Assembly (NCBI RefSeq): GCF_007290395.2
Contig: NZ_CP041656.2
Span: 1,550,001-1,614,000 of the forward strand
Direction: 5' to 3'
DNA length: 64,000 nt
Source of the DNA: Bradyrhizobium cosmicum
GTDB lineage: Bacteria; Pseudomonadota; Alphaproteobacteria; Rhizobiales; Xanthobacteraceae
Below, piece after piece: positions 1 through 64,000 of this stretch. Under the pieces are notes generated by a model. It worked only from the letters and a program-made list of their open reading frames with translations, had not been told where the DNA came from and did no database searches. A program made the translations under genes and the position numbers. Every line of letters starts with the position of its first letter. Within the stretch, counting starts at the first letter, position 1.

Positions 1-993
1 TCGATAACGAACAATCAGGCTGCGTTGGCCAAGGCCTCGAAGGAAGCCACCACCGGCCGCTTCGCCGATGTCGGCCTCCAGCTTGGCGCCACGACGGGAA
101 GCGACGTCACGCTGAGGGCGGACCTGAGCTTCGCCGATCAGCTCGTCGATACCAACGAGCTGGTCTCCGGACGCCTGGACATCACGCAGAGTCGCATCAC
201 CCAGCTCGGCTCGACCGCAACGGATTTCCTCAAGGACCTGATCGCGGCCCGCAGTACCGACGGCGGCGGGCGGATCATCCTGCCGCCTGCGTCCTCCAAT
301 CTCCAGGATCTGATCGGCGCGCTGAACGTCTCCTATAACGGCTCGTATCTCTTTTCGGGCATCAACACGCAGAACACGCCGATCACGGCCTACACCGCGG
401 GCTCGGCCAGCAAAAATCAGGTCGATGCGGATTTCCTCGCGGCATTCGGCTTTTCGCAGTCGTCGCCGGCCGTGAGCACCATCACGCCGGCCCAGATGCA
501 GACCTTCCTCGACACCACGTTTGATGCCGAATTCGCGAGCCCGGCCTGGAACACCAATTGGTCAACGGCCACCGACCAGGTCATGCAGAGCCGCATCTCC
601 ACGACGGAGATCGCCGATACCTCCGTGAGCGCCAACCAGACCGGCTTCCGCAAGCTCGCCGAGGCGTACACCATGATGGCCGATCTCGGGAACGTGAACC
701 TGGACCAGGCGACGTTCCAGGTCGTCGTGGACAAGGCCATCGGCCTGGTCGGCAACGCCATCACCGACCTCGCCACGCTCGGCGGCAGCGTCGGCACGGT
801 CCAGCAGCGGGTCACCGGCGCGACCGAAAAGCTCAAGGTTCAGCAGGACATTCTGAACAATCAGATCGTCAAGATGGAGGCGGTCGACCCGACCGAGGCC
901 TCGGTCCGGGTCAATACCCTGCAGACCCAGATCAAGACGGCGCTCGCACTCACCTCGCAGCTCCAGCAGATCAGCCTCGTCAACTATCTCTGA
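1..993 (+). CDS. flgL: Flagellar hook-associated protein FlgL, 5'-truncated by window edge
   Basis: The frame is open from base 1 (reading S-I-T-N-N-Q-A-A-L) to the stop at 991-993, giving 330 visible residues; the true start lies outside the window, so the internal TTG at 25 is not a credible start. The protein has the flagellin-type layout: an N-terminal helical segment (ATTGRFADVG, SGRLDITQSRI), a variable middle, and a C-terminal helix rich in Gln and Leu ending in QLQQISLVNYL. HAP3/FlgL proteins form the junction between hook and filament outside the cell. The neighbours flaF, flbT and flgD follow directly on the same strand and support FlgL rather than a filament flagellin. Family assignment is from sequence pattern; a flagellin cannot be fully excluded without the missing N-terminus. 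Confidence 0.85.
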   Translation, partial: SITNNQAALAKASKEATTGRFADVGLQLGATTGSDVTLRADLSFADQLVDTNELVSGRLDITQSRITQLGSTATDFLKDLIAARSTDGGGRIILPPASSNLQDLIGALNVSYNGSYLFSGINTQNTPITAYTAGSASKNQVDADFLAAFGFSQSSPAVSTITPAQMQTFLDTTFDAEFASPAWNTNWSTATDQVMQSRISTTEIADTSVSANQTGFRKLAEAYTMMADLGNVNLDQATFQVVVDKAIGLVGNAITDLATLGGSVGTVQQRVTGATEKLKVQQDILNNQIVKMEAVDPTEASVRVNTLQTQIKTALALTSQLQQISLVNYL

Positions 994-1062
994 GCCTCGG
1001 CTCCATTCGTAAGGCTCGTAACCTTTGTCGTGTTGTTCGGTCTCCTGCGCAGAGTGGTTCTG

Positions 1063-1407
1063 ATGACGTTTGAAGCCTATGGATCGGTCGTCGACGATAG
1101 CGGCTATGAGGCGCGGGGCCGCGAGCGGCAGGCGCTCAGCCTCGGCATCGACCGGCTCGAGCGGCTCCAGAAGGGGCGCTTCAGCTTCGAGGACCTGGTC
1201 GAGAGCCTGCTCTACGTGCGGCGGCTGTGGACGATCTTCATCGAAGATCTCGCACATCCGGAGAATGGGCTTCCGGAGAAGCTGCGCGCCGACATCATCT
1301 CGATTGGCCTGTGGGTGGTCAAGGAAGCCGACCGGCTTCGCGAGGAGAGGTCGAACGACGTGGTGCAGCTGATCGAAATCAACCGCCTGATCCGAGACGC
1401 GCTTTAA
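1063..1407 (+). CDS. flaF: Flagellar biosynthesis regulator FlaF
   Basis: This 114-residue protein carries the features of alphaproteobacterial FlaF: Y-x-x-V near the N-terminus, the central stretch SLGIDRLERLQ, and the C-terminal helix SIGLWVVKEADRL. FlaF works with FlbT in controlling flagellin synthesis and secretion in alphaproteobacteria, FlaF as a positive factor and FlbT as a post-transcriptional repressor (established for Caulobacter). The frame is also open from GTG 1030, but ATG 1063 gives the conserved MTFEAY start. Its stop overlaps the start of flbT (TAATG at 1405-1409), so the two are translationally coupled. Confidence 0.93.
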   Translation: MTFEAYGSVVDDSGYEARGRERQALSLGIDRLERLQKGRFSFEDLVESLLYVRRLWTIFIEDLAHPENGLPEKLRADIISIGLWVVKEADRLREERSNDVVQLIEINRLIRDAL

Positions 1408-1826
1408 TGAAGATATCCCTGCGGGCCGGCGAACGCATCTACATCAACGGCGCGGTGTTGCGCGTGGACCGCAAGGTCTCCGTCGAGCTCGTCAACGACG
1501 TGATGTTCCTGCTCGAAGGGCAGGTCATGCAGGCCTCGGACGCTACCACGGCGCTGCGGCAGCTCTACTTCATCGTCCAGCTCATGCTGATGAATCCGAC
1601 GGACGTCGTCGCCGCGGCCGCGCTCTATGGCGAACATCATGCGGCGCTGCTTGCGGTTTGCGAGAGCCGCGAGATGCTGGACGGGCTCGCCGCGATCGAC
1701 GAGCTGGTCAAGACGACCCGGTATTTCGACGCGCTCAAGCGAATCCGGGCGCTGTTTCCGGTTGAGGAGGCAATCCTGGCCGATCTGGCCCGTGCCACCA
1801 CCGAAACCCCATTCGAGGCTGCCTGA
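1407..1826 (+). CDS. flbT: Flagellin synthesis repressor FlbT
   Basis: The 139-residue product begins MKISLRAGERIYINGAVLR and continues with FLLEGQVM and LYFIVQLMLMNP, which are typical FlbT segments. In Caulobacter FlbT binds flagellin mRNA and couples flagellin translation to flagellar assembly; the same role is inferred here. The ATG at 1407 overlaps the flaF stop by one base, so the longer in-frame extension upstream to 1227, which lies inside flaF, is rejected. FlgD follows 15 bases downstream on the same strand. Confidence 0.93.
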   Translation: MKISLRAGERIYINGAVLRVDRKVSVELVNDVMFLLEGQVMQASDATTALRQLYFIVQLMLMNPTDVVAAAALYGEHHAALLAVCESREMLDGLAAIDELVKTTRYFDALKRIRALFPVEEAILADLARATTETPFEAA

Positions 1827-1841
1827 CAGCGGAGAGGCAAT

Positions 1842-2261
1842 ATGAACGTCACCAGCGCAACCGATAGCACCAACAAGTCCAGTTCGACCGGCTCCACCAC
1901 GACCACGGCGAGCAACACCGTCGATTACAATACGTTTCTTCAGCTCCTCGTCGCCGAGATGAAGAATCAGGATCCGACCAATCCGATGGATACGTCGCAA
2001 TATATGAGCCAGTTCGCCCAACTCTCGACGGTCGAGCAGGCGATGCAGACCAATACCAAGCTGGATGCGCTGCTGTCGTCGCAATCGCTGTCGCAGGCCG
2101 ACGGGCTGATCGGAAAGACGGTCAGCTTCACCGACTCGACCGGGAAAACCTTCTCCGGCAAGGTCGTTTCGATCTCCATCAACAGTGACGGCTCCGTCGC
2201 GACCCTCCAGGACGGCACGAAGGTGGCGGTCGGGCCCGGGCTCACGATCAGCCAGTCATGA
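1842..2261 (+). CDS. flgD: Flagellar hook assembly scaffold FlgD
   Basis: The 139-residue protein has the FlgD N-terminal signature: an unstructured Ser/Thr-rich leader (residues 1-26), then YNTFLQLLVAEMKNQDPTNP and the MDTSQYMSQFAQLSTVEQ segment. FlgD caps the growing hook and is needed for FlgE polymerisation outside the cell. At 139 residues it is at the short end for the family, lacking a long C-terminal FlgD Ig/tudor region, which is common in alphaproteobacteria. A GGAGAG-type ribosome site lies at 1831-1836. The stop overlaps the fliQ start in an ATGA at 2258-2261. Confidence 0.93.
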   Translation: MNVTSATDSTNKSSSTGSTTTTASNTVDYNTFLQLLVAEMKNQDPTNPMDTSQYMSQFAQLSTVEQAMQTNTKLDALLSSQSLSQADGLIGKTVSFTDSTGKTFSGKVVSISINSDGSVATLQDGTKVAVGPGLTISQS

Positions 2262-2524
2262 ACGAGAGGGACGCCCTCGACATCGTCCAGGCTGCGATCT
2301 GGACCATCATCGTCGCCTCCGGCCCCGCGGTCGGAGCGGCGATGCTGGTCGGCACCCTCATTGCGCTGATCCAGGCCCTTACCCAAATTCAGGAGGTGAC
2401 GCTGACCTTCGTCCCGAAGATCATCGTCATTCTCGTGGTCGTGGCCATCTCCGGCTCCTTCATCGGTGCGCATCTCTCGACCTTCACCGAGATGGTCTAT
2501 TCGCATATCGAGCGCGGCTTCTGA
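2258..2524 (+). CDS. fliQ: Flagellar export apparatus protein FliQ
   Basis: This 88-residue integral membrane protein has two hydrophobic segments (about residues 18-40 and 52-74) separated by the conserved LTQIQEVTLTFVPKI loop, the standard FliQ architecture. FliQ forms part of the FliPQR export gate of the flagellar type III secretion system in the inner membrane. Its start overlaps the flgD stop by four bases (ATGA), suggesting coupling. It is followed after 78 bases by flhA, and fliR comes next, so three export gate components are grouped here; fliP is not in the window. Confidence 0.95.
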   Translation: MNERDALDIVQAAIWTIIVASGPAVGAAMLVGTLIALIQALTQIQEVTLTFVPKIIVILVVVAISGSFIGAHLSTFTEMVYSHIERGF

Positions 2525-2602
2525 TCCCAGGGGGTCATCGGCCACCACCCTCGCGTAAGCTTTGCACGGCAGATTGCGGGCCGGACCCTCTGCCGGTGAA
2601 CC

Positions 2603-4684
2603 ATGGCCGATACGTTAGCTGCTAGCCTGCCAAGCCCGCGCCGCTTCGGGGCGGATGCCTTTTTCGCCGGCGGGATCGTGGCCATGCTCACGATCTTGTT
2701 CCTGCCCATACCGCCGATCCTGATCGATCTCGGCCTCGCGATCTCGATCGCGCTTTCGGCGCTGATCCTGATGGTCGCGTTGTGGATTCAGCGGCCGCTC
2801 GATTTCTCCGCCTTTCCGACCGTGCTGCTGATCGCAACGATCCTGCGTCTGGCGCTCAACGTGGCGACGACACGTCTGATCCTGTCGCGCGGCGGGGAGG
2901 GGGAAACCGCCGCGGGCCATGTCGTCGCCGGCTTCTCGAAGTTCGTCATGGGCGGCGACTTCGTCATCGGTCTGATCATCTTCGCGATCCTGGTCACGGT
3001 GAACTTCGTCGTGATCACCAAGGGTGCGACGCGTATCGCCGAAGTCGGCGCCCGCTTCACCCTGGATGCCATTCCCGGCAAGCAGATGGCGATCGACGCG
3101 GACCTGTCCGCGGGCCTGATCGACGACAAGGAAGCCCAGCGTCGGCGTCGCGAGCTCGAAGAGGAAAGCTCCTTTTTCGGCGCGATGGACGGTGCCTCGA
3201 AATTCGTCCGTGGCGATGCCATCGCCGGCCTGATCATCACCGCGATCAACATCTTCGGCGGCATCATCATCGGCGTCACGCATCACGGTCTGACGCTGTC
3301 GCGCGCCGCCGACGTCTACACCAAACTCTCCGTCGGCGACGGTCTCGTAACGCAGATGCCGGCACTGATCGTGTCGCTGTCGGCGGGCCTTCTGGTCTCC
3401 AAGGGCGGCACCAGGGGTTCGGCGGAGCAGGCCGTACTGCGGCAGCTCGGCGGCTATCCTCGCGCGGTGTCGGCGGCGTCGTTGATGATGTTCGTGCTCG
3501 CCTTGATGCCGGGGCTGCCGATGGCGCCGTTCGTGCTGCTGGGCGGCGTCATGGCCTTCGTCGGTTACTCGCTGCCGAGGCGGCAGGCGGCGCGGGAGAA
3601 GAAGGAGCATGCGCGCAAGGCCGACGAGCGCGCCCAGGCCGATGCAAAGGAATCGGTCAAGGAATCGCTCAAGACCGCGGAGATCGAACTGGCGCTCGGC
3701 GGTCATCTTTCCGTCCATCTCCTGGGCTCGCGCAACGAGCTTGCGCACCGGGTCAGCAAGATCCGCAAGAAGTTCGCCAAGCAGTACGGCTTTGTCATTC
3801 CCGAGATCAAGCTGACCGATAATCTGTCGATGGATCCCAAGGGATATCAGATCCGGATCCACGACACGCGCATCGCCCATGGTGAACTGCGGCTGGGCGA
3901 AGTGCTGGTGCTCGTCGACAAGGACGGCAAGCCCGACGTGCCGGGCGAAGAGGTGATCGAGCCCGCCTTCGGCATGAAGGCGCTTTGGGTCGCGGAGGCC
4001 TTCACCGACGAAGTCAAGCGTCAGGGCTGCAAGCCGGTCGACAACCTGTCGGTGCTGCTCACGCATCTCAGCGAAGTGATCAGGGCGAACCTCTCGCAGC
4101 TATTGTCCTACAAGGACATGCGCGGGCTGCTCGACCGGCTCGATCCCGAATACAAGCGCCTGATCGAGGATCTCTGCCCTTCGCAGATCTCCTATTCCGG
4201 CCTGCTGGCGATCCTGAAGATCTTGCTGGCCGAACGCGTGTCGATCCGCAACCTTCATCTGATCCTCGAGGCCATTGCCGAGATCGCGCCCCATGTGCGG
4301 CGCTCCGAGCAGGTCGCAGAGCATGTGCGGACGCGTCTTGCGCAGCAGATCTGCGGCGATCTCTCCGAGAACGGCGTGCTGAACGTCATCCGTCTCGGCA
4401 ACCGCTGGGACCTGGCGTTCCACCAGAGCTTGAAGCGCGACGCCAAGGGCGACGTCGTCGAATTCGACGCCGATCCGCGCCTGATCGAACAGTTCGCGAC
4501 CGAGGCCAGTGCTGCGATCCGCAAGTTTACCGAGAACGGCACCAGTGTGGTTCTGGCGGTGACGCCCGAAGCCCGCCCCTATGTCCGGATGATCCTGGAG
4601 CGGGTGTTCCCGACCTTGCCGATCCTGTCGCATGTCGAGGTCGCGCGCAGCGCCGAGATCAGAGCTCTCGGAGCGATATCGTGA
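2603..4684 (+). CDS. flhA: Flagellar export gate protein FlhA
   Basis: The 693-residue protein has the normal FlhA size and layout: an N-terminal membrane domain (about residues 20-330, multiple helices) with the conserved FHIPEP-region equivalent [20 protein letters not shown], and a C-terminal cytosolic domain (about 350-693) that docks chaperone-substrate complexes. The segment [19 protein letters not shown] follows the signature, as in other FlhA proteins. It is an inner-membrane component of the flagellar type III export apparatus. The stop overlaps the GTG start of fliR by four bases (GTGA at 4681-4684). Confidence 0.97.
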
Positions 4685-5433
4685 TCAGCGGCCTTGCCGA
4701 CAGCGTGCTGGTGACGTTCATCGTGTTCTGTCGCATCGGCGCCTGCCTGATGCTGGTGCCCGGCTATTCCAGCGTCAACGTTCCGGCCCAGATCCGCCTG
4801 TTCGTCGCGCTCGTCACGACGTTCGCGCTGACGCCGATCCTGATCGCAATCCTGAAGCCTCTCACGGACAACGCCGCGCCGCTGACGCTTGCGCTCCTGA
4901 TCTTCTCCGAAATCGTGGTCGGTAGCGTCATCGGGCTTGGCGGGCGTGTGTTCTTCCTCGCGCTCCAGACCATGGCGACCGTGATGGCAAGCGCGATCGG
5001 GCTGAGCAACATCCCGGGCACGCCGGTCGGCGACACCGATCCGGCGCCGGCCCTGGTGCCGCTGATCATGGCGTCCGTCACCACCCTGTTCTTCATCACC
5101 GACCAGCATTGGCAGATTCTGCGGGGGCTGATGAACTCCTACGACGTCTGGCATCCAGGCAGCAGGCTCGGCGGAAGCATGGCTCTCGATCTGCTCGTCA
5201 GTCGCCTGTCGGAGGCGTTCGTTCTGACGCTGCGCATCACCAGCCCCTTCATCGTCTACTCGGTCATCGTCAACCTGGCGGTCGGCCTGATCAACAAGCT
5301 GACGCCGGCAATTCCGGTCTATTTCATCTCGGTGCCCTTCGTGCTGTTTGGTGGATTCCTGCTGCTCTACCTCACCAGCGACGAGCTATTGACGCAATTC
5401 ATGCTCGGCGTCTCGTCGTGGCTGGCGGAGTGA
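4681..5433 (+). CDS. fliR: Flagellar export apparatus protein FliR
   Basis: The 250-residue product begins at GTG 4681 ([20 protein letters not shown]), overlapping the flhA stop. It contains about six hydrophobic segments and the FliR-like stretches [32 protein letters not shown] and [14 protein letters not shown]. FliR completes the FliPQR export gate. The frame stays open upstream to 3985 only because it runs antiparallel-free through flhA in another frame; the GTG overlap and homology fix the start. The next gene begins at or just after its stop. Confidence 0.95.
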
Positions 5434-5438
5434 CGGCC

Positions 5439-5858
5439 ATGACGTCGCGCGCGGACAAGCTCGGCCGAATGGTCTCGCTCGTGAAGCTCCAGCTCCGGCT
5501 GTCCGAGTGGCAGCTGGCGCAATTGCGGCAGCAGGAGCGCAGCTTGCAGGACGAGCAGGAATGGCTGGTCGGTACGCTGAACGAAGGGAGTCCGCCGGCG
5601 GGCTCGTCGAGCGAATCGATCGCACGCCGCCTGAACAGGACGAGCGTTGGTGCGCGCGCGGTTCAGGCGCAGGCATCGCAGCAGCTCGACCAGGTCCGCT
5701 CGGAGAGCCGTCGTGTGAAACAGCTCGAGCAGGTCGCGAAGGCGGCGCTCGCCGACAAGCTTCGCGACGCGGAGAAGCGCTCGCTCGAGGAGATGACGGG
5801 AATAAGCCCTGCCGTGCGCGAGTGGACGCTGCGGCCAGCCAACCGGAAAAAGACATGA
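5439..5858 (+). CDS. Small coiled-coil flagellar-locus protein, FliJ-like by position and shape
   Basis: The 139-residue product (MTSRADKLGRMVSLVKLQLR) is almost entirely charged helix with heptad-like Leu/Gln spacing (LQLRLSEWQLAQLRQQERSL; RRVKQLEQVAKAALADKLRD), hydrophilic and without signal peptide. That shape, its size and its place between fliR and a rod-binding protein fit a cytosolic export chaperone or FliJ-type stalk protein, but I do not see a decisive family signature, so the role is inferred. An alternative GTG start at 5430 overlaps the fliR stop (GTGA) and would add three residues. The stop overlaps the next start (ATGA, 5855-5858). Confidence 0.6.
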   Translation: MTSRADKLGRMVSLVKLQLRLSEWQLAQLRQQERSLQDEQEWLVGTLNEGSPPAGSSSESIARRLNRTSVGARAVQAQASQQLDQVRSESRRVKQLEQVAKAALADKLRDAEKRSLEEMTGISPAVREWTLRPANRKKT

Positions 5859-6337
5859 TCGTGACAGCGACGCCCGACCTCGTCCTCGACGTCCTCGATG
5901 CCGCCGATCCCGTGACGCAGCGCGCAGCGACTGCGAAGCTCGATGCGCTGAAATCAGCCGACACCGATTTCGCCGCCACGATGGATGCCGAGGTCGGTAA
6001 AGCCAAGGCAGCGACCGGCGATCAAGCCGCGGCGAAGGTTGCCGAAGCGCAGTCGGGTGCGGTCAACGGGCCGCCCGTGCAGGTGATCAAGGCACCGGCG
6101 TCCGGAGAGGTGTACCGGAAGTTCGAGGCGTTCATCCTGCAGACCTTCGTCGAGACCATGCTGCCGAAGGAATCGGAGGAGGTCTTCGGCAAGGGCACGG
6201 CCGGCGGCGTCTGGAAGTCGATGCTGGCGGAACAGCTTGGTGCTCAGCTCGCGAAGGGCAAGGGCATCGGCATTGCCAAGCAGCTCGCCGCTGCGCATCC
6301 GGCGGGTCCGGACGTTACGGGCAAGGTCGGATCATGA
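5855..6337 (+). CDS. Rod-binding protein (FlgJ N-terminal-like / CheL type)
   Basis: The 160-residue protein ends with the rod-binding domain pattern seen in FlgJ N-termini and in alphaproteobacterial CheL-type proteins: YRKFEAFILQTFVETMLPKE followed by EVFGKGTAGGVWKSMLAEQL and GIGIAKQLAA. It lacks the muramidase half of enterobacterial FlgJ, as usual in this class, so it probably helps cap or assemble the rod in the periplasm, with a separate lytic enzyme. Residues 1-85 are an Ala-rich variable leader. It overlaps the preceding gene by four bases, so it is translationally coupled to it. Confidence 0.82.
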   Translation: MIVTATPDLVLDVLDAADPVTQRAATAKLDALKSADTDFAATMDAEVGKAKAATGDQAAAKVAEAQSGAVNGPPVQVIKAPASGEVYRKFEAFILQTFVETMLPKESEEVFGKGTAGGVWKSMLAEQLGAQLAKGKGIGIAKQLAAAHPAGPDVTGKVGS

Positions 6338-6376
6338 TCCGGAAATGGGCGACAGAAGTTGAGGGGTGAATTTTCA

Positions 6377-6889
6377 ATGCAGGCACAAGAAGGCGCGGCG
6401 GCTGTGGTGATGGAGCAGCTGGTCGGGGATACCGAGGCGATGACGACGGAGGCCGCATCGAGTGATGCGTTGTTGCCCGTGCTGCTGCCGAATGTCGGCA
6501 ACGAGGCGGAGATCGATGTCGCCGACGGGACCAGATCCGACGAGATGCGCGGCCTGCTGGCGGCGATCCGCCGGCTCGAGAGCATCGTCGAGGAGGAGAC
6601 GGCCGCGCTCGCGACGGGCAAGAAGGTCGATTTCGACGATTTCAGCGCGCGGAAGAGCCGCAGCATGCTCGAATTCGTCCGCCTGATGCGGGCGCGGATG
6701 CATCTCGGCAGCGAGGTCGAGATTACCGAGGAGATACAGCGGCTGCGCGAGAAGCTCGAGCGAAATCGTTCCATCCTCGAAATGCACTACGATGCGGTGC
6801 GCGAGGTCGCGACCATCATCGTCAGGGCGATCAAGGACGCCGAATCGGACGGTACCTACACGGGCCGTACAACGCAGGACGGAAAATGA
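6377..6889 (+). CDS. Flagellar-locus helical protein, FlgN-like
   Basis: The 170-residue product starts at ATG 6377 behind a GAGGGG ribosome site at 6361-6366; the upstream TTG 6359 has no such site. After a variable acidic leader (1-55) it is a long helical protein: LLAAIRRLESIVEEETAAL, then ARKSRSMLEFVRLMRA and IQRLREKLERNRSILEMHYD. This arrangement resembles the FlgN-type chaperone proteins annotated in rhizobial flagellar loci, which hold hook-associated proteins such as FlgL and FlgK before export. The match is by shape and context, so function is inferred. It overlaps the next gene by four bases. Confidence 0.6.
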   Translation: MQAQEGAAAVVMEQLVGDTEAMTTEAASSDALLPVLLPNVGNEAEIDVADGTRSDEMRGLLAAIRRLESIVEEETAALATGKKVDFDDFSARKSRSMLEFVRLMRARMHLGSEVEITEEIQRLREKLERNRSILEMHYDAVREVATIIVRAIKDAESDGTYTGRTTQDGK

Positions 6890-7344
6890 TCAGACTCGTG
6901 CTGGCCGGGCTCTGGGTATGCATCCTCACCGCGGGCACGAGCTATGGCGTGGCCTATTGGAAGGAAAACGGCACCCTTATGCCGGCAAAGGACGAATTTC
7001 TCGACGGACTTCAGTACCAGAAAACACGCGCGCTGAGCGTGCCCATGGTCGAGGGCGGCGGTGTGCAGGGTTATATCGTGGCGCGCTTCGTCTACACCGT
7101 CGAGGCGCGGACCATGCACCAGCTCAGCGTTCCGCCGGAACCGTTCGTCGTCGACGAGGCCTTCCGCAGGATCTATGCTGACGATCGTCTCGATTTCAGG
7201 AAGCTCGCCCGCTACGACCTCTCCATCCTCACGACTGCCATCAAGCAGCGCGTGAACGAGCGGATGCAGGCCGACGTCGTCCAGGACGTTCTGATCGAGG
7301 ACTTCAACTACGTTTCGAAGGAAGAATTCCAGCAGAAGCCCTGA
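6886..7344 (+). CDS. Single-pass membrane protein of the flagellar operon, possibly FliL-like
   Basis: The 152-residue protein has one N-terminal hydrophobic segment (about residues 3-24, LVLAGLWVCILTAGTSYGVA) and a periplasmic domain of about 125 residues. The C-terminus (ADVVQDVLIEDFNYVSKEEF) recalls the FliL ending, in which a beta strand with V-x-x-V-L-x-x-x-F follows a helix, but the similarity is weak. It is the last gene of the flagellar run, overlapping the preceding gene by four bases, so it is very probably flagellar. FliL proteins associate with stators at the basal body; that role is only a suggestion here. Confidence 0.55.
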   Translation: MIRLVLAGLWVCILTAGTSYGVAYWKENGTLMPAKDEFLDGLQYQKTRALSVPMVEGGGVQGYIVARFVYTVEARTMHQLSVPPEPFVVDEAFRRIYADDRLDFRKLARYDLSILTTAIKQRVNERMQADVVQDVLIEDFNYVSKEEFQQKP

Positions 7345-7389
7345 AGCGCTTCGAGCGAGGCGGATACCGGTTCGCTTCAAGACGCGTCA
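7344..7389. repeat. Short dispersed repeat, copy A
   Basis: This stretch just after the last flagellar stop shares TTCGAGCGA and ACCGGTTCGC, in the same order and spacing, with the reverse complement of 51124-51174. Two unrelated intergenic sites carrying the same imperfect sequence in opposite orientation indicate a dispersed element. No ORF crosses it. Confidence 0.6.
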
Positions 7390-7466
7390 GGACGAGTCTC
7401 TGGAGCCATGGCGGCTGCCGCGACGGGGCGGTAGCCGTGTTTTGCCGTGTCCGCCGCTGAACGTGC

Positions 7467-7502
7467 AACGGCCTCTGCGAAGGGTACTCCGCAGAGGCCG
7501 TT
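7467..7502. terminator. Strong hairpin between convergent genes
   Basis: Bases 7467-7479 (AACGGCCTCTGCG) pair perfectly with 7490-7502, leaving a 10-base loop (7480-7489). The 13-bp GC-rich stem lies between the convergent flagellar operon and lafR and can serve both strands. A long U-tract is absent on either side. Confidence 0.75.
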
Positions 7503-7532
7503 GTCGTCAGTTCGTGTCGGTGTCCCGCCGCG

Positions 7533-8303
7533 TCAGTTTCCGGCCGGGTACGCCGCCGGGGCGGCATGCGCCCTGTTCAGGAGCAGGCCGACTTCGTCGA
7601 GGTCCTGCATCGGCACGTCGATGGTCTCGCCAGCCGGGATGTTGATGCGGTATCCGACGTAGCGTCGGGCCACGATCGCATCGAAGCCGAGGCGGTCGCG
7701 GAGTTTCTTGCGCAGCTTGCTGACGTGGCTCTCGATCACGCTCTCGTCGAAGGTCGACTCGAAGATGCCGTAGACCGCGTTGAAGATCTGGGTCTTGGTG
7801 ATCCACTTGCCGTGGTTGCTGACCATATATTCGAGAATGCGCAGTTCGCGGCGGGGCAGGGTGAGGGCGTGGCCCGCGATCTCGGGGTCACGTCCGTTGA
7901 AGAAGACCTGGATCCTGGTCTCGCAGGGCCTCGGTAGCTCTCCCACCCGGCGGCGCGCGATCGCGGCCGTTCGGGCGAGGATCTCGCGCAGGTGAATCGG
8001 CACGTGCACGACATCGTCGACGCCCGATTCGAACAGCTCAAGCGTGTTTTTGAGCATTTTCTGGCTGCTCATGGCGATGATGGGGGCCGAAGAGCGCTTG
8101 CGCATCGCCCTCGGCAGGCTTCCGCGGGAATCGCAATCCCCGAGGAGGAAGGCGTCGACCGCTGCCAGATCCGATTCACTCGCAGATTGCAGCCATTCCC
8201 AGAATTCTCCGGAGGAGAATCCGATCGACGATACGCCTTCGCGAACAAGCCCTGCAACGTAGCTGTTCGTGACGCTCTCGCGATCATCAACGATAATATA
8301 CAT
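7533..8303 (-). CDS. lafR: Lateral-flagella master regulator LafR/FtcR-type response regulator
   Basis: The 256-residue protein matches the FtcR of Brucella and LafR of Bradyrhizobium diazoefficiens: an N-terminal receiver domain (MYIIVDDRESVTNSYVAGL, acidic pair D6-D7, candidate phosphoacceptor D50 in SDLAAVDAFLLGD) and a C-terminal OmpR-type winged helix (LPRRELRILEYMVSNHGK, SKTQIFNAVYGIF-like KTQIFNAVYGIFES, ESHVSKLRKKLRDRLGFD, RRYVGYRI). LafR/FtcR activates the lateral or single flagellar regulon. The start is set at ATG 8303 because FtcR proteins begin with this M-x-I-V-D-D; the frame is open upstream to 8525 but that part looks unrelated. It is convergent with the flagellar operon, from which it is separated by a hairpin. 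Confidence 0.9.
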   Translation of the reverse strand: MYIIVDDRESVTNSYVAGLVREGVSSIGFSSGEFWEWLQSASESDLAAVDAFLLGDCDSRGSLPRAMRKRSSAPIIAMSSQKMLKNTLELFESGVDDVVHVPIHLREILARTAAIARRRVGELPRPCETRIQVFFNGRDPEIAGHALTLPRRELRILEYMVSNHGKWITKTQIFNAVYGIFESTFDESVIESHVSKLRKKLRDRLGFDAIVARRYVGYRINIPAGETIDVPMQDLDEVGLLLNRAHAAPAAYPAGN

Positions 8304-9115
8304 CAGTCTTCGCCCCTGTTTCGCACTTGTTGCGGCCGGCTGGTTGTTGTGATGCCCCGGCTCGGCAACGATGCTGTTTGACGACATTCCATTCCCGCGC
8401 ACCGATATTGTGGCTTCGATATTCGCGGGCAGCCCTACGCATTCAGTGCCTGCGTGCGCAGGCCTGCTACTTCGACTCGATACTGAACGCTTACTGTGAG
8501 GCTCGGCGGGGGTCTTACGGATCACCTCGCGGAGCGGATTGAGACAGCGACCTAGAACAGTTGCGCCAAGTTGCTTATTCGAACGCTACTGAACTCTGCC
8601 GATCCCCTCGCCAACTGGCGAGAATCACTTGAGTAGGACCGTAACAATTGCCGATTTCCGATCAAGCACGCGCAACAAAGCGATTGCTATGTGTGTTTGA
8701 TGCTGTTGATTCGTTTCGGGTTGTTTCTTTGTATATTCAATCGCATCAGTTGATTTCAAATCTGAACTAGTTTTGCACTTTGACGGTCGTAAAGTTCCGC
8801 ATCTCCGTATAATCACAGCCATTTTGCGTTGTGCCGCGGGTGACGTGCATGGAGGGGTTTTCAACCCCGAATTGACGATCGAGTCTGTTTATCCACATGC
8901 GACAATTCGACTCATGTACGGAGTAGCGACTACAGCTTGGCGAAATCTTGGCGAGTGTGTGTCTTTCGAGTCGCACTATCACCACGTGCATGACGCATTG
9001 GACTCATGTCGCGTCGCGTTGCGCGTGATGAAAGGTTTTCGTTGCGCACGTTTCAGGCAAGCTTCGGCAACTAGCTTCACTGTTCGATAGACCGAACCGA
9101 ACGGAGCATTTTCAT
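8304..9115. other. Long intergenic region upstream of lafR and of the 9116 gene
   Basis: This 812-base region lies between two divergent genes and should hold both promoters. By eye, 8630-9000 is clearly poorer in GC than its surroundings. A perfect inverted repeat GCCTGCG-TG-CGCAGGC is at 8448-8463. Several short ORFs cross it but none has a recognisable product or ribosome site. A GGAG at 9103-9106 is the ribosome site of the gene at 9116. No certain promoter motif was found. Confidence 0.6.
8448..8463. promoter_or_regulatory. 16-bp perfect palindrome upstream of lafR
   Basis: GCCTGCGTGCGCAGGC has 7-bp arms around a TG centre and lies about 145 bases upstream of the lafR start codon. It could be a regulator site for lafR, but no second copy was noticed, so this is only a candidate. 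Confidence 0.3.
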
Positions 9116-10057
9116 ATGTTGTCCGATGGACAAGCTCGTCCCGGCGAGACCGCTGATGTTTCCGCGGCAGCGAAGCCGGGTCCGGAAGCGCGCGACAACA
9201 AGGACACTGCGGCGCGAGCGACCAAGCCTGCTGCGAGCTCGAAGCGAGCGTCGGCTGCGGCGAGCGATGAAACCCTGGCGAAGGAAGCGCTCGAGGGTCT
9301 GAAGCGTATTCGTGCCAAGGCGCGCCTCGACAAGATGGCGATACCCAAGCCTGCGCCGGTCGTGCTGAAGCCCGCGACGATCGTGGCCAAGCCGCCGCCG
9401 CCCCGTCCGACTTGGGTCGCGCCGCTCGCGACATTGGCGGTGGCCGCTGTTCTCGTTGTCTGCGCGTGCACCGGCGTGATCGCGTATCTCACCATGCAAC
9501 CCGCCCAGAACAACGTCGCGGCCAATACGGAGATAAGGAATCTGCGCGAGACCGTCGCGCAACTGCGCAAGCAAGTGTCGGGCGTGTCCGAAAATCTCGA
9601 CGGACTGCGCACCGCGGTCGATCAATCGAGCAAGGCGACCAACGACCGGTTTGGCCGTTTCGCCGAGAACCTGGATCGTATCGAACGAGTGAGCTCGTCC
9701 TCGACGGTGAAGCTCGACAAGCTCGCGCAGGCGCAGGCCCAGGCTCCGACGCCCGTGGCCTCACAACCGCAGCAGCCGATGCCAGTGATGGCCTCGGTCA
9801 CCGCGCCCGAGATCACCGGTTCGGTGGCTCCGTCCGAGCGCATGACGGCGCCGCGCAAGGTGATCAAGGGCTGGTCGGTTCGCCAGGCCTATGAGGGGAT
9901 TGCGATCCTCCAAAGTCCGAACGGCGTCATAGAGGCCGTGTTGGGACAGCAGGTGCCCGGCCTTGGCCGCATCGAGGAGATCAGGAGCGAGAACGGCCGT
10001 CTGGTGGTGGAAGCCAGCGGCGGCGTCATCTACTCGTCACGCAAGGCAGGGCCCTGA
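9116..10057 (+). CDS. Single-pass membrane protein with coiled coil and conserved C-terminal domain, function unknown
   Basis: The 313-residue product has a long Ala/Lys/Pro-rich cytosolic N-terminus (1-100), one transmembrane helix (about 102-126, APLATLAVAAVLVVCACTGV), a predicted coiled coil (about 135-205, NLRETVAQLRKQVSGVSENL and later heptads), a Gln/Pro linker, and a compact C-terminal domain (about 248-313) with GWSVRQAYEGIAILQS, GVIEAVLGQQVPGLGRIEEI and VEASGGVIYSS. I recall this W-x-x-x-x-x-Y-x-G-I-A C-terminal pattern from other unnamed Rhizobiales membrane proteins, but know no function. A GGAG ribosome site precedes ATG 9116 by nine bases. It converges on the MarR-like gene, with only 13 bases between them. 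Confidence 0.75.
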   Translation: MLSDGQARPGETADVSAAAKPGPEARDNKDTAARATKPAASSKRASAAASDETLAKEALEGLKRIRAKARLDKMAIPKPAPVVLKPATIVAKPPPPRPTWVAPLATLAVAAVLVVCACTGVIAYLTMQPAQNNVAANTEIRNLRETVAQLRKQVSGVSENLDGLRTAVDQSSKATNDRFGRFAENLDRIERVSSSSTVKLDKLAQAQAQAPTPVASQPQQPMPVMASVTAPEITGSVAPSERMTAPRKVIKGWSVRQAYEGIAILQSPNGVIEAVLGQQVPGLGRIEEIRSENGRLVVEASGGVIYSSRKAGP

Positions 10058-10070
10058 CGAGCGGAGCCTT

Positions 10071-10796
10071 CTACTGGCGGTGATGCTCGAAGCTGGTGCA
10101 TAGCAGGTCGATTTCGGGCTCCGCGATCGGTGCGCGGAACAGGCGGCAACTGAACTCGACCGTCGCCTTGCCGTCCGCAGCGGTACGATCTTCACGCAGG
10201 AAGATGCATCGCTTGCAAACGTCGGTATGGTGCCGTTGCTCCGCCGCGTCCGACTGATCCAACACGTGCCGGAGCGTGTCGCGAAAGCGGATCTTGCCAT
10301 CGTCGTCGAGAACGGCGATCGCCTCGACGAGCACGTTGACGGGGTCGCGCATCAGGAACTTCTTGCCCTGTTGCGTGACGCTGAGCAACACCGAGCGCTT
10401 GTCCGTGGCGGAGCGCTTGCGCTCGACATATCCGAGCCGTTCGAGTTCGCCGATGATGAAAGAGGCGGTGCCGCGTGTGGTGCCGACATAGCTCGCGAGC
10501 GCCGAGGGCGTCCGCGAGAAACGGTTGGCGCGGGAGAGGAAGCGCAGGGCCATCCATTCGCGGTCGCGCAGGCCGTGCTTGGTGCCTTCGAACCACAGGA
10601 TGCGGGCCATCTGCCCCAATAATTCAATCGATTCGCGAGCCAAAATCATCTCAAGTCCGGACCGGATAAAGCCATATTCAATTGGGTCTTTGGTCGTGCA
10701 ATCCGGGCGGGCGAGAATGAAGCTGTCGAGCGATGCTTCACTCGAAACGGGACGACTGGCCGCGCTTGGAAGACGCTTCTCCGTTCTGGAGATCAA
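10071..10796 (-). CDS. MarR-family-like regulator with four C-terminal cysteines
   Basis: The 241-residue product has a MarR-type winged helix in the middle (about 60-155: LRDREWMALRFLSRANR, ALASYVGTTRGTASFIIGEL, RLGYVERKRSATDKRSVLLSVT with the D-x-R wing). Unusually it continues about 85 residues past the wing and carries C194, C197, C217 and C233 (C-x2-C-x19-C-x15-C), which could bind a metal or an Fe-S cluster. The only in-frame start that keeps the N-terminal 50 residues is TTG 10796; the first ATG is at 10649, just before the dimerisation helix, so the start is uncertain. Target and ligand are unknown. Confidence 0.8.
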   Translation of the reverse strand: MISRTEKRLPSAASRPVSSEASLDSFILARPDCTTKDPIEYGFIRSGLEMILARESIELLGQMARILWFEGTKHGLRDREWMALRFLSRANRFSRTPSALASYVGTTRGTASFIIGELERLGYVERKRSATDKRSVLLSVTQQGKKFLMRDPVNVLVEAIAVLDDDGKIRFRDTLRHVLDQSDAAEQRHHTDVCKRCIFLREDRTAADGKATVEFSCRLFRAPIAEPEIDLLCTSFEHHRQ

Positions 10797-11317
10797 AGGT
10801 TCGGATGTGGAACTAGAGCGTCACAAAGAAAGTTCGAGTAAATTGGACGGCTCAACTCTTCTGAAAATTTCAGTCAAATGACCGGGGGACGTGCGCCAGA
10901 TTTCGATAGCGCGCGGTATCCGAGCAACATGATGTGTCGTAGCAGCCACTGCGGAGCCCATTTGTTGCTGCATGATGTTTCAAACCGCGCGGACGAGTGA
11001 GGTGCCCGCAACTCGAGTTACGAGAATGACGACGGGAGAACCGCCATTTTCGGTTAATGGATGTTGCGCTGCGATGTGCCTGGACGGTTAAATCCAAAGC
11101 ATGATCGGTCCAGGCAATGAGGACCGACATGCCTCACCGATCCGGGTATCGCACCGCCCGTCGGCAACGGGCTTCAGATCGTCGTTCGCCGACCGGCTCT
11201 GGCTTGCCTCGATCGTCAGGGCATGCGCTCGCAGGCTGGTGATTTGCGTTTGGCCTGCAATTATTGGCGAATGCGTCGCCTGAAGGAACAGGGCCAGGCA
11301 TCAGGAAGGATAGACCG
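10797..11317. other. Intergenic region between the MarR-like gene and the dienelactone hydrolase
   Basis: This 521-base stretch contains only short ORFs without recognisable products. It must hold the promoters of the divergent genes at 10796 and 11318, but no clear -35/-10 pair or operator palindrome was found. The ribosome site AGGAAGGA at 11303-11310 belongs to the downstream gene. Confidence 0.5.
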
Positions 11318-12205
11318 ATGAGCATTGAAACCACCATGACATCCGACGTCGTCGGGCTGACGAAAGTCGCCCCGGTCTCGCGCCGCGGATTCATGAGCGC
11401 CACCGCGGCCGTTGCCGCCGGCTACACGCTCGCGGCCGGGCCGGTCCGCGCCGAGGCGATCGCGACCGACACCAGCGGCCTCCAGGCTGGCGAGGCCAAG
11501 ATCAAGGTCGGCTCCGAAGAGATGCCCGTCTACTTCGCCCGCCCGGCCGGCAACACCAAGGCGCCCGTGATCATCGTGGCGATGGAGATCTTCGGCCTGC
11601 ACGAATACATCAAGGACGTGACGCGGCGCCTGGCCAAGCTCGGGGCATTCGCGATCGCACCCGACTATTACTTCCGCAAGGGCGTCGACCTCACCAAAGT
11701 CAGTGAGATCAAGGATCTGCTGCCGGTCGTCAATGCCAAGCCGGACGCCGAGCTGCTGTCCGACCTCGACGCGACCGCGGCCTGGGCAGGATCGCAAGGC
11801 GGCGACACCGCCAGGCTCGGCATCATCGGCTTCTGCCGCGGCGGGCGCACCGTCTGGGAATATGCCGCCCATAGCGGCGCGCTCAAGGCGGGCGTCGCCT
11901 TCTATGGCACGGTGGCCGACCCCGCCAATCCGCTGTGGCCGAAGAGCCCGATGCAACTGGCTCCGGAAATGAAGGCCCCGGTCCTCGGCCTCTATGGTGG
12001 CGCCGACACCGGCATTCCCGTCGCCCAGGTCGAGCAGATGAAAGCGGCGCTCGCGGAGAACAAGAAGACGGCCGAGTTCAAGATCTATCCGGACGCGCCG
12101 CACGGCTTCCATGCCGACTACCGCGGCAGCTACCGCAAGGATGCGGCGGAAGATGCCTGGAAGCAGGCGGAGGCCTGGTTCAAGAAGTACGGCGTCCTGA
12201 GCTGA
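11318..12205 (+). CDS. Tat-exported dienelactone hydrolase family protein
   Basis: The 295-residue protein has a twin-arginine leader (SRRGFM at residues 21-26, then an Ala-rich hydrophobic core ending near AEA 45-47), so it is probably periplasmic. The mature part is an alpha/beta hydrolase of the dienelactone hydrolase family with the cysteine nucleophile in GFCRGG (C173), the acid in YGGAD (D230) and the base in APHGFH (H262). Such enzymes open lactone rings of chlorocatechol-type intermediates, but many exported members have unknown ester or lactone substrates. ATG 11318 is chosen because of the AGGAAGGA site seven bases upstream; the frame is open back to 11264. Confidence 0.88.
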   Translation: MSIETTMTSDVVGLTKVAPVSRRGFMSATAAVAAGYTLAAGPVRAEAIATDTSGLQAGEAKIKVGSEEMPVYFARPAGNTKAPVIIVAMEIFGLHEYIKDVTRRLAKLGAFAIAPDYYFRKGVDLTKVSEIKDLLPVVNAKPDAELLSDLDATAAWAGSQGGDTARLGIIGFCRGGRTVWEYAAHSGALKAGVAFYGTVADPANPLWPKSPMQLAPEMKAPVLGLYGGADTGIPVAQVEQMKAALAENKKTAEFKIYPDAPHGFHADYRGSYRKDAAEDAWKQAEAWFKKYGVLS

Positions 12206-12218
12206 CGCCGGATTTCGC

Positions 12219-12245
12219 AGGGCGGCCCGAGCGGCCGCCCTCTTC
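12219..12245. terminator. Rho-independent-like hairpin after the dienelactone hydrolase
   Basis: AGGGCGGCC (12219-12227) pairs with GGCCGCCCT (12233-12241) around a five-base loop, followed by CTTCATTT. It lies between convergent genes and could stop transcription on both strands. Confidence 0.7.
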
Positions 12246-12262
12246 ATTTCAGGGCGCGACTC

Positions 12263-13531
12263 TCACTTCACCATCGCGCCGTAGACGATGTCCTGGACCT
12301 GTTCGCGATAGTATTTGCGCAGCTCGCCCGGCGCCGCGGTTCCCACCACCACCACGAGACGTTCCTTTGGATCGCAGAAGAACTGCGTTCCGAACGCACC
12401 ATTCCAGGTGAACTCGCCCGGATTGCCGGGAACTGACGACAGGCCTTCGCTGGTGCGGACCGCGACCGACAGCCCGAAGCCGAAGCCGGCGCGATGCGGC
12501 TCGATGGTTGCCACGTTGTTCTAGATCTCGGGACCAAGGTGGTTGGTCGTCATGTGATGCACGGTCTTCGGCGAGAGGATGCGCTGGCCGTCGAGCTCGC
12601 CGCCGTCGAGCAGCATCTGCCCGAAGCGGATGTAGTCGCCGACCGTCGCAAACGAACAGGCGCCGCCGCAATCGAATTTGGTCGGCGTGTCCAGCAGCTT
12701 GATGGCTTGCGGCTTGCCGGTCAGCGGATCGTTGGCAAACGGGCGGGCGAGCCGCGGCCGCTGCGCGTCGGTGGGATGGAAGGTGGCGTCCTTCATTCCG
12801 AGAGGCTGCCAGACATTGGCGGCGAGATACTCGCCGAGCTTCTGCTCGCTCACCTTCTCGACCACGGCTCCGAGCACGTCGATCGAAAAACCGTACTCGA
12901 ACTCGGTCGACGGCTGATGCGCCAGCGGCAGTTTCGTGATGCGGTCGATGAAAGCCTGAGTGTCGCCGTCCACAGCGGGCGAAATGCCGTCGGGATATTG
13001 CCGCGCCACCGGGCTGGAGCTGTCCGGGCGACCGCCATACATCAATCCGGACGTATGCCGGTAGAGATCGTGGATGAAGATCGGCGAGGCCTGCGGCTCG
13101 AGCCTGAGCGAACCGTCAGCCTGGGTCACGCCGACCTTCATGTCGGCGAAGCCCGGATAGTAGTCGGAGAGCTTGGCCTGGAGAGGCAGCCGGCCTTTCT
13201 CCATCAGAGTGAGGCCGGCAACTGCCGCCATCGGCTTGGTCATCGAGGCCAGTGCGAAGATCGCGTCGACGGGCATCGGTGTGCCCTTGTCCGGATCGAG
13301 CATGCCGTAGGCCTTGTAGTGGACGAGCTTGCCGTCGCGCGCCACCGCGACGACCGCGCCGGGAACGCGCTTGGCGGCGATCTCGCGGGCGAAGAAATCG
13401 TCGAGCCGGGTGAGACCCTGCTTCGAGAAACCGGCCTCGTCGGGGGTGATTTCGGGCAGCGGCGCGGCGCGCGCTGTCCCGAACGTGATGGCGGCAGCCG
13501 CCGCCGCGATCATGACGATCGTCTTGTTCAT
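12263..13531 (-). pseudogene. Serine beta-lactamase/esterase-family gene interrupted by an in-frame amber codon
   Basis: The gene encodes a secreted penicillin-binding/esterase-like hydrolase (PF00144 family by pattern): signal peptide (1-22), SxxK motif S95-M-T-K98, and the RHTSGLMYGG loop. The frame is complete over 422 codons except for a TAG at codon 337 (12521-12523), between HLGPEI and NNVATIEPHRAGFGFG. Homologues read straight through this G-x-x-I-x-N-N-V-A region, so a single nonsense base is the simplest explanation. The truncated product would lack the final 85 residues, including WNGAFGT, the third active-site element. Either it is a recent pseudogene, or an assembly error, or the amber codon is suppressed. 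The stop at 12263 closes the downstream part. Confidence 0.8.
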
Positions 13532-13659
13532 TGCGTCCTCCCAAGGCGAGCTCGTTATGCGAGTGGCTCGCGCGATGCCTAGATCACGTCTGCGCCGGAA
13601 CGAAGTCAAGCGCGGGCAGGGCATGTCTGGGACGCGCCGGAGATGCCGGAACCCTATCG

Positions 13660-14499
13660 TCACTCTCCGGCGCGCAATAACGCGTCGAGACCGTGCCGAT
13701 AGGTCGGGTAGTCGAGCGTGACGCCGAGCTCGTTCTTCAATTTCGCGTTGGAGACGCGGGCGCTGCTGGAATAGAAGCTGCGCGCCATTGCCGACATCTC
13801 GGCCGTCGCGAACGCTTCTTCTTCCGGCGGGGCGATGTCGATGAGTCTCGCGGCGTAGGTGATCACGTCCTGGGGCGGCGCTGGCTCATCGTCGCAGACG
13901 TTCCACGTGCCGCCGCCCTGATGGCGTATCGCGGCCATGATCGCGCTTGCGATGTCGTCGACATGGATGCGGTTGAAGACCTGGCCGGGCTTGATGATGC
14001 GCCGGGCCGTGCCGGCGCGCAGCGTCGCTAGCGCGTTGCGGCCGGGGCCGTAGATGCCCGCGAGCCGCAGGATCGCGGCATCGCCACGCGTCGTGTCGGT
14101 CCAGGCCTGCTCGGCCGTCAGCCGCATCCGCGTGCGGTCGAGAGCGGCCTGGGGCGGCGTGCTCTCGTCGACCCATCCGCCGGCGTGATCGCCATAGACG
14201 CCGATGGTCGAGAGATAGATGACCTTGCGGCGGCCGGTCGTCAGAACGTCGCTGAACGCCGGGATGGCGCGGTCGCCGGAGCTGCCGGGTGGGATCGAGA
14301 CGAGAAGGACATCGGCGTTGCGGACAAGCCCGACCGTCTCGCGGGTCGGTTCGCCGGAAACGGCATGCAGTTCGAGGCCGGAGAGATCGTCCCGCCTGGC
14401 GGGATCGCGCACCGTGCCGGCGACATGCGCGAAGCTGTCGCCGTACTTGCGAACGAAGTGCCGGGCGCTATAGCCACGGCCGAGGATGAAGAGCCGCAT
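13660..14499 (-). CDS. NAD(P)-binding SDR/epimerase-like protein (YeeZ type)
   Basis: The 279-residue product has an N-terminal Rossmann fold with MRLFILGRGYSARHF (dinucleotide-binding loop G-x-G-x-x-A), a VRDPAR sequence where extended SDRs bind the cofactor ribose, YLSTIGVYGDHAGGW holding the catalytic Ser/Tyr region, and LRLAGIYGPGRNAL, typical of atypical extended SDRs such as E. coli YeeZ. The substrate is unknown; the relatives are NAD-dependent epimerase/dehydratase-like. ATG 14499 is preferred over the ORF start at 14592 because the Rossmann strand begins there. It is divergent from the CbbY-like gene with 143 bases between them. Confidence 0.82.
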   Translation of the reverse strand: MRLFILGRGYSARHFVRKYGDSFAHVAGTVRDPARRDDLSGLELHAVSGEPTRETVGLVRNADVLLVSIPPGSSGDRAIPAFSDVLTTGRRKVIYLSTIGVYGDHAGGWVDESTPPQAALDRTRMRLTAEQAWTDTTRGDAAILRLAGIYGPGRNALATLRAGTARRIIKPGQVFNRIHVDDIASAIMAAIRHQGGGTWNVCDDEPAPPQDVITYAARLIDIAPPEEEAFATAEMSAMARSFYSSSARVSNAKLKNELGVTLDYPTYRHGLDALLRAGE

Positions 14500-14642
14500 G
14501 CGTCTCCCGTGCCGATGAAGGTTCCGACCGCACCATCGCGTCGCCCGCTCATAAGGGATTTTTGGGTCCGGCAAAAGATATTGCGATTTCACTCGCTCGC
14601 CGTCCCGGGCGATGGTCGCACGTCACGAGGGAGGCGTCGACC

Positions 14643-15395
14643 ATGCCGGGAGGAACGGCCACCATCGCGCGACCGGGCGCCGCAGAGCTGATCCGGCGCG
14701 CCGCTGCGCTGGTCTTCGATGTCGACGGCACTCTTGCGGAAACCGAGGAACTGCATCGGCAGGCCTTCAACGAAGCGTTCATCCGCCGCGGCCTCGATTG
14801 GCACTGGGACCGTGCGATCTACAGGGAGCTGCTGCGGGTCACCGGCGGCAAGGAGCGCATCCGCGCCTACCAGGGCAGGCTGCGGATCGCCTTGCCATTG
14901 TCGGACGCGGACATCGCCGCGCTCCATCGCGTCAAGACCGCGCATTATGCCGAGCTGATCAAGACCGGCTGCTGCCCGTTGCGGCCGGGCGTGATGGATC
15001 TCCTCACAGCCGCGAAGGCGCGCGGCCAGCGGCTTGCGATTGCGACCACGACGTCGCACGGCAATATCGATGCGCTGCTGGCGCGGGCGCTGGGGAGCCA
15101 CTGGGCCGCGGATTTTGATGCGATCGTTGCCGGCGATGATGTCCGCCACAAGAAGCCGGCGCCGGACGTCTATCTCGAAGTCCTGGCGCGGCTGAAGCTG
15201 GATGCACCAGACTGCATCGCGATCGAGGATTCCGCCAATGGCCTGATCGCGGCCTCAGGCGCGAATATTCCGGTGCTCATCACCCGCAGCATGTTCTTCC
15301 GGGACGATGATTTCAGCGGGGCGCAAGTGGTGCTGAATGATCTGTCAGAACTCGCGCTCCAGACAAAAAGCGAAAAACAACCCCATGCACAGTAG
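14643..15395 (+). CDS. CbbY-like HAD-family sugar phosphatase
   Basis: The 250-residue protein is a HAD hydrolase of the beta-phosphoglucomutase/CbbY group: motif I VFDVDGTLAETEELH (nucleophile D26, acid D28), a helical cap (about 35-105), motif II as ATTTSHGN, motif III K in RHKKPAPDVY, and motif IV AIEDSANGL. CbbY enzymes dephosphorylate xylulose-1,5-bisphosphate, an inhibitor of Rubisco, but no Calvin-cycle gene is nearby, so the substrate here is uncertain. A GGGAGG ribosome site at 14628-14633 precedes ATG 14643. Convergent with the SnoaL-like gene, 24 bases away. Confidence 0.85.
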   Translation: MPGGTATIARPGAAELIRRAAALVFDVDGTLAETEELHRQAFNEAFIRRGLDWHWDRAIYRELLRVTGGKERIRAYQGRLRIALPLSDADIAALHRVKTAHYAELIKTGCCPLRPGVMDLLTAAKARGQRLAIATTTSHGNIDALLARALGSHWAADFDAIVAGDDVRHKKPAPDVYLEVLARLKLDAPDCIAIEDSANGLIAASGANIPVLITRSMFFRDDDFSGAQVVLNDLSELALQTKSEKQPHAQ

Positions 15396-15419
15396 AACGT
15401 GCCGCAGGACCTGGCGCGG

Positions 15420-15827
15420 TCAATGGACGCGGTGACTTGTTCTATCGTCCTCTGCCTGCTCGACAATCTGCGCAATCGGGCTCGATTGATGGTGAACCAG
15501 GCGCCAGCCGTCGCCGACGCGGCGAAAATGGTTCGCGGCGGCCAAGGCGGTGCCGTCGACGATCTCGATGCAGAGCACACGGGCGCTGTCGCCGTCGACG
15601 ATGGCCTGCGGTTCGGCACAAACGATCTGCGGTCGCTCCGGATTTTGCAGGATATCGCGCCAGCTTCCGATCACGGTGGCGCGGCCGATGATCGCCGGCC
15701 AGCCGGGATGGATGCAGGAAATGGCGTCGTCATCGGCCCACATCTGTTCCATGCCGTCGAAGTCGCCCCTCGAAAAGGCGGCGTAGAAGGCCGCGTTCGC
15801 GGCGATGACCTTGCTGTCGTTTGCCAT
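15420..15827 (-). CDS. SnoaL-like (NTF2-fold) protein
   Basis: The 135-residue protein has the NTF2-like pattern of the YybH/SnoaL-3 group: NAAFYAAFSRGDFDGMEQMW, ISCIHPGWPAIIGRATVIGSW, and GDGWRLVHHQSSPIA at the end. Members have a cone-shaped pocket and diverse or unknown activities. ATG 15827 gives the conserved start MANDSKVIAAN; the frame extends upstream without homology. The gene lies 100 bases beyond the uxuB stop on the same strand and may be transcribed with it, though nothing links it to hexuronates. Confidence 0.8.
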   Translation of the reverse strand: MANDSKVIAANAAFYAAFSRGDFDGMEQMWADDDAISCIHPGWPAIIGRATVIGSWRDILQNPERPQIVCAEPQAIVDGDSARVLCIEIVDGTALAAANHFRRVGDGWRLVHHQSSPIAQIVEQAEDDRTSHRVH

Positions 15828-15927
15828 GGCTCCCGGGTGAGGCAATGACAGGCAAAAATCAAGCGCGACTTCCGTTCGATTTTGCGTTCGTTTTGACCGC
15901 AGTGCAGCATGGCTGCCTGCTTTGTAG

Positions 15928-17397
15928 TCACGCCGAGACGAGCGCCTCCACCGCCTGCCGCGCACCCTTTGCATAGAGCTGGCCGAGCGCCGTGGTGACG
16001 GCCTCGCGCAGGCGCGGCTCGGCGCCCAGTGGTCCGAATACTTTTTCGACGCCGAGCAGTGCCGGCGCCAGTCGTTCAGCGACGGGGCCTGCTTCGCGCG
16101 CCAGCGCCGCGAACTCGCCGGCGAGCGGATCGCGCACGTCGATGGCGCGGCCCTGCTCGTCGAGCGCGGTGACGTAGCGCATCCAGCCGGCGACCGCGAG
16201 CGCATGCGTTGCGATCGGCAGGTTTTTGGCAAGGCGATCCTGCATCGCGCCGAGCAGGCGCTGCGGCAGCTTCTGCGAGCCATCCATCGCGATCTGCCAG
16301 GTGCGGTGATGCAGCGCCGGATTGGCGAAGCGTTTCAGTAGCGAGGCGCGATAGGCGGAAAGATCAGTGCCTGATGGCATCGTCAGCGTCACCGCGGCCT
16401 CTTCCATCACCTGCGCGGCGAGGCGTGCGAAATGCGGATCGACCATGGTGTCGGCGATGGTCTCGTATCCGGCGAGATAGCCGAGATAGGCCAGCGCGGA
16501 ATGGCTGGCATTGAGCAGCCGCAGCTTCATCAGTTCGAACGGCTTGACGTCGGTGACGAGTTCGACGCCGGCTGCGGCGAGATCGGGCCGGCCCGCCGTA
16601 AAACGATCCTCGATGACCCATTGCGTGAACGGCTCGGTCATCACGGGCCAGGCGTCGCGCAGGCCGAGCGCGGACGACACCGCGTCGCGGTCGGCATCGG
16701 TTGTTTCCGGCACGATGCGGTCGACCATGGTCGAGGGGAAGGCCGTGCCATCAGCGATCCACTTGCCGAGGTCCCTGGAGCGAAGCGCCGCGAACTGCGT
16801 CACGATCCGCTGCACGGTGTGGCCGTTGGCGGCGAGGTTGTCGCAGCACAGCACGGTGAACGGCGCCAGTCCCTGCGCCCGCCGGCGCGCCAACGCGGCC
16901 ACGATGAAGCCGGGCGCCGAGCGCGGCGCGTCGAGATTGTTGAGATCGTGCACGACATCAGGATGCCGCTCGTCGAGATCGCCGGTCTGCGGTGTGTGGC
17001 AATAGCCCTTCTCGGTGACCGTCAGCGAGACGATGCGAATGGCGGGGTCGGCCATGCGTTCGACCAGCGCGGCCGGCTTCTCGCGCGCGACGCTGCTGTC
17101 GAGCAGCGCGCCGACGACGCGGTGCTCGGTGCCTTCGGCGGCACGTATCGCGACCGTATAAAGATGATCCTGCGGGGCGAGGGCGTCGCGCGTCTCCGGA
17201 CTGCGCAGGCTCGCGCCGACGATGCCCCAGGACATGCTGCCGGCGGCGAGGCAATCGTCCATGACGACGGCCTGATGGGCGCGATGAAACGCGCCGAGAC
17301 CGAGATGCACGATGCCGGGCGTGACGCGCGACCGGTCATAGGCGGGACGGCGGATGGCCGGCGGCAGCCGGTCGAGTTGGGCGCGGCCGAGCCGCAT
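15928..17397 (-). CDS. uxuB: Mannonate oxidoreductase / fructuronate reductase (mannitol dehydrogenase family)
   Basis: The 489-residue protein has the polyol-specific long-chain dehydrogenase layout: an N-terminal NAD-binding fold with GIVHLGLGAFHRAHQA, and a C-terminal catalytic domain with the K-x4-N-x2-H motif in MKLRLLNASHSALAYLGYLAG. This family includes mannitol 2-dehydrogenase and D-fructuronate reductase. The presence of uxuA, a GntR/UxuR-like regulator and a TRAP importer within 6 kb makes fructuronate reductase (fructuronate to D-mannonate, NADH-dependent, cytosolic) the better call. It is divergent from the regulator; a palindromic operator lies 68 bases upstream of ATG 17397. Confidence 0.85.
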   Translation of the reverse strand: MRLGRAQLDRLPPAIRRPAYDRSRVTPGIVHLGLGAFHRAHQAVVMDDCLAAGSMSWGIVGASLRSPETRDALAPQDHLYTVAIRAAEGTEHRVVGALLDSSVAREKPAALVERMADPAIRIVSLTVTEKGYCHTPQTGDLDERHPDVVHDLNNLDAPRSAPGFIVAALARRRAQGLAPFTVLCCDNLAANGHTVQRIVTQFAALRSRDLGKWIADGTAFPSTMVDRIVPETTDADRDAVSSALGLRDAWPVMTEPFTQWVIEDRFTAGRPDLAAAGVELVTDVKPFELMKLRLLNASHSALAYLGYLAGYETIADTMVDPHFARLAAQVMEEAAVTLTMPSGTDLSAYRASLLKRFANPALHHRTWQIAMDGSQKLPQRLLGAMQDRLAKNLPIATHALAVAGWMRYVTALDEQGRAIDVRDPLAGEFAALAREAGPVAERLAPALLGVEKVFGPLGAEPRLREAVTTALGQLYAKGARQAVEALVSA

Positions 17398-17464
17398 GGT
17401 CGTCTCTCCCTGTTGCTTTGGCCGCTGCTTGACATGGCCTCCATCCTCGGTCAATGCTCCGGTC

Positions 17465-17481
17465 AATTGGTAAGACCAATT
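17465..17481. promoter_or_regulatory. GntR/FCD operator between uxuB and its regulator
   Basis: AATTGGT-AAG-ACCAATT is a perfect inverted repeat with 7-bp arms and a 3-bp spacer. It matches the T-G-G-T-N3-A-C-C-A core typical of operators for FadR/UxuR-type GntR regulators. It lies in the divergent region, 68 bases from uxuB and 59 bases from the regulator, so it probably controls both promoters. Confidence 0.85.
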
Positions 17482-17539
17482 TTCCAAAATTGGCGGGCCG
17501 CCGGGGTGAACCCGGTGCGCTCCATCGGGGAGGACCAGC

Positions 17540-18364
17540 GTGCCGCTGGAAGCTGTGGAGGCGAGACGGCTCTATCGCCAGGTCGCCGATCAATTGCGAA
17601 GCCTGATCGACAGCGGCGAGTACGCGGTCGGCAGCCGCTTGCCGACCGAGCGCGAGCTCGCCGAGCAGCTCAAGGTGTCGCGGCCGACGGTGCGCGAAGC
17701 CCTGATCGCGCTCGAAGTCGAGGGCCGCGTCCGTATCCGCGTCGGTTCGGGCATCTACGTGATCGAGCCTGCTGCCCCGGCGATGGCCGTGCCTGCCGCC
17801 GCGGTCATCGAAGGCCCGTTCGAGCTGCTGCGAGCCCGCGAATTTCTCGAAAGCGCCATTGCCGAGCAGGCCGCACGCGTGGCGACGAAGGACGATGTCG
17901 CCCGCATCGACGCCGCCCTCGACGCGATGGAGAATGTCGCGCATCCCGGCGAAGCCTCGATGGTCCATGACCGTGCGTTTCACGTTGCGATCGCCGGAAG
18001 CCTCGGCAATGCGGTTCTGGTGCGCGTGGTCGGCGAGCTGTTCGACCAGCGTCTCAATCCGTATTTCGCGCAGCTTGCGCATTATTTCGAGAGCCCGGGC
18101 ACGTGGCGTACCGCGCTCGACGAGCATCGCGCCGTGCGCGACGCCATCGCGGCGCATGATCCGGACGCCGCGCGCGATGCCATGCGCGCTCATCTGGTGT
18201 GCTCCCAGGAGCGTTTCGCGCAGAATTTCGGCGCCGAGAGCGCCGCGGGATCGCCTGCGGGGCGAGTCCGGACGGCGGAAAATCAGGCAAAGCCGGCAAA
18301 ATCAGCAAAGCCAGAACGCGCGCCGAAGACGCAGACCAAGGGCGGCAGCGCGCGGCAACGATGA
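17540..18364 (+). CDS. GntR-family (FadR/FCD) regulator of the hexuronate locus
   Basis: The 274-residue protein has an N-terminal GntR winged helix (residues 1-80: RLYRQVADQLRSLIDSGEY, GSRLPTERELAEQLKVSRPT, VREALIALEVEGRV) and an FCD effector domain (about 95-235: ELLRAREFLESAIAEQAA, HDRAFHVAIAGSLGN, EHRAVRDAIAAHD), whose Asp/His residues bind metal and carboxylate ligand in relatives. The tail (240-274) is a Lys/Pro/Ala-rich extension. It starts at GTG 17540 after GGGGAGG. Position between uxuB and the TRAP genes and the operator at 17465 suggest a UxuR/ExuR-like repressor answering to a hexuronate intermediate. Confidence 0.9.
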   Translation: MPLEAVEARRLYRQVADQLRSLIDSGEYAVGSRLPTERELAEQLKVSRPTVREALIALEVEGRVRIRVGSGIYVIEPAAPAMAVPAAAVIEGPFELLRAREFLESAIAEQAARVATKDDVARIDAALDAMENVAHPGEASMVHDRAFHVAIAGSLGNAVLVRVVGELFDQRLNPYFAQLAHYFESPGTWRTALDEHRAVRDAIAAHDPDAARDAMRAHLVCSQERFAQNFGAESAAGSPAGRVRTAENQAKPAKSAKPERAPKTQTKGGSARQR

Positions 18365-18435
18365 GATTGGGCGGCCCGTTTCCGCTTCGGGGCGGGCGAA
18401 CAAGAAGCAGACTTTAGTCAGTGGAGGATAAGTCA

Positions 18436-19413
18436 GTGTTGAAGAAGATGACGATGGTGCTGGCGACTTCGGTCGCGGCGATGTTTGCAACGGCCAATCC
18501 CGGCATGGCACAGACCAAGCTCAAATGGGCCCATGTCTACGAGACCTCGGAGCCGTTCCACAGCGCCTCGGTCTGGGCCGCACAGGAGATCGGCAAGCGC
18601 ACCAACGGGCGCTACACGGTCGACGTCTATCCGGCCTCGCAGCTCGGCAAGGAAGCCGACATCAACCAGGGCCTCTCGCTCGGGTCGGTCGACATCATCA
18701 TCTCCGGCTCGAGCTTCGCGGCCAAGAGCTTTCCGCCGATCGGCGTGACCTATTACCCCTACACCTTCCGCGACTCCGACCATCTCCTCGCCTACACCAA
18801 GAGCGACATCTTCAAGGAACTTGCCAAGGGCTACGAGGACAAGAGCGGCCACCACATCGTCGCCGTGACCTATTACGGCGTGCGCCAGACCTCGTCGAAC
18901 AAGCCGATCAAGACCTGCGCCGACCTCAAGGGCCTGAAGATGCGCGTGCCCGACGTGCCGGCATACCTTGCGATGCCGCGCGCCTGCGGCGCCAACACCG
19001 CGCCGATCGCCTTCGCCGAAGTCTATCTCGCGCTCCAGAACGGCACCGTCGAGGCGCAGGAGAACCCGCTGACCACGATCGAGGCCAAGAAGTTCTACGA
19101 GGTGCAGAAGCACATCGTGCTGACCGGACACATCGTCGACCACCTCAACACGGTGGTCGCGGGTGCGCTCTGGAAGAAGCTCAGCGACGAGGACAAGAAG
19201 ATATTCACCGACGTCGCGCAGGAAGCCGCCGCCAAGGCGACCGCGGAGATCAAGCAGAACGAGGCCAAGCTCGTCGCCTTCTTCAAGGAAAAGGGCCTGA
19301 CCGTGACCGAGGTCGACAAGAACGAGTTCCGCGACATCGTGCTGAAGAACGTTCCGTTCGAGACCTTCGGCTATCGCAAGGCCGACTGGGAACGCATCCA
19401 GGCGGTCAAGTGA
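18436..19413 (+). CDS. TRAP transporter solute-binding protein DctP family
   Basis: The 325-residue periplasmic binding protein starts at GTG 18436 behind GGAGGA (18423-18428) and has a Sec signal peptide ending near GMAQ. The body shows the DctP pattern: KWAHVYETSEPFHSASVWAA, GRYTVDVYPASQLGKEADIN, and the carboxylate-anchoring region LKGLKMRVPDVPAYLAMPRA with the conserved Arg, followed by ENPLTTIEAKKFYEVQKHI. With uxuA and uxuB nearby the ligand is probably a hexuronate or related aldonate. It is separated from dctQ by a palindromic repeat. Confidence 0.93.
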   Translation: MLKKMTMVLATSVAAMFATANPGMAQTKLKWAHVYETSEPFHSASVWAAQEIGKRTNGRYTVDVYPASQLGKEADINQGLSLGSVDIIISGSSFAAKSFPPIGVTYYPYTFRDSDHLLAYTKSDIFKELAKGYEDKSGHHIVAVTYYGVRQTSSNKPIKTCADLKGLKMRVPDVPAYLAMPRACGANTAPIAFAEVYLALQNGTVEAQENPLTTIEAKKFYEVQKHIVLTGHIVDHLNTVVAGALWKKLSDEDKKIFTDVAQEAAAKATAEIKQNEAKLVAFFKEKGLTVTEVDKNEFRDIVLKNVPFETFGYRKADWERIQAVK

Positions 19414-19420
19414 CAACGTA

Positions 19421-19505
19421 GTCGTCATTCCGGGGCGGCTCGAAGAGCCGAGCCCGGAATCTCGAGGTTCCGGGTCTGGTGCTAGCGCACCATCCCGGAA
19501 CGACG
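19421..19505. repeat. Palindromic dispersed repeat (GTCATTCCGGG type)
   Basis: The element opens with GTCGTCATTCCGGG and closes with CCCGGAACGACG, with inner complementary segments (GGCTCGAAGAGCC; GGTGCTAGCGCACC). This is the layout of extragenic palindromic elements scattered through Bradyrhizobium genomes. Here it sits inside the TRAP operon between dctP and dctQ, where its stem-loops may lower downstream expression. Confidence 0.75.
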
Positions 19506-19527
19506 TTCAGGTCCCGAGGAGTCCCCC

Positions 19528-20106
19528 ATGTCCACCGCCGAAACGCACCGGCAGATCACTGCGGACGAGATTGCCCATACCTTCGAGGAGGAGTCGGCGC
19601 CGAAAGTCGATCTCGGGGTCTACGCCTTCGAGGACTGGGTGGCGCTGGCGATTTTCTGGGTGATGGCGCTTGCCGTCTTCCTCCAGTTCTTCACCCGCTA
19701 CGTGCTCAACGACAGCTACGCCTGGACCGAGGAGATCGCGACCTACTGCCTGATCGGCGTGGTCTTCATCGGCTCCTCGATGTGCGTGCGGCTGTCGCGG
19801 CACATCCAGGTCGATCTGATCTATCGCTATCTGCCGCACCTCGCGGCGCGGGTGCTCTCGACCGTGATCGACCTGATCCGGATCGCCTTCTTCGGCTACG
19901 CCATCAAGCTGGTGTGGGTCTACATCCAGATCATCGGCGACGAGTCGATGACGACGATCAATCTGCCCAAGGACTACGTCTACTACGCCGTGCTGGCCGG
20001 CTTCGTGCTGATGTTCGCGCGATCGGTGCAGGTGGCGGTTCAACATCTGCGACAGGGCTACTCGATCCTCGAACGTCCCGGCGCCTACGACGGTTTTGAA
20101 GGATAA
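19528..20106 (+). CDS. TRAP transporter small membrane subunit DctQ family
   Basis: The 192-residue protein has four hydrophobic segments (about 35-60, 73-95, 113-135, 150-172) after a charged cytosolic leader, and the DctQ signature region TRYVLNDSYAWTEEIATYCL. It forms the small subunit of the TRAP importer in the inner membrane. The ribosome site GAGGAG lies at 19515-19520, directly after the dispersed repeat. Its end overlaps the first in-frame TTG of dctM, but the better dctM start is four bases after its stop. Confidence 0.93.
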   Translation: MSTAETHRQITADEIAHTFEEESAPKVDLGVYAFEDWVALAIFWVMALAVFLQFFTRYVLNDSYAWTEEIATYCLIGVVFIGSSMCVRLSRHIQVDLIYRYLPHLAARVLSTVIDLIRIAFFGYAIKLVWVYIQIIGDESMTTINLPKDYVYYAVLAGFVLMFARSVQVAVQHLRQGYSILERPGAYDGFEG

Positions 20107-20110
20107 AGTC

Positions 20111-21517
20111 ATGCTGCTGTTGCTTGGAGGCTTCCTCGTCCTGATGCTGCTCGGCGTTCCCGTGGCGATTGCCATGGCCGCGTCGTCGCTGCTCTACATT
20201 CTGGTCAGCGGCGTGACGCCAGACGTCACGCTGGCGCAGCGAATGATCGCCGGCGTCGAGAGCTTTCCGCTGCTCGCCGTGCCGTTCTTCATCCTCGCCG
20301 GCAATCTCATGAACATCGCCGGCGTCACCGGCCGCATCTACAAATTCGCGGTCGCGCTGGTCGGCTGGATGCGCGGCGGCCTTGGCCACGTCAACATCAT
20401 CGGCTCGGTGATCTTCTCCGGCATGTCCGGCACCGCGATCGCGGATGCCGCCGGCCTCGGCACCATCGAGATCAAGGCGATGAAGGACCACGGCTACTCC
20501 ACGGAGTTTTCCGTCGGCGTCACCGCGGCCTCGGCGACGCTCGGCCCCATCATTCCCCCTTCGCTGCCCTTCGTGATCTACGGCATGATGGCGAACGTAT
20601 CGATCGGCGCACTGTTCCTGGCCGGCGTCATCCCAGGCATCGTCATGACGCTGCTGATGATGGGGACCGTGACTTATTTCGCCCGCAAGAACAAATGGGG
20701 CAGCGACACGCCGTTCTCCTGGCCGCAGCTCGGCTCGGCCGGCCTCGAGATCGTCATCGTGCTGGCGTTCCCGATGGCGATCTGGCTGATGGTGCTGGCG
20801 GGCATGTCGGTCAACATGGCGGTGGTCATCGGCCTCGGCACGCTGCTCGCGATCGACTGGTACTTCGACTTCTCCGCCGTGATGGCGCTGATGGCGCCGG
20901 TGATCCTGATCGGCGGCATGACGCTGGGCTGGTTCACGCCGACGGAGGCCGCCGTTGCCGCCGTGATCTGGTCGCTGTTCCTCGGCCTCGTCCGCTACCG
21001 CACCATGACGCTGAAGACGGTGGCGAAGGCGACCTTCGACACCATCGAGACGACGGCCTCGGTGCTGTTCATCGTCACGGCTGCCTCGATCTTCGCCTGG
21101 CTGCTGACGGTATCGCAGGCAGCCCAGCTGCTCTCGGACTGGATGCTCAGCATCACCCACAACAAATGGGTGTTCCTGGCGCTCGCCAACGTCCTGATCC
21201 TGTTCGTCGGTTGCTTCATCGATACCACGGCGGCGATCACCATTCTGGTGCCGATCCTGCTCCCGATCGTGCTCAAGCTCGGCATCGACCCGATTCATTT
21301 CGGTCTGATCATGACGCTGAACCTGATGATCGGCCTGCTGCATCCGCCGCTTGGGATGGTGCTGTTCGTGCTCGCCCGCGTGGCCAAGCTCTCGGTCGAG
21401 CGCACGACGGTCGCAATCCTACCCTGGCTGGTGCCGCTGATGGTCGCGCTGATCGCGATCACCTACATCCCTGAACTCACCCTCTGGCTGCCGAAATACA
21501 TGGGACTCTCCAAATGA
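20111..21517 (+). CDS. TRAP transporter large permease DctM family
   Basis: The 468-residue membrane protein has about twelve hydrophobic segments and DctM motifs: FFILAGNLMNIAGVTGRIY, HVNIIGSVIFSGMSGTAIAD (the hairpin with G-x-S-G-T/S), TAASATLGPIIPPSLPFVIY and GCFIDTTAAITILVPILLPI. It is the sodium-coupled transport subunit. ATG 20111 follows an AAGGA site and yields the usual MLLLLGGFLVLMLLG start; an alternative TTG at 20096 overlaps dctQ. The stop overlaps the next start (ATGA, 21514-21517). Confidence 0.93.
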   Translation: MLLLLGGFLVLMLLGVPVAIAMAASSLLYILVSGVTPDVTLAQRMIAGVESFPLLAVPFFILAGNLMNIAGVTGRIYKFAVALVGWMRGGLGHVNIIGSVIFSGMSGTAIADAAGLGTIEIKAMKDHGYSTEFSVGVTAASATLGPIIPPSLPFVIYGMMANVSIGALFLAGVIPGIVMTLLMMGTVTYFARKNKWGSDTPFSWPQLGSAGLEIVIVLAFPMAIWLMVLAGMSVNMAVVIGLGTLLAIDWYFDFSAVMALMAPVILIGGMTLGWFTPTEAAVAAVIWSLFLGLVRYRTMTLKTVAKATFDTIETTASVLFIVTAASIFAWLLTVSQAAQLLSDWMLSITHNKWVFLALANVLILFVGCFIDTTAAITILVPILLPIVLKLGIDPIHFGLIMTLNLMIGLLHPPLGMVLFVLARVAKLSVERTTVAILPWLVPLMVALIAITYIPELTLWLPKYMGLSK

Positions 21518-22563
21518 CCTCCACCGCTCTCGCCGCAACCCTGTTCGGCCCCGAAGATCTCCGCATGATCGAGCATCCGCTCGCCAAGCTCGCCGACGGC
21601 ATGGTGCGCATCCGCTTCGGTGCCGGCGGCATCTGTGGTTCGGACATGCATTACTTCCGTCATGCCCGCACCGGCGACTTCGTGGTGAAGTCGCCACTGG
21701 TGCTCGGCCACGAGATATCAGGTGAAGTCGTGGAGATCTCGGGCTCCGCAGCGAACCTGAAAGTCGGCGACCGCGTCGCCATCAACCCCTCGCGCTGGTG
21801 CGGCCATTGCGTCGCCTGCCGAGAAGGCCGGCCGAACCTCTGCGAGAACATCTACTTCATGGGCTCGGCCTCGAAGACGCCGCACATGCAGGGTGGCTTC
21901 GCCAATTACTTCGACGCGGTCCCGGCGCAGTGCGTGAAGATCCCGGACCATGTGTCCTATCAGGCCGCGGCGCTGGCCGAGCCGCTGGCGGTCTGCCTGC
22001 ACGCGGTCGCGCGCGCCGGCAACATCGAAGGCAAGCGCGGCATCATCTTCGGCGCTGGCCCGATCGGGCTTCTGACCATGCTCGCCGCGCACCGCGCCGG
22101 CATGGCCGACATCACGGTGGCCGATATCGCGCCGGCGCCGCTCGCCTTTGCGACCAAGCTCGGCGCAACGCATGTCGAGAACGTCTCCGCTGGCGAGGAA
22201 GGTTTGAAGGCGCAGGCAGCCTCGCGGCCTTACGACATCGCGTTCGAAGTTTCGGGCACGGCCGCGGGCCTTGCGAGTGCGATCGGGATTGTCAGGCGCG
22301 GCGGCATTGTGGTGCAGATCGGCAATCTGCCGGGCGGCCAGATTCCGGTGCCGGCCAATGCGGTGATGGCGAAGGAGATCGATCTGCGCGGTTCGTTCCG
22401 CTTCGGGTTCGAGTTCATGACCGCGGTGGAGCTGATCGGCGCCGGCAGCGTCGACGTGCTCTCGTTGGTCACCGCCGAACGGCCGCTGTCCACGGCGCCG
22501 GACGCGCTGCGACTGGCGCTCGACCGTTCGCAGAGCGTCAAGGTCGTGCTGACCGCGAACTGA
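21514..22563 (+). CDS. Zinc-dependent alcohol dehydrogenase, L-idonate 5-dehydrogenase-like
   Basis: The 349-residue medium-chain dehydrogenase has catalytic zinc ligands C41 (GGICGSDMHYFRH), H66 and E67 (LGHEISGE), structural zinc cysteines C96, C99, C102 and C110, and a Rossmann loop GAGPIGLL. The CGSDMHYFRHARTG stretch is characteristic of L-idonate 5-dehydrogenase (idonate to 5-keto-gluconate), the likeliest reaction. Overlap with dctM (ATGA) and close spacing to uxuA place it in the same operon. In this setting it could also oxidise L-gulonate or another aldonate, which would link idonate and uronate breakdown. Confidence 0.85.
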   Translation: MTSTALAATLFGPEDLRMIEHPLAKLADGMVRIRFGAGGICGSDMHYFRHARTGDFVVKSPLVLGHEISGEVVEISGSAANLKVGDRVAINPSRWCGHCVACREGRPNLCENIYFMGSASKTPHMQGGFANYFDAVPAQCVKIPDHVSYQAAALAEPLAVCLHAVARAGNIEGKRGIIFGAGPIGLLTMLAAHRAGMADITVADIAPAPLAFATKLGATHVENVSAGEEGLKAQAASRPYDIAFEVSGTAAGLASAIGIVRRGGIVVQIGNLPGGQIPVPANAVMAKEIDLRGSFRFGFEFMTAVELIGAGSVDVLSLVTAERPLSTAPDALRLALDRSQSVKVVLTAN

Positions 22564-22578
22564 TCCGGGAGAGTTGTG

Positions 22579-23769
22579 ATGATGCTCGAGGGATGGCGCT
22601 GGTACGGGCCCGATGATCCGGTCTCGCTCGACGATGTCAGGCAGGCCGGTGCGACCGATATCGTCTCGGCGCTGCATCAGGTGCCGATCGGCGAGGCCTG
22701 GACGCGCAAGGCGGTCGAGGAACGCAAGAACTTCATCGAGAACGGCCAGCCCGGCCGCTCGCAATTGACCTGGTCGGTGGTGGAATCGATTCCGATTCCC
22801 GACGACGTCAAGCGCCTGGGTGGCAAGGCAACGCAGTCGATCGAGGCGTGGATCGCGAGCCTGGAGGCGGTGGCCGCCTCAGGCATCAAGATCATCTGCT
22901 ACAATTTCATGCCGGTGGTGGACTGGTGCCGCACCGATCTGGAATGGGAGCTTCCGAACGGCGCCCGTGCCATGCGCTTCGACCAGGACCGCTTTGCCGC
23001 GTTCGAGCTGCACATCCTCAAGCGGCCCGCCGCCGCACAGGAATACTCGCCCGAGCAGCAGGCCCGCGCGAAGGCCCTGTTCGAGAAGATGAGCCAGGCG
23101 GACATCGACTACCTCATCATGGTGATCGCCAGCGCGTTGCCGGGCTCGACCACCGAGCCAATGACGATCCCGCAATTCCGCGACCGGTTGGAAACCTACC
23201 GCGACATCACGCCAAGGATACTGCGGCAGCATCTCGCCGAGTTCCTGGCGCGCGTGACGCCGGTGGCCGAGCAGTTCGGCGTGTCCCTGACGCTGCATCC
23301 CGACGATCCGCCGCGCCCGTTGTTCGGTCTGCCGCGCATCGCCTCCAGCGCCGACGATTATCAGGCGCTGTTCGACGCCGTGCCGTCGAAGGCCAACGGC
23401 ATTTGCCTGTGCACGGGCTCGCTCGGCGTGCGGCCTGAGAACAATCTGCCCGCGATGGCGGAGCGCTTCGGCCCGCGCATCGCCTTTGCCCATCTGCGCG
23501 CGACCAAGCGCGAGGCGGACGGCCTGTCGTTCTACGAATCCGACCATCTCGACGGCGATGTCGACATGGTGGCGGTGCTCAAGGCGCTCTTGAAGGAGAA
23601 CGCGCGGCGTTCGCCCGACAAGCAAATCGTGTTCCGCCCCGACCACGGCCACCGCATGCTCGACGATCTCGCCGCCACCAAGCGCACCAATCCCGGCTAC
23701 ACCGCGATCGGCCGCCTGCGCGGCCTTGCCGAACTGCGCGGCGCGATCCGGGCGATTGAGCATCGGTGA
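22579..23769 (+). CDS. uxuA: D-mannonate dehydratase UxuA
   Basis: The 396-residue protein matches E. coli UxuA along its length: WRWYGPDDPVSLDDVRQAGA near the start, then ICYNFMPVVDWCRTDLEWEL, LHPDDPPRPLFGLPRI, and the metal/active-site end RPDHGHRMLDDL followed by NPGYTAIGRLRGLAELRG. It dehydrates D-mannonate to 2-keto-3-deoxygluconate in the cytosol. GTG 22576, ATG 22579 and ATG 22582 are all in frame; the GGGAGA at 22567-22572 best serves 22579 or 22582. The later KDG kinase and aldolase are not in the window. Confidence 0.96.
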   Translation: MMLEGWRWYGPDDPVSLDDVRQAGATDIVSALHQVPIGEAWTRKAVEERKNFIENGQPGRSQLTWSVVESIPIPDDVKRLGGKATQSIEAWIASLEAVAASGIKIICYNFMPVVDWCRTDLEWELPNGARAMRFDQDRFAAFELHILKRPAAAQEYSPEQQARAKALFEKMSQADIDYLIMVIASALPGSTTEPMTIPQFRDRLETYRDITPRILRQHLAEFLARVTPVAEQFGVSLTLHPDDPPRPLFGLPRIASSADDYQALFDAVPSKANGICLCTGSLGVRPENNLPAMAERFGPRIAFAHLRATKREADGLSFYESDHLDGDVDMVAVLKALLKENARRSPDKQIVFRPDHGHRMLDDLAATKRTNPGYTAIGRLRGLAELRGAIRAIEHR

Positions 23770-23789
23770 GGGTGCCGAAGCTGCCACAG

Positions 23790-23875
23790 CGTCATGGCCG
23801 GGCTTGTCCCGGCCATCCACGTCTTGCCCTGCGGCACAAAGAACGTGGATGCCCGGGACAGGCCCGGGCATGACG
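23790..23875. repeat. Palindromic dispersed repeat (GTCATGGCCGGGC type)
   Basis: GTCATGGCCGGGCTTGTCCC at the left pairs with the complementary GGGACAGGCCCGGGCATGAC at the right, and CATCCACGT pairs with ACGTGGATG inside, giving a long imperfect stem around 25 unpaired bases. It lies between the convergent uxuA and LysR genes and differs from the elements at 19421 and 61511. It may also act as a terminator for both genes. Confidence 0.8.
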
Positions 23876-23900
23876 ACCTCTCATGAAGTTCACTCGCTAC

Positions 23901-24839
23901 TTAATAACACGCCGCCATCGCGCCGAGCTTCGGGTAGAGCCGGTCGATCGCGGCGATCTCGCTTTGCATCTGCGTGATGATCCAGTCGCGGATCTCGGCG
24001 GCGATGGGGCGCATCACGCGGTTGCGTGGCGGTAGGAATTCGCAGATGCGGCGCGTGGTGGTGAGCGTCTCTGACGCCGGCACCAGTGCGCCGGTCAGCA
24101 GCCAGTGCGAGGTCACGGTCAGCCAGCCGAGCGCGATGCCCTGGCCGAGTAGCGCGGCCTGCACCACGACCGCATAATCGGTGAAGCTCAGCGCCTTGGC
24201 CGCGCCGCGGCGCCCGGTGAGCAGCGAGGCGTAATCCGCGGCCCAGTCGCCCGGGGTCTCGGCGAGACGAATGATGGTGTTGCCCTCGGCGGGATCGGTC
24301 TCGCCGAGGTAGCCGGGGCTGCACATCGGCAACGTCACTTCCTTCATCACCAGCGTGCCGCCCGACGACGGTTCGTCGCGATCGCGAAAACGCATGCCGA
24401 GGTCGACATTCTCCACCGGGCCGCGCAATGCGCCGGAGATGAGCTGGAAGCGCAGATCAACTTGCGGAAACTGCCGCTGCAGCTTGTCGATGCGCGGCAT
24501 CAGCCAGTGCGTGGTGAAGGCGGAGGAGACTGACAGCGTCACCGTCTCGGTGCCCTTGCGCCGCCGCTCGATCTCGACGAGGCCACTCTCGATGCTGCGG
24601 AAGCCTTCGAGCACGCGGCGATAGAGCAGCTCGCCTTCCTCGGTGAGCACCGCGCGGCCCGCTTTGCGATCGAACAGGCGCACGCCGAGATGCTCCTCGA
24701 ATTGTCCGAGCATCCGGCTCACCGCGGGCTGCGTGACGTTCAGTTCGGCGGCGGCCGCGGTGAAGCTACCGTTGCGCGCCGCTGCGTCGAAGACGAAGAG
24801 AGCGTTACTGGAGGGAAGCATCCGGCGGAGCTCAGGCAT
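23901..24839 (-). CDS. LysR-family regulator (GcvA type)
   Basis: The 312-residue protein has the LysR N-terminal helix-turn-helix (ALFVFDAAARNGSFTAAAAE, LNVTQPAVSRMLGQFEEHLG, RLFDRKAG) and a periplasmic-binding-like effector domain (about 95-300: TLSVSSAFTTHWLMPRIDKL, ENVDLGMRFRD). It is closest to the GcvA-type branch. It is divergent from the amine-type ABC operon at 25050 and probably controls it. A T-N11-A palindrome overlaps the ATG; an alternative start at 24821 (MLPSSNALF) would place the palindrome fully upstream. Confidence 0.92.
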   Translation of the reverse strand: MPELRRMLPSSNALFVFDAAARNGSFTAAAAELNVTQPAVSRMLGQFEEHLGVRLFDRKAGRAVLTEEGELLYRRVLEGFRSIESGLVEIERRRKGTETVTLSVSSAFTTHWLMPRIDKLQRQFPQVDLRFQLISGALRGPVENVDLGMRFRDRDEPSSGGTLVMKEVTLPMCSPGYLGETDPAEGNTIIRLAETPGDWAADYASLLTGRRGAAKALSFTDYAVVVQAALLGQGIALGWLTVTSHWLLTGALVPASETLTTTRRICEFLPPRNRVMRPIAAEIRDWIITQMQSEIAAIDRLYPKLGAMAACY

Positions 24840-24853
24840 AACGTCATGTTATG
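24837..24853. promoter_or_regulatory. LysR-type operator candidate (T-N11-A palindrome)
   Basis: CATAAC-GTCAT-GTTATG is a perfect inverted repeat with 6-bp arms. It contains the T-N11-A spacing of LysR sites and lies at the start codon of the LysR gene, about 200 bases upstream of the divergent ABC operon, fitting an autoregulatory or shared control site. Confidence 0.6.
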
Positions 24854-25049
24854 AGGCCCGTAACAATTTGGCAATTGCCGGATTCTGCCAAGTCTGTTGT
24901 CATTGACATCACAGCCTAAAGACAGGGTGTTTGTGAGAACATTTGGTGCAGCGCACGCTGAACCGTGATTGCTCCAAATCTCTGTCTATAAAGCAGGCTT
25001 ATGGCGCGCAGTGAGGCACGCCGGATAAGGACACGGGCGAGGTCGATCG

Positions 25050-26129
25050 TTGGATAAGCGAGCGGAGAGCGTCGAGATCAGGTCGGCCAGCAAGGCCTAC
25101 GGCGCCGTTCGCGCCCTCGACGACGTTTCCCTCAATGTCGGCGCTGGTGAGTTCGTCTCGCTGCTCGGCCCCTCCGGCTCCGGCAAGACCACGCTGCTCG
25201 GCATTCTCGGCGGCTTCATCCTGCCGTCGAGTGGAACGATCCTGTTCGGCGGCCGCGACGTCACCTGGATGCCGCCGCACAAGCGCGACATCGGCGTCGT
25301 GTTCCAGAACTACGCGCTGTTCCCGCATATGAGCGTCGGCGAGAATGTCGCCTTTCCGTTGCGCGCGCGGCGCCTGCCGAAGGCGAGTTGGCCGGACAAG
25401 GTGCGCGCCGCGCTCAGCATGGTGGGCCTTTCCGGCTATGAAGAGCGCGGCATCGCGCAGCTCTCCGGCGGCCAGCGGCAGCGCGTGGCGCTGGCGCGCG
25501 CCATGATCTTCGAGCCGCGCCTGATCCTGATGGACGAGCCGCTCTCGGCGCTCGACAAGCAGCTGCGCGAATCCATGCAGATCGAGCTGCGCGCGCTGCA
25601 CCGGCGCATCGGCGCCACCATCATTTACGTCACCCACGACCAGCGCGAGGCGCTGACCATGAGCGACCGCGTCGCGGTGATGAAGGACGGCCGCCTGATC
25701 CAGATCGACGAGCCCGAGCGGCTGCACGATCATCCAGCCGATTCCTTTGTCGCCAGCTTCATCGGCGAAGCCACGATGTTGCCGGTCCGCCGTGTCGATG
25801 CCTGCAGCGTCGCGCTCGGCAATGCCCTGCTGCGCAGCGCCCGCGCCATTCCCGATGGCGACGCCTTGATGCTTGCCGTGCACAGCGAAAAGCTGCTGAT
25901 CGACGACGGCGCGCAGGAGGCCGGCTGCAACCGCCTGACCGGCACGGTCACCGACATCGTCTACCAGGGCGAGAGCCTGCGCATCTTCCTGGCGCTCGAA
26001 GGCGGCGATGCGCTCAGCCTGCGCCAGCCGGCCTATCACCAGGCCTACAGTCGCATCCCGCCGCTCGGCGGCAGCCTCACCGTCACCCTTCACCCCGAGG
26101 ACACCATCGTGGTGCCGAGAGTGGACTGA
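25050..26129 (+). CDS. ABC transporter ATPase, spermidine/putrescine PotA type
   Basis: The 359-residue protein has Walker A GPSGSGKT (residues 40-47), Q-loop in VVFQNYALFPHMSVGENV, the ABC signature LSGGQRQRVALARA, Walker B LILMDEP, the H-loop in YVTHDQREAL, and a C-terminal TOBE regulatory domain (about 275-359). The PHKRDIGVVFQNYALFPHM stretch is typical of PotA-like importers. The start is TTG 25050, after GGGCGAGG. It energises the permeases at 29314 and 30180. Two catabolic genes lie between it and its binding protein. Confidence 0.92.
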   Translation: MDKRAESVEIRSASKAYGAVRALDDVSLNVGAGEFVSLLGPSGSGKTTLLGILGGFILPSSGTILFGGRDVTWMPPHKRDIGVVFQNYALFPHMSVGENVAFPLRARRLPKASWPDKVRAALSMVGLSGYEERGIAQLSGGQRQRVALARAMIFEPRLILMDEPLSALDKQLRESMQIELRALHRRIGATIIYVTHDQREALTMSDRVAVMKDGRLIQIDEPERLHDHPADSFVASFIGEATMLPVRRVDACSVALGNALLRSARAIPDGDALMLAVHSEKLLIDDGAQEAGCNRLTGTVTDIVYQGESLRIFLALEGGDALSLRQPAYHQAYSRIPPLGGSLTVTLHPEDTIVVPRVD

Positions 26130-26178
26130 AGAGAGTGGACTGAATTCAAGCCTTGTTCAACTGAGAGAAGAAGCCAAC

Positions 26179-26895
26179 ATGTCGACCCAAGCCGCGTTCA
26201 GCAATTTCAAGGTTCTCACTTTCGACGTCGTCGGCACCTTGATCGATTTCGAGGCCGGCGTGCTTTCCGCGGTGCGCAGGATCTCGGGCAAGACGCCGGC
26301 CGAGCTTAGCGACGATCAGATCTTCGAGCCCTACAAGCGCGGCCGCGACCAGCACTACGAGCGCTCCAGCGAGGCGATGTTCCACGTCTATCGCCATCTC
26401 GCCAAGGAGCTCGGATTGCCGTCCGACGACGCGTCCTGCGACGCCTTCCAGCTCTCGGTGCTGCGCTGGGCCCCGTTCGCGGATTCGGCCGAAGCGCTGA
26501 AGCGGCTGCGCACGAAGTTCCGCCTGGTGGCGATGACCAATGCCGATCGCGTTGCGCTGTCAGCTTACGCGCACGCGCTCGGAAATCCCTTCGACGACAC
26601 CGTCTGCGCGGACGACACCGGCGTTGCCAAGCCGAATCCGGAATTCTTCGCCTACAACAAGGGGCGCCAGTCCGCCTTCGGCTACAAGCAATCCGATATC
26701 TTGCACGTCGCGCAGAGCCAGTACCACGACATCGGGATCGCGCGGAAGCTCGGCTACAAAGTGTGCTGGATCGAGCGACGCCAGGGTATCGCCGGCTTCG
26801 GCGGCACGCCCGCCGTGGAGGCGCTGACCAAGCCCGACTTCCACTTCCCGACGCTGAAGGCGCTCGCCGACGCCGCCATCGGCCCGGCGGCGTAA
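26179..26895 (+). CDS. HAD-family protein related to haloacid dehalogenases
   Basis: The 238-residue protein has HAD motif I as TFDVVGTLID (nucleophile D16, but V18 where phosphatases have the acid Asp, T20), motif II as MTNAD, K in GVAKPNPEFF, and motif IV-like HVAQSQYHDIGIARKLG. Lack of the second Asp is a feature of the L-2-haloacid dehalogenase branch, which does not use phosphate esters. A dehalogenase or related C-X hydrolase is therefore more likely than a phosphatase; the true substrate is unknown. The SD GAGAGAAG precedes ATG 26179. It is inside the amine-type ABC operon. Confidence 0.85.
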   Translation: MSTQAAFSNFKVLTFDVVGTLIDFEAGVLSAVRRISGKTPAELSDDQIFEPYKRGRDQHYERSSEAMFHVYRHLAKELGLPSDDASCDAFQLSVLRWAPFADSAEALKRLRTKFRLVAMTNADRVALSAYAHALGNPFDDTVCADDTGVAKPNPEFFAYNKGRQSAFGYKQSDILHVAQSQYHDIGIARKLGYKVCWIERRQGIAGFGGTPAVEALTKPDFHFPTLKALADAAIGPAA

Positions 26896-26899
26896 GTCC

Positions 26900-28219
26900 G
26901 TGAGCGCGGGCATGACACGGGACTGGAACGCGATGCCATCGGTCAACTCGCTGTGGGAAGCCACGGCGGAGCCGGCGCGCGACTTTCCCGTGCTGTCGGG
27001 CGAGCATCAGGCGGATGTGGTGATCATCGGTGCAGGCTATACCGGCCTGTCCGCCGCGCACCACATTGCGAAGGACGGCCTCGCGCCAATCGTGCTGGAG
27101 GCCAACCGTCCCGGCTGGGGCGCCAGCGGCCGCAATGGCGGGGTGATCACCGCAAAATTCCGTCTGTCGTTCCGCGAAATCGACGCTGCGCATGGCCGCG
27201 CCATGGCCAGGCGCATGTACGAGATCGCGCATGAGTCGGCCGATATGGTCGAGGAGCTGGTCTCCGAATTCGGCATCACCAGCGCGAACCTGACGCGCAC
27301 CGGCCAGGTCAAGGCCGCGCACAACGAGACGACGCTGAAGGCCGCGATCGACGAAGCCAACTGGATGACGCGCGAGATGGGCTCTGCCGAGGTCCGCATC
27401 CTCGACAAGCACGGCGTGCGCGACGAAACCGGCTCCGACATCTTCGTCGGCGGCGTGCTCAATCCCGGCTCCGGCGGCATCCATCCGCTGAACTATCTGC
27501 GCGGCCTCGCCGATGGCGTCGCGCGCCGCGGCGTGCCGATTTTCCAGGAGTCGCCGGTGCTCAAGCTCCGGCGCGAGAAGGACGGCGTCGTCGTCGAGAC
27601 GCCGCAAGGCATGGTGCGCGCCAAGCAAGCGATCATCGCCACCAACAGCTATTCCGATCTCACCGGTGCGACCTCGCATCTGCAGCGCACGCTGATCCCG
27701 TTCCGCAGCGCCATGGTCGCGACCGAGCAACTGCCGCGCAATCTCGCGGGAAGGCTGATGCCGACCGGGCGCACCTACACCGAGACCAAGCGCATGATGC
27801 GCTGGTTCCGCATGGTCGACAATCGCGTGATCTTCGGTGGCCGCGGCGCCTTCGGCAGGCAGGATTCGGAAGCTGCCTTCGACGCCCTGCGCAAGGCGAT
27901 GGTCGGCATCTTCCCTGATCTGGCCGACGTCCCGCTCGCCTACAGATGGTCGGGCCTCGTCGCGATGACGCTGGACTCGGTGCCGCATATCGGCCGGCTC
28001 GACGACCGCACGCTGTTCTCGGTTGGCTACAACGGCGCCGGCGTTGCGATGTCCAGCCTGATGGGCCGCTATCTCGCCGCTTTCGTGCGCGGCGAGATGC
28101 CCGATGTCGGGCTGCTCGACGCGCGACGCATGAAGACGATCCCGTTCTATCCGTTGCGCGAGCCCGCCGTGCGCATGGTTGCCGGCTGGTACCAGTTTCT
28201 CGATGCGATCGGTCAGTGA
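26900..28219 (+). CDS. FAD-dependent amine/amino-acid oxidoreductase (PuuB-like, DAO family)
   Basis: The 439-residue protein has an N-terminal FAD-binding loop VVIIGAGYTGLSAAHHIA, the WGASGRNGG segment typical of gamma-glutamylputrescine oxidase-like proteins, and a C-terminal DAO region with RWSGLVAMTLDSVPHIG and GYNGAGVAMS. It begins at GTG 26900, four bases after the HAD stop. Such enzymes oxidise secondary or primary amines (for example gamma-glutamylputrescine) with O2. Together with a PotABCD-type importer it suggests uptake and oxidation of a polyamine-like or opine-like compound; no glutamylation gene is present nearby. Confidence 0.88.
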   Translation: MSAGMTRDWNAMPSVNSLWEATAEPARDFPVLSGEHQADVVIIGAGYTGLSAAHHIAKDGLAPIVLEANRPGWGASGRNGGVITAKFRLSFREIDAAHGRAMARRMYEIAHESADMVEELVSEFGITSANLTRTGQVKAAHNETTLKAAIDEANWMTREMGSAEVRILDKHGVRDETGSDIFVGGVLNPGSGGIHPLNYLRGLADGVARRGVPIFQESPVLKLRREKDGVVVETPQGMVRAKQAIIATNSYSDLTGATSHLQRTLIPFRSAMVATEQLPRNLAGRLMPTGRTYTETKRMMRWFRMVDNRVIFGGRGAFGRQDSEAAFDALRKAMVGIFPDLADVPLAYRWSGLVAMTLDSVPHIGRLDDRTLFSVGYNGAGVAMSSLMGRYLAAFVRGEMPDVGLLDARRMKTIPFYPLREPAVRMVAGWYQFLDAIGQ

Positions 28220-28247
28220 GATTTTTGTGGCGACAGAGGAGGCGAGG

Positions 28248-29297
28248 ATGACGATGAAGCGAAATCTTGGATATGGTTATGCGGTGTTGGGCGCCATTGT
28301 GCTCAGCGGCACCGCGGCGAACGCTGCCGAGCAGATCACCTTCGTTTCGCAGGGCGGCGCCTATCAGCAGGCGCAGACGGTTGCGATCCTCGATCCTTCC
28401 GCCAAGAAGCTCGGCATCACCATCAACCAGGATTCCATTCCGGACGCCTGGCCCGCGATCAAGACCCAGGTCGGCAGCGGCAAGCCGATCTGGGACGTCG
28501 TCGACACCCCCACCGGCTATTGCCTGCGCGGCGGCGAGCAGGGGCTGATCGAAAAGCTCGACTTCTCGAAGATCCCGAACGCGGCGGCGATGCCCGAGGC
28601 GTATCGCAGCCCCTATTCGATCTCTTACGAGTTCTATTCCAGCGTGCTGGCTTTCAGCCAGAAGACGTTCCCGAAGGACGCGCCGAACAGCTGGATCGAT
28701 TTCTGGGACGTGAAAAAATTCCCCGGCCGCCGCGCGCTGCGCAATCACCCGATCGCCACGCTCGAGGCGGCGCTGATGGCCGACGGCGTCGCACCCGACA
28801 AGCTGTATCCGCTCGATGTCGACCGCGCCTTCAAGAAGCTCGAAGAGATCAAGCCGAACATCACGGTGTGGTGGACCTCGGGCGCGCAATCGGCACAGCT
28901 GCTCAATGACGGCGAGGTCGACATGGAGATGGCCTGGAACGGCCGCGTCAGCGCCGTGGCCAAGGAGGGCGCCAAGGTCGCTTTCACCTACAACCAGGGC
29001 ATCCTGCAGAGTACCTCGCTGTGCATTCTCAAAGGCGCGCCGAATCTCGAGACGGCCGTGAAATTCCTCAACGAAGCCGTCGATCCCGTGCACCAGGCGA
29101 ACCTGCCGCTCCACATCGACTACGGCCCGGGCAACCCCAAGGCGTTCGAGACCAGCGTGATCAAGCCCGAGCGCGCCGCGCAATTGCCAAGCGAGCCGTC
29201 CAATGCGGCCAAGCAGGCGCTGATGTCCTACGCCTGGTGGTCCTCGCCCGCGGGCGAAGCCGCCGAGAAGCGCTGGGCATCGTTCATGCAGAAGTAA
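28248..29297 (+). CDS. ABC transporter periplasmic binding protein, PotD-like
   Basis: The 349-residue product starts at ATG 28248 after GAGGAGGCGAGG, with a Sec signal peptide cleaved near ANAAE. The mature protein has the PotD/IdiA-like fold pattern: EQITFVSQGGAYQQAQTVAI, SKIPNAAAMPEAYRSPYSIS, FPGRRALRNHPIATLEAALM, and WTSGAQSAQLLNDGEVDMEM. This is the polyamine/amine branch of extracellular binding proteins. It precedes its two permeases by 16 bases. Confidence 0.9.
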   Translation: MTMKRNLGYGYAVLGAIVLSGTAANAAEQITFVSQGGAYQQAQTVAILDPSAKKLGITINQDSIPDAWPAIKTQVGSGKPIWDVVDTPTGYCLRGGEQGLIEKLDFSKIPNAAAMPEAYRSPYSISYEFYSSVLAFSQKTFPKDAPNSWIDFWDVKKFPGRRALRNHPIATLEAALMADGVAPDKLYPLDVDRAFKKLEEIKPNITVWWTSGAQSAQLLNDGEVDMEMAWNGRVSAVAKEGAKVAFTYNQGILQSTSLCILKGAPNLETAVKFLNEAVDPVHQANLPLHIDYGPGNPKAFETSVIKPERAAQLPSEPSNAAKQALMSYAWWSSPAGEAAEKRWASFMQK

Positions 29298-29313
29298 GCG
29301 AAGCGAGGCAGCG

Positions 29314-30183
29314 TTGACGACTTCCGTGCCCGATTCATCGCAAAAGCATCAGCGCCGCGAGCATGCGCTGATGCTGGCATTGGTGTCGCCGGCGCTGCTG
29401 GTGATCCTGGCTCTGATCGTGCTGCCGGTCGGTTGGCTCGCCTGGCAGTCGATCTACCACGACGGTTTCACGCTGGAGAACTATCGCCGCGTCTTCACCG
29501 AGGACATCTACTGGCGCAGCTTCGCGCTCACTTTCGAGATCAGCCTTGCGGTCACGGGAATCGCGCTGCTGCTCGGCTATCCCGTGGCCTACCTCGCCAA
29601 CTCCGTGCCGAAAGGGTGGAGCATCCTCATCCTGTCGCTGGTCGTGCTGCCGTTCTGGACCAGCGTGCTGGTGCGGGCCTATGCCTGGCTGGCGCTGCTC
29701 CAGCGCACCGGGGTGATCAACCAGTTCTTGCGTTATCTCGATGTGATCTCCGAGCCGCTCGCGCTGGTCCACAACACCTTCGGCACCGTGGTGGCGACCG
29801 TGCACATCCTTTTGCCGTTCATGGTGCTGCCGCTCTACGCCACCATGCAGAAGATCCCCGGCGATCTGATGCAGGCCGGCGCCAGCCTGGGGGCGAGCCC
29901 GTCACTGACCTTCGTCCGCGTCTTCCTGCCGCTGTCGCTGCCGGGCGTGCTCGCGGGCTGCACCATGGTGTTCGTGCTCTGTCTCGGCTTCTACATCACA
30001 CCGGAGCTGCTCGGCGGTGGCCGCACCGTCATGGTGTCGATGCTGGTGAGCCGCAATGTCGAGCTTTACAACCAGTTCGGCGCCGCGAGCGCCGTTGCCG
30101 TCGTGCTGCTCCTGAGCGTGCTCGCGATCTTCTTTGCCGTCAGCCGCTTCATCTCGCTCGATCGCATCCTGGGGCAGAAATGA
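29314..30183 (+). CDS. ABC transporter permease, PotB type
   Basis: The 289-residue inner-membrane protein has about six hydrophobic helices and the EAA loop MQAGASLGASPSLTFVRVFL that contacts the ATPase. It starts at TTG 29314 behind a GAGGCAG site. It forms the importer channel with the next gene; its stop overlaps that gene's ATG (ATGA at 30180-30183). Confidence 0.9.
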   Translation: MTTSVPDSSQKHQRREHALMLALVSPALLVILALIVLPVGWLAWQSIYHDGFTLENYRRVFTEDIYWRSFALTFEISLAVTGIALLLGYPVAYLANSVPKGWSILILSLVVLPFWTSVLVRAYAWLALLQRTGVINQFLRYLDVISEPLALVHNTFGTVVATVHILLPFMVLPLYATMQKIPGDLMQAGASLGASPSLTFVRVFLPLSLPGVLAGCTMVFVLCLGFYITPELLGGGRTVMVSMLVSRNVELYNQFGAASAVAVVLLLSVLAIFFAVSRFISLDRILGQK

Positions 30184-30965
30184 CGCGCATCTCGCCCGCA
30201 CGGATTGCCCTCTACGTGATCAGCGCGCTGGTGCTGCTCTATCTGATCCTGCCCGTGCTGATCATCGCGCCGATCTCGTTCTCCAGCGCGCGCTTTCTGA
30301 CCTTCCCGCCGCCGTCGTTCTCGACGCGCTGGTATCAGGAATATTTCGCCAATCCAGCCTGGATGCAGGCGACGCGGGTGACGCTGACGATCGCGTTGCT
30401 GACCGTCGTGATCGCGACGCCGTGTGGCGTCGCGGCAGCCTATGCCATCAGCCAGTCCAGGCTGCGGATCATGCGCGTCATCCACATGGCGCTGCTGCTG
30501 CCGCTGGTGGTCCCGATCATCATCACCGCGGTCGGCATCTTCTTCGTCTATGCCAAGGTCGGCCTGGTCGCGACCCTGCCGGGCCTCGTGCTGGCGAACG
30601 TGATGCTGGGATTGCCCTATGTCGTCATCTCGGTGCTCGCGGGCCTGCAGAGCTTCGACCCCGCGCAAGAGATGGTGGCGCGCAGCCTCGGCATGAACCG
30701 CCTGCGCAGTTTCTTCGCGGTGACGCTGCCGCAGATCAAGTCCAGCGTGGTCGCCGGCGGCATCTTCGCCTTCATCTCGGCGATGGACGAGACCATCGTC
30801 GCGCTGTTCATTTCCGGCGGCCAGTATCAGCCGCTCACAAAGCGCATGTTCACCGCCCTTCGCGACGAGATCGATCCGACGATCGCGGCGATCTCGACGC
30901 TGATGACGGCGGCGTCGTTCATGCTGGTGCTCGCGGCGGGCGCGCGGCAGAAGAAGGGTGGGTGA
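30180..30965 (+). CDS. ABC transporter permease, PotC type
   Basis: The 261-residue permease has about six hydrophobic helices and an EAA loop, EMVARSLGMNRLRSFFAVTL. It pairs with the PotB-type permease, with which it overlaps by four bases. It is the last gene of the operon that starts at 25050. Nothing recognisable follows before the convergent gene ending at 31062. Confidence 0.9.
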   Translation: MTRISPARIALYVISALVLLYLILPVLIIAPISFSSARFLTFPPPSFSTRWYQEYFANPAWMQATRVTLTIALLTVVIATPCGVAAAYAISQSRLRIMRVIHMALLLPLVVPIIITAVGIFFVYAKVGLVATLPGLVLANVMLGLPYVVISVLAGLQSFDPAQEMVARSLGMNRLRSFFAVTLPQIKSSVVAGGIFAFISAMDETIVALFISGGQYQPLTKRMFTALRDEIDPTIAAISTLMTAASFMLVLAAGARQKKGG

Positions 30966-31061
30966 GGGGGCTCCATCCGCGTCCGACTCCTGGCCAACAA
31001 CCTGGGCTCGCCGAGGTCGCGATCGAACAGCACGCCGAACGTGTAGCGGTTGGCGACCCAG

Positions 31062-31946
31062 CTATTTTTGAAATGCCGAGATGTTGTCGCTTAGCCAGTC
31101 GGTCACAGGGCGCGGAGCATGGCCCGTCAACGAGCGAACAGTTGATGTGGTTTCTGCGAGCACCGATTCGTAGAAAAGGCGGTCCAGACCGAGCAGCAGG
31201 TCGGCGACAAATTCGTTAAGCCCCGACGCGAGCAGCTTCTCACGCTGCTGCGCAGGGCTTCGATGCTGATATGTGACCACGCGTCCAAGCAATCCAGAGA
31301 GCTCGTTTGCTATCTCAGGCATGCTTACCGCTTTTGGCCCGGTCAGATGATAGGCGCGCTGAGAAGTGACATGCGCGTCGTCGAGAAGGGCGGCGAAAGC
31401 CGAGTCTGCCACATCGCGTGTGTCAATCAAATTGACCAACCCATCGCCCGCTGCTCCGCCCCATGTGTCATTGGCAACCGGAGCGCCAGCCCGCGCCAGG
31501 ATATCGACGAAACTCGATGGCCGCAAAACCGTGAAGCCTATGTCGCAGGTCGCAAGATGCGCCTCAATCTGCGCATGCCAGTCGAATGGATGCAGCCGAG
31601 ACGGTGGTCCCAACACGGACAATTTAACGATGTGGCTTACACCTTCAGCCACGGCTGCGTCGATCAACGCAATTTCGTTGGCGACTTGCCGGGGCGACGT
31701 GCCGTGGGCGAGGAACAGACGGTCAACCCCGCGCATCGCATTGTCCAAAGTCGATCGCGCATCGAAGTCCACGGTCGCAAGGGAAACTCCGGAGGGCAGA
31801 CGTTCAGCGTCCGACGTGCGGGTCAACGCCACAACCTCGACCGGTTCGGTGACCAGTTTCGAAATCAAGGCGGAGCCCACGCGACCTGTGGCTCCCGCGA
31901 CCGCAATGCGTGGACGGCCGGCGCTACGCTTGGAGGGGTTGAACAT
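31062..31946 (-). CDS. NmrA-family NAD(P)-binding protein
   Basis: The 294-residue protein has an N-terminal Rossmann motif (RIAVAGATGRVGSALISKL), followed by VVALTRTSDAERLPSG, VRPSS-type segment TVLRPSSFVDILA, and YHLTGPKAVSMPEIANEL near the C-terminus, the pattern of NmrA/HSCARG-like and NAD(P)H:quinone oxidoreductase-like proteins. They sense or reduce with NAD(P)H; the substrate here is unknown. It is divergent from a TetR regulator, with an imperfect operator copy about 20 bases upstream of its ATG, so the TetR protein probably represses it. Confidence 0.87.
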   Translation of the reverse strand: MFNPSKRSAGRPRIAVAGATGRVGSALISKLVTEPVEVVALTRTSDAERLPSGVSLATVDFDARSTLDNAMRGVDRLFLAHGTSPRQVANEIALIDAAVAEGVSHIVKLSVLGPPSRLHPFDWHAQIEAHLATCDIGFTVLRPSSFVDILARAGAPVANDTWGGAAGDGLVNLIDTRDVADSAFAALLDDAHVTSQRAYHLTGPKAVSMPEIANELSGLLGRVVTYQHRSPAQQREKLLASGLNEFVADLLLGLDRLFYESVLAETTSTVRSLTGHAPRPVTDWLSDNISAFQK

Positions 31947-31966
31947 CCGGATAACCTTTCGTATCC

Positions 31967-31982
31967 TGGAACGATCGGTTCA
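31967..31982. promoter_or_regulatory. TetR operator, imperfect copy
   Basis: TGGAACGATCGGTTCA is an imperfect copy of the perfect palindrome beginning 23 bases downstream. It lies close to the NmrA-like start, where binding would block its promoter or leader. Confidence 0.65.
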
Positions 31983-31988
31983 AGATAC

Positions 31989-32006
31989 TTGGAACGATCG
32001 TTCCAA
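31989..32006. promoter_or_regulatory. TetR operator, perfect 18-bp palindrome
   Basis: TTGGAACGATCGTTCCAA is fully self-complementary and lies 19 bases upstream of the TetR start codon. With the imperfect copy at 31967 it forms a tandem pair about two helical turns apart, as expected for cooperative TetR binding. Confidence 0.85.
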
Positions 32007-32025
32007 TATGTCAAGCGGGAAGACG

Positions 32026-32622
32026 ATGAGCGGGAAACCCCAATTCGATGACGATGCCGTGATCAATTCCGCGATGGATGTGTTTTGGCGGCACGGCTAT
32101 TCGGCCTCATCGATCGATCAACTGGCAACGGCGATGGGTCTGTCGCGGTCCAGCCTGTACAAGCGATTTCGAGACAAGGACGGTCTGTTCGAGGAAGTCC
32201 TTTCGACTTATGTCGAGCGCGTCGTGCGGCGGATGAACTCCGTTCGAGGCGATACGAAGCGCCAGCAACTCGAGGCGCTGTTGCACGAATTCCTGTCCAG
32301 AGAAGGCAGGACGGCTCGCCCCGCTGGATGCATGCTGGCCCGGTCGTGCGCTGAGATGATCGACCTGCCTCCAGGAGGGCAGTCGGTCGCGCGGCGAGGG
32401 CTTAGGCGGCAACGCGCGGTCCTCGACGGCATCCTACGCGAGGCGGTCGCAAATGGAGAATTGGCGTCGACGGCTGACGTCGACGGATTGGCGTGGCACT
32501 ACCTCGGTGTGTTGCATGCAATCATGAATCTACCGCAGGCTGGCGCGACAGTAAGCGAGCTTCGCCGCGTCATAGAGCTTGCAATGTTGGCATGGCCATT
32601 TCCAGAACGGCACCCGGACTGA
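32026..32622 (+). CDS. TetR-family regulator
   Basis: The 198-residue protein has the TetR helix-turn-helix (ALDVFWRHGY-type segment AMDVFWRHGYSASSIDQLA, then TAMGLSRSSLYKRFRDKDGL) and an all-helical ligand domain with a conserved cysteine in RPAGCMLARSCAE, like the AcrR/YcdC-like TetR_C_16 group. ATG 32026 is chosen because of the AGCGGGAAG site; ATG 32008 lies too close to the operator. It likely represses itself and the NmrA-like gene, perhaps in response to an electrophile or oxidant. Confidence 0.9.
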   Translation: MSGKPQFDDDAVINSAMDVFWRHGYSASSIDQLATAMGLSRSSLYKRFRDKDGLFEEVLSTYVERVVRRMNSVRGDTKRQQLEALLHEFLSREGRTARPAGCMLARSCAEMIDLPPGGQSVARRGLRRQRAVLDGILREAVANGELASTADVDGLAWHYLGVLHAIMNLPQAGATVSELRRVIELAMLAWPFPERHPD

Positions 32623-32730
32623 AGCTGTGGTCGACCCTTTTGGGGATATTGTCCGTATAGGCCTCTGCATTTGTCTCGCGTAGCGCACACTGGATGATCG
32701 CGCTTGTTTAGCCGTCGTTGTCCTCACGTG

Positions 32731-32772
32731 CCGGGCGGGCGGTGGATTCCATTGAATCCACCATCCGCCCGG
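32731..32772. terminator. Large hairpin between convergent genes
   Basis: CCGGGCGG (32731-32738) and GGTGGATTC (32741-32749) pair with GAATCCACC (32754-32762) and CCGCCCGG (32765-32772), a 17-bp stem with one internal 2x2 mismatch and a 4-base loop. It separates the TetR gene from the GMC oxidoreductase and fits a bidirectional terminator. Confidence 0.8.
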
Positions 32773-32785
32773 CCGTTGTTCGCGT

Positions 32786-34483
32786 TCACTGCATCATCGC
32801 TGCCGCGATCTTTTCCGCCGACATCAGCACCGGAAAATTGGTGTTGGCGCATGGCACCACCGGGAAGATCGAGGCATCGACGACGCGCAGGCCCTGGATG
32901 CCCTTGACGCGGCCCTGGTTGTCGACCACCGCCATCGGATCGTCGGCGCGGCCCATGCGGCACGAGCACGAGGCATGCCACACGCCGATGGTCGCCTTGC
33001 GCACGAAGGCTTCCAGCGCCTCATCGTCGTTGATGACGTCGTCGAAGGTAAAGCCCTCGACCACGAAATTGTCGATCATGTAGTGACGCAGCGCCGCCGG
33101 TCCGTCCATCAGGGTCGCGGCGATCTTCGTCAGGATCCTGTTGGTGTTGTTGACCACGCCGATCTTGCGCACGCGGTCGGTATAGGAGGCGGGGAACGGC
33201 TTGTCCGTCACCGCCTTGACCACGTCGCTCATCTGCACCGCCGCCATCTTGCGGAAGCCGCTCATCAGGCGATCGAGGTCGCGCCGGTCGGACAGCAAAT
33301 TGAACTCGACGATCGGCTCGGCCGCGGGATCACGCGAGGCGAGCTTGACCTGTCCGGTCTCGGAATAGGTCTTGTTGACGAAGGTGAGCAGAGAGCCGAT
33401 CTGCTCCCCCACCGCGTGCCAGGCCGACTTGCTGAGCAGGACGACGAACATGTCGCCCCTGGGCACGCCCGGCAGCTCCGACGAGTAGCGCAGGCCGAGT
33501 TGCATGTGGCGCCTGGTATGCTCGTTCATGCGCGCGCCGCGGCGGACAAAGGACGACAGCGAGATCGAGGGATGATCCATCAGGCGCTGGCCGACGCCTT
33601 GCAGCCCCATCCGTACGGGAATGCCCATATCCTTGAGGTGGCCGACCGGGCCGATGCCGGCACGCAGCAGATGCGCCGGTGAATGAATCGCGCCGCTGGA
33701 GAGGATGATCTCGCGTCCCCGGAATTCCTGCTCGCGACCGTCCACGATGGCCTTCACGCCGACGCATTGCGTGCCTTCGAACAGCAATTCTCGAACTTGC
33801 GTGTTGGTAGAGATCGTGAGGTTGGTGCGCTTGCGCGTGTCGCGGTCGAGATAGCCCATTGCGGCCGAGACGCGCTGCTCGGCCTGGTTGGAGTGCGTGA
33901 CCGGAAAGAAGCCGTCGACGAATTCTCCGTTCTGGTCCGGCAGGAATTGGTGGCCGGCCTGCTGGAAGGCTTCGGCAAAAGCCTGCGAATGCCGTGTCCA
34001 GTGCTCGCGCGGAATTCTGCGTACCGGAATTCGGCCGTCCTTGCCGTGATACGGCCCGTCGAAATCGAGATCGCGCTCGACCTTCTTGAAGAAGGGCAGC
34101 ACGTCGTTCCACGTCCACCCCTCGGCGCCGCGCGCGTCCCATTCGTCATAGTCGGTCGGCGCGCCGCGGTTGGCCATCTGGCCGTTGATCGACGAGCCGC
34201 CGCCCAGCACGCGCGCCTGCTCGTATTTGCGTAAGGGAGGACGGCTTTCGTGCGGATTGTTGTGGCTGACGACCTGGGTCGTGACCTTGAGCTCGGTCCA
34301 GTGGAAGCGCGGGTCGAAATAGGCGGTGCCCGGATAGCTGTCCCTGATCTCCGCTGGCTCGTTGCCCGGCGGCGTATCCTGTCCAGCCTCGCACAGCAGG
34401 ACCTTGTTGGCGCTCTTCGCGGAGAGCCGGTGGGCCAGCACCGACCCCGCCGAGCCGCCGCCCACGATGATGTAGTCGTACAC
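32786..34483 (-). CDS. GMC-family FAD oxidoreductase (choline dehydrogenase-like)
   Basis: The 565-residue protein has the N-terminal ADP-binding motif YDYIIVGGGSAGSVLAHRLS, GMC signature 1 as ARVLGGGSSINGQMANRG, GMC signature 2 as ILSSGAIHSPAHLLRAGIGP, and a C-terminal active-site region with GVWHASCSCRMG and VVDASIFPVVPCANTNFPVL. This family covers choline, alcohol, and polyethylene-glycol dehydrogenases. The substrate cannot be set from sequence; no betaine aldehyde dehydrogenase or transporter is adjacent. It stands alone between the TetR gene and the phosphoesterase cassette. Confidence 0.9.
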   Translation of the reverse strand: MYDYIIVGGGSAGSVLAHRLSAKSANKVLLCEAGQDTPPGNEPAEIRDSYPGTAYFDPRFHWTELKVTTQVVSHNNPHESRPPLRKYEQARVLGGGSSINGQMANRGAPTDYDEWDARGAEGWTWNDVLPFFKKVERDLDFDGPYHGKDGRIPVRRIPREHWTRHSQAFAEAFQQAGHQFLPDQNGEFVDGFFPVTHSNQAEQRVSAAMGYLDRDTRKRTNLTISTNTQVRELLFEGTQCVGVKAIVDGREQEFRGREIILSSGAIHSPAHLLRAGIGPVGHLKDMGIPVRMGLQGVGQRLMDHPSISLSSFVRRGARMNEHTRRHMQLGLRYSSELPGVPRGDMFVVLLSKSAWHAVGEQIGSLLTFVNKTYSETGQVKLASRDPAAEPIVEFNLLSDRRDLDRLMSGFRKMAAVQMSDVVKAVTDKPFPASYTDRVRKIGVVNNTNRILTKIAATLMDGPAALRHYMIDNFVVEGFTFDDVINDDEALEAFVRKATIGVWHASCSCRMGRADDPMAVVDNQGRVKGIQGLRVVDASIFPVVPCANTNFPVLMSAEKIAAAMMQ

Positions 34484-34744
34484 GATTGGCGTTTCCTCTT
34501 GTTCTTGTCCGGGAAGCGTAGCGCGTTATTTTCCCGAGGTCACGCCGGCATTGCCGCGACAGGTCGTACGGCGTCGCTTGATCGGCCACTTCGATTGTGT
34601 ATTCTTTCCGCCAGCGCCGATTTGATCCTCAGCTTGCGGGCGCTTTACCAAATGCAGCTAAAGAGACCCGACTGAAAAGACGTGTCAGTCCTGCATTCTC
34701 CCGCATAGCGAAACCGATCGGCCGTTCCGAATGGGGTGGGCCAT

Positions 34745-35491
34745 ATGAGATTTGCTGCCATCGCGGACGTTCACGGAAATCGTCCGGCGCTTGAAGCGGT
34801 TCTTGCGGATATCGCTGTGCTCGGAATCACTGACATCGTGAACCTGGGTGACCATGTCAGCGGCCCGCTCGAGGCGGCCCGAACCGCGGACCTGCTGATG
34901 GAGCGGGGCCTCCCGTCAATCAGGGGCGATCAGGATCGAATCCTCGTGGAGCTCTGGCAGGCCGGTGGTTCGACCCGCAGCGATTTCCGCGAGCTCGAGC
35001 GCAGGCACTTCGACTGGATGGCCAGCATGCCGTCCACGCTGACATATCGAGAGCGGGTGTTCCTGTGCCACGGATCGCCAGGCGATGATGCCGCATTCTG
35101 GCTCGACCACATCGCCGACGACGGCTGCGCGCATCCGAGCGGAATTGATTCCATCGAGGCTGGCGCGGAGGGGATCAACGCCGAGATCATCCTGTGCGCC
35201 CACACGCACATTCCGCGCGTGGTGCGGCTGAGGGATGGCCGGCTGGTCGTCAATCCCGGCAGCGTGGGATTGCCCGGCTACGACGGGAAGCTGCCTGTGC
35301 CCTACGTGGTCGAGGTCGGCACGCCGCATGCGTGCTACGCGATTCTGGATCGTGCGGGAGGAGGCTGGTCCGCGACGATGCGGTACGTGCCGTATGACAC
35401 CACGGCCATGGCCGGCCTGGCGCGAGCCAAGGGTATGCTGACCTGGGCGAGCGCGATTGCGACGGGCTGGGTGCAGCGGGCGGGCAAATGA
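34745..35491 (+). CDS. Calcineurin-like metallophosphoesterase (YfcE/MPP type)
   Basis: The 248-residue protein has the metallophosphoesterase metal motifs in order: IADVHGN (D and H), NLGDHVSG (GD-x-x), a modified third motif IRGDQDRIL where most relatives have G-N-H-D/E, CHGSPGD, and CAHTHIPRV with NPGSVGLP. The RGDQD variant replaces the usual Asn-His pair by Asp-Gln and is seen in a phosphodiesterase-like branch, so activity should not be assumed. ATG 34745 follows GGGGTGGG. It lies 311 bases upstream of the beta-CASP operon and might belong to the same cassette. Confidence 0.85.
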   Translation: MRFAAIADVHGNRPALEAVLADIAVLGITDIVNLGDHVSGPLEAARTADLLMERGLPSIRGDQDRILVELWQAGGSTRSDFRELERRHFDWMASMPSTLTYRERVFLCHGSPGDDAAFWLDHIADDGCAHPSGIDSIEAGAEGINAEIILCAHTHIPRVVRLRDGRLVVNPGSVGLPGYDGKLPVPYVVEVGTPHACYAILDRAGGGWSATMRYVPYDTTAMAGLARAKGMLTWASAIATGWVQRAGK

Positions 35492-35802
35492 TGCTGCTTG
35501 GCCAACGATTGCCTATGAATCTGAGTTCGAGGAAGCCAGACTGGAGCTTCGAAGTGTTGCGTGAGGGCAACGCGGGAGTTTTTTTGGTCTAAAGGCGCAA
35601 TTTCTCGGGCCCTCGTTTGAATATAGAGAGATGATTGCCAATCTCGGAGTTGTTGCCCAATGAATCCTGGACCCCTGAACGACCACGACAACTCCAATTC
35701 TCCCGAACGGGGCTTCGATCGGCACGCGCCGGGTCAGCGGGAGAGGCGCGAGAGCCAATTTCATCTGCGGCCGCGTCGCTAGGCCAGATTCAGGGACCGC
35801 AG
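35492..35802. other. Intergenic region upstream of the nuclease operon
   Basis: No recognisable gene is present. The frame of the downstream nuclease is open back to 35635, but this part has no homology to the MBL fold. The region includes T-rich (GGGAGTTTTTTTGG near 35576-35589) and AT-rich (TTTGAATATAGAGAG near 35617) stretches and probably holds the operon promoter. Confidence 0.5.
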
Positions 35803-37068
35803 ATGCAAAGTGAATCGTCGGGCGCTTTCCGCGCGCGGATACACCGCGGCGCTCAACAAATTGGCGGGTCCTGCATCGAGCTGGAAGCAGGCGGCCAAAG
35901 GATACTGCTGGATTTGGGCTTGCCTCTCGCCGCCGCCGACGTCTCGGACGCTCTGCTGCCTGACGTGGAAGGGCTGCGCGGCGACCATCCGGGCCTGAAC
36001 GCGATCGTCATCTCGCACGGACATGGCGATCACTGGGGATTGCTGCCGGTGTGCAGGCCGGGGATTCAAGTGGTCATGGGAGCGGCAACGGCGCGCATCT
36101 TGAGCGCGGCCGCCCCATTCGTACCGAACTCCTTCGTCCCGAGCGTCTCGCAGCACCTCAGCGACCGGACTGTCCTGCAGATCGGTCCCTTCCGCATCAC
36201 GCCGTTTCTCGTCGACCATTCGGCCTATGACGCTTACGCCCTCCAGATCGAGGCTTGTGGGCGTCATCTGTTCTACAGCGGCGATATCCGCGCTCACGGT
36301 CGAAAGGCCGCGTTGTTCGAGCGATTGGTGAGCAAGCCGCCCGAACGCATCGACACGATGCTGATGGAAGGCTCGAGCCTTGGCCGGTTGAACGAGCACG
36401 ACCGTTTCGAGAACGAAGATGCAATCGAGGCCAGGCTGGCCGAGAGCTTCGGCCGGCCGGGATTGGTATTGATCTCGGCATCGGCGCAGAACATTGACCG
36501 GCTGGTCAGCATCTACCGGGCCTGCAAGCGGACGGGACGGACGCTACTGCTTGATCTCTATGCGATGGAGATCCTGAGGGCCACCGGCAATCCGAATCTC
36601 CCCGCTATCGGTTGGCCGAACCTGTCCGTTTACGTTCCGGAATACCAACGGCGCCACATAGCCAGGAACCAGCGCTTCGACCTTCTCGAACCCTACAAGT
36701 CGGCGCGCATCTTTCGCGAGCATATCGCGGAGATCGCCGACAAGGCTGTCATGCTGTTTCGGCCCGCAATGGCGCGCGATCTCGACCTGGGTCATTTATG
36801 GGACAACGCGAGAGCGATCTGGTCGCAATGGGACGGATATCTGCAGGCCGGCCCCGGTGCGAAACTCAAGGTTGAACTGCTGGAGCGTGGAATCCAGCTC
36901 GAAGTCATCCACACGTCGGGACACGCCAGCATTGTCGACCTCAAACGGCTGGCGAGCGCGCTCAATCCGGGTCGGCTCGTGCCCATCCACACGTTCCACG
37001 GCGAACGATTCTCCGACTATTTCGACAACGTCACCCGCCGCGCGGACGGCGAGTGGTGGGATGTCTAA
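35803..37068 (+). CDS. Beta-CASP metallo-beta-lactamase nuclease (RNase J-like)
   Basis: The 421-residue protein has the MBL motifs: motif 1 D38 (LLDLGLP), motif 2 SHGHGDH (H72, H74, D76, H77), motif 3 in VDHSAYDA, and motif 4 in FYSGDIRAHG. After residue 200 it has the beta-CASP insert, with ISASAQNIDRLVSI (motif A-like), LEVIHTSGHASIVDL (motif B histidine) and LVPIHTFHGERF (motif C histidine). This is the domain order of RNase J and CPSF-73 ribonucleases, although it lacks RNase J's extra C-terminal domain. Relatives process RNA or DNA ends. An opening MRIHRGAQQIGG-type strand sets the start near ATG 35803, after AGGGA. It is the first gene of a three-gene operon. Confidence 0.88.
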   Translation: MQSESSGAFRARIHRGAQQIGGSCIELEAGGQRILLDLGLPLAAADVSDALLPDVEGLRGDHPGLNAIVISHGHGDHWGLLPVCRPGIQVVMGAATARILSAAAPFVPNSFVPSVSQHLSDRTVLQIGPFRITPFLVDHSAYDAYALQIEACGRHLFYSGDIRAHGRKAALFERLVSKPPERIDTMLMEGSSLGRLNEHDRFENEDAIEARLAESFGRPGLVLISASAQNIDRLVSIYRACKRTGRTLLLDLYAMEILRATGNPNLPAIGWPNLSVYVPEYQRRHIARNQRFDLLEPYKSARIFREHIAEIADKAVMLFRPAMARDLDLGHLWDNARAIWSQWDGYLQAGPGAKLKVELLERGIQLEVIHTSGHASIVDLKRLASALNPGRLVPIHTFHGERFSDYFDNVTRRADGEWWDV

Positions 37069-37104
37069 GGCAATTGTTTTTGAGACCGCGAAGGGGAGTA
37101 ATAA

Positions 37105-38022
37105 ATGGGAAGTGCAATCTCCAGCAAATTCATCGGGGATCTACAGGACGGAGGACTGCTGTCCGAACTGACGAAGAAGATCCAAAGCGACGACACGCTG
37201 ATGCTGGCGCTTCGCGGTCACTACATCAACGTCTACTATCGCGGCGGAAGCATTCTGCACATTTCGGAGCAGGCTAGCGGGTACTCTGCGAAGTTCGACC
37301 TGAACTACGCCAGGGGAAAGGACCTCGGTCTGCCTGCCGGCGCTATTCAAACTCCGGCTGATTGTTCGAACTGGGTCACGGCGTTGCCGAGGCTCAAGGA
37401 AGCCATGAACTTCCATTTTGCGGAGACGCGCAAATCCGAGCGCGAGTTTCAGCAACTCGCCGCGTGGGAGAACAACAGGTCGGTCCTGTCGAACGACACG
37501 GAGTATTTCATCACGGACATTGAGTTTGCCGATCGCGATCACAGCGCGCGGCTCGACATGGTCGGACTCAAATGGCCGAGTAACCAGCGCAAGGACGAGA
37601 CCCGCTGCACGCCGGTCCTCATCGAGATGAAGTATGGCACGGGTTCCTATGACGGGGCCGCCGGTATCGCAAAGCACATCGAGGATCTCGGCAAGATCCT
37701 GGGCGACTCCGTCAAGCGCGAAAGCCTGAACAAGACGATCGAGGATCAGTTCGACCAGTTGATGAAGCTGGAGCTGGTCGATTTCACGCCGCACAAGAAA
37801 TATGGCCGGGCCGTCGTTTCCGGCAAGCCTGAGGTGGTCTTCCTGCTGGCGAACCACAACCCGCGCAGCAGAAGGCTGTTGAATATCGTCAACGAGATCG
37901 AAGAGTCCGAGCATTTCGACCTTCGCTTCTTCACGGCGAGCTTCGCGGGCTATGGAATGCATGATGCGTGTATGCTCAAGCTCGAGGAGTTCAGGGCGTT
38001 GCTGCGGCAGTTCGCGGGTTAG
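37105..38022 (+). CDS. Putative PD-(D/E)XK-like nuclease, unnamed family
   Basis: I do not recognise a named family. The 305-residue protein begins with an alpha/beta region that includes HYINVYYRGGSILHI (YYRGG at 44-48), then a helix with E113 (SEREFQQLAAWENN). A beta-sheet core follows with SARLDMVGLKW (D151) and TPVLIEMKYGTG (E174-M-K176), the D-x(22)-E-x-K arrangement expected of PD-(D/E)XK nucleases, and a helix after it (AGIAKHIEDLGKIL). The C-terminal half has PEVVFLLANHNPRS. AAGGGGAG precedes ATG 37105 and the gene lies 36 bases after the MBL gene. The ribosome site of the phosphatase overlaps its stop. A nucleic-acid role together with the beta-CASP protein is inferred. Confidence 0.75.
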   Translation: MGSAISSKFIGDLQDGGLLSELTKKIQSDDTLMLALRGHYINVYYRGGSILHISEQASGYSAKFDLNYARGKDLGLPAGAIQTPADCSNWVTALPRLKEAMNFHFAETRKSEREFQQLAAWENNRSVLSNDTEYFITDIEFADRDHSARLDMVGLKWPSNQRKDETRCTPVLIEMKYGTGSYDGAAGIAKHIEDLGKILGDSVKRESLNKTIEDQFDQLMKLELVDFTPHKKYGRAVVSGKPEVVFLLANHNPRSRRLLNIVNEIEESEHFDLRFFTASFAGYGMHDACMLKLEEFRALLRQFAG

Positions 38023-38031
38023 GAGTGAGCT

Positions 38032-38724
38032 CTGGCGCATTCACTGACCTTTGCCGTCGGCGATATTCACGGCTGTCTTGACGAACTGCTCACGCTGCTC
38101 GCCGTGTGCGAATTGGCGTGCCCGGACGAGGACGCGCGGTTCATCCTTGTCGGTGATTACATCGACAGAGGTCCCGACAGTCGTGGGGTCATCGACTTCC
38201 TGATCCGCCGGCAGTCGGATCAGGAGGGACGTTTCATCTGCCTGCGCGGCAATCATGAGGAGATGCTGGTCCGCGCTGCGGGCAGGCATCGCGCGGATCG
38301 CGATCTGATGAGCTGGTGGGGGAATGGCGGCGAGCGGACCCTCGACAGCTACGGCGCCGATGATCCCAGCGATTTGCCTGCCGAGCACCTGGCATGGCTT
38401 CGACGGCTTCCGTTGGTGCACAAGGACCGGCATCGCCTGTTCGTCCATGCCGGCATTCGTCCCGGCGTGCCGCTGTCTCTTCAGTCGCAGGAGGATCTGC
38501 TCTGGATCAGGGAGCCCTTCCTCTCGTCCGCCGACGATCACGGGCTGCTCGTCGTGCACGGGCATACGCCGGTGAGATCCGGGCGCCCCGATCTGCGGGC
38601 CAATCGATTGAATCTGGACACCGGCGCATGTTTTGGCGGCCCGCTGAGCGCCGCGGCATTTTCCAGCAGCCGGCGTGGGCCGGTGATGTTTGCCACCAGT
38701 CTGGGCGATATCGTCCGCTTGTAG
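38032..38724 (+). CDS. PPP-type serine/threonine phosphatase or dinucleotide phosphatase, probable CTG start
   Basis: The 230-residue protein has complete PPP motifs: FAVGDIHGCLDELL (D11, H13), LVGDYIDRGPDS, CLRGNHEEM, FVHAGIRPG and VVHGHTPV. They match phosphatases such as PrpE and ApaH-like or bacterial Ser/Thr phosphatases. No ATG, GTG or TTG exists between the upstream in-frame stop (38026) and GDIHG; GTG 38104 would remove motif I. CTG 38032 lies six bases from AGGAG (38021-38025), which overlaps the nuclease stop, so CTG initiation is proposed (CTG 38044 is an alternative). It may dephosphorylate nucleic-acid ends, nucleotides or proteins; the context suggests the first. Confidence 0.85.
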   Translation: MAHSLTFAVGDIHGCLDELLTLLAVCELACPDEDARFILVGDYIDRGPDSRGVIDFLIRRQSDQEGRFICLRGNHEEMLVRAAGRHRADRDLMSWWGNGGERTLDSYGADDPSDLPAEHLAWLRRLPLVHKDRHRLFVHAGIRPGVPLSLQSQEDLLWIREPFLSSADDHGLLVVHGHTPVRSGRPDLRANRLNLDTGACFGGPLSAAAFSSSRRGPVMFATSLGDIVRL

Positions 38725-38754
38725 CCGGCTGACCGTGCGGTAGCGCGAACGGCC

Positions 38755-39513
38755 CTAATGCGTCTCGTGAAACCGGGCCAGGAACGCCTTCAGCCGGTCG
38801 CTGCGCGGCTGGCGGATGGTCTCTTCCGGCGTGCCGATCTCGGCCATGATGCCGTCGTTCATGAAACCGACGCGGGTGGAGACGTCGGCCGCGAAGGCCA
38901 TCTCGTGCGTGACCAGCACCATGGTCATGCCTTCGGCGGCGAGGCTGCGGATGACGGCGAGCACTTCACCGACGAGTTCGGGATCGAGCGCCGAGGTCGG
39001 CTCGTCGAACAGCATCACCTCGGGCTTCATCGCCAGCGCGCGGGCGATCGCGACGCGCTGCTTCTGGCCGCCGGAGAGCCGGCTCGGAAAGGCATCGGCC
39101 TTGTCGGCGAGGCCGACCTTGGCGAGCAGGTCGCGGCCGAGCGCGTCGGCGTCGGCGCGCGCCATGCCTTTCACCTGCACGGGCCCTTCGGTGACATTGG
39201 CGAGCACCGACATGTGCGGGAACAGATTGAAGTGCTGGAACACCATGCCGACATGTTCGCGCAATTGCGCAAGTTGCGCGTCCTTTGGCGCGCGAGGGCC
39301 TTTGCCGAACGCAAACCTGTGTGATCCAATCGCAAGCTCGCCCTGTTGCGGCATTTCCAGCAGGTTCAGGCAGCGCAGGAAAGTTGACTTGCCGGAGCCG
39401 GAGGCGCCGATCAGGGTGACGACTTCGCCGCGCGCGACCGAGAGCGAGACGCCCTTGAGCACCTCGTGGTCGCCGAATGCCTTGTGGATGTTGTCCGCGA
39501 TCAGGGCCCTCAT
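38755..39513 (-). CDS. Polar amino-acid ABC transporter ATPase (GlnQ/HisP type)
   Basis: The 252-residue ATPase has Walker [11 protein letters not shown]-loop [17 protein letters not shown], signature [16 protein letters not shown], Walker [17 protein letters not shown] and [10 protein letters not shown], all typical of the polar amino acid family. It starts at ATG 39513, overlapping the permease stop by four bases, and ends close to the phosphatase gene, with which it is convergent. It energises the importer encoded upstream at 39510-41025. Confidence 0.95.
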
Positions 39514-40172
39514 CGGTGTGCTCCCATCCTGAGCTCGATCCGGTCGGCGACCAGGGTCAGCGGGAACAGCACGACGAAATAGAGGATGGCGATCGTGGTG
39601 TAGACCTCGAGCGGCTTGTAGCTCGATGCGGTGATGACAGTGCCCTGATACAGCAGGTCGCCGACCGCCACCACGGACACCAGCGAGGTGTTCTTCAACT
39701 GCATGATGGTCTGGTTGATGAAGGAGGGAATCATCACCTGCGTTGCCTGCGGCAGCACGATGCGGCGGAAGATCTTGCCGCGTCGCATGCCGATGGCGCG
39801 TCCGGCCTCCCATTGACCGACATCGACTGCTTCTATGCCGCCGCGGAAAATCTCGGCGTAGAACGAGCCGGCATAGAGCGACAGCGCGAGGAAGCAGGCC
39901 ATTGCCGGCGACATGTCGACGCCGATCAGGACGGGCAGGGCGTAATACATCCAGATCAGCTGCACGAGCAGCGGCGTACAGCGGAAGATTTCGATGTAGA
40001 GACGCAGCGGCACCGAAACCCAGCGCGGTGCCGTCGTGCGCAGGATGCCGACGACCAGTCCGATCGTGAGGCCCGCGACCACCGTGGTCACCGTGTAGAA
40101 CAAGGTGACCAGGAGCCCTTGCCAGATCAGGCCCCAATACGGCTTGAGCGCCGCGAACTCCCAGACATACAT
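39510..40172 (-). CDS. Polar amino-acid ABC transporter permease
   Basis: The 220-residue membrane protein has about five hydrophobic helices and family signatures: [40 protein letters not shown] and the EAA loop [20 protein letters not shown]. It is the only permease in this locus and probably works as a homodimer, as in some GlnP-like systems. It is 13 bases after the binding protein gene. Confidence 0.93.
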
Positions 40173-40185
40173 CGTCGGATAGCCG

Positions 40186-41025
40186 TCAGAACTGCACTTC
40201 TGGCGGGAGATCGTCGGGGGTGAGCCCGACCGCCTGGAAGCCCTTCAGCATCCATTCGCGGGTTTGGCCCATCGCGCGGTTGTAGTCGGCCCAGGCGCTG
40301 AGGAAATCCTTGTAGCGGCGGTCGCTCTCGGCGCGGATGCCCATGTTGGTCGGCAGCGTCAGCAGCGGGCGCGGGATCGCGAGATCGCCGAGGTTCGGAT
40401 TCTTCTTCAGGGTCGAGACCGAGAGCACCGCCAGCGAGACGTTGCAGTCGGCGCGGCCGGTGGCGACGGCAAGGATTGCCTCGTCGCGGTTCTTGAAGCC
40501 GAGGATGGTCGCCTTCGGGCAGTAGCGGCGTGCGATCGTCTCGTGCGTGGACCCGATGTCGACGGCGATCTTGACCTCGGGCTTGTTCAGCTCGGCCCAG
40601 GTCTGCGGCTTGGCAAAGCCCTTCTTGGTGATGACAGTGAAGGAGTGCACCAGGATCGGCGTCGAGAAGTCGATGACGAGGGCGCGCTCCGGGGTCGGGT
40701 TCACGGCAAAGGCGAGGTCGACCTTGTCGGCCTGCAGGTCGAGGATCTGGTTGCCCCAGGTCGATTCCAGCGTCTCGACCTTGGCCCCGAGCTTGCTCGC
40801 GATGTCGTTGGCCATGTCGATGCAGGCGCCCGACCACGTGCCGGTGGCGAGATCCTTATGGAAGTAGGGCTCCTGGCCCACGATGACGGAAACGCGCAGC
40901 ACGCCATTCTTCTTGATGCGGTCGAGCGTGGAGGTCGGTGCGGTGTCGGCCTTGGCTGCGCTGCTCGCGGCGGCCATCGCGGCGCCTGCCAGCGCGACGG
41001 TGGTGAGTGCATCCCTGCGATTCAT
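40186..41025 (-). CDS. Amino-acid ABC transporter periplasmic binding protein
   Basis: The 279-residue protein has a signal peptide (cleavage near KADTA) and the family 3 pattern: TLDRIKKNGVLRVSVIVGQE, CIDMANDIASKLGAKVETLE, WGNQILDLQADKVDLAFAV, and EVKIAVDIGSTHETIARRYC. The ligand is an amino acid or similar polar compound. It is first in its operon, divergent from the catabolic operon at 41263; the shared 237-base region contains inverted copies of a TGTATTCAG motif. Confidence 0.92.
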   Translation of the reverse strand: MNRRDALTTVALAGAAMAAASSAAKADTAPTSTLDRIKKNGVLRVSVIVGQEPYFHKDLATGTWSGACIDMANDIASKLGAKVETLESTWGNQILDLQADKVDLAFAVNPTPERALVIDFSTPILVHSFTVITKKGFAKPQTWAELNKPEVKIAVDIGSTHETIARRYCPKATILGFKNRDEAILAVATGRADCNVSLAVLSVSTLKKNPNLGDLAIPRPLLTLPTNMGIRAESDRRYKDFLSAWADYNRAMGQTREWMLKGFQAVGLTPDDLPPEVQF

Positions 41026-41080
41026 GGCTTGTTGCCTCCTGGAATTTGGGTCGGATCGTGTCCGGCCTCTGGACTATTTC

Positions 41081-41092
41081 TGTATTCAGGAT
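41081..41092 (+). promoter_or_regulatory. Candidate GntR operator half, copy 1
   Basis: TGTATTCAGGAT matches 11 of 12 bases of the reverse complement of the copy at 41211-41222. It lies upstream of the amino-acid binding protein gene, whose start is at 41025. The core resembles GntR/FCD half-sites. Confidence 0.55.
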
Positions 41093-41210
41093 AAAATGCA
41101 ATACGGTATTTCGATTTGCTGTCCATTTGTGCGGCAAGGCAGAGGTGAGCCCAATATCCTGGCAGGATTGCGCAAAATTCGCCAAGCCGGGGGATTGTAA
41201 ATAGCATTCA

Positions 41211-41222
41211 ATTCTGAATACA
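41211..41222 (-). promoter_or_regulatory. Candidate GntR operator half, copy 2
   Basis: ATTCTGAATACA, reading TGTATTCAGAAT on the minus strand, is an inverted copy of the site at 41081. It lies 41 bases upstream of the 41263 start. The divergent placement suggests control of both operons by the locus regulator at 47557. Confidence 0.55.
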
Positions 41223-41262
41223 AGACTGAACGCAATACGGAAGTGACCTGAAGGAGAGGCCT

Positions 41263-42180
41263 GTGCGCGCCCTATTCGTCGATGCGAATGAGACCCTAGC
41301 GGCGGTGACCGACAAATTGCTGGCCTCGCAGAAGCTGCCGGTCAGCATCAATCGCAACCCCTCCATCAAGCCCGACGATCTGCCTGGCCTGCTTGGCGAT
41401 GCCGAGATCATGATCGTCGACCACACCGCGCTGCCATCAGCGATCGCCGAGACGTGCGCGAAGCTGAAGCATGTCGTCTTCCTCGGCACCGGCGCGCGCA
41501 GCTACATGAATCCGGAAGAGCTTGCTGAGCGGGGCATCGCCGTCCACACCATCAAGGGCTATGGCGACACGGCGGTCGCCGAATGCGCGATTGCGCTGAT
41601 GTGGGCCTCCGCCCGAAATTTCGGCGAGATGGATCGCGGCATGCGCGAGGGCAACTGGCTGCGCCGTGACGCGATGCAACTCACCGGGAAGACGCTCGGC
41701 CTGATCGGCTTCGGCGGCATCGCGGCGGAAGCCGCGCGCATGGCGGCGGGCTGCGGCATGAAGGTGATCGCCTGGAACAGGACGCCGAAGACGCATCCCG
41801 GAGTCGAATTCGTTCCGCTGGAGAAGCTGCTGGCCGACAGCCACGTCGTCTCGCTGCATCTGCTGCTCACCGACGAGACCAAAGGCTTTTTGTCGCGCGA
41901 GCGCATCGCGCAGATGCGCAAGGGCAGCATCCTGATCAATACCGCGCGGGGTGCGGTCGTCGACGAGGATGCGATGCTCGACGCGCTGCGCTCGGGTCAT
42001 ATCGGCCACGCCGGCCTCGACGTCTTCACCGTCGAGCCGCTGCCCGCGGGTCACCCCGTGACCAAGCTGCCGAACGTGACGCTGTCGGCGCATTCGGCCT
42101 TCCGCACGCCCGAGGCGAGCGACAATCTCATTGGTGCTGCGCTCGATCACTGCCGCCGCATCATTGCCACCGGCAAGTAA
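41263..42180 (+). CDS. D-2-hydroxyacid dehydrogenase family protein
   Basis: The 305-residue protein has the D-isomer-specific 2-hydroxyacid dehydrogenase layout: a catalytic domain split around a nucleotide-binding core with KTLGLIGFGGIAAEAARMAA, the active-site Arg/Glu in INTARGAVVDEDAMLDAL and LDVFTVEPLP, and the active-site His in TLSAHSAF. The GTG 41263 start follows GGAGAGG. It interconverts a 2-keto and a 2-hydroxy acid with NAD(P)H. It opens the catabolic operon. Confidence 0.9.
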   Translation: MRALFVDANETLAAVTDKLLASQKLPVSINRNPSIKPDDLPGLLGDAEIMIVDHTALPSAIAETCAKLKHVVFLGTGARSYMNPEELAERGIAVHTIKGYGDTAVAECAIALMWASARNFGEMDRGMREGNWLRRDAMQLTGKTLGLIGFGGIAAEAARMAAGCGMKVIAWNRTPKTHPGVEFVPLEKLLADSHVVSLHLLLTDETKGFLSRERIAQMRKGSILINTARGAVVDEDAMLDALRSGHIGHAGLDVFTVEPLPAGHPVTKLPNVTLSAHSAFRTPEASDNLIGAALDHCRRIIATGK

Positions 42181-42191
42181 GAGGACATCCC

Positions 42192-42545
42192 ATGTCGGAT
42201 ATCACCCGTATCGACCAGAACGCCCGCCGCAGCCGCGCCTCCGTGTTCGGCGATCTCGTTTTTCTCGCCGGACAAGTCGCTGATACCAAGACTGCCGACA
42301 TCACCCAGCAGACCAAAGAGGCGCTGGCGAAGGTTGACGACATGCTGGCGCGCGCCGGCACCGACAAGTCGCGCCTGCTCAGCGTGCAGGTCTGGCTCAA
42401 GACGATGGACGATTTCGACGCCATGAACGCGGTCTATGATGCCTGGGTCGTGCCGGGCAACGCGCCGACGCGCGCCTGCGGCAAGGTCGAGCTCGCCGAT
42501 CCCGCCTTCCTCATCGAAGTGATCGCGATCGCCGCGCGCAAATAA
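42192..42545 (+). CDS. RidA-family enamine/imine deaminase
   Basis: The 117-residue protein has the RidA fold pattern: FGDLVFLAGQVADTKTADI, TKEALAKVDDMLARAGTDKS, VQVWLKTMDDFDAMNAVYD and PTRACGKVELADP with the conserved arginine and cysteine. RidA proteins hydrolyse reactive enamines and imines released by PLP enzymes and amine oxidases. Here it probably cleans up after the aminotransferase or the D-amino-acid dehydrogenase in the same operon. It begins 11 bases after the dehydrogenase. Confidence 0.9.
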   Translation: MSDITRIDQNARRSRASVFGDLVFLAGQVADTKTADITQQTKEALAKVDDMLARAGTDKSRLLSVQVWLKTMDDFDAMNAVYDAWVVPGNAPTRACGKVELADPAFLIEVIAIAARK

Positions 42546-42557
42546 AAAGGCTCGGCC

Positions 42558-43784
42558 GTGACAGTCCAGGCTTCCGCATCGAGCTTCCGTCCCGCCCGGC
42601 GCATCGGCGCGATCGGCGTCTCCGAGATCCTCAAGATCGGCGCGGTCGCGCAACGGCTCAAGCGCGAGGGACGGCCGGTGATCGTGCTCGGCGCGGGCGA
42701 GCCCGATTTCGATACGCCTGACCATGTCAAGGACGCCGCGATGCGCGCCATTCGCGCCGGCCAGACCAAATACACCATTCTGGACGGCACGCCGGAATTG
42801 AAGGCGGCCATCGCGCAGAAATTCCGGCGCGAGAACGATCTCGTCTACGCCGCCGATGAGATCACGGCCGGCGCCGGCGCCAAGCAGGTGATCCACAACG
42901 TCTTCATGGCGACGCTCAGCTCCGGCGATGAGGTCATCCTCGCAGCGCCCTATTGGACCAGCTATGCCGACATGGTGCGGATCGCCGACGGCACGCCGGT
43001 GGACGTGCTCTGCCGCGAGGACAACGGCTTTCGCCTCGATGCGGCCGACCTCGAACGCGCGATCACGCCGAAGACGCGCTGGCTGCTGCTGAACTCGCCG
43101 TCGAACCCGACCGGTGCAGCCTACTCCGCGCCGCAGCTGCGTCCGATCCTGGACGTGCTCAAGCGCCATCCGCATGTCTGGCTCATCGCCGACGATATCT
43201 ACGAGCATCTGATCTATGACGGCATGCCGTTCGTGACCGCAGCGGCGCTCGAGCCGAGCCTGAAGTCGCGCACGCTGACGGTGAATGGTGTCTCCAAGGC
43301 CTATGCCATGACCGGCTGGCGCGTCGGCTATGGCGGCGGCCCGCGCGAATTGATCGCGGCGATGGCCGTGGTGCAGAGCCAGAGCACGACCAATCCCTGC
43401 TCGGTGAGCCAGGCCGCCGCGATTGCCGCGCTGACCGGGCCGCAGGATCTTCTGGTCGAACGCCGCGCCGCATTCCAGCGCCGCCGCGACATCGTGGTCG
43501 ACGCGCTCAACGCGATCGACGGCGTCACCTGCCGCCGGCCGGAAGGCGCGTTCTACACCTATGCGAGCTGCGCCGGCCTGATCGGCCGCCTCACGCCGGA
43601 CGGCGTCACGATCGACAGCGATGCCGCGTTCTGCCGCTTCCTGCTGGAGAGGCATGACGTGGCCGTGGTGCCGGGCAGCTGTTTCGGCCTTGCACCTTAT
43701 TTCCGCCTGTCCTACGCCACCTCGGAACAAAACTTGCGCGAAGCCGTGATGCGCATCGCCAAAGCCTGCAGGGAGCTGTCATGA
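42558..43784 (+). CDS. Class I/II aminotransferase (PLP-dependent)
   Basis: The 408-residue protein has fold-type I aminotransferase motifs: VIVLGAGEPDFDTPDHVKDA, YTILDGTPELKAAIAQKF, LLLNSPSNPTGAAYS, the Asp in WLIADDIYEHLIYDG, the PLP lysine in TVNGVSKAYAMTGWRVGYGG and the carboxylate Arg in FRLSYATS. It resembles aspartate/aromatic aminotransferases. It starts at GTG 42558, and its stop overlaps the ThDP enzyme start (ATGA at 43781-43784). It would interconvert an amino acid and its 2-keto acid. Confidence 0.93.
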   Translation: MTVQASASSFRPARRIGAIGVSEILKIGAVAQRLKREGRPVIVLGAGEPDFDTPDHVKDAAMRAIRAGQTKYTILDGTPELKAAIAQKFRRENDLVYAADEITAGAGAKQVIHNVFMATLSSGDEVILAAPYWTSYADMVRIADGTPVDVLCREDNGFRLDAADLERAITPKTRWLLLNSPSNPTGAAYSAPQLRPILDVLKRHPHVWLIADDIYEHLIYDGMPFVTAAALEPSLKSRTLTVNGVSKAYAMTGWRVGYGGGPRELIAAMAVVQSQSTTNPCSVSQAAAIAALTGPQDLLVERRAAFQRRRDIVVDALNAIDGVTCRRPEGAFYTYASCAGLIGRLTPDGVTIDSDAAFCRFLLERHDVAVVPGSCFGLAPYFRLSYATSEQNLREAVMRIAKACRELS

Positions 43785-45442
43785 CCATTCGTAACACCCG
43801 CACCGGGGGCCAGATCCTGATCGATCAGCTGGTCGCCCAGGGCGTCGACCGCGTCACCTGCGTGCCCGGCGAAAGCTATCTGGCGGCGCTCGATGCGCTG
43901 CATGACAGCCCGATCGACGTCGTGATCTGCCGCGCCGAAGGCGGCGCCGCGATGATGGCGGAAGCCTATGGCAAGCTCACCGGTCGCCCCGGTGTCTGCT
44001 TCGTCACCCGCGGCCCCGGCGCCACCAATGCCAGCCATGGCGTCCACATCGCGATGCAGGATTCGACCCCGATGATCCTGTTCGTCGGCCAGGTCGACAC
44101 CGGCATGCGCGAGCGCGAGGCGTTCCAGGAGCTCGACTACAAGGCGGTGTTCGGCACCATGGCGAAATGGGCGGTCGAGATCGATCGTCCCGATCGCATC
44201 CCGGAGCTGGTCGCGCGCGCCTTCCGCGTCGCCATGCAGGGCCGTCCTGGTCCGGTCGTGATCGCGCTGCCGGAGAACATGCTGACCGAGACCGCGGCCG
44301 TCGCCGATGCCATGCGTATCGAGCCGGCGGTGAGCTGGCCGGCGCCTTCCGATGTCGAGCGCGTCGGTGCGATGCTCGCCAGCGCCAAGGCGCCGCTCGT
44401 CATCCTCGGCGGCTCGCGCTGGACCGATGAGGCCACGAAGAGCATCGCGCGCTTCGCCGAGCGCTTCGACCTGCCGGTCGCGACCTCGTTCCGCCGGGCG
44501 TCGCTGATCGACGCCGACCATTCGCATTATGCCGGCGATCTCGGCATCGGGCCGAGCCCGGGCCTGAAGGCGCGCATCGACAACGCCGATGTCATTCTTC
44601 TCATCGGCGGCCGCATGTCGGAGATGCCGTCCTCGTCCTACACGCTGCTCGACATTCCGACGCCGAAGCAGAAGCTGATCCATGTGCATCCGGGCTCGGA
44701 AGAGCTCGGCCGCGTCTATCAGCCGGAGCTGGCGATCCAGGCGACGCCTGCCGCGTTCGCCGCCGCCGTCGAGGCGTTGAAGCCTTCAGGCGCGGTTGCC
44801 TGGAAGGGCGAGGCCGCCAAGGCGCATGCCGATTATCTCGCCTGGACCGACAAGGCGCGCGAATTGCCGGGCACGTTCCAGTATGGCCAGGTCATGACGT
44901 GGCTGCGCGATCGCCTGCCGAAGGACGCGATCGTCTGCAACGGCGCCGGCAACTACGCCGGCTGGATCCATCGCCATCACCGCTTCCACAGCTTTGCCTC
45001 GCAGCTTGCGCCGACCTCGGGCTCGATGGGCTATGGCGTGCCGGCGGCGGTGCTCGCCAAGCGGCAATTTCCGGATCGCACCGTCATCGCGTTTGCCGGC
45101 GACGGCTGCTTCCTGATGAACGGCCAGGAGTTCGCGACCGCTGTGCAATACGACGTGCCGCTGGTCGTCATCGTCGTCGACAATTCGCAATACGGCACCA
45201 TCCGCATGCACCAGGAGCGCGACTATCCTGGCCGCGTGGTCGGCACCCAGCTCAAGAACCCCGACTTCGCGATGTATGCCAAGGCGTTCGGCGGTCATGG
45301 CGAGCGCGTCGAGCGTACCGAGGAGTTCGCGCCGGCGTTCGAACGTGCGCTCGCCTCGGGCAAGCCGTCGATCCTCCATTGCATCATCGATCCGCGCGCG
45401 ATCTCGGTCGGCAAGGATTTCACGCCGGCGGTGAAGGCGTAA
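43781..45442 (+). CDS. Thiamine-diphosphate-dependent enzyme, acetolactate synthase-like
   Basis: The 553-residue protein has the three-domain ThDP arrangement: a PYR domain with the activating glutamate in VICRAEGGAAMMAEAYG, a middle domain, and the PP domain with the cofactor motif GDGCFLMNGQEF followed by VVIVVDN. It is related to the acetolactate synthase large subunit and to 2-keto acid decarboxylases, but no regulatory subunit is present. With an aminotransferase and a hydroxyacid dehydrogenase it more likely acts in catabolism of a keto acid than in branched-chain synthesis. It overlaps the aminotransferase gene. Confidence 0.9.
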   Translation: MTIRNTRTGGQILIDQLVAQGVDRVTCVPGESYLAALDALHDSPIDVVICRAEGGAAMMAEAYGKLTGRPGVCFVTRGPGATNASHGVHIAMQDSTPMILFVGQVDTGMREREAFQELDYKAVFGTMAKWAVEIDRPDRIPELVARAFRVAMQGRPGPVVIALPENMLTETAAVADAMRIEPAVSWPAPSDVERVGAMLASAKAPLVILGGSRWTDEATKSIARFAERFDLPVATSFRRASLIDADHSHYAGDLGIGPSPGLKARIDNADVILLIGGRMSEMPSSSYTLLDIPTPKQKLIHVHPGSEELGRVYQPELAIQATPAAFAAAVEALKPSGAVAWKGEAAKAHADYLAWTDKARELPGTFQYGQVMTWLRDRLPKDAIVCNGAGNYAGWIHRHHRFHSFASQLAPTSGSMGYGVPAAVLAKRQFPDRTVIAFAGDGCFLMNGQEFATAVQYDVPLVVIVVDNSQYGTIRMHQERDYPGRVVGTQLKNPDFAMYAKAFGGHGERVERTEEFAPAFERALASGKPSILHCIIDPRAISVGKDFTPAVKA

Positions 45443-45445
45443 GCG

Positions 45446-46711
45446 ATGCCGGAGGGCCGCCACGTCGCCATCATCGGAGCCGGCGCGGTCGGCGTGGTCA
45501 GCGCCATCGAGGCGCTGCGCGAGGGGCATCGCGTCACGCTGATCGATCCCGGTGAGCCCGGTGGCGAACAGGCGGCAAGCTACGGCAACGCCGGCTGGCT
45601 CTCCTCGCATTCGGTGATCCCGCCGGCCGAGCCGGGCATCTGGAAGAAGGTGCCGGGCTATCTGATGGACCCGCTCGGGCCGCTGGCGATCCGCTGGTCT
45701 TACCTGCCGAAGGCGCTGCCCTGGCTGGTCAAGTACCTGCTCTCGGGCTGGACTGAGGCCCGCGTCGAGAAGACGGCTTTCGCGCTGCGCGATCTCCTGA
45801 AGGACGCGCCGCTGCTGCATCGGAAGCTTGCGGAAGAGGCCGGCGTTCCCGAGCTGGTCGAGCGCAACGGCGTGATGCATGTGTTCCCGTCGCGCGGCAA
45901 TTTCGACAACGACCTCGGCTGGCGCCTGCGCAAGAAGGTCGGCGTCGAATGGCTGGAGCTCAACGCCGACGAGATGCGTCAGCGTGAGCCCGATCTGCAT
46001 CCGCGCTACACCTTTGGCGTGGTGGTGGAGGAAGCCGGGCGCTGCCGCGATCCCGGCGCTTATGTCGCGGCGCTCGCCAATCATGCGCTGGCGAACGGTG
46101 TGAAACTCGTGCGCGCCAAGGCAACCGGGCTTAAGCTTTCCGGCAACAGGCTCGTCGCCGTCATCACCGAGATCGGCGAGATTCCCTGCGAAGCCGCCGT
46201 CGTCGCCGCCGGCGCGCATTCAAAGCGGCTCACCGCGTCGGTCGGCGATCCGCTGCCGCTCGAGACCGAGCGCGGCTATCACGTCATGATCGAGAACCCT
46301 GAGTCCGGGCCGCGCAGCTCGATGATGGCGTCGGATGCCAAGATGGTGGTGAACTGGACCGACAAGGGCCTGCGCGCCGCCGGCACGGTCGAGATTGCCG
46401 GCCTCGAGGCCGCGCCGAACTGGAAGCGCGCCGAGATATTGCGCAATCATCTTCTCAGCATGTTCCCGAAACTGCCAAAGGACATTCCGGCCTCGCGCAT
46501 CAAGACCTGGTTCGGCCATCGGCCGAGCATGCCGGACGGATTGCCCTGCATCGGCCATGCGCGCGCCTCGCGCGATATCGTCTACGCCTTCGGCCACGGC
46601 CATATCGGCCTGGTCGGCTCGGCCCGCACCGGCCGTCTCGTCGCCCAGCTTCTGAGCGGCAAGCAGCCCGAAATTTCGCTCGCGCCGTTCGCGCCTACCC
46701 GCTTCCTCTGA
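45446..46711 (+). CDS. FAD-dependent D-amino-acid dehydrogenase-like oxidoreductase
   Basis: The 421-residue protein has FAD-binding motif VAIIGAGAVGVVSAIEAL, the ASYGNAGWLS segment typical of DadA-type D-amino-acid dehydrogenases, and a C-terminal DAO domain ending with FGHGHIGLVGSARTGRLVAQ. It oxidises an amino acid to an imino acid. The start is ATG 45446, four bases after the ThDP enzyme stop. A substrate that becomes a reactive imine fits the RidA gene upstream. Confidence 0.9.
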   Translation: MPEGRHVAIIGAGAVGVVSAIEALREGHRVTLIDPGEPGGEQAASYGNAGWLSSHSVIPPAEPGIWKKVPGYLMDPLGPLAIRWSYLPKALPWLVKYLLSGWTEARVEKTAFALRDLLKDAPLLHRKLAEEAGVPELVERNGVMHVFPSRGNFDNDLGWRLRKKVGVEWLELNADEMRQREPDLHPRYTFGVVVEEAGRCRDPGAYVAALANHALANGVKLVRAKATGLKLSGNRLVAVITEIGEIPCEAAVVAAGAHSKRLTASVGDPLPLETERGYHVMIENPESGPRSSMMASDAKMVVNWTDKGLRAAGTVEIAGLEAAPNWKRAEILRNHLLSMFPKLPKDIPASRIKTWFGHRPSMPDGLPCIGHARASRDIVYAFGHGHIGLVGSARTGRLVAQLLSGKQPEISLAPFAPTRFL

Positions 46712-46720
46712 GATCGCACC

Positions 46721-47464
46721 ATGACCACATCAGCCAATGCATCTTCCCGCATCGCCCGTGGCGGCAAGGCCATCTACGGCGCGCCGCTTGGCATCCTGAT
46801 GCTGGAAGCGCGCTTCCCCCGCATTCCCGGCGACATGGGCAACGGCACGACCTGGCCATTCCCCGTGCTCTATCGCGTCGTGAGCGGCGCATCGCCGGAG
46901 AAGGTGGTGCTGAAGGGCGCCGCCGGTCTGCTGCCCGACTTCATCGATGCGGCGAAGGATCTGGTGCGGCTGGGCGCCGAGGCCATCACCACCAATTGCG
47001 GCTTCCTCTCGCTGTTCCAGAAGGAGATCGCGGCCGCCGTCGGCGTTCCCGTCGCGACCTCATCGCTGATGCAGGTGCCGTGGGTGCAGGCGACCTTGCC
47101 GCCGGGCAAGCGCGTCGGCCTCGTCACGGTGTCGGGGTCGACCTTGACGCCGGCCCATCTCGAAGGTGCCGGCGTGCCGCTCGATACGCCGCTGGTCGGC
47201 ACCGAGCATGGCAAGGAGTTTTTCCGCGTCCTGATCAAGGCCGAGAAGGACGACATGGACGTCGCCCAGGCCGAGCGCGACGTGGTCGAGGCCGGCAAGC
47301 AGCTTGTCGCCAAAAACCCTGATGTCGGCGCCATTGTCCTCGAATGCACCAACATGCCGCCTTATGCGGCAGCCTTGCAGGCCGAAGTCGGGTTGCCCGT
47401 CTACGACATCTATTCCATGATCACCTGGTTTCATGCTGGACTGCGCCCGCGCGCCTTCGCCTGA
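46721..47464 (+). CDS. Aspartate/glutamate racemase family protein
   Basis: The 247-residue protein has two conserved cysteines in the racemase family positions (EAITTNCGFLSLFQ and GAIVLECTNMPPYA) and GILMLEARFPRIPGDMGNGT at the start. The family includes aspartate/glutamate racemases, hydantoin racemases and arylmalonate decarboxylases. The D-amino-acid dehydrogenase next to it suggests racemisation of the imported amino acid prior to oxidation. The gene starts 10 bases after the dehydrogenase. Confidence 0.85.
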   Translation: MTTSANASSRIARGGKAIYGAPLGILMLEARFPRIPGDMGNGTTWPFPVLYRVVSGASPEKVVLKGAAGLLPDFIDAAKDLVRLGAEAITTNCGFLSLFQKEIAAAVGVPVATSSLMQVPWVQATLPPGKRVGLVTVSGSTLTPAHLEGAGVPLDTPLVGTEHGKEFFRVLIKAEKDDMDVAQAERDVVEAGKQLVAKNPDVGAIVLECTNMPPYAAALQAEVGLPVYDIYSMITWFHAGLRPRAFA

Positions 47465-47556
47465 TTTTGGCTGTCGTCCCTCTTCACAACCTCTGTCGTC
47501 GTTTGCATTGCAATCGTCGGCACAGCCCCGGTATATTAGGCTGTGTTCGGGCATGA

Positions 47557-48270
47557 ATGCAGCAGATGAAGAGCAACGTGGAACTGGCTTCCGATAGTAT
47601 CGTCGATCGCGTCTATGAACAGCTCAAGGCGATGGCCGTGAGCTATGAGTTCAAGCCGGGCGAACGGCTCAACGAGGGCGAGCTGGCAAAACGCCTTGGC
47701 GTCAGCCGCACGCCTCTGCGCGAAGCGCTCAACCGTCTCAACACCGAAGGTTTCCTGCGCTTCACGCCGGGCAAGGGTTTCTTCTGCCGCGAGCTCGACG
47801 CGCACGAGATCTTCGACCTCTACGAGCTGCGCAAATCGATCGAGGTCGCCTCGATCCGCCTCGCCATCAAGCGCGCGAAGGACGAGGATATCGACGCGCT
47901 GCTGAAGTTTCTCGAAGCCACCGGCCCCGATCCCGGCGAACGTTCTTCGGTCGAGCTGGTCGAGCTGGACGAGACCTTTCACGAGCGGCTGATGGCGATG
48001 TCGAACAATGCCGAGATGCTGCGCGTGCTGCGCAACGTCAACGCCCGCATCCGCTTCGTGCGTTGGATCGACATGGACAGCATCAACCGCTCCAACACCC
48101 AAGCCGAGCACCGCGCCGTGATCGAAGGGCTGAAGGCGCGGAACGAAGAGGCCTGCGTCTCGGTGCTGGAGAAGCACATCGATCGCCGCCTCGATCGCAT
48201 CACGTCCGCGATCAAGGAAGGCTACGCGCAGATCTACATGCCGGCCGCGGCGAGGTCTGCGGCGAATTAA
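47557..48270 (+). CDS. GntR-family (FCD) regulator of the amino-acid catabolic operon
   Basis: The 237-residue protein has a GntR winged helix (DSIVDRVYEQLKAMAVSYEF, GERLNEGELAKRLGVSRTPL, REALNRLNTEGFL) and an FCD domain (IFDLYELRKSIEVASIRLAI, DETFHERLMAMSNNAEMLRV, AEHRAVIEGLKAR). It ends the operon and is the likely repressor of the divergent promoters in 41026-41262. The region before it contains no obvious copy of the TGTATTCAG motif. ATG 47566 is an alternative start. Confidence 0.9.
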   Translation: MQQMKSNVELASDSIVDRVYEQLKAMAVSYEFKPGERLNEGELAKRLGVSRTPLREALNRLNTEGFLRFTPGKGFFCRELDAHEIFDLYELRKSIEVASIRLAIKRAKDEDIDALLKFLEATGPDPGERSSVELVELDETFHERLMAMSNNAEMLRVLRNVNARIRFVRWIDMDSINRSNTQAEHRAVIEGLKARNEEACVSVLEKHIDRRLDRITSAIKEGYAQIYMPAAARSAAN

Positions 48271-48340
48271 CCAAAGCGAATCCCGGCCGTGGCGCCGGAT
48301 GAGAAATAGCGCCACAGCTGTCTTCAATGGCTCCAGAGAG

Positions 48341-48898
48341 CTACGACGCGAGTTTTTGGCTCCTCAAGGCCGCGCGCGCGATGCTCTCTGCGAAGAGAGG
48401 TGTTTCGCGGCGATTGTGATCACCACCGTCGCGCTGCCTTCCAGCCGCTGCGTCCTCGAAGCTGATGCCGTTCCGGCCGATGAAGTCCATGAAATCGGTG
48501 GTGGGGTGTGCGATTACGCTGTTGGTGTACTCGCAGCTCTGGGCATCGATCCGCTTTACCGACAATGTCCATATCACCTGGACGCGCGTCCTTCCGTTCG
48601 GGGTGAATGCGTCGGAGGTGGACACCATCCGGCAAAGCGGCGGCGTGAAGGTCTCGGCGACGTAGTGTTGTATCATGAGCGTCTTGCCGATCATCTCCAC
48701 ATTAATCGACATCGGTGTGCCGCCCTCCGTGGTTGTGTAGCCGCATGAGATATGATCGGGAGGGCAGCAACGCAGGTATTCCGCCTCCGGCAGATAAGCC
48801 AACCAATCGGCAATATTCACCTTCTCGATCGGCACCCTGATGATATGACTGAAGGCAGAGTTGGAAAGCATCTTGTCGCGCAGAATCTCGTCGGGCAT
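48341..48898 (-). CDS. Conserved hypothetical protein, possible SRPBCC/lipocalin-like fold
   Basis: I do not recognise this 185-residue protein. It lacks a signal peptide and contains alternating hydrophobic strands (NVEMIGKTLMIQHYVAETF, RVQVIWTLSVKRIDAQSC) followed by VIAHPTTDFMDFIGRNG, suggesting a small beta-rich binding domain such as START/SRPBCC. It lies alone on the minus strand, divergent from the split ThDP decarboxylase genes, whose control region it shares (48899-49139). Whether it joins their pathway is unknown. Confidence 0.6.
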   Translation of the reverse strand: MPDEILRDKMLSNSAFSHIIRVPIEKVNIADWLAYLPEAEYLRCCPPDHISCGYTTTEGGTPMSINVEMIGKTLMIQHYVAETFTPPLCRMVSTSDAFTPNGRTRVQVIWTLSVKRIDAQSCEYTNSVIAHPTTDFMDFIGRNGISFEDAAAGRQRDGGDHNRRETPLFAESIARAALRSQKLAS

Positions 48899-49139
48899 GT
48901 CAGGCTCCTAAATGGACGAACGTTGTGTGCAAACGATCGTCTCAATCCACGGCCTGAATGTCGCGGATGCGGAGCAGTATTTCTTTCGAGATTGCCTGAT
49001 CACGCTCCCGAATATCCCAGTGCCGCGCTTCGAAGGGGGAGCGGCTATACAATCCGTCAATACCTGATCGTGCCAGACGGTCAGAGCCATCGCGCGGAAT
49101 AATCGCTAGCATGTTGCTCGAAATTCAAGGAGACAAGCG

Positions 49140-49682
49140 GTGCACAGCCCTAAGCCCAATCCCGAAACGCGCGCCGGCGACGACTGGCCATCCGAGCTCT
49201 ATCGCATCCTGAAGGCCGCGGACGTCGGGCAGATGTCCTACGTCCCCGATGCCGGCCATAGCCAGCTCATCCGCCTGTTCTCGGCCGACCGCGACGTCAC
49301 CACCAACGTGCTGACGACCGAAGAGGAGGGCATCGCGATTGCCGCGGGCGCCTGGCTCGGCGGCCAGCGCAGCGTGCTGCTGATGCAGTCGAGCGGGGTT
49401 GGCAATTGCATCAACATGCTGTCGCTGTCGGCGATCGGCCGCTTTCCGCTCCTGATGCTGGTGACGATGCGCGGCGAATGGGCCGAGTTCAATCCCTGGC
49501 AGGTGCCGATGAGCCGGGCGACGCAGCCCTCGCTGGAGGCGATCGGCTTGAAAGTGATGCGTGCGGAGACGGCGGAGGATCTGGTCGAGACGGTCGAAGC
49601 GGCCGCGGCGCTCGCCTACGATTCAGACCAGCAGATCGCGGTCCTGATCGGGCAACGCCTGATCGGAAAGAAGAAATGGTGA
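49140..49682 (+). CDS. ThDP-dependent decarboxylase alpha subunit (ComD/phosphonopyruvate decarboxylase-like)
   Basis: The 180-residue protein is a stand-alone PYR domain: DVGQMSYVPDAGHSQLIRLF, then TTEEEGIAIAAGAWLGGQRS with the ThDP-activating glutamate, and GNCINMLSLSAIGRFPLLML. It resembles the alpha subunit of sulfopyruvate decarboxylase and the N-terminal half of phosphonopyruvate decarboxylase. Overlap with the beta subunit confirms a split enzyme. It starts at GTG 49140 after AAGGAGA. The exact 3-substituted pyruvate substrate is unknown. Confidence 0.85.
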   Translation: MHSPKPNPETRAGDDWPSELYRILKAADVGQMSYVPDAGHSQLIRLFSADRDVTTNVLTTEEEGIAIAAGAWLGGQRSVLLMQSSGVGNCINMLSLSAIGRFPLLMLVTMRGEWAEFNPWQVPMSRATQPSLEAIGLKVMRAETAEDLVETVEAAAALAYDSDQQIAVLIGQRLIGKKKW

Positions 49683-50278
49683 TGTCGATGTCTAATGCCT
49701 CTCAACTCGATCGCCGTGCCGCCGTTGCGGCTCTCCTGAAGAACCGCAAGGATACGCTGGTCGTCTCCGGCCTGGGCTCGCCCACCTATGACCTTCATTC
49801 CGTCGGCGACCACGACGGCAATTTCTATCTCTGGGGCGCCATGGGCGGCGGCGCGCTGATCGGCCTCGGCCTGGCCCAGGCGCAGCCGGGCAAGCGCGTG
49901 CTGGCCCTGACCGGTGACGGCGAGCAACTGATGGGCCTTGGCGGCCTTGCCACCATCGGCGTCGCGCGTCCCCGCAATCTCGACATCGTCGTGATCGACA
50001 ACCAGCACTTTGGCGAGACCGGGATGCAGGCGAGCCACACCGGTCGTGGCGTCGATCTCACGGCGATCGCGGTTGCTTGCGGCTTTGCCGCAACCGGCAC
50101 CGCGCGGACGATCGAGGAAGTGAAACGTCTCGCGACCGAGATCGCAGGACCGGCCGATGGGCCGCGGCTCTTTGTCATCAAGGTTCTAGCGGAAAATCCG
50201 CCGCGTTCGCTGCCCTCGCGCGATGCCGTCTTTATCAAGAACCGGTTCCGTGCTCATCTCGGCTTTGCGGCGGCCTGA
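49676..50278 (+). CDS. ThDP-dependent decarboxylase beta subunit (ComE-like)
   Basis: The 200-residue protein is a PP domain carrying the ThDP/Mg motif LTGDGEQLMGLGGLATIG followed by IVVIDN, with HFGETGMQASHTG beyond it. It completes the alpha subunit just upstream, which it overlaps by seven bases. It resembles sulfopyruvate decarboxylase beta and phosphonopyruvate decarboxylase C-termini. ATG 49676 and ATG 49682 are both possible. The aldehyde product would suit the SDR that follows. Confidence 0.87.
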   Translation: MVMSMSNASQLDRRAAVAALLKNRKDTLVVSGLGSPTYDLHSVGDHDGNFYLWGAMGGGALIGLGLAQAQPGKRVLALTGDGEQLMGLGGLATIGVARPRNLDIVVIDNQHFGETGMQASHTGRGVDLTAIAVACGFAATGTARTIEEVKRLATEIAGPADGPRLFVIKVLAENPPRSLPSRDAVFIKNRFRAHLGFAAA

Positions 50279-50331
50279 ACCGGAGTCTGATCCGGGATGG
50301 CCGCCCGAGCAGCACTTCTGGAGTGAGACCC

Positions 50332-51111
50332 ATGAAACTATCCGGCAAGGTCGCCGCCATCACCGGCGCGGCGCGTGGCATCGGCAAGGCCTGTGCAAAG
50401 CGATTCCTCGATGACGGCGTAAAGGTCGTCATCTCCGATGTCGATGCCGACGGTCTGGCTGCAACGGCCGCCGAACTCGGGCGGCCGGACGCCCTGCGTA
50501 CCGTGGTCGGCAATGTCGCCAGGCGCGCCGACGTGGACCAGCTCGTCGCAACCGCCGTGAAGGAATTCGGCCGGCTCGACATCATGGTCAACAATGCCGG
50601 CGTCGCCCGCAACCGGGACATCCTGGAGATCTCCGAAGAGGAATTCGACGAAATCATCGGCATCAACCTGAAGGGCGCGTTCTTCGGCGTCCAGGCGGCG
50701 GCCAGGCAGATGATCGCGCAGGGCGGCGGGGGCGTCATCATCAACATGTCCTCGGTCAACGCGCTGCTGGCGATCCCGGCGCTGGCGACCTACGCCATGT
50801 CGAAGGGCGGCATGAAGCAGCTGACCTCGGTCGCCGCGGTCGCGCTTGCCCCGCACAACATCCGCGTCGTCGCGGTCGGGCCGGGCACGATCCTGACCGA
50901 TATGGTGGCATCCTCGATCTACACCTCGGAAGATGCCCGCAAAACCGTGATGTCGCGGACGCCGGCCGGCCGTGGCGGAGAGCCGAGCGAGGTTGCCTCG
51001 GTCGTCGCCTTCCTTGCCAGTGACGATGCGTCCTACATCACCGGGCAGACCATTTATCCCGATGGCGGCCGCCTGATCCTGAACTACACGGTGCCGGTGA
51101 AGGACAAGTAG
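50332..51111 (+). CDS. Short-chain dehydrogenase/reductase
   Basis: The 259-residue classical SDR has the cofactor loop AAITGAARGIGKA, DVDADG after strand 2 (Asp favours NAD), NNAG, the catalytic serine in INMSSVNA, and Y-x3-K in TYAMSKGG. It may reduce or oxidise the aldehyde or alcohol made by the upstream split decarboxylase (for example sulfoacetaldehyde to isethionate), which is inferred from adjacency only. ATG 50332 follows GGAGTGAG. It is convergent with the sugar-type permeases. Confidence 0.9.
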   Translation: MKLSGKVAAITGAARGIGKACAKRFLDDGVKVVISDVDADGLAATAAELGRPDALRTVVGNVARRADVDQLVATAVKEFGRLDIMVNNAGVARNRDILEISEEEFDEIIGINLKGAFFGVQAAARQMIAQGGGGVIINMSSVNALLAIPALATYAMSKGGMKQLTSVAAVALAPHNIRVVAVGPGTILTDMVASSIYTSEDARKTVMSRTPAGRGGEPSEVASVVAFLASDDASYITGQTIYPDGGRLILNYTVPVKDK

Positions 51112-51123
51112 GGCTCTTTGTTT

Positions 51124-51174
51124 TGACGTGTTTTCTTCACGCGAACCGGTACCCACTTCGCTCGAAAACGCTTT
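51124..51174. repeat. Short dispersed repeat, copy B
   Basis: The reverse complement of this segment shares TTCGAGCGA and ACCGGTTCGC with 7344-7389. It also contains GTTTTC and GAAAAC ends that can pair. It lies between convergent genes and reaches the stop codon of the permease gene. Confidence 0.6.
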
Positions 51175-52000
51175 AGGACTTCACCGCGCCCGACGTCATG
51201 CCGTCGATGAACTGGCGCTGGAGCAGGACGAAGATCACGACGATCGGCAGCACGATGATGACGGCGGCAGACAGCATCTCGCCCCAGTCGGTCGAGTACT
51301 GGCCGGTCAGATTGTAGAAGCGCACGATCGCCGTGACGTTGCTGTCGTTCTGGAGGAACGTCACGGCGATGACGAACTCGTTCCAGGCGTTCAGGCCGAC
51401 GATGATCGCGACTGTCAACAGTCCCGGCCGCATCATCGGGAGGATCACGTACCAGAATATCTGCCACGGTTTTGCGCCATCGACTTGCGCTGCTTCCTCG
51501 AGCGCGACGGGAATCGCCAGCGCATAGGTGCGCAGCAGGAAAATCGCGAACGGCGAGAACATCGCGGTGTAGATCAGCGCCACGGCGGGGATCGAATTGA
51601 CCAGGCCGAGCTTGGCGAACATGAAATAGAGCGGATAGAGGTAGAGCTGCACGGGCACGGTGATCGTGGCCATGAAGTAGAAGGTGATGAAGCGCCAGAC
51701 CTTGCCCCTCTGCCGCGCCAGCACATAGGCGCAGGGCGTCGCGGTGACGCAGACCATGACAATGGTAAGGATCGCGACCTCGGCACTGTGCAGCAGGCTC
51801 GGGCCTAGCTGGGCGTTGCGCCAGGCAGAGGAAAAATTCTCCCAGTGCAACTGGGTCGGCAGCGCCAGCGGATTGCTGCCGATCTCGGTCGTCGTCTTCA
51901 GCGCGTTGATCACGGCAAGCGCGATCGGCAGCAGCGAGCTGAACGATGCGACGCCGATCAGCCCGAGGCTGAATGTCCTGCTCCAGCGATCCCCGATCAT
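51173..52000 (-). CDS. Carbohydrate ABC transporter permease (MalG type)
   Basis: The 275-residue protein has six hydrophobic helices and the EAA loop ALEEAAQVDGAKPWQIFWYV, and the N-terminal SSLLPIALAVINALKTTTEI typical of MalG-type CUT1 permeases. ATG 52000 overlaps the partner permease stop by four bases. It forms the sugar-type channel with the next gene; no ATPase gene is present in this locus. Confidence 0.93.
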   Translation of the reverse strand: MIGDRWSRTFSLGLIGVASFSSLLPIALAVINALKTTTEIGSNPLALPTQLHWENFSSAWRNAQLGPSLLHSAEVAILTIVMVCVTATPCAYVLARQRGKVWRFITFYFMATITVPVQLYLYPLYFMFAKLGLVNSIPAVALIYTAMFSPFAIFLLRTYALAIPVALEEAAQVDGAKPWQIFWYVILPMMRPGLLTVAIIVGLNAWNEFVIAVTFLQNDSNVTAIVRFYNLTGQYSTDWGEMLSAAVIIVLPIVVIFVLLQRQFIDGMTSGAVKS

Positions 52001-52845
52001 GTCGATTGCGCGTCGTCGGTGATCTGGAGCCAGAGATAGACAGCGGTCGCGCAGAGGCCGAACAAACTCATGACGCAGGCGGCGGCAGCGGCCTGGCCAA
52101 CGTCGCCCTCGAAGAAGGCGTGACGATAGGCAAACGTCGCCAGCACTTCGCTGCCATAGGCCGGGCCGCCGCGGGTGACGATGAAGATGAACTCGAACAC
52201 CTGGAACGACCAGATCACGGTCAGGATCAGCATGAGTGTGAGCGTCGGGCGAATGCCCGGAATCAACACGTAGCGGAACAGCGCAAGGAAGCCCGCGCCG
52301 TCGAGCCGCGCCGCTTCGATCTGGTCGACGCTGATCTGCCGCATCGCCGACAGGAACACGACCGCGAGAAAGCCCCACCAGTGCCAGATGTCGACGGCCG
52401 CGACCGCATAGAGCGAACGATCGGGGTCGGCGAGGGGATCGGAGATCGAAAAGCCGCGCTCGTTCAACCAGGCGACGATGCCGGTGGCAGGGCTGAAGAT
52501 CATGCCCTGGAAGATGCGCCCCGTAACTGCAACCGCGATGATGCGCGGCAGGAAGATGATGGACTGCACGACGATGCGTGCCTTCGGCGCCATCAGCAGT
52601 GCCGCGGCCATCACCAGGGCAAGGCAGACCGGCACGGTGAGAAAGATCGCCGTCCAGATGAAATTATTGGTCAGCGCGGACCAGAACACGGGATCGGCGA
52701 ACATGTTCTGGAAATTGGCGAGGCCTGCCCACGCCGGCTTGCCGACACCATCCCACATGAAGAACGCCGCCGTGAATGTCAGCACGGCGGGCACCAGGAT
52801 GATGCAGATATTGATCAGCAGCGCCGGAAGCGCGAACAGCCACAT
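51997..52845 (-). CDS. Carbohydrate ABC transporter permease (MalF/UgpA type)
   Basis: The 282-residue protein has six hydrophobic helices, LFALPALLINICIILVPAVL near the start, and the EAA loop QIEAARLDGAGFLALFRYVL. It pairs with the MalG-type permease, which it overlaps, and lies seven bases after the binding protein gene. A shared ATPase such as MsmK/UgpC encoded elsewhere probably serves this importer. Confidence 0.93.
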   Translation of the reverse strand: MWLFALPALLINICIILVPAVLTFTAAFFMWDGVGKPAWAGLANFQNMFADPVFWSALTNNFIWTAIFLTVPVCLALVMAAALLMAPKARIVVQSIIFLPRIIAVAVTGRIFQGMIFSPATGIVAWLNERGFSISDPLADPDRSLYAVAAVDIWHWWGFLAVVFLSAMRQISVDQIEAARLDGAGFLALFRYVLIPGIRPTLTLMLILTVIWSFQVFEFIFIVTRGGPAYGSEVLATFAYRHAFFEGDVGQAAAAACVMSLFGLCATAVYLWLQITDDAQST

Positions 52846-52852
52846 CTTGAGG

Positions 52853-54193
52853 TCAGGCCGTCCGCGGCGGCAGCGGCGGAACCTTGCCTTCCTTCGCTTC
52901 CTGGCTGAACAGCGTCTGCATCCGGGTAAGATAAGCGTCCGGCGTGATCTTGTTGAGCCAGACCTGCTCGATGCCCTCGATCAGGTAGGAGTTGGTCGCA
53001 CCCGGCCAGAACGTCCAGGTGGTGAAGCCGTACTGCCCCCTGCTGAAGGCTTCGTGCAGATTGGCGATGGTCTTCTCGAACAGCGGATAGCCGATGCCCT
53101 TGAGCATGTCCGGCGGCAGGTCCTTGACCGGCAGGGCCCATTTGCCGGGCCAGTCGCGGTTCATGGTCTCGTAGAACTTGCGCGTCAGCATGAACTCGAA
53201 CACGGCGGCGGCGCCTTCCGCATTCTGCGACGTCTTTGCGATCGACAGCGTCGCGCCGCAGGCCAAGTGCACCAGCGATCCCGTGAAGGCCGATCCAAGC
53301 GTCGGCGTCGGCATCACGTCCATCACCGTGTCGGGCTTCGACATGCCGTAGGATTTTGTACCGAACGACCAGGTGCCGCTGAACGCCATCGCCGCCTTGG
53401 CGTTGACGACCTGGAGGAAACTCTGCTCGATCGTCAGCGAGAAGTAGTTCTTGCCGAAATAGCCCTTGTTGTACCAGGCCTTTGACAGCTCGACGGCTTC
53501 GACAAAGGGCGGCGCGGTCCAGGGCAATTCGCCGGCGAGCGCCTTGCGGACATTATCGGGGCCGGCGACGTTGTTGAAGAACACCGTCATCAGCCACTCG
53601 TTCACGCCCTTCCAGTCGGCATTGCCGGCGCCGAAGGGGATGATCCCCTTGGCAAGCGCGGCGTCGGCGACCTCTTCCATCTCCTGCCGGTTGGTCGGCA
53701 GCTTCCAGCCGTGCTGCTTGAACAACTCCTTGTTGTAGAACAGGTGCATCGACTCGTAGTCGCGCGGCAGCGCGTAGAGCTTGCCGCCGTAGACGCTGGT
53801 GTTGAGCAGCGGCGCGAGGAAGCGATCCTTCCATTTGTACTTCTCGGCGAAATCGTCGAGGGGCAGAACCTGCCCGGCATTCGCGATCGCGGTGAGATAG
53901 GCGGGACCGGCAGTCTGCACGATGTCCGGACCGTTGCCGGCGACGAGGGCGACCTTCAGCAGATTATTGACGGCGGCGCCCTTCACCTCGAGCTGAAGCA
54001 GATATTTGTCCTGCGAGGCGTTGAAGGCCTCGACCAGATCGTTGCGTAGCGCGGCCTGACCATCCGAGTTCGCCTGGCCGAACCAGAACGTCACGACCTT
54101 GCGCCCCTCCTCGGCGAGGGCGCCGCGCGGCAGGCCTGCCGCAAGGGCTGCGGCGGGAATGGAGGCAACAAGCTGGCGTCGGGTCATGGTCAT
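52853..54193 (-). CDS. Carbohydrate ABC transporter periplasmic binding protein (family 1)
   Basis: The 446-residue protein has a leader TMTRRQLVASIPAAALAAGL (possibly Tat-type because of the RR), and the family 1 pattern of sugar-binding proteins: KVVTFWFGQANSDGQAALRN, DIVQTAGPAYLTAIANAGQV and YALPRDYESMHLFYNKELFK. The ligand is a sugar or glycoside. It is divergent from the LacI regulator with an operator in between. ATG 54187 is an alternative start. Confidence 0.92.
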   Translation of the reverse strand: MTMTRRQLVASIPAAALAAGLPRGALAEEGRKVVTFWFGQANSDGQAALRNDLVEAFNASQDKYLLQLEVKGAAVNNLLKVALVAGNGPDIVQTAGPAYLTAIANAGQVLPLDDFAEKYKWKDRFLAPLLNTSVYGGKLYALPRDYESMHLFYNKELFKQHGWKLPTNRQEMEEVADAALAKGIIPFGAGNADWKGVNEWLMTVFFNNVAGPDNVRKALAGELPWTAPPFVEAVELSKAWYNKGYFGKNYFSLTIEQSFLQVVNAKAAMAFSGTWSFGTKSYGMSKPDTVMDVMPTPTLGSAFTGSLVHLACGATLSIAKTSQNAEGAAAVFEFMLTRKFYETMNRDWPGKWALPVKDLPPDMLKGIGYPLFEKTIANLHEAFSRGQYGFTTWTFWPGATNSYLIEGIEQVWLNKITPDAYLTRMQTLFSQEAKEGKVPPLPPRTA

Positions 54194-54244
54194 GGCGATG
54201 AACCTCGGTTTCCTCGGTACAGGTGACGATTGTTGATTTTCCCT

Positions 54245-54262
54245 TAGTAATACGTATAACTA
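54245..54262. promoter_or_regulatory. LacI-type operator between the ABC operon and its regulator
   Basis: TAGTAATACGTATAACTA is an 18-bp palindrome with one mismatched pair and a central CG, the shape of a LacI/GalR-family operator. It ends seven bases before the LacI start and is 51 bases upstream of the divergent binding protein gene. Confidence 0.8.
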
Positions 54263-54268
54263 GGCCGG

Positions 54269-55324
54269 ATGGCGACGTCAACAACGAGGACGACGCGGGG
54301 GAAGAGGGCCGCCAGACCTGCGCCGGCCCGCCCCACGCAGAAGGATATCGCGCTCGCGGCCGGCGTTTCGCAGGCTGCGGTGTCGCTCGTCCTTAACAAG
54401 ACGGAGACGCCGTCCGTCCCGCCCGAGACACGCACGCGCATCCTCAAGGTCGCGCAGGAGCTCGGCTACCAGCCGAACCATCCGGCGCGCATGCTGCGCA
54501 GCGCGCGGACCATGACCTTTGCGTGCGTCATCCCCGACATCACCAACCCGTTCTATCCGGGCCTTGTACGCGGGCTGCAGACGGTCGCGGCGCCAGCCGG
54601 CTATGACGTCCTGATCTTCGATACCGATGGCCGGCCGGACGGCGAAGCACGCGCGATCGACTGGCTGTTGCAAGGACGCGCCGACGGCGTCGTCGCGACG
54701 TTCTTTCATCTGCGCGTGCCGCAGCTCGCCGTGCTCGCACGCAAGGGCATTCCGCTGGTGCGGCTGGAAAGCCAGCACAAGCCGGACGGGCCGCTCGCGA
54801 TCGACAGCGTCTATATCGACAACGCGGAAGCCGCCGCCGAGATGACTCGGTTTTTGATCGCGCGCGGGCATCGGCGCATCGCCATGATCCAGGCCGAATT
54901 CGGTCCGAGTCAGCGGCGCGCACAGGGTTACAGCGCGGTGATGCGGGAGGCTGGGCTATCGCCCGATTTCATCACCGACAGCGCATACTCTGAAGAATCA
55001 GGTGCGCGTGCGATGAGACGTCTGCTCGAACGAAAGGGCTATCGCCCGACTGCCGTGTTCGGTGCGAGCGACGTGCTGGCGCTTGGCGCGATGGAGGCGG
55101 CACGTAGCGCCGGTCTGTCAATTCCGAATGACATCGCAATCGCCGGCTTCGATGACATCCCGGTCGCAAAACTGCTCGGGCTCACCACGGTACGGCAGCC
55201 GGAGTTTGATCTCGGCGCGCTCGCCGCGGAGACGTTGGTCAAGCGGTTGCAGCCGGGCGGGCTCGAGGCGCCGGGCAGGAGCCATGAGCTGAAATTCGAG
55301 ATCATGAAGCGCTCATCGGTCTGA
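54269..55324 (+). CDS. LacI-family regulator of the sugar/ADP-ribosylglycohydrolase-like locus
   Basis: The 351-residue protein has an N-terminal LacI helix-turn-helix after a basic leader (TQKDIALAAGVSQAAVSLVL; RILKVAQELGYQPNHPARML) and a periplasmic-binding-like sugar domain (TMTFACVIPDITNPFYPGLV, FGASDVLALGAMEAARSAGL, IAGFDDIPVAKLLGLTTVRQ). It probably represses the divergent ABC genes and the downstream hydrolase, and is released by the imported sugar or its product. Confidence 0.93.
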   Translation: MATSTTRTTRGKRAARPAPARPTQKDIALAAGVSQAAVSLVLNKTETPSVPPETRTRILKVAQELGYQPNHPARMLRSARTMTFACVIPDITNPFYPGLVRGLQTVAAPAGYDVLIFDTDGRPDGEARAIDWLLQGRADGVVATFFHLRVPQLAVLARKGIPLVRLESQHKPDGPLAIDSVYIDNAEAAAEMTRFLIARGHRRIAMIQAEFGPSQRRAQGYSAVMREAGLSPDFITDSAYSEESGARAMRRLLERKGYRPTAVFGASDVLALGAMEAARSAGLSIPNDIAIAGFDDIPVAKLLGLTTVRQPEFDLGALAAETLVKRLQPGGLEAPGRSHELKFEIMKRSSV

Positions 55325-55359
55325 CCGGCGAGCCAAAAATTGGATATGGGAGTAAACAG

Positions 55360-57510
55360 GTGACGGCTATTCCTCATGACTACGCGGAGCGCGTCTATGC
55401 CGGCGTGCTCGGCAAGATCATCGGCGTCTATCTCGGCCGGCCTTTCGAGGGCTGGACCTATGAGCGCATCATGAAGGAGCTCGGGCCGATCAACTACTAT
55501 GTCAACGAACGCCGCGACGTCGCCTTGCGCTCGCATCATCTCGTCGTCACCGACGACGACGTCTCCGGCACGTTTGCGTTTCCGCGCGCACTGGCGGACA
55601 ACGGCTATCCCAAGCGGCTCACCTCGAAGCAGATCGGGCAAGCCTGGCTGAATTATATCGTCGAGGAGCGTGCCATCCTGTGGTGGGGCGGCATCGGCAA
55701 CTCCACCGAGCACACCGCCTATCTTCGGCTGAAGTCCGGCATTCCCGCGCCGCAGAGCGGTTCGATCGAGCTGAACGGCACCACGGTGGCCGAGCAGATC
55801 GGCGCGCAGATCTTCATCGACGGCTGGGCGATGGTGAGCCCGGGCAATCCCGAGCAGGCCGCCTATCTCGCCGAGCAGGCCGGGCGCGTCAGCCACGACG
55901 GCGAATCCGTGCATGCCGCAAAGCTGCTTGCGGCGATGGAAGCGCAAGCCTTCGTCGAGCGTGACGTGCAGAAGCTGATCGACGTCGGCCTCGGTTTCGT
56001 GCCGAAGGATTCGCTGATCCGGCGCGTCGTCAACGACGTTCGCGACTGGCATGCCGGCGACAACAGCAATGACTGGGAGCGCACCCGTGCGCTGATCGCC
56101 GGGCGCTATGGCTACGACAAATTCCTCGGCAACTGCCATGTCGTCCCCAACCACGCGCTGATCATTCTGGCTGCGCTCTATGGCGAGAACAGCTTTCAGG
56201 AAGCGATGCGGATCGCCAACACGGCCGGCTGGGATACGGACTGCAACGCCGGCAACGTCGGCTGCCTGTTCGGCATCCGCACTGGATTGGCCGGCCTCGA
56301 CGCCGGACCGGATTTCCGCACGCCGATCGCCGACCGCATGTACGTCTCGACCGCCGACGGCGGGGCCGCGATCACCGATGCTGTGATCGAGACGCAGTCG
56401 CTGGTCGCAGCGGGACTGATGCTCGCGGGCGCGCCCGCCCTGGCCGTCGCCAAGAATGGCGCGCGTTTCAACTTCAATTTTCCGGGCAGCCTGCAGGGCT
56501 TCCATGCCAAGGGCGGAGCGCCGGCCCGCCTGCACGAGGTGCAACTCAGCAACGTCACCGGTCACAGCCGCAATGGCGCGCGCAGCCTTGCGATCGACTT
56601 CCGCCGCCTCGCGCCCGGCCGCGTCGCACGCGTCGCCAGCCCCACCTTCTTCGACAAGGAGGTGTTCACGATGCCAACCTATCAGCTGGTGTCCTGCCCG
56701 ACGCTGTATTCCGGGCAGCGCGTCGAGTGCCGGTTGGAGTCGGAAACGGACAGCGGCACCGTCGCAGTGCGCCTCTTCGCGAGCGTCTATGACGAGCGCG
56801 ACGAACTGGTCCATATCTATGGCGATGCGCAGGACCTCGCGGGCGGCTGCGAGGCCGTGCTGAGCTGGCAGGTACCGGAGACAGGCGCCTATCCGATCTT
56901 CGAGATCGGCGTCGAGATCGTGACGCAGGATCCTCTAGGCGTCGATGGCACGCTCTATCTAGACTACCTCACCTGGAGCGGCGCGGCCGACACCGTGCTG
57001 AAGCGGCCGGACGACAATCTCAGCACAATGTGGAAGCACGCCTGGGTCAACAATGTCAGCCAGTTCCAGACCCGGTGGGAAGGCCTGCGCGCCACCAATG
57101 GCGATGGGCTTGGTTTCGTCGCGCAGGGCACGCGCGACTGGAAGGATTATCGGGTGACCTCGGAGATCATGCCGCTGCTGGCGAACGCCTGGGGCCTCGC
57201 CGCGCGCGTGCAGGGACGTGAGCGCTATTATGCCCTGATGTTCGATCGCGCCGAGGGCGGGCGCGTGCGGCTGGTCAAGCGCGTGCACGACGAGATCGTG
57301 CTGGCCGGCGAGCGGTTCGCCTGGGAGCTCGATCGCAAATACAAGGTCGAGCTGCGTGTGGCCGGCACCGGCATCGAAGCCTATGTGGACGGCAAGAAGC
57401 TGTTCAGCGTGCACGATAGTGGCGATCTGCCGCTGACCGGCGGTGCGATCGCGCTCGTCGTCGACAGCGGATCGATCTCCGCGGAAGAGGTGAGGGTGTC
57501 GCCGCTGTAG
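55360..57510 (+). CDS. ADP-ribosylglycohydrolase-fold protein fused to C-terminal beta-sandwich domains
   Basis: The 716-residue protein starts with an ADP-ribosylglycohydrolase (ARH) domain (about 8-380): AGVLGKIIGVYLGRPFEGWT, the metal motif TDDDVSGTFAFPRAL (D65-D67) and the second metal motif GWDTDCNAGNVGCLFG (near residues 289-304). These dinuclear Mg ligands are intact. A central region (about 390-540) of beta strands follows, then a LamG/concanavalin-like region (about 555-716: GDGLGFVAQGTRDWKDYRVT, RVQGRERYYALMFDR, AGTGIEAYVDGKKLF). It has no signal peptide. Its position after LacI and a sugar-type ABC importer suggests cleavage of an imported N- or O-glycoside rather than protein de-ADP-ribosylation. 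GTG 55360 follows GGGAG. Confidence 0.88.
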   Translation: MTAIPHDYAERVYAGVLGKIIGVYLGRPFEGWTYERIMKELGPINYYVNERRDVALRSHHLVVTDDDVSGTFAFPRALADNGYPKRLTSKQIGQAWLNYIVEERAILWWGGIGNSTEHTAYLRLKSGIPAPQSGSIELNGTTVAEQIGAQIFIDGWAMVSPGNPEQAAYLAEQAGRVSHDGESVHAAKLLAAMEAQAFVERDVQKLIDVGLGFVPKDSLIRRVVNDVRDWHAGDNSNDWERTRALIAGRYGYDKFLGNCHVVPNHALIILAALYGENSFQEAMRIANTAGWDTDCNAGNVGCLFGIRTGLAGLDAGPDFRTPIADRMYVSTADGGAAITDAVIETQSLVAAGLMLAGAPALAVAKNGARFNFNFPGSLQGFHAKGGAPARLHEVQLSNVTGHSRNGARSLAIDFRRLAPGRVARVASPTFFDKEVFTMPTYQLVSCPTLYSGQRVECRLESETDSGTVAVRLFASVYDERDELVHIYGDAQDLAGGCEAVLSWQVPETGAYPIFEIGVEIVTQDPLGVDGTLYLDYLTWSGAADTVLKRPDDNLSTMWKHAWVNNVSQFQTRWEGLRATNGDGLGFVAQGTRDWKDYRVTSEIMPLLANAWGLAARVQGRERYYALMFDRAEGGRVRLVKRVHDEIVLAGERFAWELDRKYKVELRVAGTGIEAYVDGKKLFSVHDSGDLPLTGGAIALVVDSGSISAEEVRVSPL

Positions 57511-57530
57511 CCGCGCAGTGCTGCTCTCTC

Positions 57531-57554
57531 ACCTCTCCCGCTTGCGGGAGAGGT
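57531..57554. terminator. Perfect 24-base inverted repeat, probable bidirectional terminator
   Basis: The segment is fully palindromic with 11-bp arms (ACCTCTCCCGC and its complement) around TT. It lies between the convergent ARH-fold gene and IclR gene. The same CTCTCCCGC-N2-GCGGGAGAG form is common in rhizobial intergenic DNA, so it may also be a dispersed repeat. Confidence 0.65.
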
Positions 57555-57584
57555 CGCGCACCGCGCAATCGACCCTGGCGGCAA

Positions 57585-58379
57585 TCACTCCGCCGCGATC
57601 GTCATGCCGTAGCCGAGCCGCTTCGAGATGCCGCCGGCGCAGTCGCGCAGGGCATGGGCGATCGGGCTGTCCCAGCGGGCGTCGAACGTGCCTTCCGGTC
57701 CCATCGCGGTGATCACCAGCGCGACATGGCCGGCATGGTCGAACACAGGCGCGGAGAATGCGTTGACGCCAGGCAGGGGATCGCCGAGCGCGCGGGCGAG
57801 GCCGTGCTTGCGGACCTCGGCCAGCATCTCGGCGACTTTCGCGCCTTTCACCGCGCGCTTCGGATTGTAGCCGACGCCCTGGCGATCGAGGCCGCTTTCG
57901 AGTGCGGCGTTGATCGTCTTCTCCGGCAGGAAGGCCGCGAAGGCGCGGCCGGTCGCGGTCTCCAGCAACGCCATCACCGAGCCGGCGCGCATCACGATGT
58001 GCATGGGCTGGCCGGGCTCCTCCAGCTGTACCACGGTCGGGCCATGCGTGCCCCAGACTGCCAGCGAGACCGCATGTCCGATCTGGCTCGCGAGCGCGGC
58101 GATCTTGGGCTGCGCGATGCGCACGCCTGAGAGCCGGCGCAGGCTGATCAGGCCGAGCTCCAGCGCCAGCACGCCGATCTCGTAGCGGCCGGTGGTCTCG
58201 TCCTGCTCGATCAGCCCGATGCGGGAGAAGCTGGCGAGATAAGGATGTGCCTTGGCCGGTGTCATGCCGGCCTCGCGGGCGAGATCGCGCAGCATCATCG
58301 GCTCGCCGCTCCTGGCGAGCGCGCGGAGCAATTCTCCGCCGACCTCGATCGACTGGATGCCGCGGCTCTCTCTCTTCAT
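57585..58379 (-). CDS. IclR-family regulator
   Basis: The 264-residue protein has an IclR winged helix (RGIQSIEVGGELLRALARSG, MLRDLAREAGMTPAKAHPYL, GLIEQDETTGRY) and a GAF-like effector domain (VVQLEEPGQPMHIVMRAGSV, AFSAPVFDHAGHVALVITAM). AGGAGG directly upstream of ATG 58379 (58382-58391 on the opposite strand) sets the start and excludes the longer frame. It is the third gene of an operon with an FAD oxidoreductase and a binding protein, and it probably controls them. Confidence 0.92.
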   Translation of the reverse strand: MKRESRGIQSIEVGGELLRALARSGEPMMLRDLAREAGMTPAKAHPYLASFSRIGLIEQDETTGRYEIGVLALELGLISLRRLSGVRIAQPKIAALASQIGHAVSLAVWGTHGPTVVQLEEPGQPMHIVMRAGSVMALLETATGRAFAAFLPEKTINAALESGLDRQGVGYNPKRAVKGAKVAEMLAEVRKHGLARALGDPLPGVNAFSAPVFDHAGHVALVITAMGPEGTFDARWDSPIAHALRDCAGGISKRLGYGMTIAAE

Positions 58380-58401
58380 GCGCCTCCTGGCGTGGGCTGG
58401 C

Positions 58402-60135
58402 TTACGCCGCGTCGCGCTTGGCGGCGCTGTCGGCGAGATGACGGCCGGCAATGTAGCCGAAGGTCAGCGCCGGCCCAAGCGTGATGCCGGCCCCGGGATA
58501 ATTGCCGCCCATGATGCTCGCCATGTCGTTGCCGGCGGCATAGAGCCCGGGAATCACCCGGCCCTCGGCGTCCAGCGCGCGCGCATTCTCGTCGGTGACG
58601 ATGCCGGCATAGGTGCCGAGATCGCCGATCACCATCTTGATGGCGTAGAACGGGCCGTTCTCCAGCGGCGCGATGCAGGGATTCGGACCGTGCATGGCGT
58701 CGCCCTGGTAGCGGTTGTAGGCCTTCGAGCCCTTGCCGAAGGCGGCGTCGTGTCCCAGCGGCGCGGTCGCGTTGAACTGTTTGACGGTCTCGGTGAATGC
58801 CGTCGCATCGATGCCGGCCTTCGCCGCCAGCGCCTCCAGCGTGTCGCCGCGCATGAGGTAGCCGGTATCGAGGTGATGACCTAGCGGCATCGGGAACGGC
58901 GGCACGCAGCCTAGGCCATATTTGCGCAGCGTCTTGTGATCGCAGACGAGATAGGCCGCGATCTCCTCGCCGGGCTTTGCGGCCTTGATCATGGCCTGGA
59001 CGAAGTCGTGGTAGGAATTGCCCTCATTGGCAAAGCGCTTGCCGTCGCGCATCACCGCGATCACGCCCGGTTTGGCGCGGTCGATGAAATGCGGCATCAC
59101 GCCCTTTGAACCGTCCTTGCGCGTGGTCAGCGACACCGGCACCCACGCCGCCGCGTTCGGCAGCCGATTCTCGACGTGTCCGCCGGCGCTCTCCGCCAGG
59201 CGCAGGCCGTCGCCGGTATTGCCGGTCGGTCCCGGGGAGAAATGCTCAACGCCGGTCGGTGCGTGTGGAAACATCTTCTTGCGCCGCTCGACATCATGCG
59301 GAAAGCCGCCGCAGGCGAGCACGACGCCCGCGCGCGCACGGATGCGGACCTCACGGCCTTCGCGCGATACGATCGCGCCGGTCACTGCGCCGTTCTCGAC
59401 CGTCAGCTCGCGCACGGGCGAGGACAGCCACATCGGAATCTTCAGGTCCTGGGCGGATTTGGCGAGGCGTCCCGCCAGCGCGTTGCCGTTGGTGAGCGTC
59501 ATGCCGCGGCCATAGCGCAGCACATCCATCAAATGGCGCGACAGCCGCTTGGCGACATAGACCGCCGAATTCAGCGACTTCGTCACGCGCATGAAGTGGA
59601 TGATCTCCTTGCCACTTCCGAGCATCATGCCGAACACGGTGAGCTCGGGCAGCGGCATGCCGAGCGTCTTGATCTGATCGCCGAGCTCGCGGCCGTCGAA
59701 CGGCCGCGTCACCATGGAGCGGCCGCCCTGTGTGCCGCCGGGTGCTTCGGCGTGATAGTCCGGAAACACCAGCGGCATGTCGAAGCGCAGCGCGGTCTTG
59801 CTGGTGAAGAAATCCACCGCCTCGGGGCCGGCACTCAGGAATGCGTCGACCCGCGCGGCGTCGAAATTGTTGCCGGCTTCGTGGCGCAGATAGGTGCGGG
59901 CCTGCTCGGGCCCTTCCTCGATGCCGTAGGCCTTCGCCAGCGAGGTGCCGGGAATCCACAGCCAGCCGCCGGAGCGCGCGGTGGTGCCGCCGAAGCGCGG
60001 CTCCTTCTCGACGATCAGCACGTCGAGGCCGCGATAGCGCGCGGTGATCGCGGCCGACATGCCGGAGCAGCCCGATCCGGCCACGAGCACGTCGCACTCG
60101 TATGTTTCGCTTGCGTCGTGCGCGTTGCCGGTCAT
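58402..60135 (-). CDS. FAD-dependent oxidoreductase (ketosteroid dehydrogenase / fumarate reductase flavoprotein type)
   Basis: The 577-residue protein has FAD motif VLVAGSGCSGMSAAITARYR with RTTARSGGWLWIPGTSL-like GGTTARSGGWLWIPG, and the C-terminal GTYAGIVTDENARALDAEGR and GNYPGAGITLGPALTFGYIA of the FAD_binding_2 family. Relatives include 3-ketosteroid-delta-1-dehydrogenases and fumarate reductase-like enzymes, which introduce or remove a carbon-carbon double bond. The substrate is unknown; it is co-transcribed with a branched-chain-type binding protein (seven bases apart) and an IclR regulator. Confidence 0.88.
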   Translation of the reverse strand: MTGNAHDASETYECDVLVAGSGCSGMSAAITARYRGLDVLIVEKEPRFGGTTARSGGWLWIPGTSLAKAYGIEEGPEQARTYLRHEAGNNFDAARVDAFLSAGPEAVDFFTSKTALRFDMPLVFPDYHAEAPGGTQGGRSMVTRPFDGRELGDQIKTLGMPLPELTVFGMMLGSGKEIIHFMRVTKSLNSAVYVAKRLSRHLMDVLRYGRGMTLTNGNALAGRLAKSAQDLKIPMWLSSPVRELTVENGAVTGAIVSREGREVRIRARAGVVLACGGFPHDVERRKKMFPHAPTGVEHFSPGPTGNTGDGLRLAESAGGHVENRLPNAAAWVPVSLTTRKDGSKGVMPHFIDRAKPGVIAVMRDGKRFANEGNSYHDFVQAMIKAAKPGEEIAAYLVCDHKTLRKYGLGCVPPFPMPLGHHLDTGYLMRGDTLEALAAKAGIDATAFTETVKQFNATAPLGHDAAFGKGSKAYNRYQGDAMHGPNPCIAPLENGPFYAIKMVIGDLGTYAGIVTDENARALDAEGRVIPGLYAAGNDMASIMGGNYPGAGITLGPALTFGYIAGRHLADSAAKRDAA

Positions 60136-60142
60136 GTCAACC

Positions 60143-61357
60143 TCACTTCTTCAGCAGCGGACATTTGGATTCGGAGACCGGGCGGAAGGCGTCCTCGCCC
60201 TTCACGGTCTTGACGATCTCAAGATAATCCCAGGGCTCCTTGGACTGCTCGGGCGTCTTCACCTTGGCCAGATACATGTCGCGGATGACGCGGCCGTCTT
60301 CGCGCAAGCGTCCGCCATGGACGAAGACGTCCTCGATCGGCAGCTCGCGCATCTTGGCCATCACCTTGGCGGGATCGTCGGTGCCGGCGGCCTTGATGCC
60401 CTTGAGATAATGCAGCACCGAGCCGTAGACGCCGGTCTGGATCATGGTCGGCATCACCTTGGTGCGCTCGTAGAACTTCTTCGACCAGGCGCGCGTCGCC
60501 TCGTCCATGTTCCAGTACGACGCCGTGGTCATGTAGGTGCCCTGCGCGGCCTTCAGGCCGATCGCGTGCACGTCGGTGTCGAACATCAAGAGGCCGACCA
60601 GCTTCTGGCCGCCCTGGACGAGACCGAACTCGCCGGACTGCTTGATCGCGTTATCGGTGTCCTGGCCGGCATTGGCGAAGGCGACGACGTCGGATTTCGA
60701 GCTCTGCGCCTGCAGTGCGAAGGAGGAGAAGTCAGCCGTGTTGGTCGGATGCTTCACGCCGCCGAGCACCTTGCCGCCCATCTCGTTGATGAAGCGCGTG
60801 GCGTCCTTCTCGAGCTGCTGGCCGAAGGCATAGTCCGCGGTGATGAAGTACCAGGACTTGCCGCCTTCCTTGATCACGGCGGAGGCGGTCACCTTTGACA
60901 GGGCATAGGTGTCGTAGGTGAAGTGCACGGTGTTCGGGCTGCACAGCTCGTCGGTCAGCGAGCTCGCGCCGGGGCCGGAGAGCAGCGCAATCTTGTTGCG
61001 CTCGCGCACCATGTTGTGGATGGCGATCGCGATGCCGGAATTGGGGATGTCGACGACCGCGTCGACCTTGCCGTTGTCGAACCAGCCGCGGGCAATCTGC
61101 ACGCCGACGTCGGTCTTCATCTGGTGGTCGGCGCTGATGATCTCGATCGGCTTGCCCAGCACGGTCGGCCCGAATTCCTCCACCGCCATCTTGGCGGCCT
61201 CGACCGAGCCCGGCCCGCTGTTGTCGCGACCCCAGCTCGACAGATCCGTCAGCACGCCGATCCGCACAGCGTCGTCGGACACTTGCGCGGTCGCGGCTGA
61301 AGTCATTGCAGCCGAAGTCATGGCCGCGAACATGGCGCAGGCCAGAAGCCCTCTCAT
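60143..61357 (-). CDS. ABC transporter binding protein, branched-chain amino acid (LivK) family
   Basis: The 404-residue protein has a signal peptide (cleaved near ATAQV) and the LivK-family pattern: RIGVLTDLSSWGRDNSGPGS, EFGPTVLGKPIEIISADHQM, ALLSGPGASSLTDELCSPNT, and YFITADYAFGQQLEKDATRF. In slow-growing rhizobia such proteins often bind aromatic or other carboxylates rather than amino acids, and its operon partner is an oxidoreductase, which supports that. ATG 61357 follows GAGAGGGA. No permease gene is in the operon. Confidence 0.92.
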   Translation of the reverse strand: MRGLLACAMFAAMTSAAMTSAATAQVSDDAVRIGVLTDLSSWGRDNSGPGSVEAAKMAVEEFGPTVLGKPIEIISADHQMKTDVGVQIARGWFDNGKVDAVVDIPNSGIAIAIHNMVRERNKIALLSGPGASSLTDELCSPNTVHFTYDTYALSKVTASAVIKEGGKSWYFITADYAFGQQLEKDATRFINEMGGKVLGGVKHPTNTADFSSFALQAQSSKSDVVAFANAGQDTDNAIKQSGEFGLVQGGQKLVGLLMFDTDVHAIGLKAAQGTYMTTASYWNMDEATRAWSKKFYERTKVMPTMIQTGVYGSVLHYLKGIKAAGTDDPAKVMAKMRELPIEDVFVHGGRLREDGRVIRDMYLAKVKTPEQSKEPWDYLEIVKTVKGEDAFRPVSESKCPLLKK

Positions 61358-61686
61358 TGTCGTTCCCTCTCTTTTATGGGCCGCTCGGGGCGGCCGGTTG
61401 TTCTGACGGTAAATTAGATATTGGCGAATGAGTTTGTCAATGGCGAATAATGCGAAAGGGAGCGTTCCTCCCTTGCGATCCGAGGATGCGGGGCGCAACC
61501 GTCCCAGCACCGTCATTGCGAGCGCAGCGAAGCAATCCAGACTGTCTCTACCGAGGCAGTCTGGATTGCTTCGTCGCAAGTGCTCCTCGCAATGACGGGT
61601 GTCGAAGCGGCGGGGCGCCAAATCTCGTGGAGTTCTCCTGTGAGAGACAACACCTCCACAGATTGCAACCGTCATGACGATTATCC
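61358..61686. other. Intergenic region with a direct repeat and a dispersed element
   Basis: This 329-base region between divergent genes holds TGGCGAAT direct repeats at 61422-61429 and 61441-61448 (19-base period), close to the start of the binding protein gene and possibly an IclR site. A palindromic dispersed element lies at 61511-61597. No other gene is seen. Confidence 0.5.
61511..61597. repeat. Palindromic dispersed repeat (CGTCATTGCGAG type)
   Basis: CGTCATTGCGAG at the left pairs with CTCGCAATGACG at the right, and AGCAATCCAGACTG pairs with CAGTCTGGATTGCT inside. This is a third family of extragenic palindromes, different from those at 19421 and 23790. It lies upstream of the MHS transporter gene. 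Confidence 0.8.
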
Positions 61687-63021
61687 ATGATGCATCCGGA
61701 ATCTTTTGGGGCACAGGGAATGACGGCAGCAACGGGCGTCTCCGCAAGCGCGGAGAAATCGGCGACGGCGCATGTGGTGTGGGCGAGCGCGCTCGGCACC
61801 GCGATCGAATGGTACGATTTCCTGATCTACGGCACGGCGGCCGCGCTGGTGCTGAACAAGCTGTTCTTCCCGAGCTTCGATCCTTTCGTCGGCACGCTGG
61901 CGGCGTTCTCCACCTATGCCGTCGGCTTCGTCGCGCGGCCGATCGGCGGCGCGATCATCGGGCATTACGGCGACCGGCTCGGCCGCAAGAAGATGCTGGT
62001 CGCGACCATGATCGCGATGGGGCTCGGCACCTTCCTGATCGGCTGCCTGCCGACCTACAGCCAGATCGGCGTCTGGGCGCCGATCCTGCTCATCGTGCTG
62101 CGCTTCGTCCAGGGCATCGGGCTTGGCGGCGAATGGAGCGGCGCGGTGGTCATGGTGATCGAGCACTCCGGCAACCGGCGCGGCTTCTACGGCAGCCTGG
62201 TGCAGATCGGCTTTCCGGTCGGCGTCGCCGCGTCGACGGGCATCTTCGCGCTCATGACGAAATTGCCCGAGGCGGATTTCCTGAGCTGGGGCTGGCGTGT
62301 GCCGTTCCTGATCAGCATCCTGCTCGTCGGCGTCGGCTTCATCGTGCGGCTGAAGCTCGCGGAGACGCCGCATTTCAAGGAAGTGGTCGAGCGCAGGGAA
62401 GTGCTGGCGCAGCCGGCGCTGGAGGTGCTCCGCCGCGACTGGCGCAGCTTCCTGCTCGCGATCGGCATCACGGTGTCGGAAGTGGGGCTTGCCTATCTCC
62501 TCACCGTTTTCACCGTGGTCTATGCCACGACCAAGCTGGGCCTGCCGCGCCAGGTGATCCTGGATGCGGTGGTCTATGCCGCGCTCGTCGAGTTCGCGAC
62601 GCTGCCGCTCGCCGGCTGGCTCTCCGACATCTTCGGACGCAAGGCGCTGTATCTCGCCGGCGGCGTGTTCTCAGTGGCGCTGGCGTTTCCGCTGTTCTGG
62701 TTCCTCGATACAAAAGAACCGGCGCTGATCATTTTCGCGCTGGTCGTCACGATGACGCTGACGCATGCGCTGCTGTTCGGGCCGAAGGCGGCGTTCATGC
62801 CGGAACTGTTCCGCACCCAGGTGCGCTATAGCGGCGCATCGCTGGGCGCCAATGTCGCGGCCGCGCTGAGCGGCGGCTTCTCGCCGCTGATCGCAACCGC
62901 GCTGCTGGCATGGGCCGGTTCGTACTGGCCTGTGTCGGTCTACATCATCGCGCTCTCGATCATCACGATCATCGCGACGCTGAAGGCGCCGGAGACGGCG
63001 CACGCCGCGCTGAAATCCTGA
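61687..63021 (+). CDS. MFS transporter, metabolite:H+ symporter (MHS) family
   Basis: The 444-residue protein has twelve hydrophobic helices and MHS-family signatures: ALGTAIEWYDFLIYGTAAAL in helix 1, RPIGGAIIGHYGDRLGRKKM in loop 2-3, and RFVQGIGLGGEWSGAVVMVI. Relatives carry proline/betaine, shikimate, alpha-ketoglutarate or dicarboxylates. The start is ambiguous among ATG 61687, 61690 and 61720; the last gives MTAATGVS. It is divergent from the oxidoreductase operon and may import its substrate. Confidence 0.93.
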   Translation: MMHPESFGAQGMTAATGVSASAEKSATAHVVWASALGTAIEWYDFLIYGTAAALVLNKLFFPSFDPFVGTLAAFSTYAVGFVARPIGGAIIGHYGDRLGRKKMLVATMIAMGLGTFLIGCLPTYSQIGVWAPILLIVLRFVQGIGLGGEWSGAVVMVIEHSGNRRGFYGSLVQIGFPVGVAASTGIFALMTKLPEADFLSWGWRVPFLISILLVGVGFIVRLKLAETPHFKEVVERREVLAQPALEVLRRDWRSFLLAIGITVSEVGLAYLLTVFTVVYATTKLGLPRQVILDAVVYAALVEFATLPLAGWLSDIFGRKALYLAGGVFSVALAFPLFWFLDTKEPALIIFALVVTMTLTHALLFGPKAAFMPELFRTQVRYSGASLGANVAAALSGGFSPLIATALLAWAGSYWPVSVYIIALSIITIIATLKAPETAHAALKS

Positions 63022-63346
63022 GATCGGAAGGGCGCGCTGCTTCGTCGCGGGCGCGCGCCGCGCACAAGCTTGCGGCAATCCGCATCATGATCTTGATCAC
63101 GCCTGCCGCGTGAGTGGGCCTGCGCGGGCCTGCGCGCCGCCTTGCATACACGTTCTGACGCCTTCTTATGCGTTGCTGCCAAAACCGAATGCAGCGCCGC
63201 GAACCATTAGCCGCGTTTATACGGCGGATTTTTACTTCCAATTTTACTTCGCAAAATCTCGCCCCTAGCCTCGCGGGCAATTGATCACATCGCAGCCGGT
63301 CAATGGCGACCGGGGCGAACGTTCATCGTAACCAACGAGGGTTGCC
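63022..63346. other. Intergenic region upstream of the right-edge binding protein
   Basis: No gene is recognised in these 325 bases. A slightly AT-rich stretch (63215-63260, including GTTTATACGG) is a possible promoter for the gene at 63347. No strong hairpin follows the MHS gene. Confidence 0.4.
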
Positions 63347-64000
63347 ATGTCTGATGGGGCTAAGGGGACGTCCACTTTCGATCCGGCGGGAACGAAAGTG
63401 ACGACGACGAAAAAATTGAGCCGGCGCACGCTGTTGAAGGGTGCGGCAGCCGTTGCGGGCGCAGCTGTCGGATCGGATGCGATCCGCGGTTTCCCGACCA
63501 TCTGGGCGCAGGAGATCAAGGATATCGAGCTGCGCCATGTCGGCGTCTCCTACTCGGTGGTGAAGGCGATCGGTGACCAGGCGGCCAAGGATCTCGGCTT
63601 CAAGGTGACGATGCAGAACCTCGACACCTCCGCCGCCATCAACCGCTTCATAAGCCAGCCTAATACGGTCGACATCGCCGACCTCGAGGGCTGGCAGGCC
63701 AAGCTCGCCGCCAAGCGCTCCGTCATCCAGGGCATCGAAGTCAAGAAGATCAAGGAGTTCGACAACATCCTGCCGATCTTCACCAAGGGCGAGATCGACG
63801 GCCACAAGATCCCGCGCCAGGGCATCTCGCCCTATGAAGCGATGTACATATCCAAGCCCGACTCCACCGATCTGCACGACGGCGTCACCGAATGGGCGAC
63901 CTTCCTGCCGCAGGTCTACAACGCCGACTCCATCGGCTATCGGCCCGACCTCGTCGGCCATGAAGTGACCGAGTGGAAGGATCTGATCGATCCGAAGTTC
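63347..64000 (+). CDS. Tat-exported PotD-like ABC binding protein, 3'-truncated by window edge
   Basis: Translation from ATG 63347 runs open to base 64000 (218 residues). The leader has a twin-arginine motif (LSRRTLLKG) and an Ala/Gly-rich core, so the protein is probably exported folded by Tat and acts in the periplasm. The mature part has IELRHVGVSYSVVKAIGDQA, TMQNLDTSAAINRFISQPNT, and ends with NADSIGYRPDLVG and EWKDLIDPKF, matching spermidine/putrescine-type binding proteins. GAACG-GAGG-like bases at 63336-63340 (GAGG) serve as ribosome site. Further importer genes would lie to the right. Confidence 0.88.
   Translation, partial: MSDGAKGTSTFDPAGTKVTTTKKLSRRTLLKGAAAVAGAAVGSDAIRGFPTIWAQEIKDIELRHVGVSYSVVKAIGDQAAKDLGFKVTMQNLDTSAAINRFISQPNTVDIADLEGWQAKLAAKRSVIQGIEVKKIKEFDNILPIFTKGEIDGHKIPRQGISPYEAMYISKPDSTDLHDGVTEWATFLPQVYNADSIGYRPDLVGHEVTEWKDLIDPKF

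What the first reader, a model, noticed from the sequence alone, without database searches (positions are those of the whole stretch)
35803..38724. Three-gene nuclease/phosphatase operon of unknown function
A beta-CASP metallo-beta-lactamase nuclease, an unnamed protein with an apparent PD-(D/E)XK core (E113, D151, E174-x-K176) and a PPP-type phosphatase are packed together: 36 bases separate the first two genes, and the third gene's ribosome site overlaps the second gene's stop. The set has no link to the metabolic operons around it. Two predicted nucleases plus an end-processing phosphatase suggest nucleic-acid surveillance, repair or defence. The individual folds are from established motifs; the joint function is inference.
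Basis: partly seen in the sequence, partly recalled or inferred. Interest (0 to 1): 0.75.

Follow-up and report, generated by a model that had tools for sequence, protein, structure and literature searches.

The report
Mobile paired-nuclease module, likely defence
Three neighbouring genes in a soil bacterium belong to an apparently unnamed, widely scattered genetic module that pairs two predicted nucleic-acid-cutting enzymes and travels on viruses, plasmids and genome islands, probably as a defence against other invading DNA or RNA.

Summary
The genes encode an RNase J/CPSF-like beta-CASP nuclease (MBL), a protein with a PD-(D/E)XK signature and no Pfam match (T), and a PPP phosphatase. They lie on a 4.2 kb insert absent from a close relative. 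The conserved unit is the MBL-T pair. Among 62 MBL loci found without using T, 36 have a T-superfamily gene beside or fused to MBL. A motif pattern, written after seeing partners, finds a same-strand PD-(D/E)XK-like partner in 45 of 62, against 4 of 246 distant ORFs and 1 of 92 control proteins. MBL-T is one reading frame in two genomes. The pair is rare, patchy, spread over several phyla, and present on plasmids and viral contigs. The phosphatase is an accessory in all 7 Bradyrhizobium MBL loci examined; other phosphoesterases sit there in two other lineages. Best reading: a mobile two-nuclease system, probably anti-phage or anti-mobile-element. Defence is inferred: no PADLOC model matches the three proteins, the neighbourhood test is only suggestive, and no structure could be predicted (server full at 25 attempts). 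My open-access literature searches found no description of this pair.

The parts
34563..38749 (.). 4187-base insert relative to the empty site in close relative G025
   Evidence: Flanks 32956-34562 and 38750-40998 match G025 at 93%; G025 has 145 unrelated bases between them
34736..35491 (+). Metallophosphoesterase (Metallophos_2), on the same insert; association with the module uncertain
   Evidence: Pfam 8e-15; in G207 also upstream of MBL; related DNA at 75-78% identity lies at other places in several genus members
35803..37068 (+). MBL: RNase J/CPSF-like beta-CASP nuclease, 421 aa
   Evidence: Pfam; invariant H72/H74/D76/H77, H139, D161, E189, H370, H396 in 17 sequences; PDB relatives EF2904, RNase J, CPSF-73; dN/dS 0.14
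37105..38022 (+). T: PD-(D/E)XK-like protein, 305 aa, no Pfam match
   Evidence: Invariant E112/E114, D138-x-E140, D151, E174-x-K176 in 13 sequences; profile match to diverged partners of MBL; dN/dS 0.14
38020..38034 (+). T stop, GGAG and likely CTG start of the PPP gene
   Evidence: GGAG-N6-CTG also in L008, L009, L010; in the window, L009 and L010 an in-frame TGA lies two codons upstream of the CTG, L008 also has in-frame GTG and TTG; L011 and L012 have ATG (printed)
38032..38724 (+). PPP-type phosphatase, about 230 aa, ApaH/PrpE/Pnkp-like
   Evidence: Metallophos 3e-17; below the cut-off of all 6 NCBIfam models listed; motifs GDIHG, GDYIDRG, GNHE, HGH read in the translation; dN/dS 0.13

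Best explanation
A mobile two-component nuclease module. MBL is a beta-CASP hydrolase of the RNase J/CPSF type, and T is a PD-(D/E)XK-type nuclease with its own N-terminal domain (the 'LALR..YIN.YYRGG' region). They work as one complex, as their fusion in some genomes suggests. Most likely the pair attacks invading nucleic acid: T cuts or recognises phage or plasmid DNA or RNA, and MBL degrades RNA (or the cut ends). In Bradyrhizobium an ApaH-like PPP phosphatase is added, which could remove 5'-phosphates or caps so that an RNase J-like 5' exonuclease can start. Shown: conserved active-site residues, recurrent pairing on one strand in either order, gene fusions, correlated divergence, purifying selection, patchy and partly mobile distribution. 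Inferred: cleavage activity, complex formation, substrate (RNA or DNA), anti-invader role, and the phosphatase's step.
For: Pairing: the T search hit 7 of 265 genus genomes; the 6 full copies all adjoin MBL and the 7th (G105) is a 45-residue remnant. Of 7 T loci outside Bradyrhizobium, 5 adjoin MBL. MBL-first: 36 of 62 adjoin or are fused to a T-superfamily gene; the final motif pattern gives 45 of 62 against 4 of 246 and 1 of 92. Fusions: L145, L147. Same strand in 31 of 31 scored pairs, both orders; Mantel r 0.48, 0 of 9999 permutations as high. Mobility: empty site, 9 plasmid records, 8 viral contigs, terminase or recombinase neighbours. Rarity: MBL in 8 of 385 class and 9 of 398 phylum genomes. 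Defence-like neighbours: a methylase matching HmaB, a PLD-helicase and an IetA-like ATPase beside L022; 134 PADLOC families near the module against 30 in control regions. Other phosphoesterases beside MBL.
Against: No PADLOC 2023 model matches the three proteins. Ten large neighbours scanned singly gave matches for one, generic ones, so enrichment near defence genes is weak; genes around the Bradyrhizobium copies were not examined one by one. By my reading the window's neighbours are metabolic (GMC-type oxidoreductase, ABC transporter). MBL has no match in 50,697 phage records and T none in phages, plasmids or viral contigs when searched directly, so phage carriage rests on 8 IMG/VR contigs. 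11 of 62 MBL loci show no partner by profile or pattern. One T locus (L021) has no MBL in the 8 kb upstream and 5.8 kb downstream held, nor in its genome at E 1e-30. No structure, no activity data.
Confidence: 0.6

Rival explanations
1. The pair serves the mobile element itself (processing its RNA or DNA, taking over the host, or excluding competitors) rather than defending the host.
For: Carried on viral contigs near terminase genes (L106, L108) and recombinases (L104, L105), on plasmids, and near a terminase in L068.
Against: Also on a chromosomal insert without recognised phage or plasmid genes (window) and kept under purifying selection there; no match of MBL in 50,697 phage records.
Confidence: 0.17
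2. RNA repair or RNA end-processing: nuclease, phosphatase and a PD-(D/E)XK factor mend or clear damaged RNA under stress.
For: RNase J-like MBL with a motif C histidine and a PPP that resembles ApaH and bacterial Pnkp.
Against: No ligase or kinase on the insert; this PPP was found only in Bradyrhizobium; the host has its own RNase J; the distribution is rare and partly mobile.
Confidence: 0.1
3. Toxin-antitoxin-like addiction module in which one protein restrains the other.
For: Two adjacent genes on plasmids and inserts; decayed copies (L013, L018, L049) show turnover.
Against: Both proteins are about 300-430 aa and keep their active-site residues; fused in one frame in L145 and L147; both gene orders are common.
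Confidence: 0.08
4. Chance neighbours with unrelated functions.
For: The PPP and the 34736 phosphoesterase may be loosely attached.
Against: MBL-T adjacency in 36 of 62 loci by profile, two fusions, same strand in 31 of 31 scored pairs, correlated divergence.
Confidence: 0.01

Closest known systems
RNase J / CPSF-73 beta-CASP ribonucleases (nearest solved relative: EF2904, 2az4, called hypothetical)
   Same: PDB profile matches 2az4 2e-35, RNase J 1e-27, CPSF-73 1e-15; catalytic motifs including a motif C histidine
   Different: 421 aa; 32.7 bits to the RNase J model against a cut-off of 400; the host has a separate RNase J at C1:3409961
PD-(D/E)XK nucleases
   Same: E..D-x-E..D..E-x-K pattern invariant in 13 homologues
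   Different: No Pfam match and no meaningful PDB sequence match; conserved N-terminal region; usually beside MBL
HamM trypsin-MBL nuclease-protease pairs of Hachiman, AVAST, Lamassu, DRT (PMC12799240, passages seen)
   Same: MBL-fold nuclease plus a partner gene in antiviral loci
   Different: HamM is ComEC-like and, in that paper, does not cleave RNA; its partner is a trypsin-like protease; here the MBL is beta-CASP and the partner is nuclease-like
Type VII CRISPR Cas14 (beta-CASP)
   Same: MBL-beta-CASP effector in an immune system
   Different: 27.7 bits against a cut-off of 800; CRISPR arrays were not searched for
ApaH / PrpE / bacterial Pnkp phosphatases
   Same: PPP motifs; NCBIfam matches 1e-19 to 1e-10
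   Different: All below curated cut-offs

Membership tests
beta-CASP metallo-beta-lactamase nucleases | MBL motifs II-IV and beta-CASP motifs A-C | tested here: met
   H72xH74xD76H77, H139, D161, E189, H370, H396 invariant in 17 sequences. Motif names follow PMC7458816 (passages); their assignment to these residues is mine. Motif C His is the CPSF-73 type, but that paper says a Val-to-His change in SNM1A did not alter selectivity, so RNA preference is inference
RNase J (TIGR00649) | Curated score cut-off and full-length match | tested here: not met
   32.7 bits against 400, positions 8-249 of 546
PD-(D/E)XK superfamily | Catalytic E/D..D..E-x-K residues | tested here: met
   Invariant in 13; present in the 6 plasmid relatives and 12 further relatives
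PD-(D/E)XK superfamily | alpha-beta-beta-beta-alpha-beta core fold | not tested
   AlphaFold queue full at 25 attempts (last)
PPP phosphatases | GDxHG, GDxxDRG, GNHE and HGH motifs (recalled) | tested here: met
   Read in the translation; Metallophos 3e-17
ApaH / PrpE / Pnkp equivalogs | NCBIfam equivalog cut-off | tested here: not met
   PRK00166 70.6 of 176, PrpE 51.4 of 340, Pnkp 57.5 of 750 bits
Known anti-phage systems (PADLOC-DB 2023) | Match to a system protein model | tested here: not met
   0 families for the three proteins at E up to 1
Anti-phage defence system (general) | Protection against phage | not testable with these tools
   Needs phage challenge
Anti-phage defence system (general) | Enrichment beside known defence genes | tested here: inconclusive
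   134 against 30 PADLOC families for 120 and 119 proteins, but families were counted, not proteins, and several are generic
HamM trypsin-MBL pairs | Trypsin-like protease partner | tested here: not met
   No protease match among the three proteins

The most novel reading that the evidence does not exclude
A new class of immune module built around one beta-CASP RNase that swaps its PD-(D/E)XK partner as restriction systems swap specificity parts. The partner senses or nicks the invader, the RNase J-like enzyme destroys its transcripts, and in Bradyrhizobium an ApaH-like phosphatase uncaps RNA 5' ends first, giving a bacterial decapping-plus-5'-exonuclease antiviral pathway.
Probability: 0.25. 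Interest if true: 0.9.

Novelty: new variant of a known kind. Interest (0 to 1): 0.66.

Why it matters
If true, this is an undescribed and widespread nuclease system in which an RNase J-type enzyme is coupled to a PD-(D/E)XK nuclease, with natural fusions and exchangeable partners. That gives a ready series for finding what the partner recognises, and it would link bacterial RNA decay chemistry to immunity. It may also point to a role for the related beta-CASP protein EF2904, which has a structure but was called hypothetical in the one passage I saw. Some copies lie on viral contigs and plasmids, so the module may affect which elements can share a host.

Tried and rejected
Searches without relatives of T: viral contigs with T, A1 and A3, plasmids and phages. 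MBL found no match in phages. PDB sequence search with T and its profiles gave nothing meaningful. Literature: searches gave no paper on this pair among the titles listed; the library is open-access only, so this is no proof of absence. Of the papers I saw passages of PMC12799240, PMC13092281, PMC7458816 and PMC3095777, and only the search listing with the start of the abstract for PMC7044304. In PMC13092281 the terms for MBL, lactamase and beta-CASP do not occur; a metallophosphatase is validated there in other systems. A conserved three-gene operon was rejected: homologues of this PPP were found beside MBL only in Bradyrhizobium (scanned; the viral loci and L135-L150 were not scanned for it). 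Chance pairing was rejected. Repeats or an integrase at the insert ends: none noticed in the printed junctions, not searched systematically. Promoters and CRISPR arrays: not tested.

Limits of the counts. 8 of the 17 loci come from one genus. Profile T2 was built from the six plasmid partners, so those six rest on the hhalign match; T3 was built from T2 hits loci. The motif pattern was written after seeing partners. An earlier, looser pattern matched 8 of 9 alternative partners but also 4 of 54 neighbours and 3 of 60 control proteins of like size, and only 3 of 12 T3 sequences; the pattern was adjusted after that. The 246 distant ORFs include spurious frames. Its L032 and L074 hits may be chance (a phosphoesterase beside MBL; an ankyrin-like protein by my reading). 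L102 has its D..E-x-K neighbour on the opposite strand. Dropped before the 62: the window, plasmid H4 (same match as H3), L103 (same as L102), the second listing of G813, and G1262-G1264, first found through T. The Mantel test used 32 chosen pairs, 31 scored (L109 fell out); near-duplicates and some contig-edge pairs were left out. Most partners outside the T superfamily do not match T by profile; calling them PD-(D/E)XK-like rests on the motif and eye. Neighbour set A5 unintentionally held PPP genes of five Bradyrhizobium loci.
Full report
What is there. The window lies in a 7.27 Mb single-contig genome. Pfam recognises MBL and PPP but not T; PADLOC matches none of them.

The insert. In relative G025 the genes on either side are separated by 145 bases. 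In the window the same flanks (93% identical) are separated by 4187 bases, 34563-38749. The insert holds a metallophosphoesterase (34736-35491), MBL, T and PPP. Between the window and G207, dN/dS is 0.14, 0.14, 0.13 and 0.11 for MBL, T, PPP and the phosphoesterase, so all four look to be kept by selection. The PPP gene seems to start at CTG, six bases after GGAG. The same GGAG-N6-CTG stands in L008, L009 and L010. In the window, L009 and L010 an in-frame TGA lies just upstream, so no other start precedes GDIHG; L008 also has in-frame GTG and TTG, and L011 and L012 have ATG (read from the print).

Distribution. A search of 265 same-genus genomes with T hits 7, one of them a 45-residue remnant. 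In an earlier sample of 100 genomes, the window's own included, only that one has it. The genome-contig scan adds seven loci outside Bradyrhizobium, titled Deltaproteobacteria, a Shewanella MAG, Chloroflexi, Zixiibacteriota, Desulfobulbus, Acetobacteraceae and Coriobacteriales. MBL (profile A4, E up to 1e-60) is found in 15 of 248 genomes of the family, 8 of 385 of the class, 9 of 398 of the phylum, and 8 of 198, 4 of 178 and 7 of 171 genomes of the phyla of the Coriobacteriales, Desulfobulbus and Chloroflexi genomes (each count includes the genome it was centred on). It is on 9 plasmid records and 8 viral contigs, and in none of 50,697 phage records at E 1e-10.

The conserved unit is MBL plus T. 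The six full Bradyrhizobium T copies all adjoin MBL. Of the seven other T loci, five adjoin MBL (one MBL is a broken copy; in L022 a 149 aa ORF lies between), one begins at a contig edge (L019) and one (L021) has no MBL. Starting from MBL instead, so that T does not bias the choice, I have 62 loci: 17, 14 plasmids, 7 viral contigs, 16. A profile hit to the T superfamily adjoins or is fused to MBL in 12, 10, 6, 3 and 5 of these, 36 of 62 in all. The plasmid partners are remote: T family against plasmid partners gives hhalign probability 95.3, E 2e-8, aligning the N-terminal 'R..YIN.YYRGG' stretch and the catalytic residues. Among the five branches T1, T2, T3, V1, V2, eight of ten pairs score 90.9-100; T3-V1 (1.9) and V1-V2 (6.6) do not match directly. 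Others of the 62 have partners outside this superfamily that still carry a D..E-x-K stretch (for example L065, L072, L067, L068, L071, L104, L108, L136, L146, L148, L150). A second pattern version finds a same-strand neighbour or fusion of that kind in 45 of 62, against 4 of 246 ORFs further away and 1 of 92 control proteins. It was written after seeing partners, and a looser first version also hit 4 of 54 neighbours and 3 of 60 controls, so I use it as a description. Profile or pattern together cover 51 of 62; two of those (L032, L074) may be chance, while L102 and L107 have partners by eye only.

Fusion and co-inheritance. L145 (747 aa) and L147 (751 aa) are single frames with MBL at 1-432 and T from 442 onwards (E 3e-19 and 3e-17). 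L075 joins MBL to the first part of a T-like protein, and L135 joins MBL to a stretch that by eye resembles the partner in L136. In 31 scored pairs, MBL and T are on the same strand in all 31, in both gene orders; their distances correlate (r 0.48, 0 of 9999 permutations as high; 0.38 with four close Bradyrhizobium removed, again 0 of 9999).

The third gene. PPP is downstream in 5 of 6 Bradyrhizobium T loci and divergent beside the sixth. A seventh Bradyrhizobium locus (L034, MBL with another partner) has a PPP homologue in two frames on the other strand. In the other loci scanned for it it was not found, but other members of the Metallophos superfamily follow MBL, overlapping it, in Cereibacter and Prevotella plasmids. 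A phosphoesterase is therefore a recurring accessory, not a core part. A second recurrent neighbour is a 124-158 aa family with 'GIFW' near its start, beside MBL or T in L019, L023, L025, L026, L027, L029, L034 and L045; four members had no Pfam match.

Mobile context. Two of the viral contigs (L106, L108) have gpA terminase genes close by, two (L104, L105) serine recombinases; L068 lies near a terminase and beside a DNA methylase. I read the 1102 aa neighbour in L102 as a tape-measure protein, but Pfam gave no support.

Defence? L022 lies beside a methylase matching HmaB, a PLD-helicase and an IetA-like AAA ATPase; L019 beside an Nmad3 and near an HNH protein. Near 20 module loci, 120 proteins match 134 PADLOC families against 30 for 119 proteins from 20 control regions of the same genomes. 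This counts families, and generic models (UvrD-like, WYL, sensor-kinase-like) contribute; ten large neighbours scanned singly gave matches for one, of the generic kind. I call this suggestive only.

Mechanism. The closest solved relatives of MBL are EF2904 (2az4, called a hypothetical beta-CASP protein in PMC3095777, one passage seen), RNase J and CPSF-73. Motif C is His as in CPSF-73 and not Val as in Artemis (PMC7458816, passages), which hints at RNA; the same paper reports that a Val-to-His change in SNM1A did not change selectivity, so this is weak. The host keeps a separate true RNase J. That ApaH acts on capped bacterial RNA is recalled; the listing of PMC7044304 shows dinucleoside polyphosphates as RNA caps in E. 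coli. That RNase J prefers 5'-monophosphate RNA is recalled. From this I infer, not show, a path in which PPP prepares RNA 5' ends, MBL degrades RNA and T cuts or recognises the invader.

Novelty. The folds are known or likely known; the pairing, the exchangeable partner and the fusions are not described in anything I found (searches, open-access papers only). It is unlike the trypsin-MBL pairs (PMC12799240, passages), whose MBL resembles ComEC and whose partner is a protease.

Noticed in passing
window 38032-38034: Likely CTG start codon of the PPP gene, six bases after GGAG; the same spot is CTG in L008, L009 and L010, with an in-frame stop just upstream in the window, L009 and L010.
   Followed up: partly
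window 34736-35491: A metallophosphoesterase gene on the same insert; related DNA occurs at other places in several genus members.
   Followed up: partly
L025 4564-4959; L026 4558-5001; L027 4525-5001; L029 6244-6618; L019 214-615: Unnamed 124-158 aa 'GIFW..HYR' family that recurs beside MBL or T; four members scanned had no Pfam match.
   Followed up: partly
L066 7819-8907; L108 5063-5971: PAD_porph (agmatine/arginine deiminase-like) genes next to MBL in two unrelated loci; another is annotated a few genes from MBL in Prevotella plasmid L032.
   Followed up: no
L013 about 10053-10184: Only the first 45 residues of a T gene match in genome G105: a decayed copy.
   Followed up: yes
L018 about 7103-7991; L049 1474-2744: MBL copies split over reading frames or lacking the start, suggesting turnover of the module.
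   Followed up: no
L022 3-7559: HmaB-like methylase, PLD-helicase and IetA-like AAA ATPase genes upstream of T in Desulfobulbus alkaliphilus.
   Followed up: partly
L021 6401-7164: Several tandem repeats (28, 33 and 66 base units) upstream of the T gene that has no MBL.
   Followed up: no
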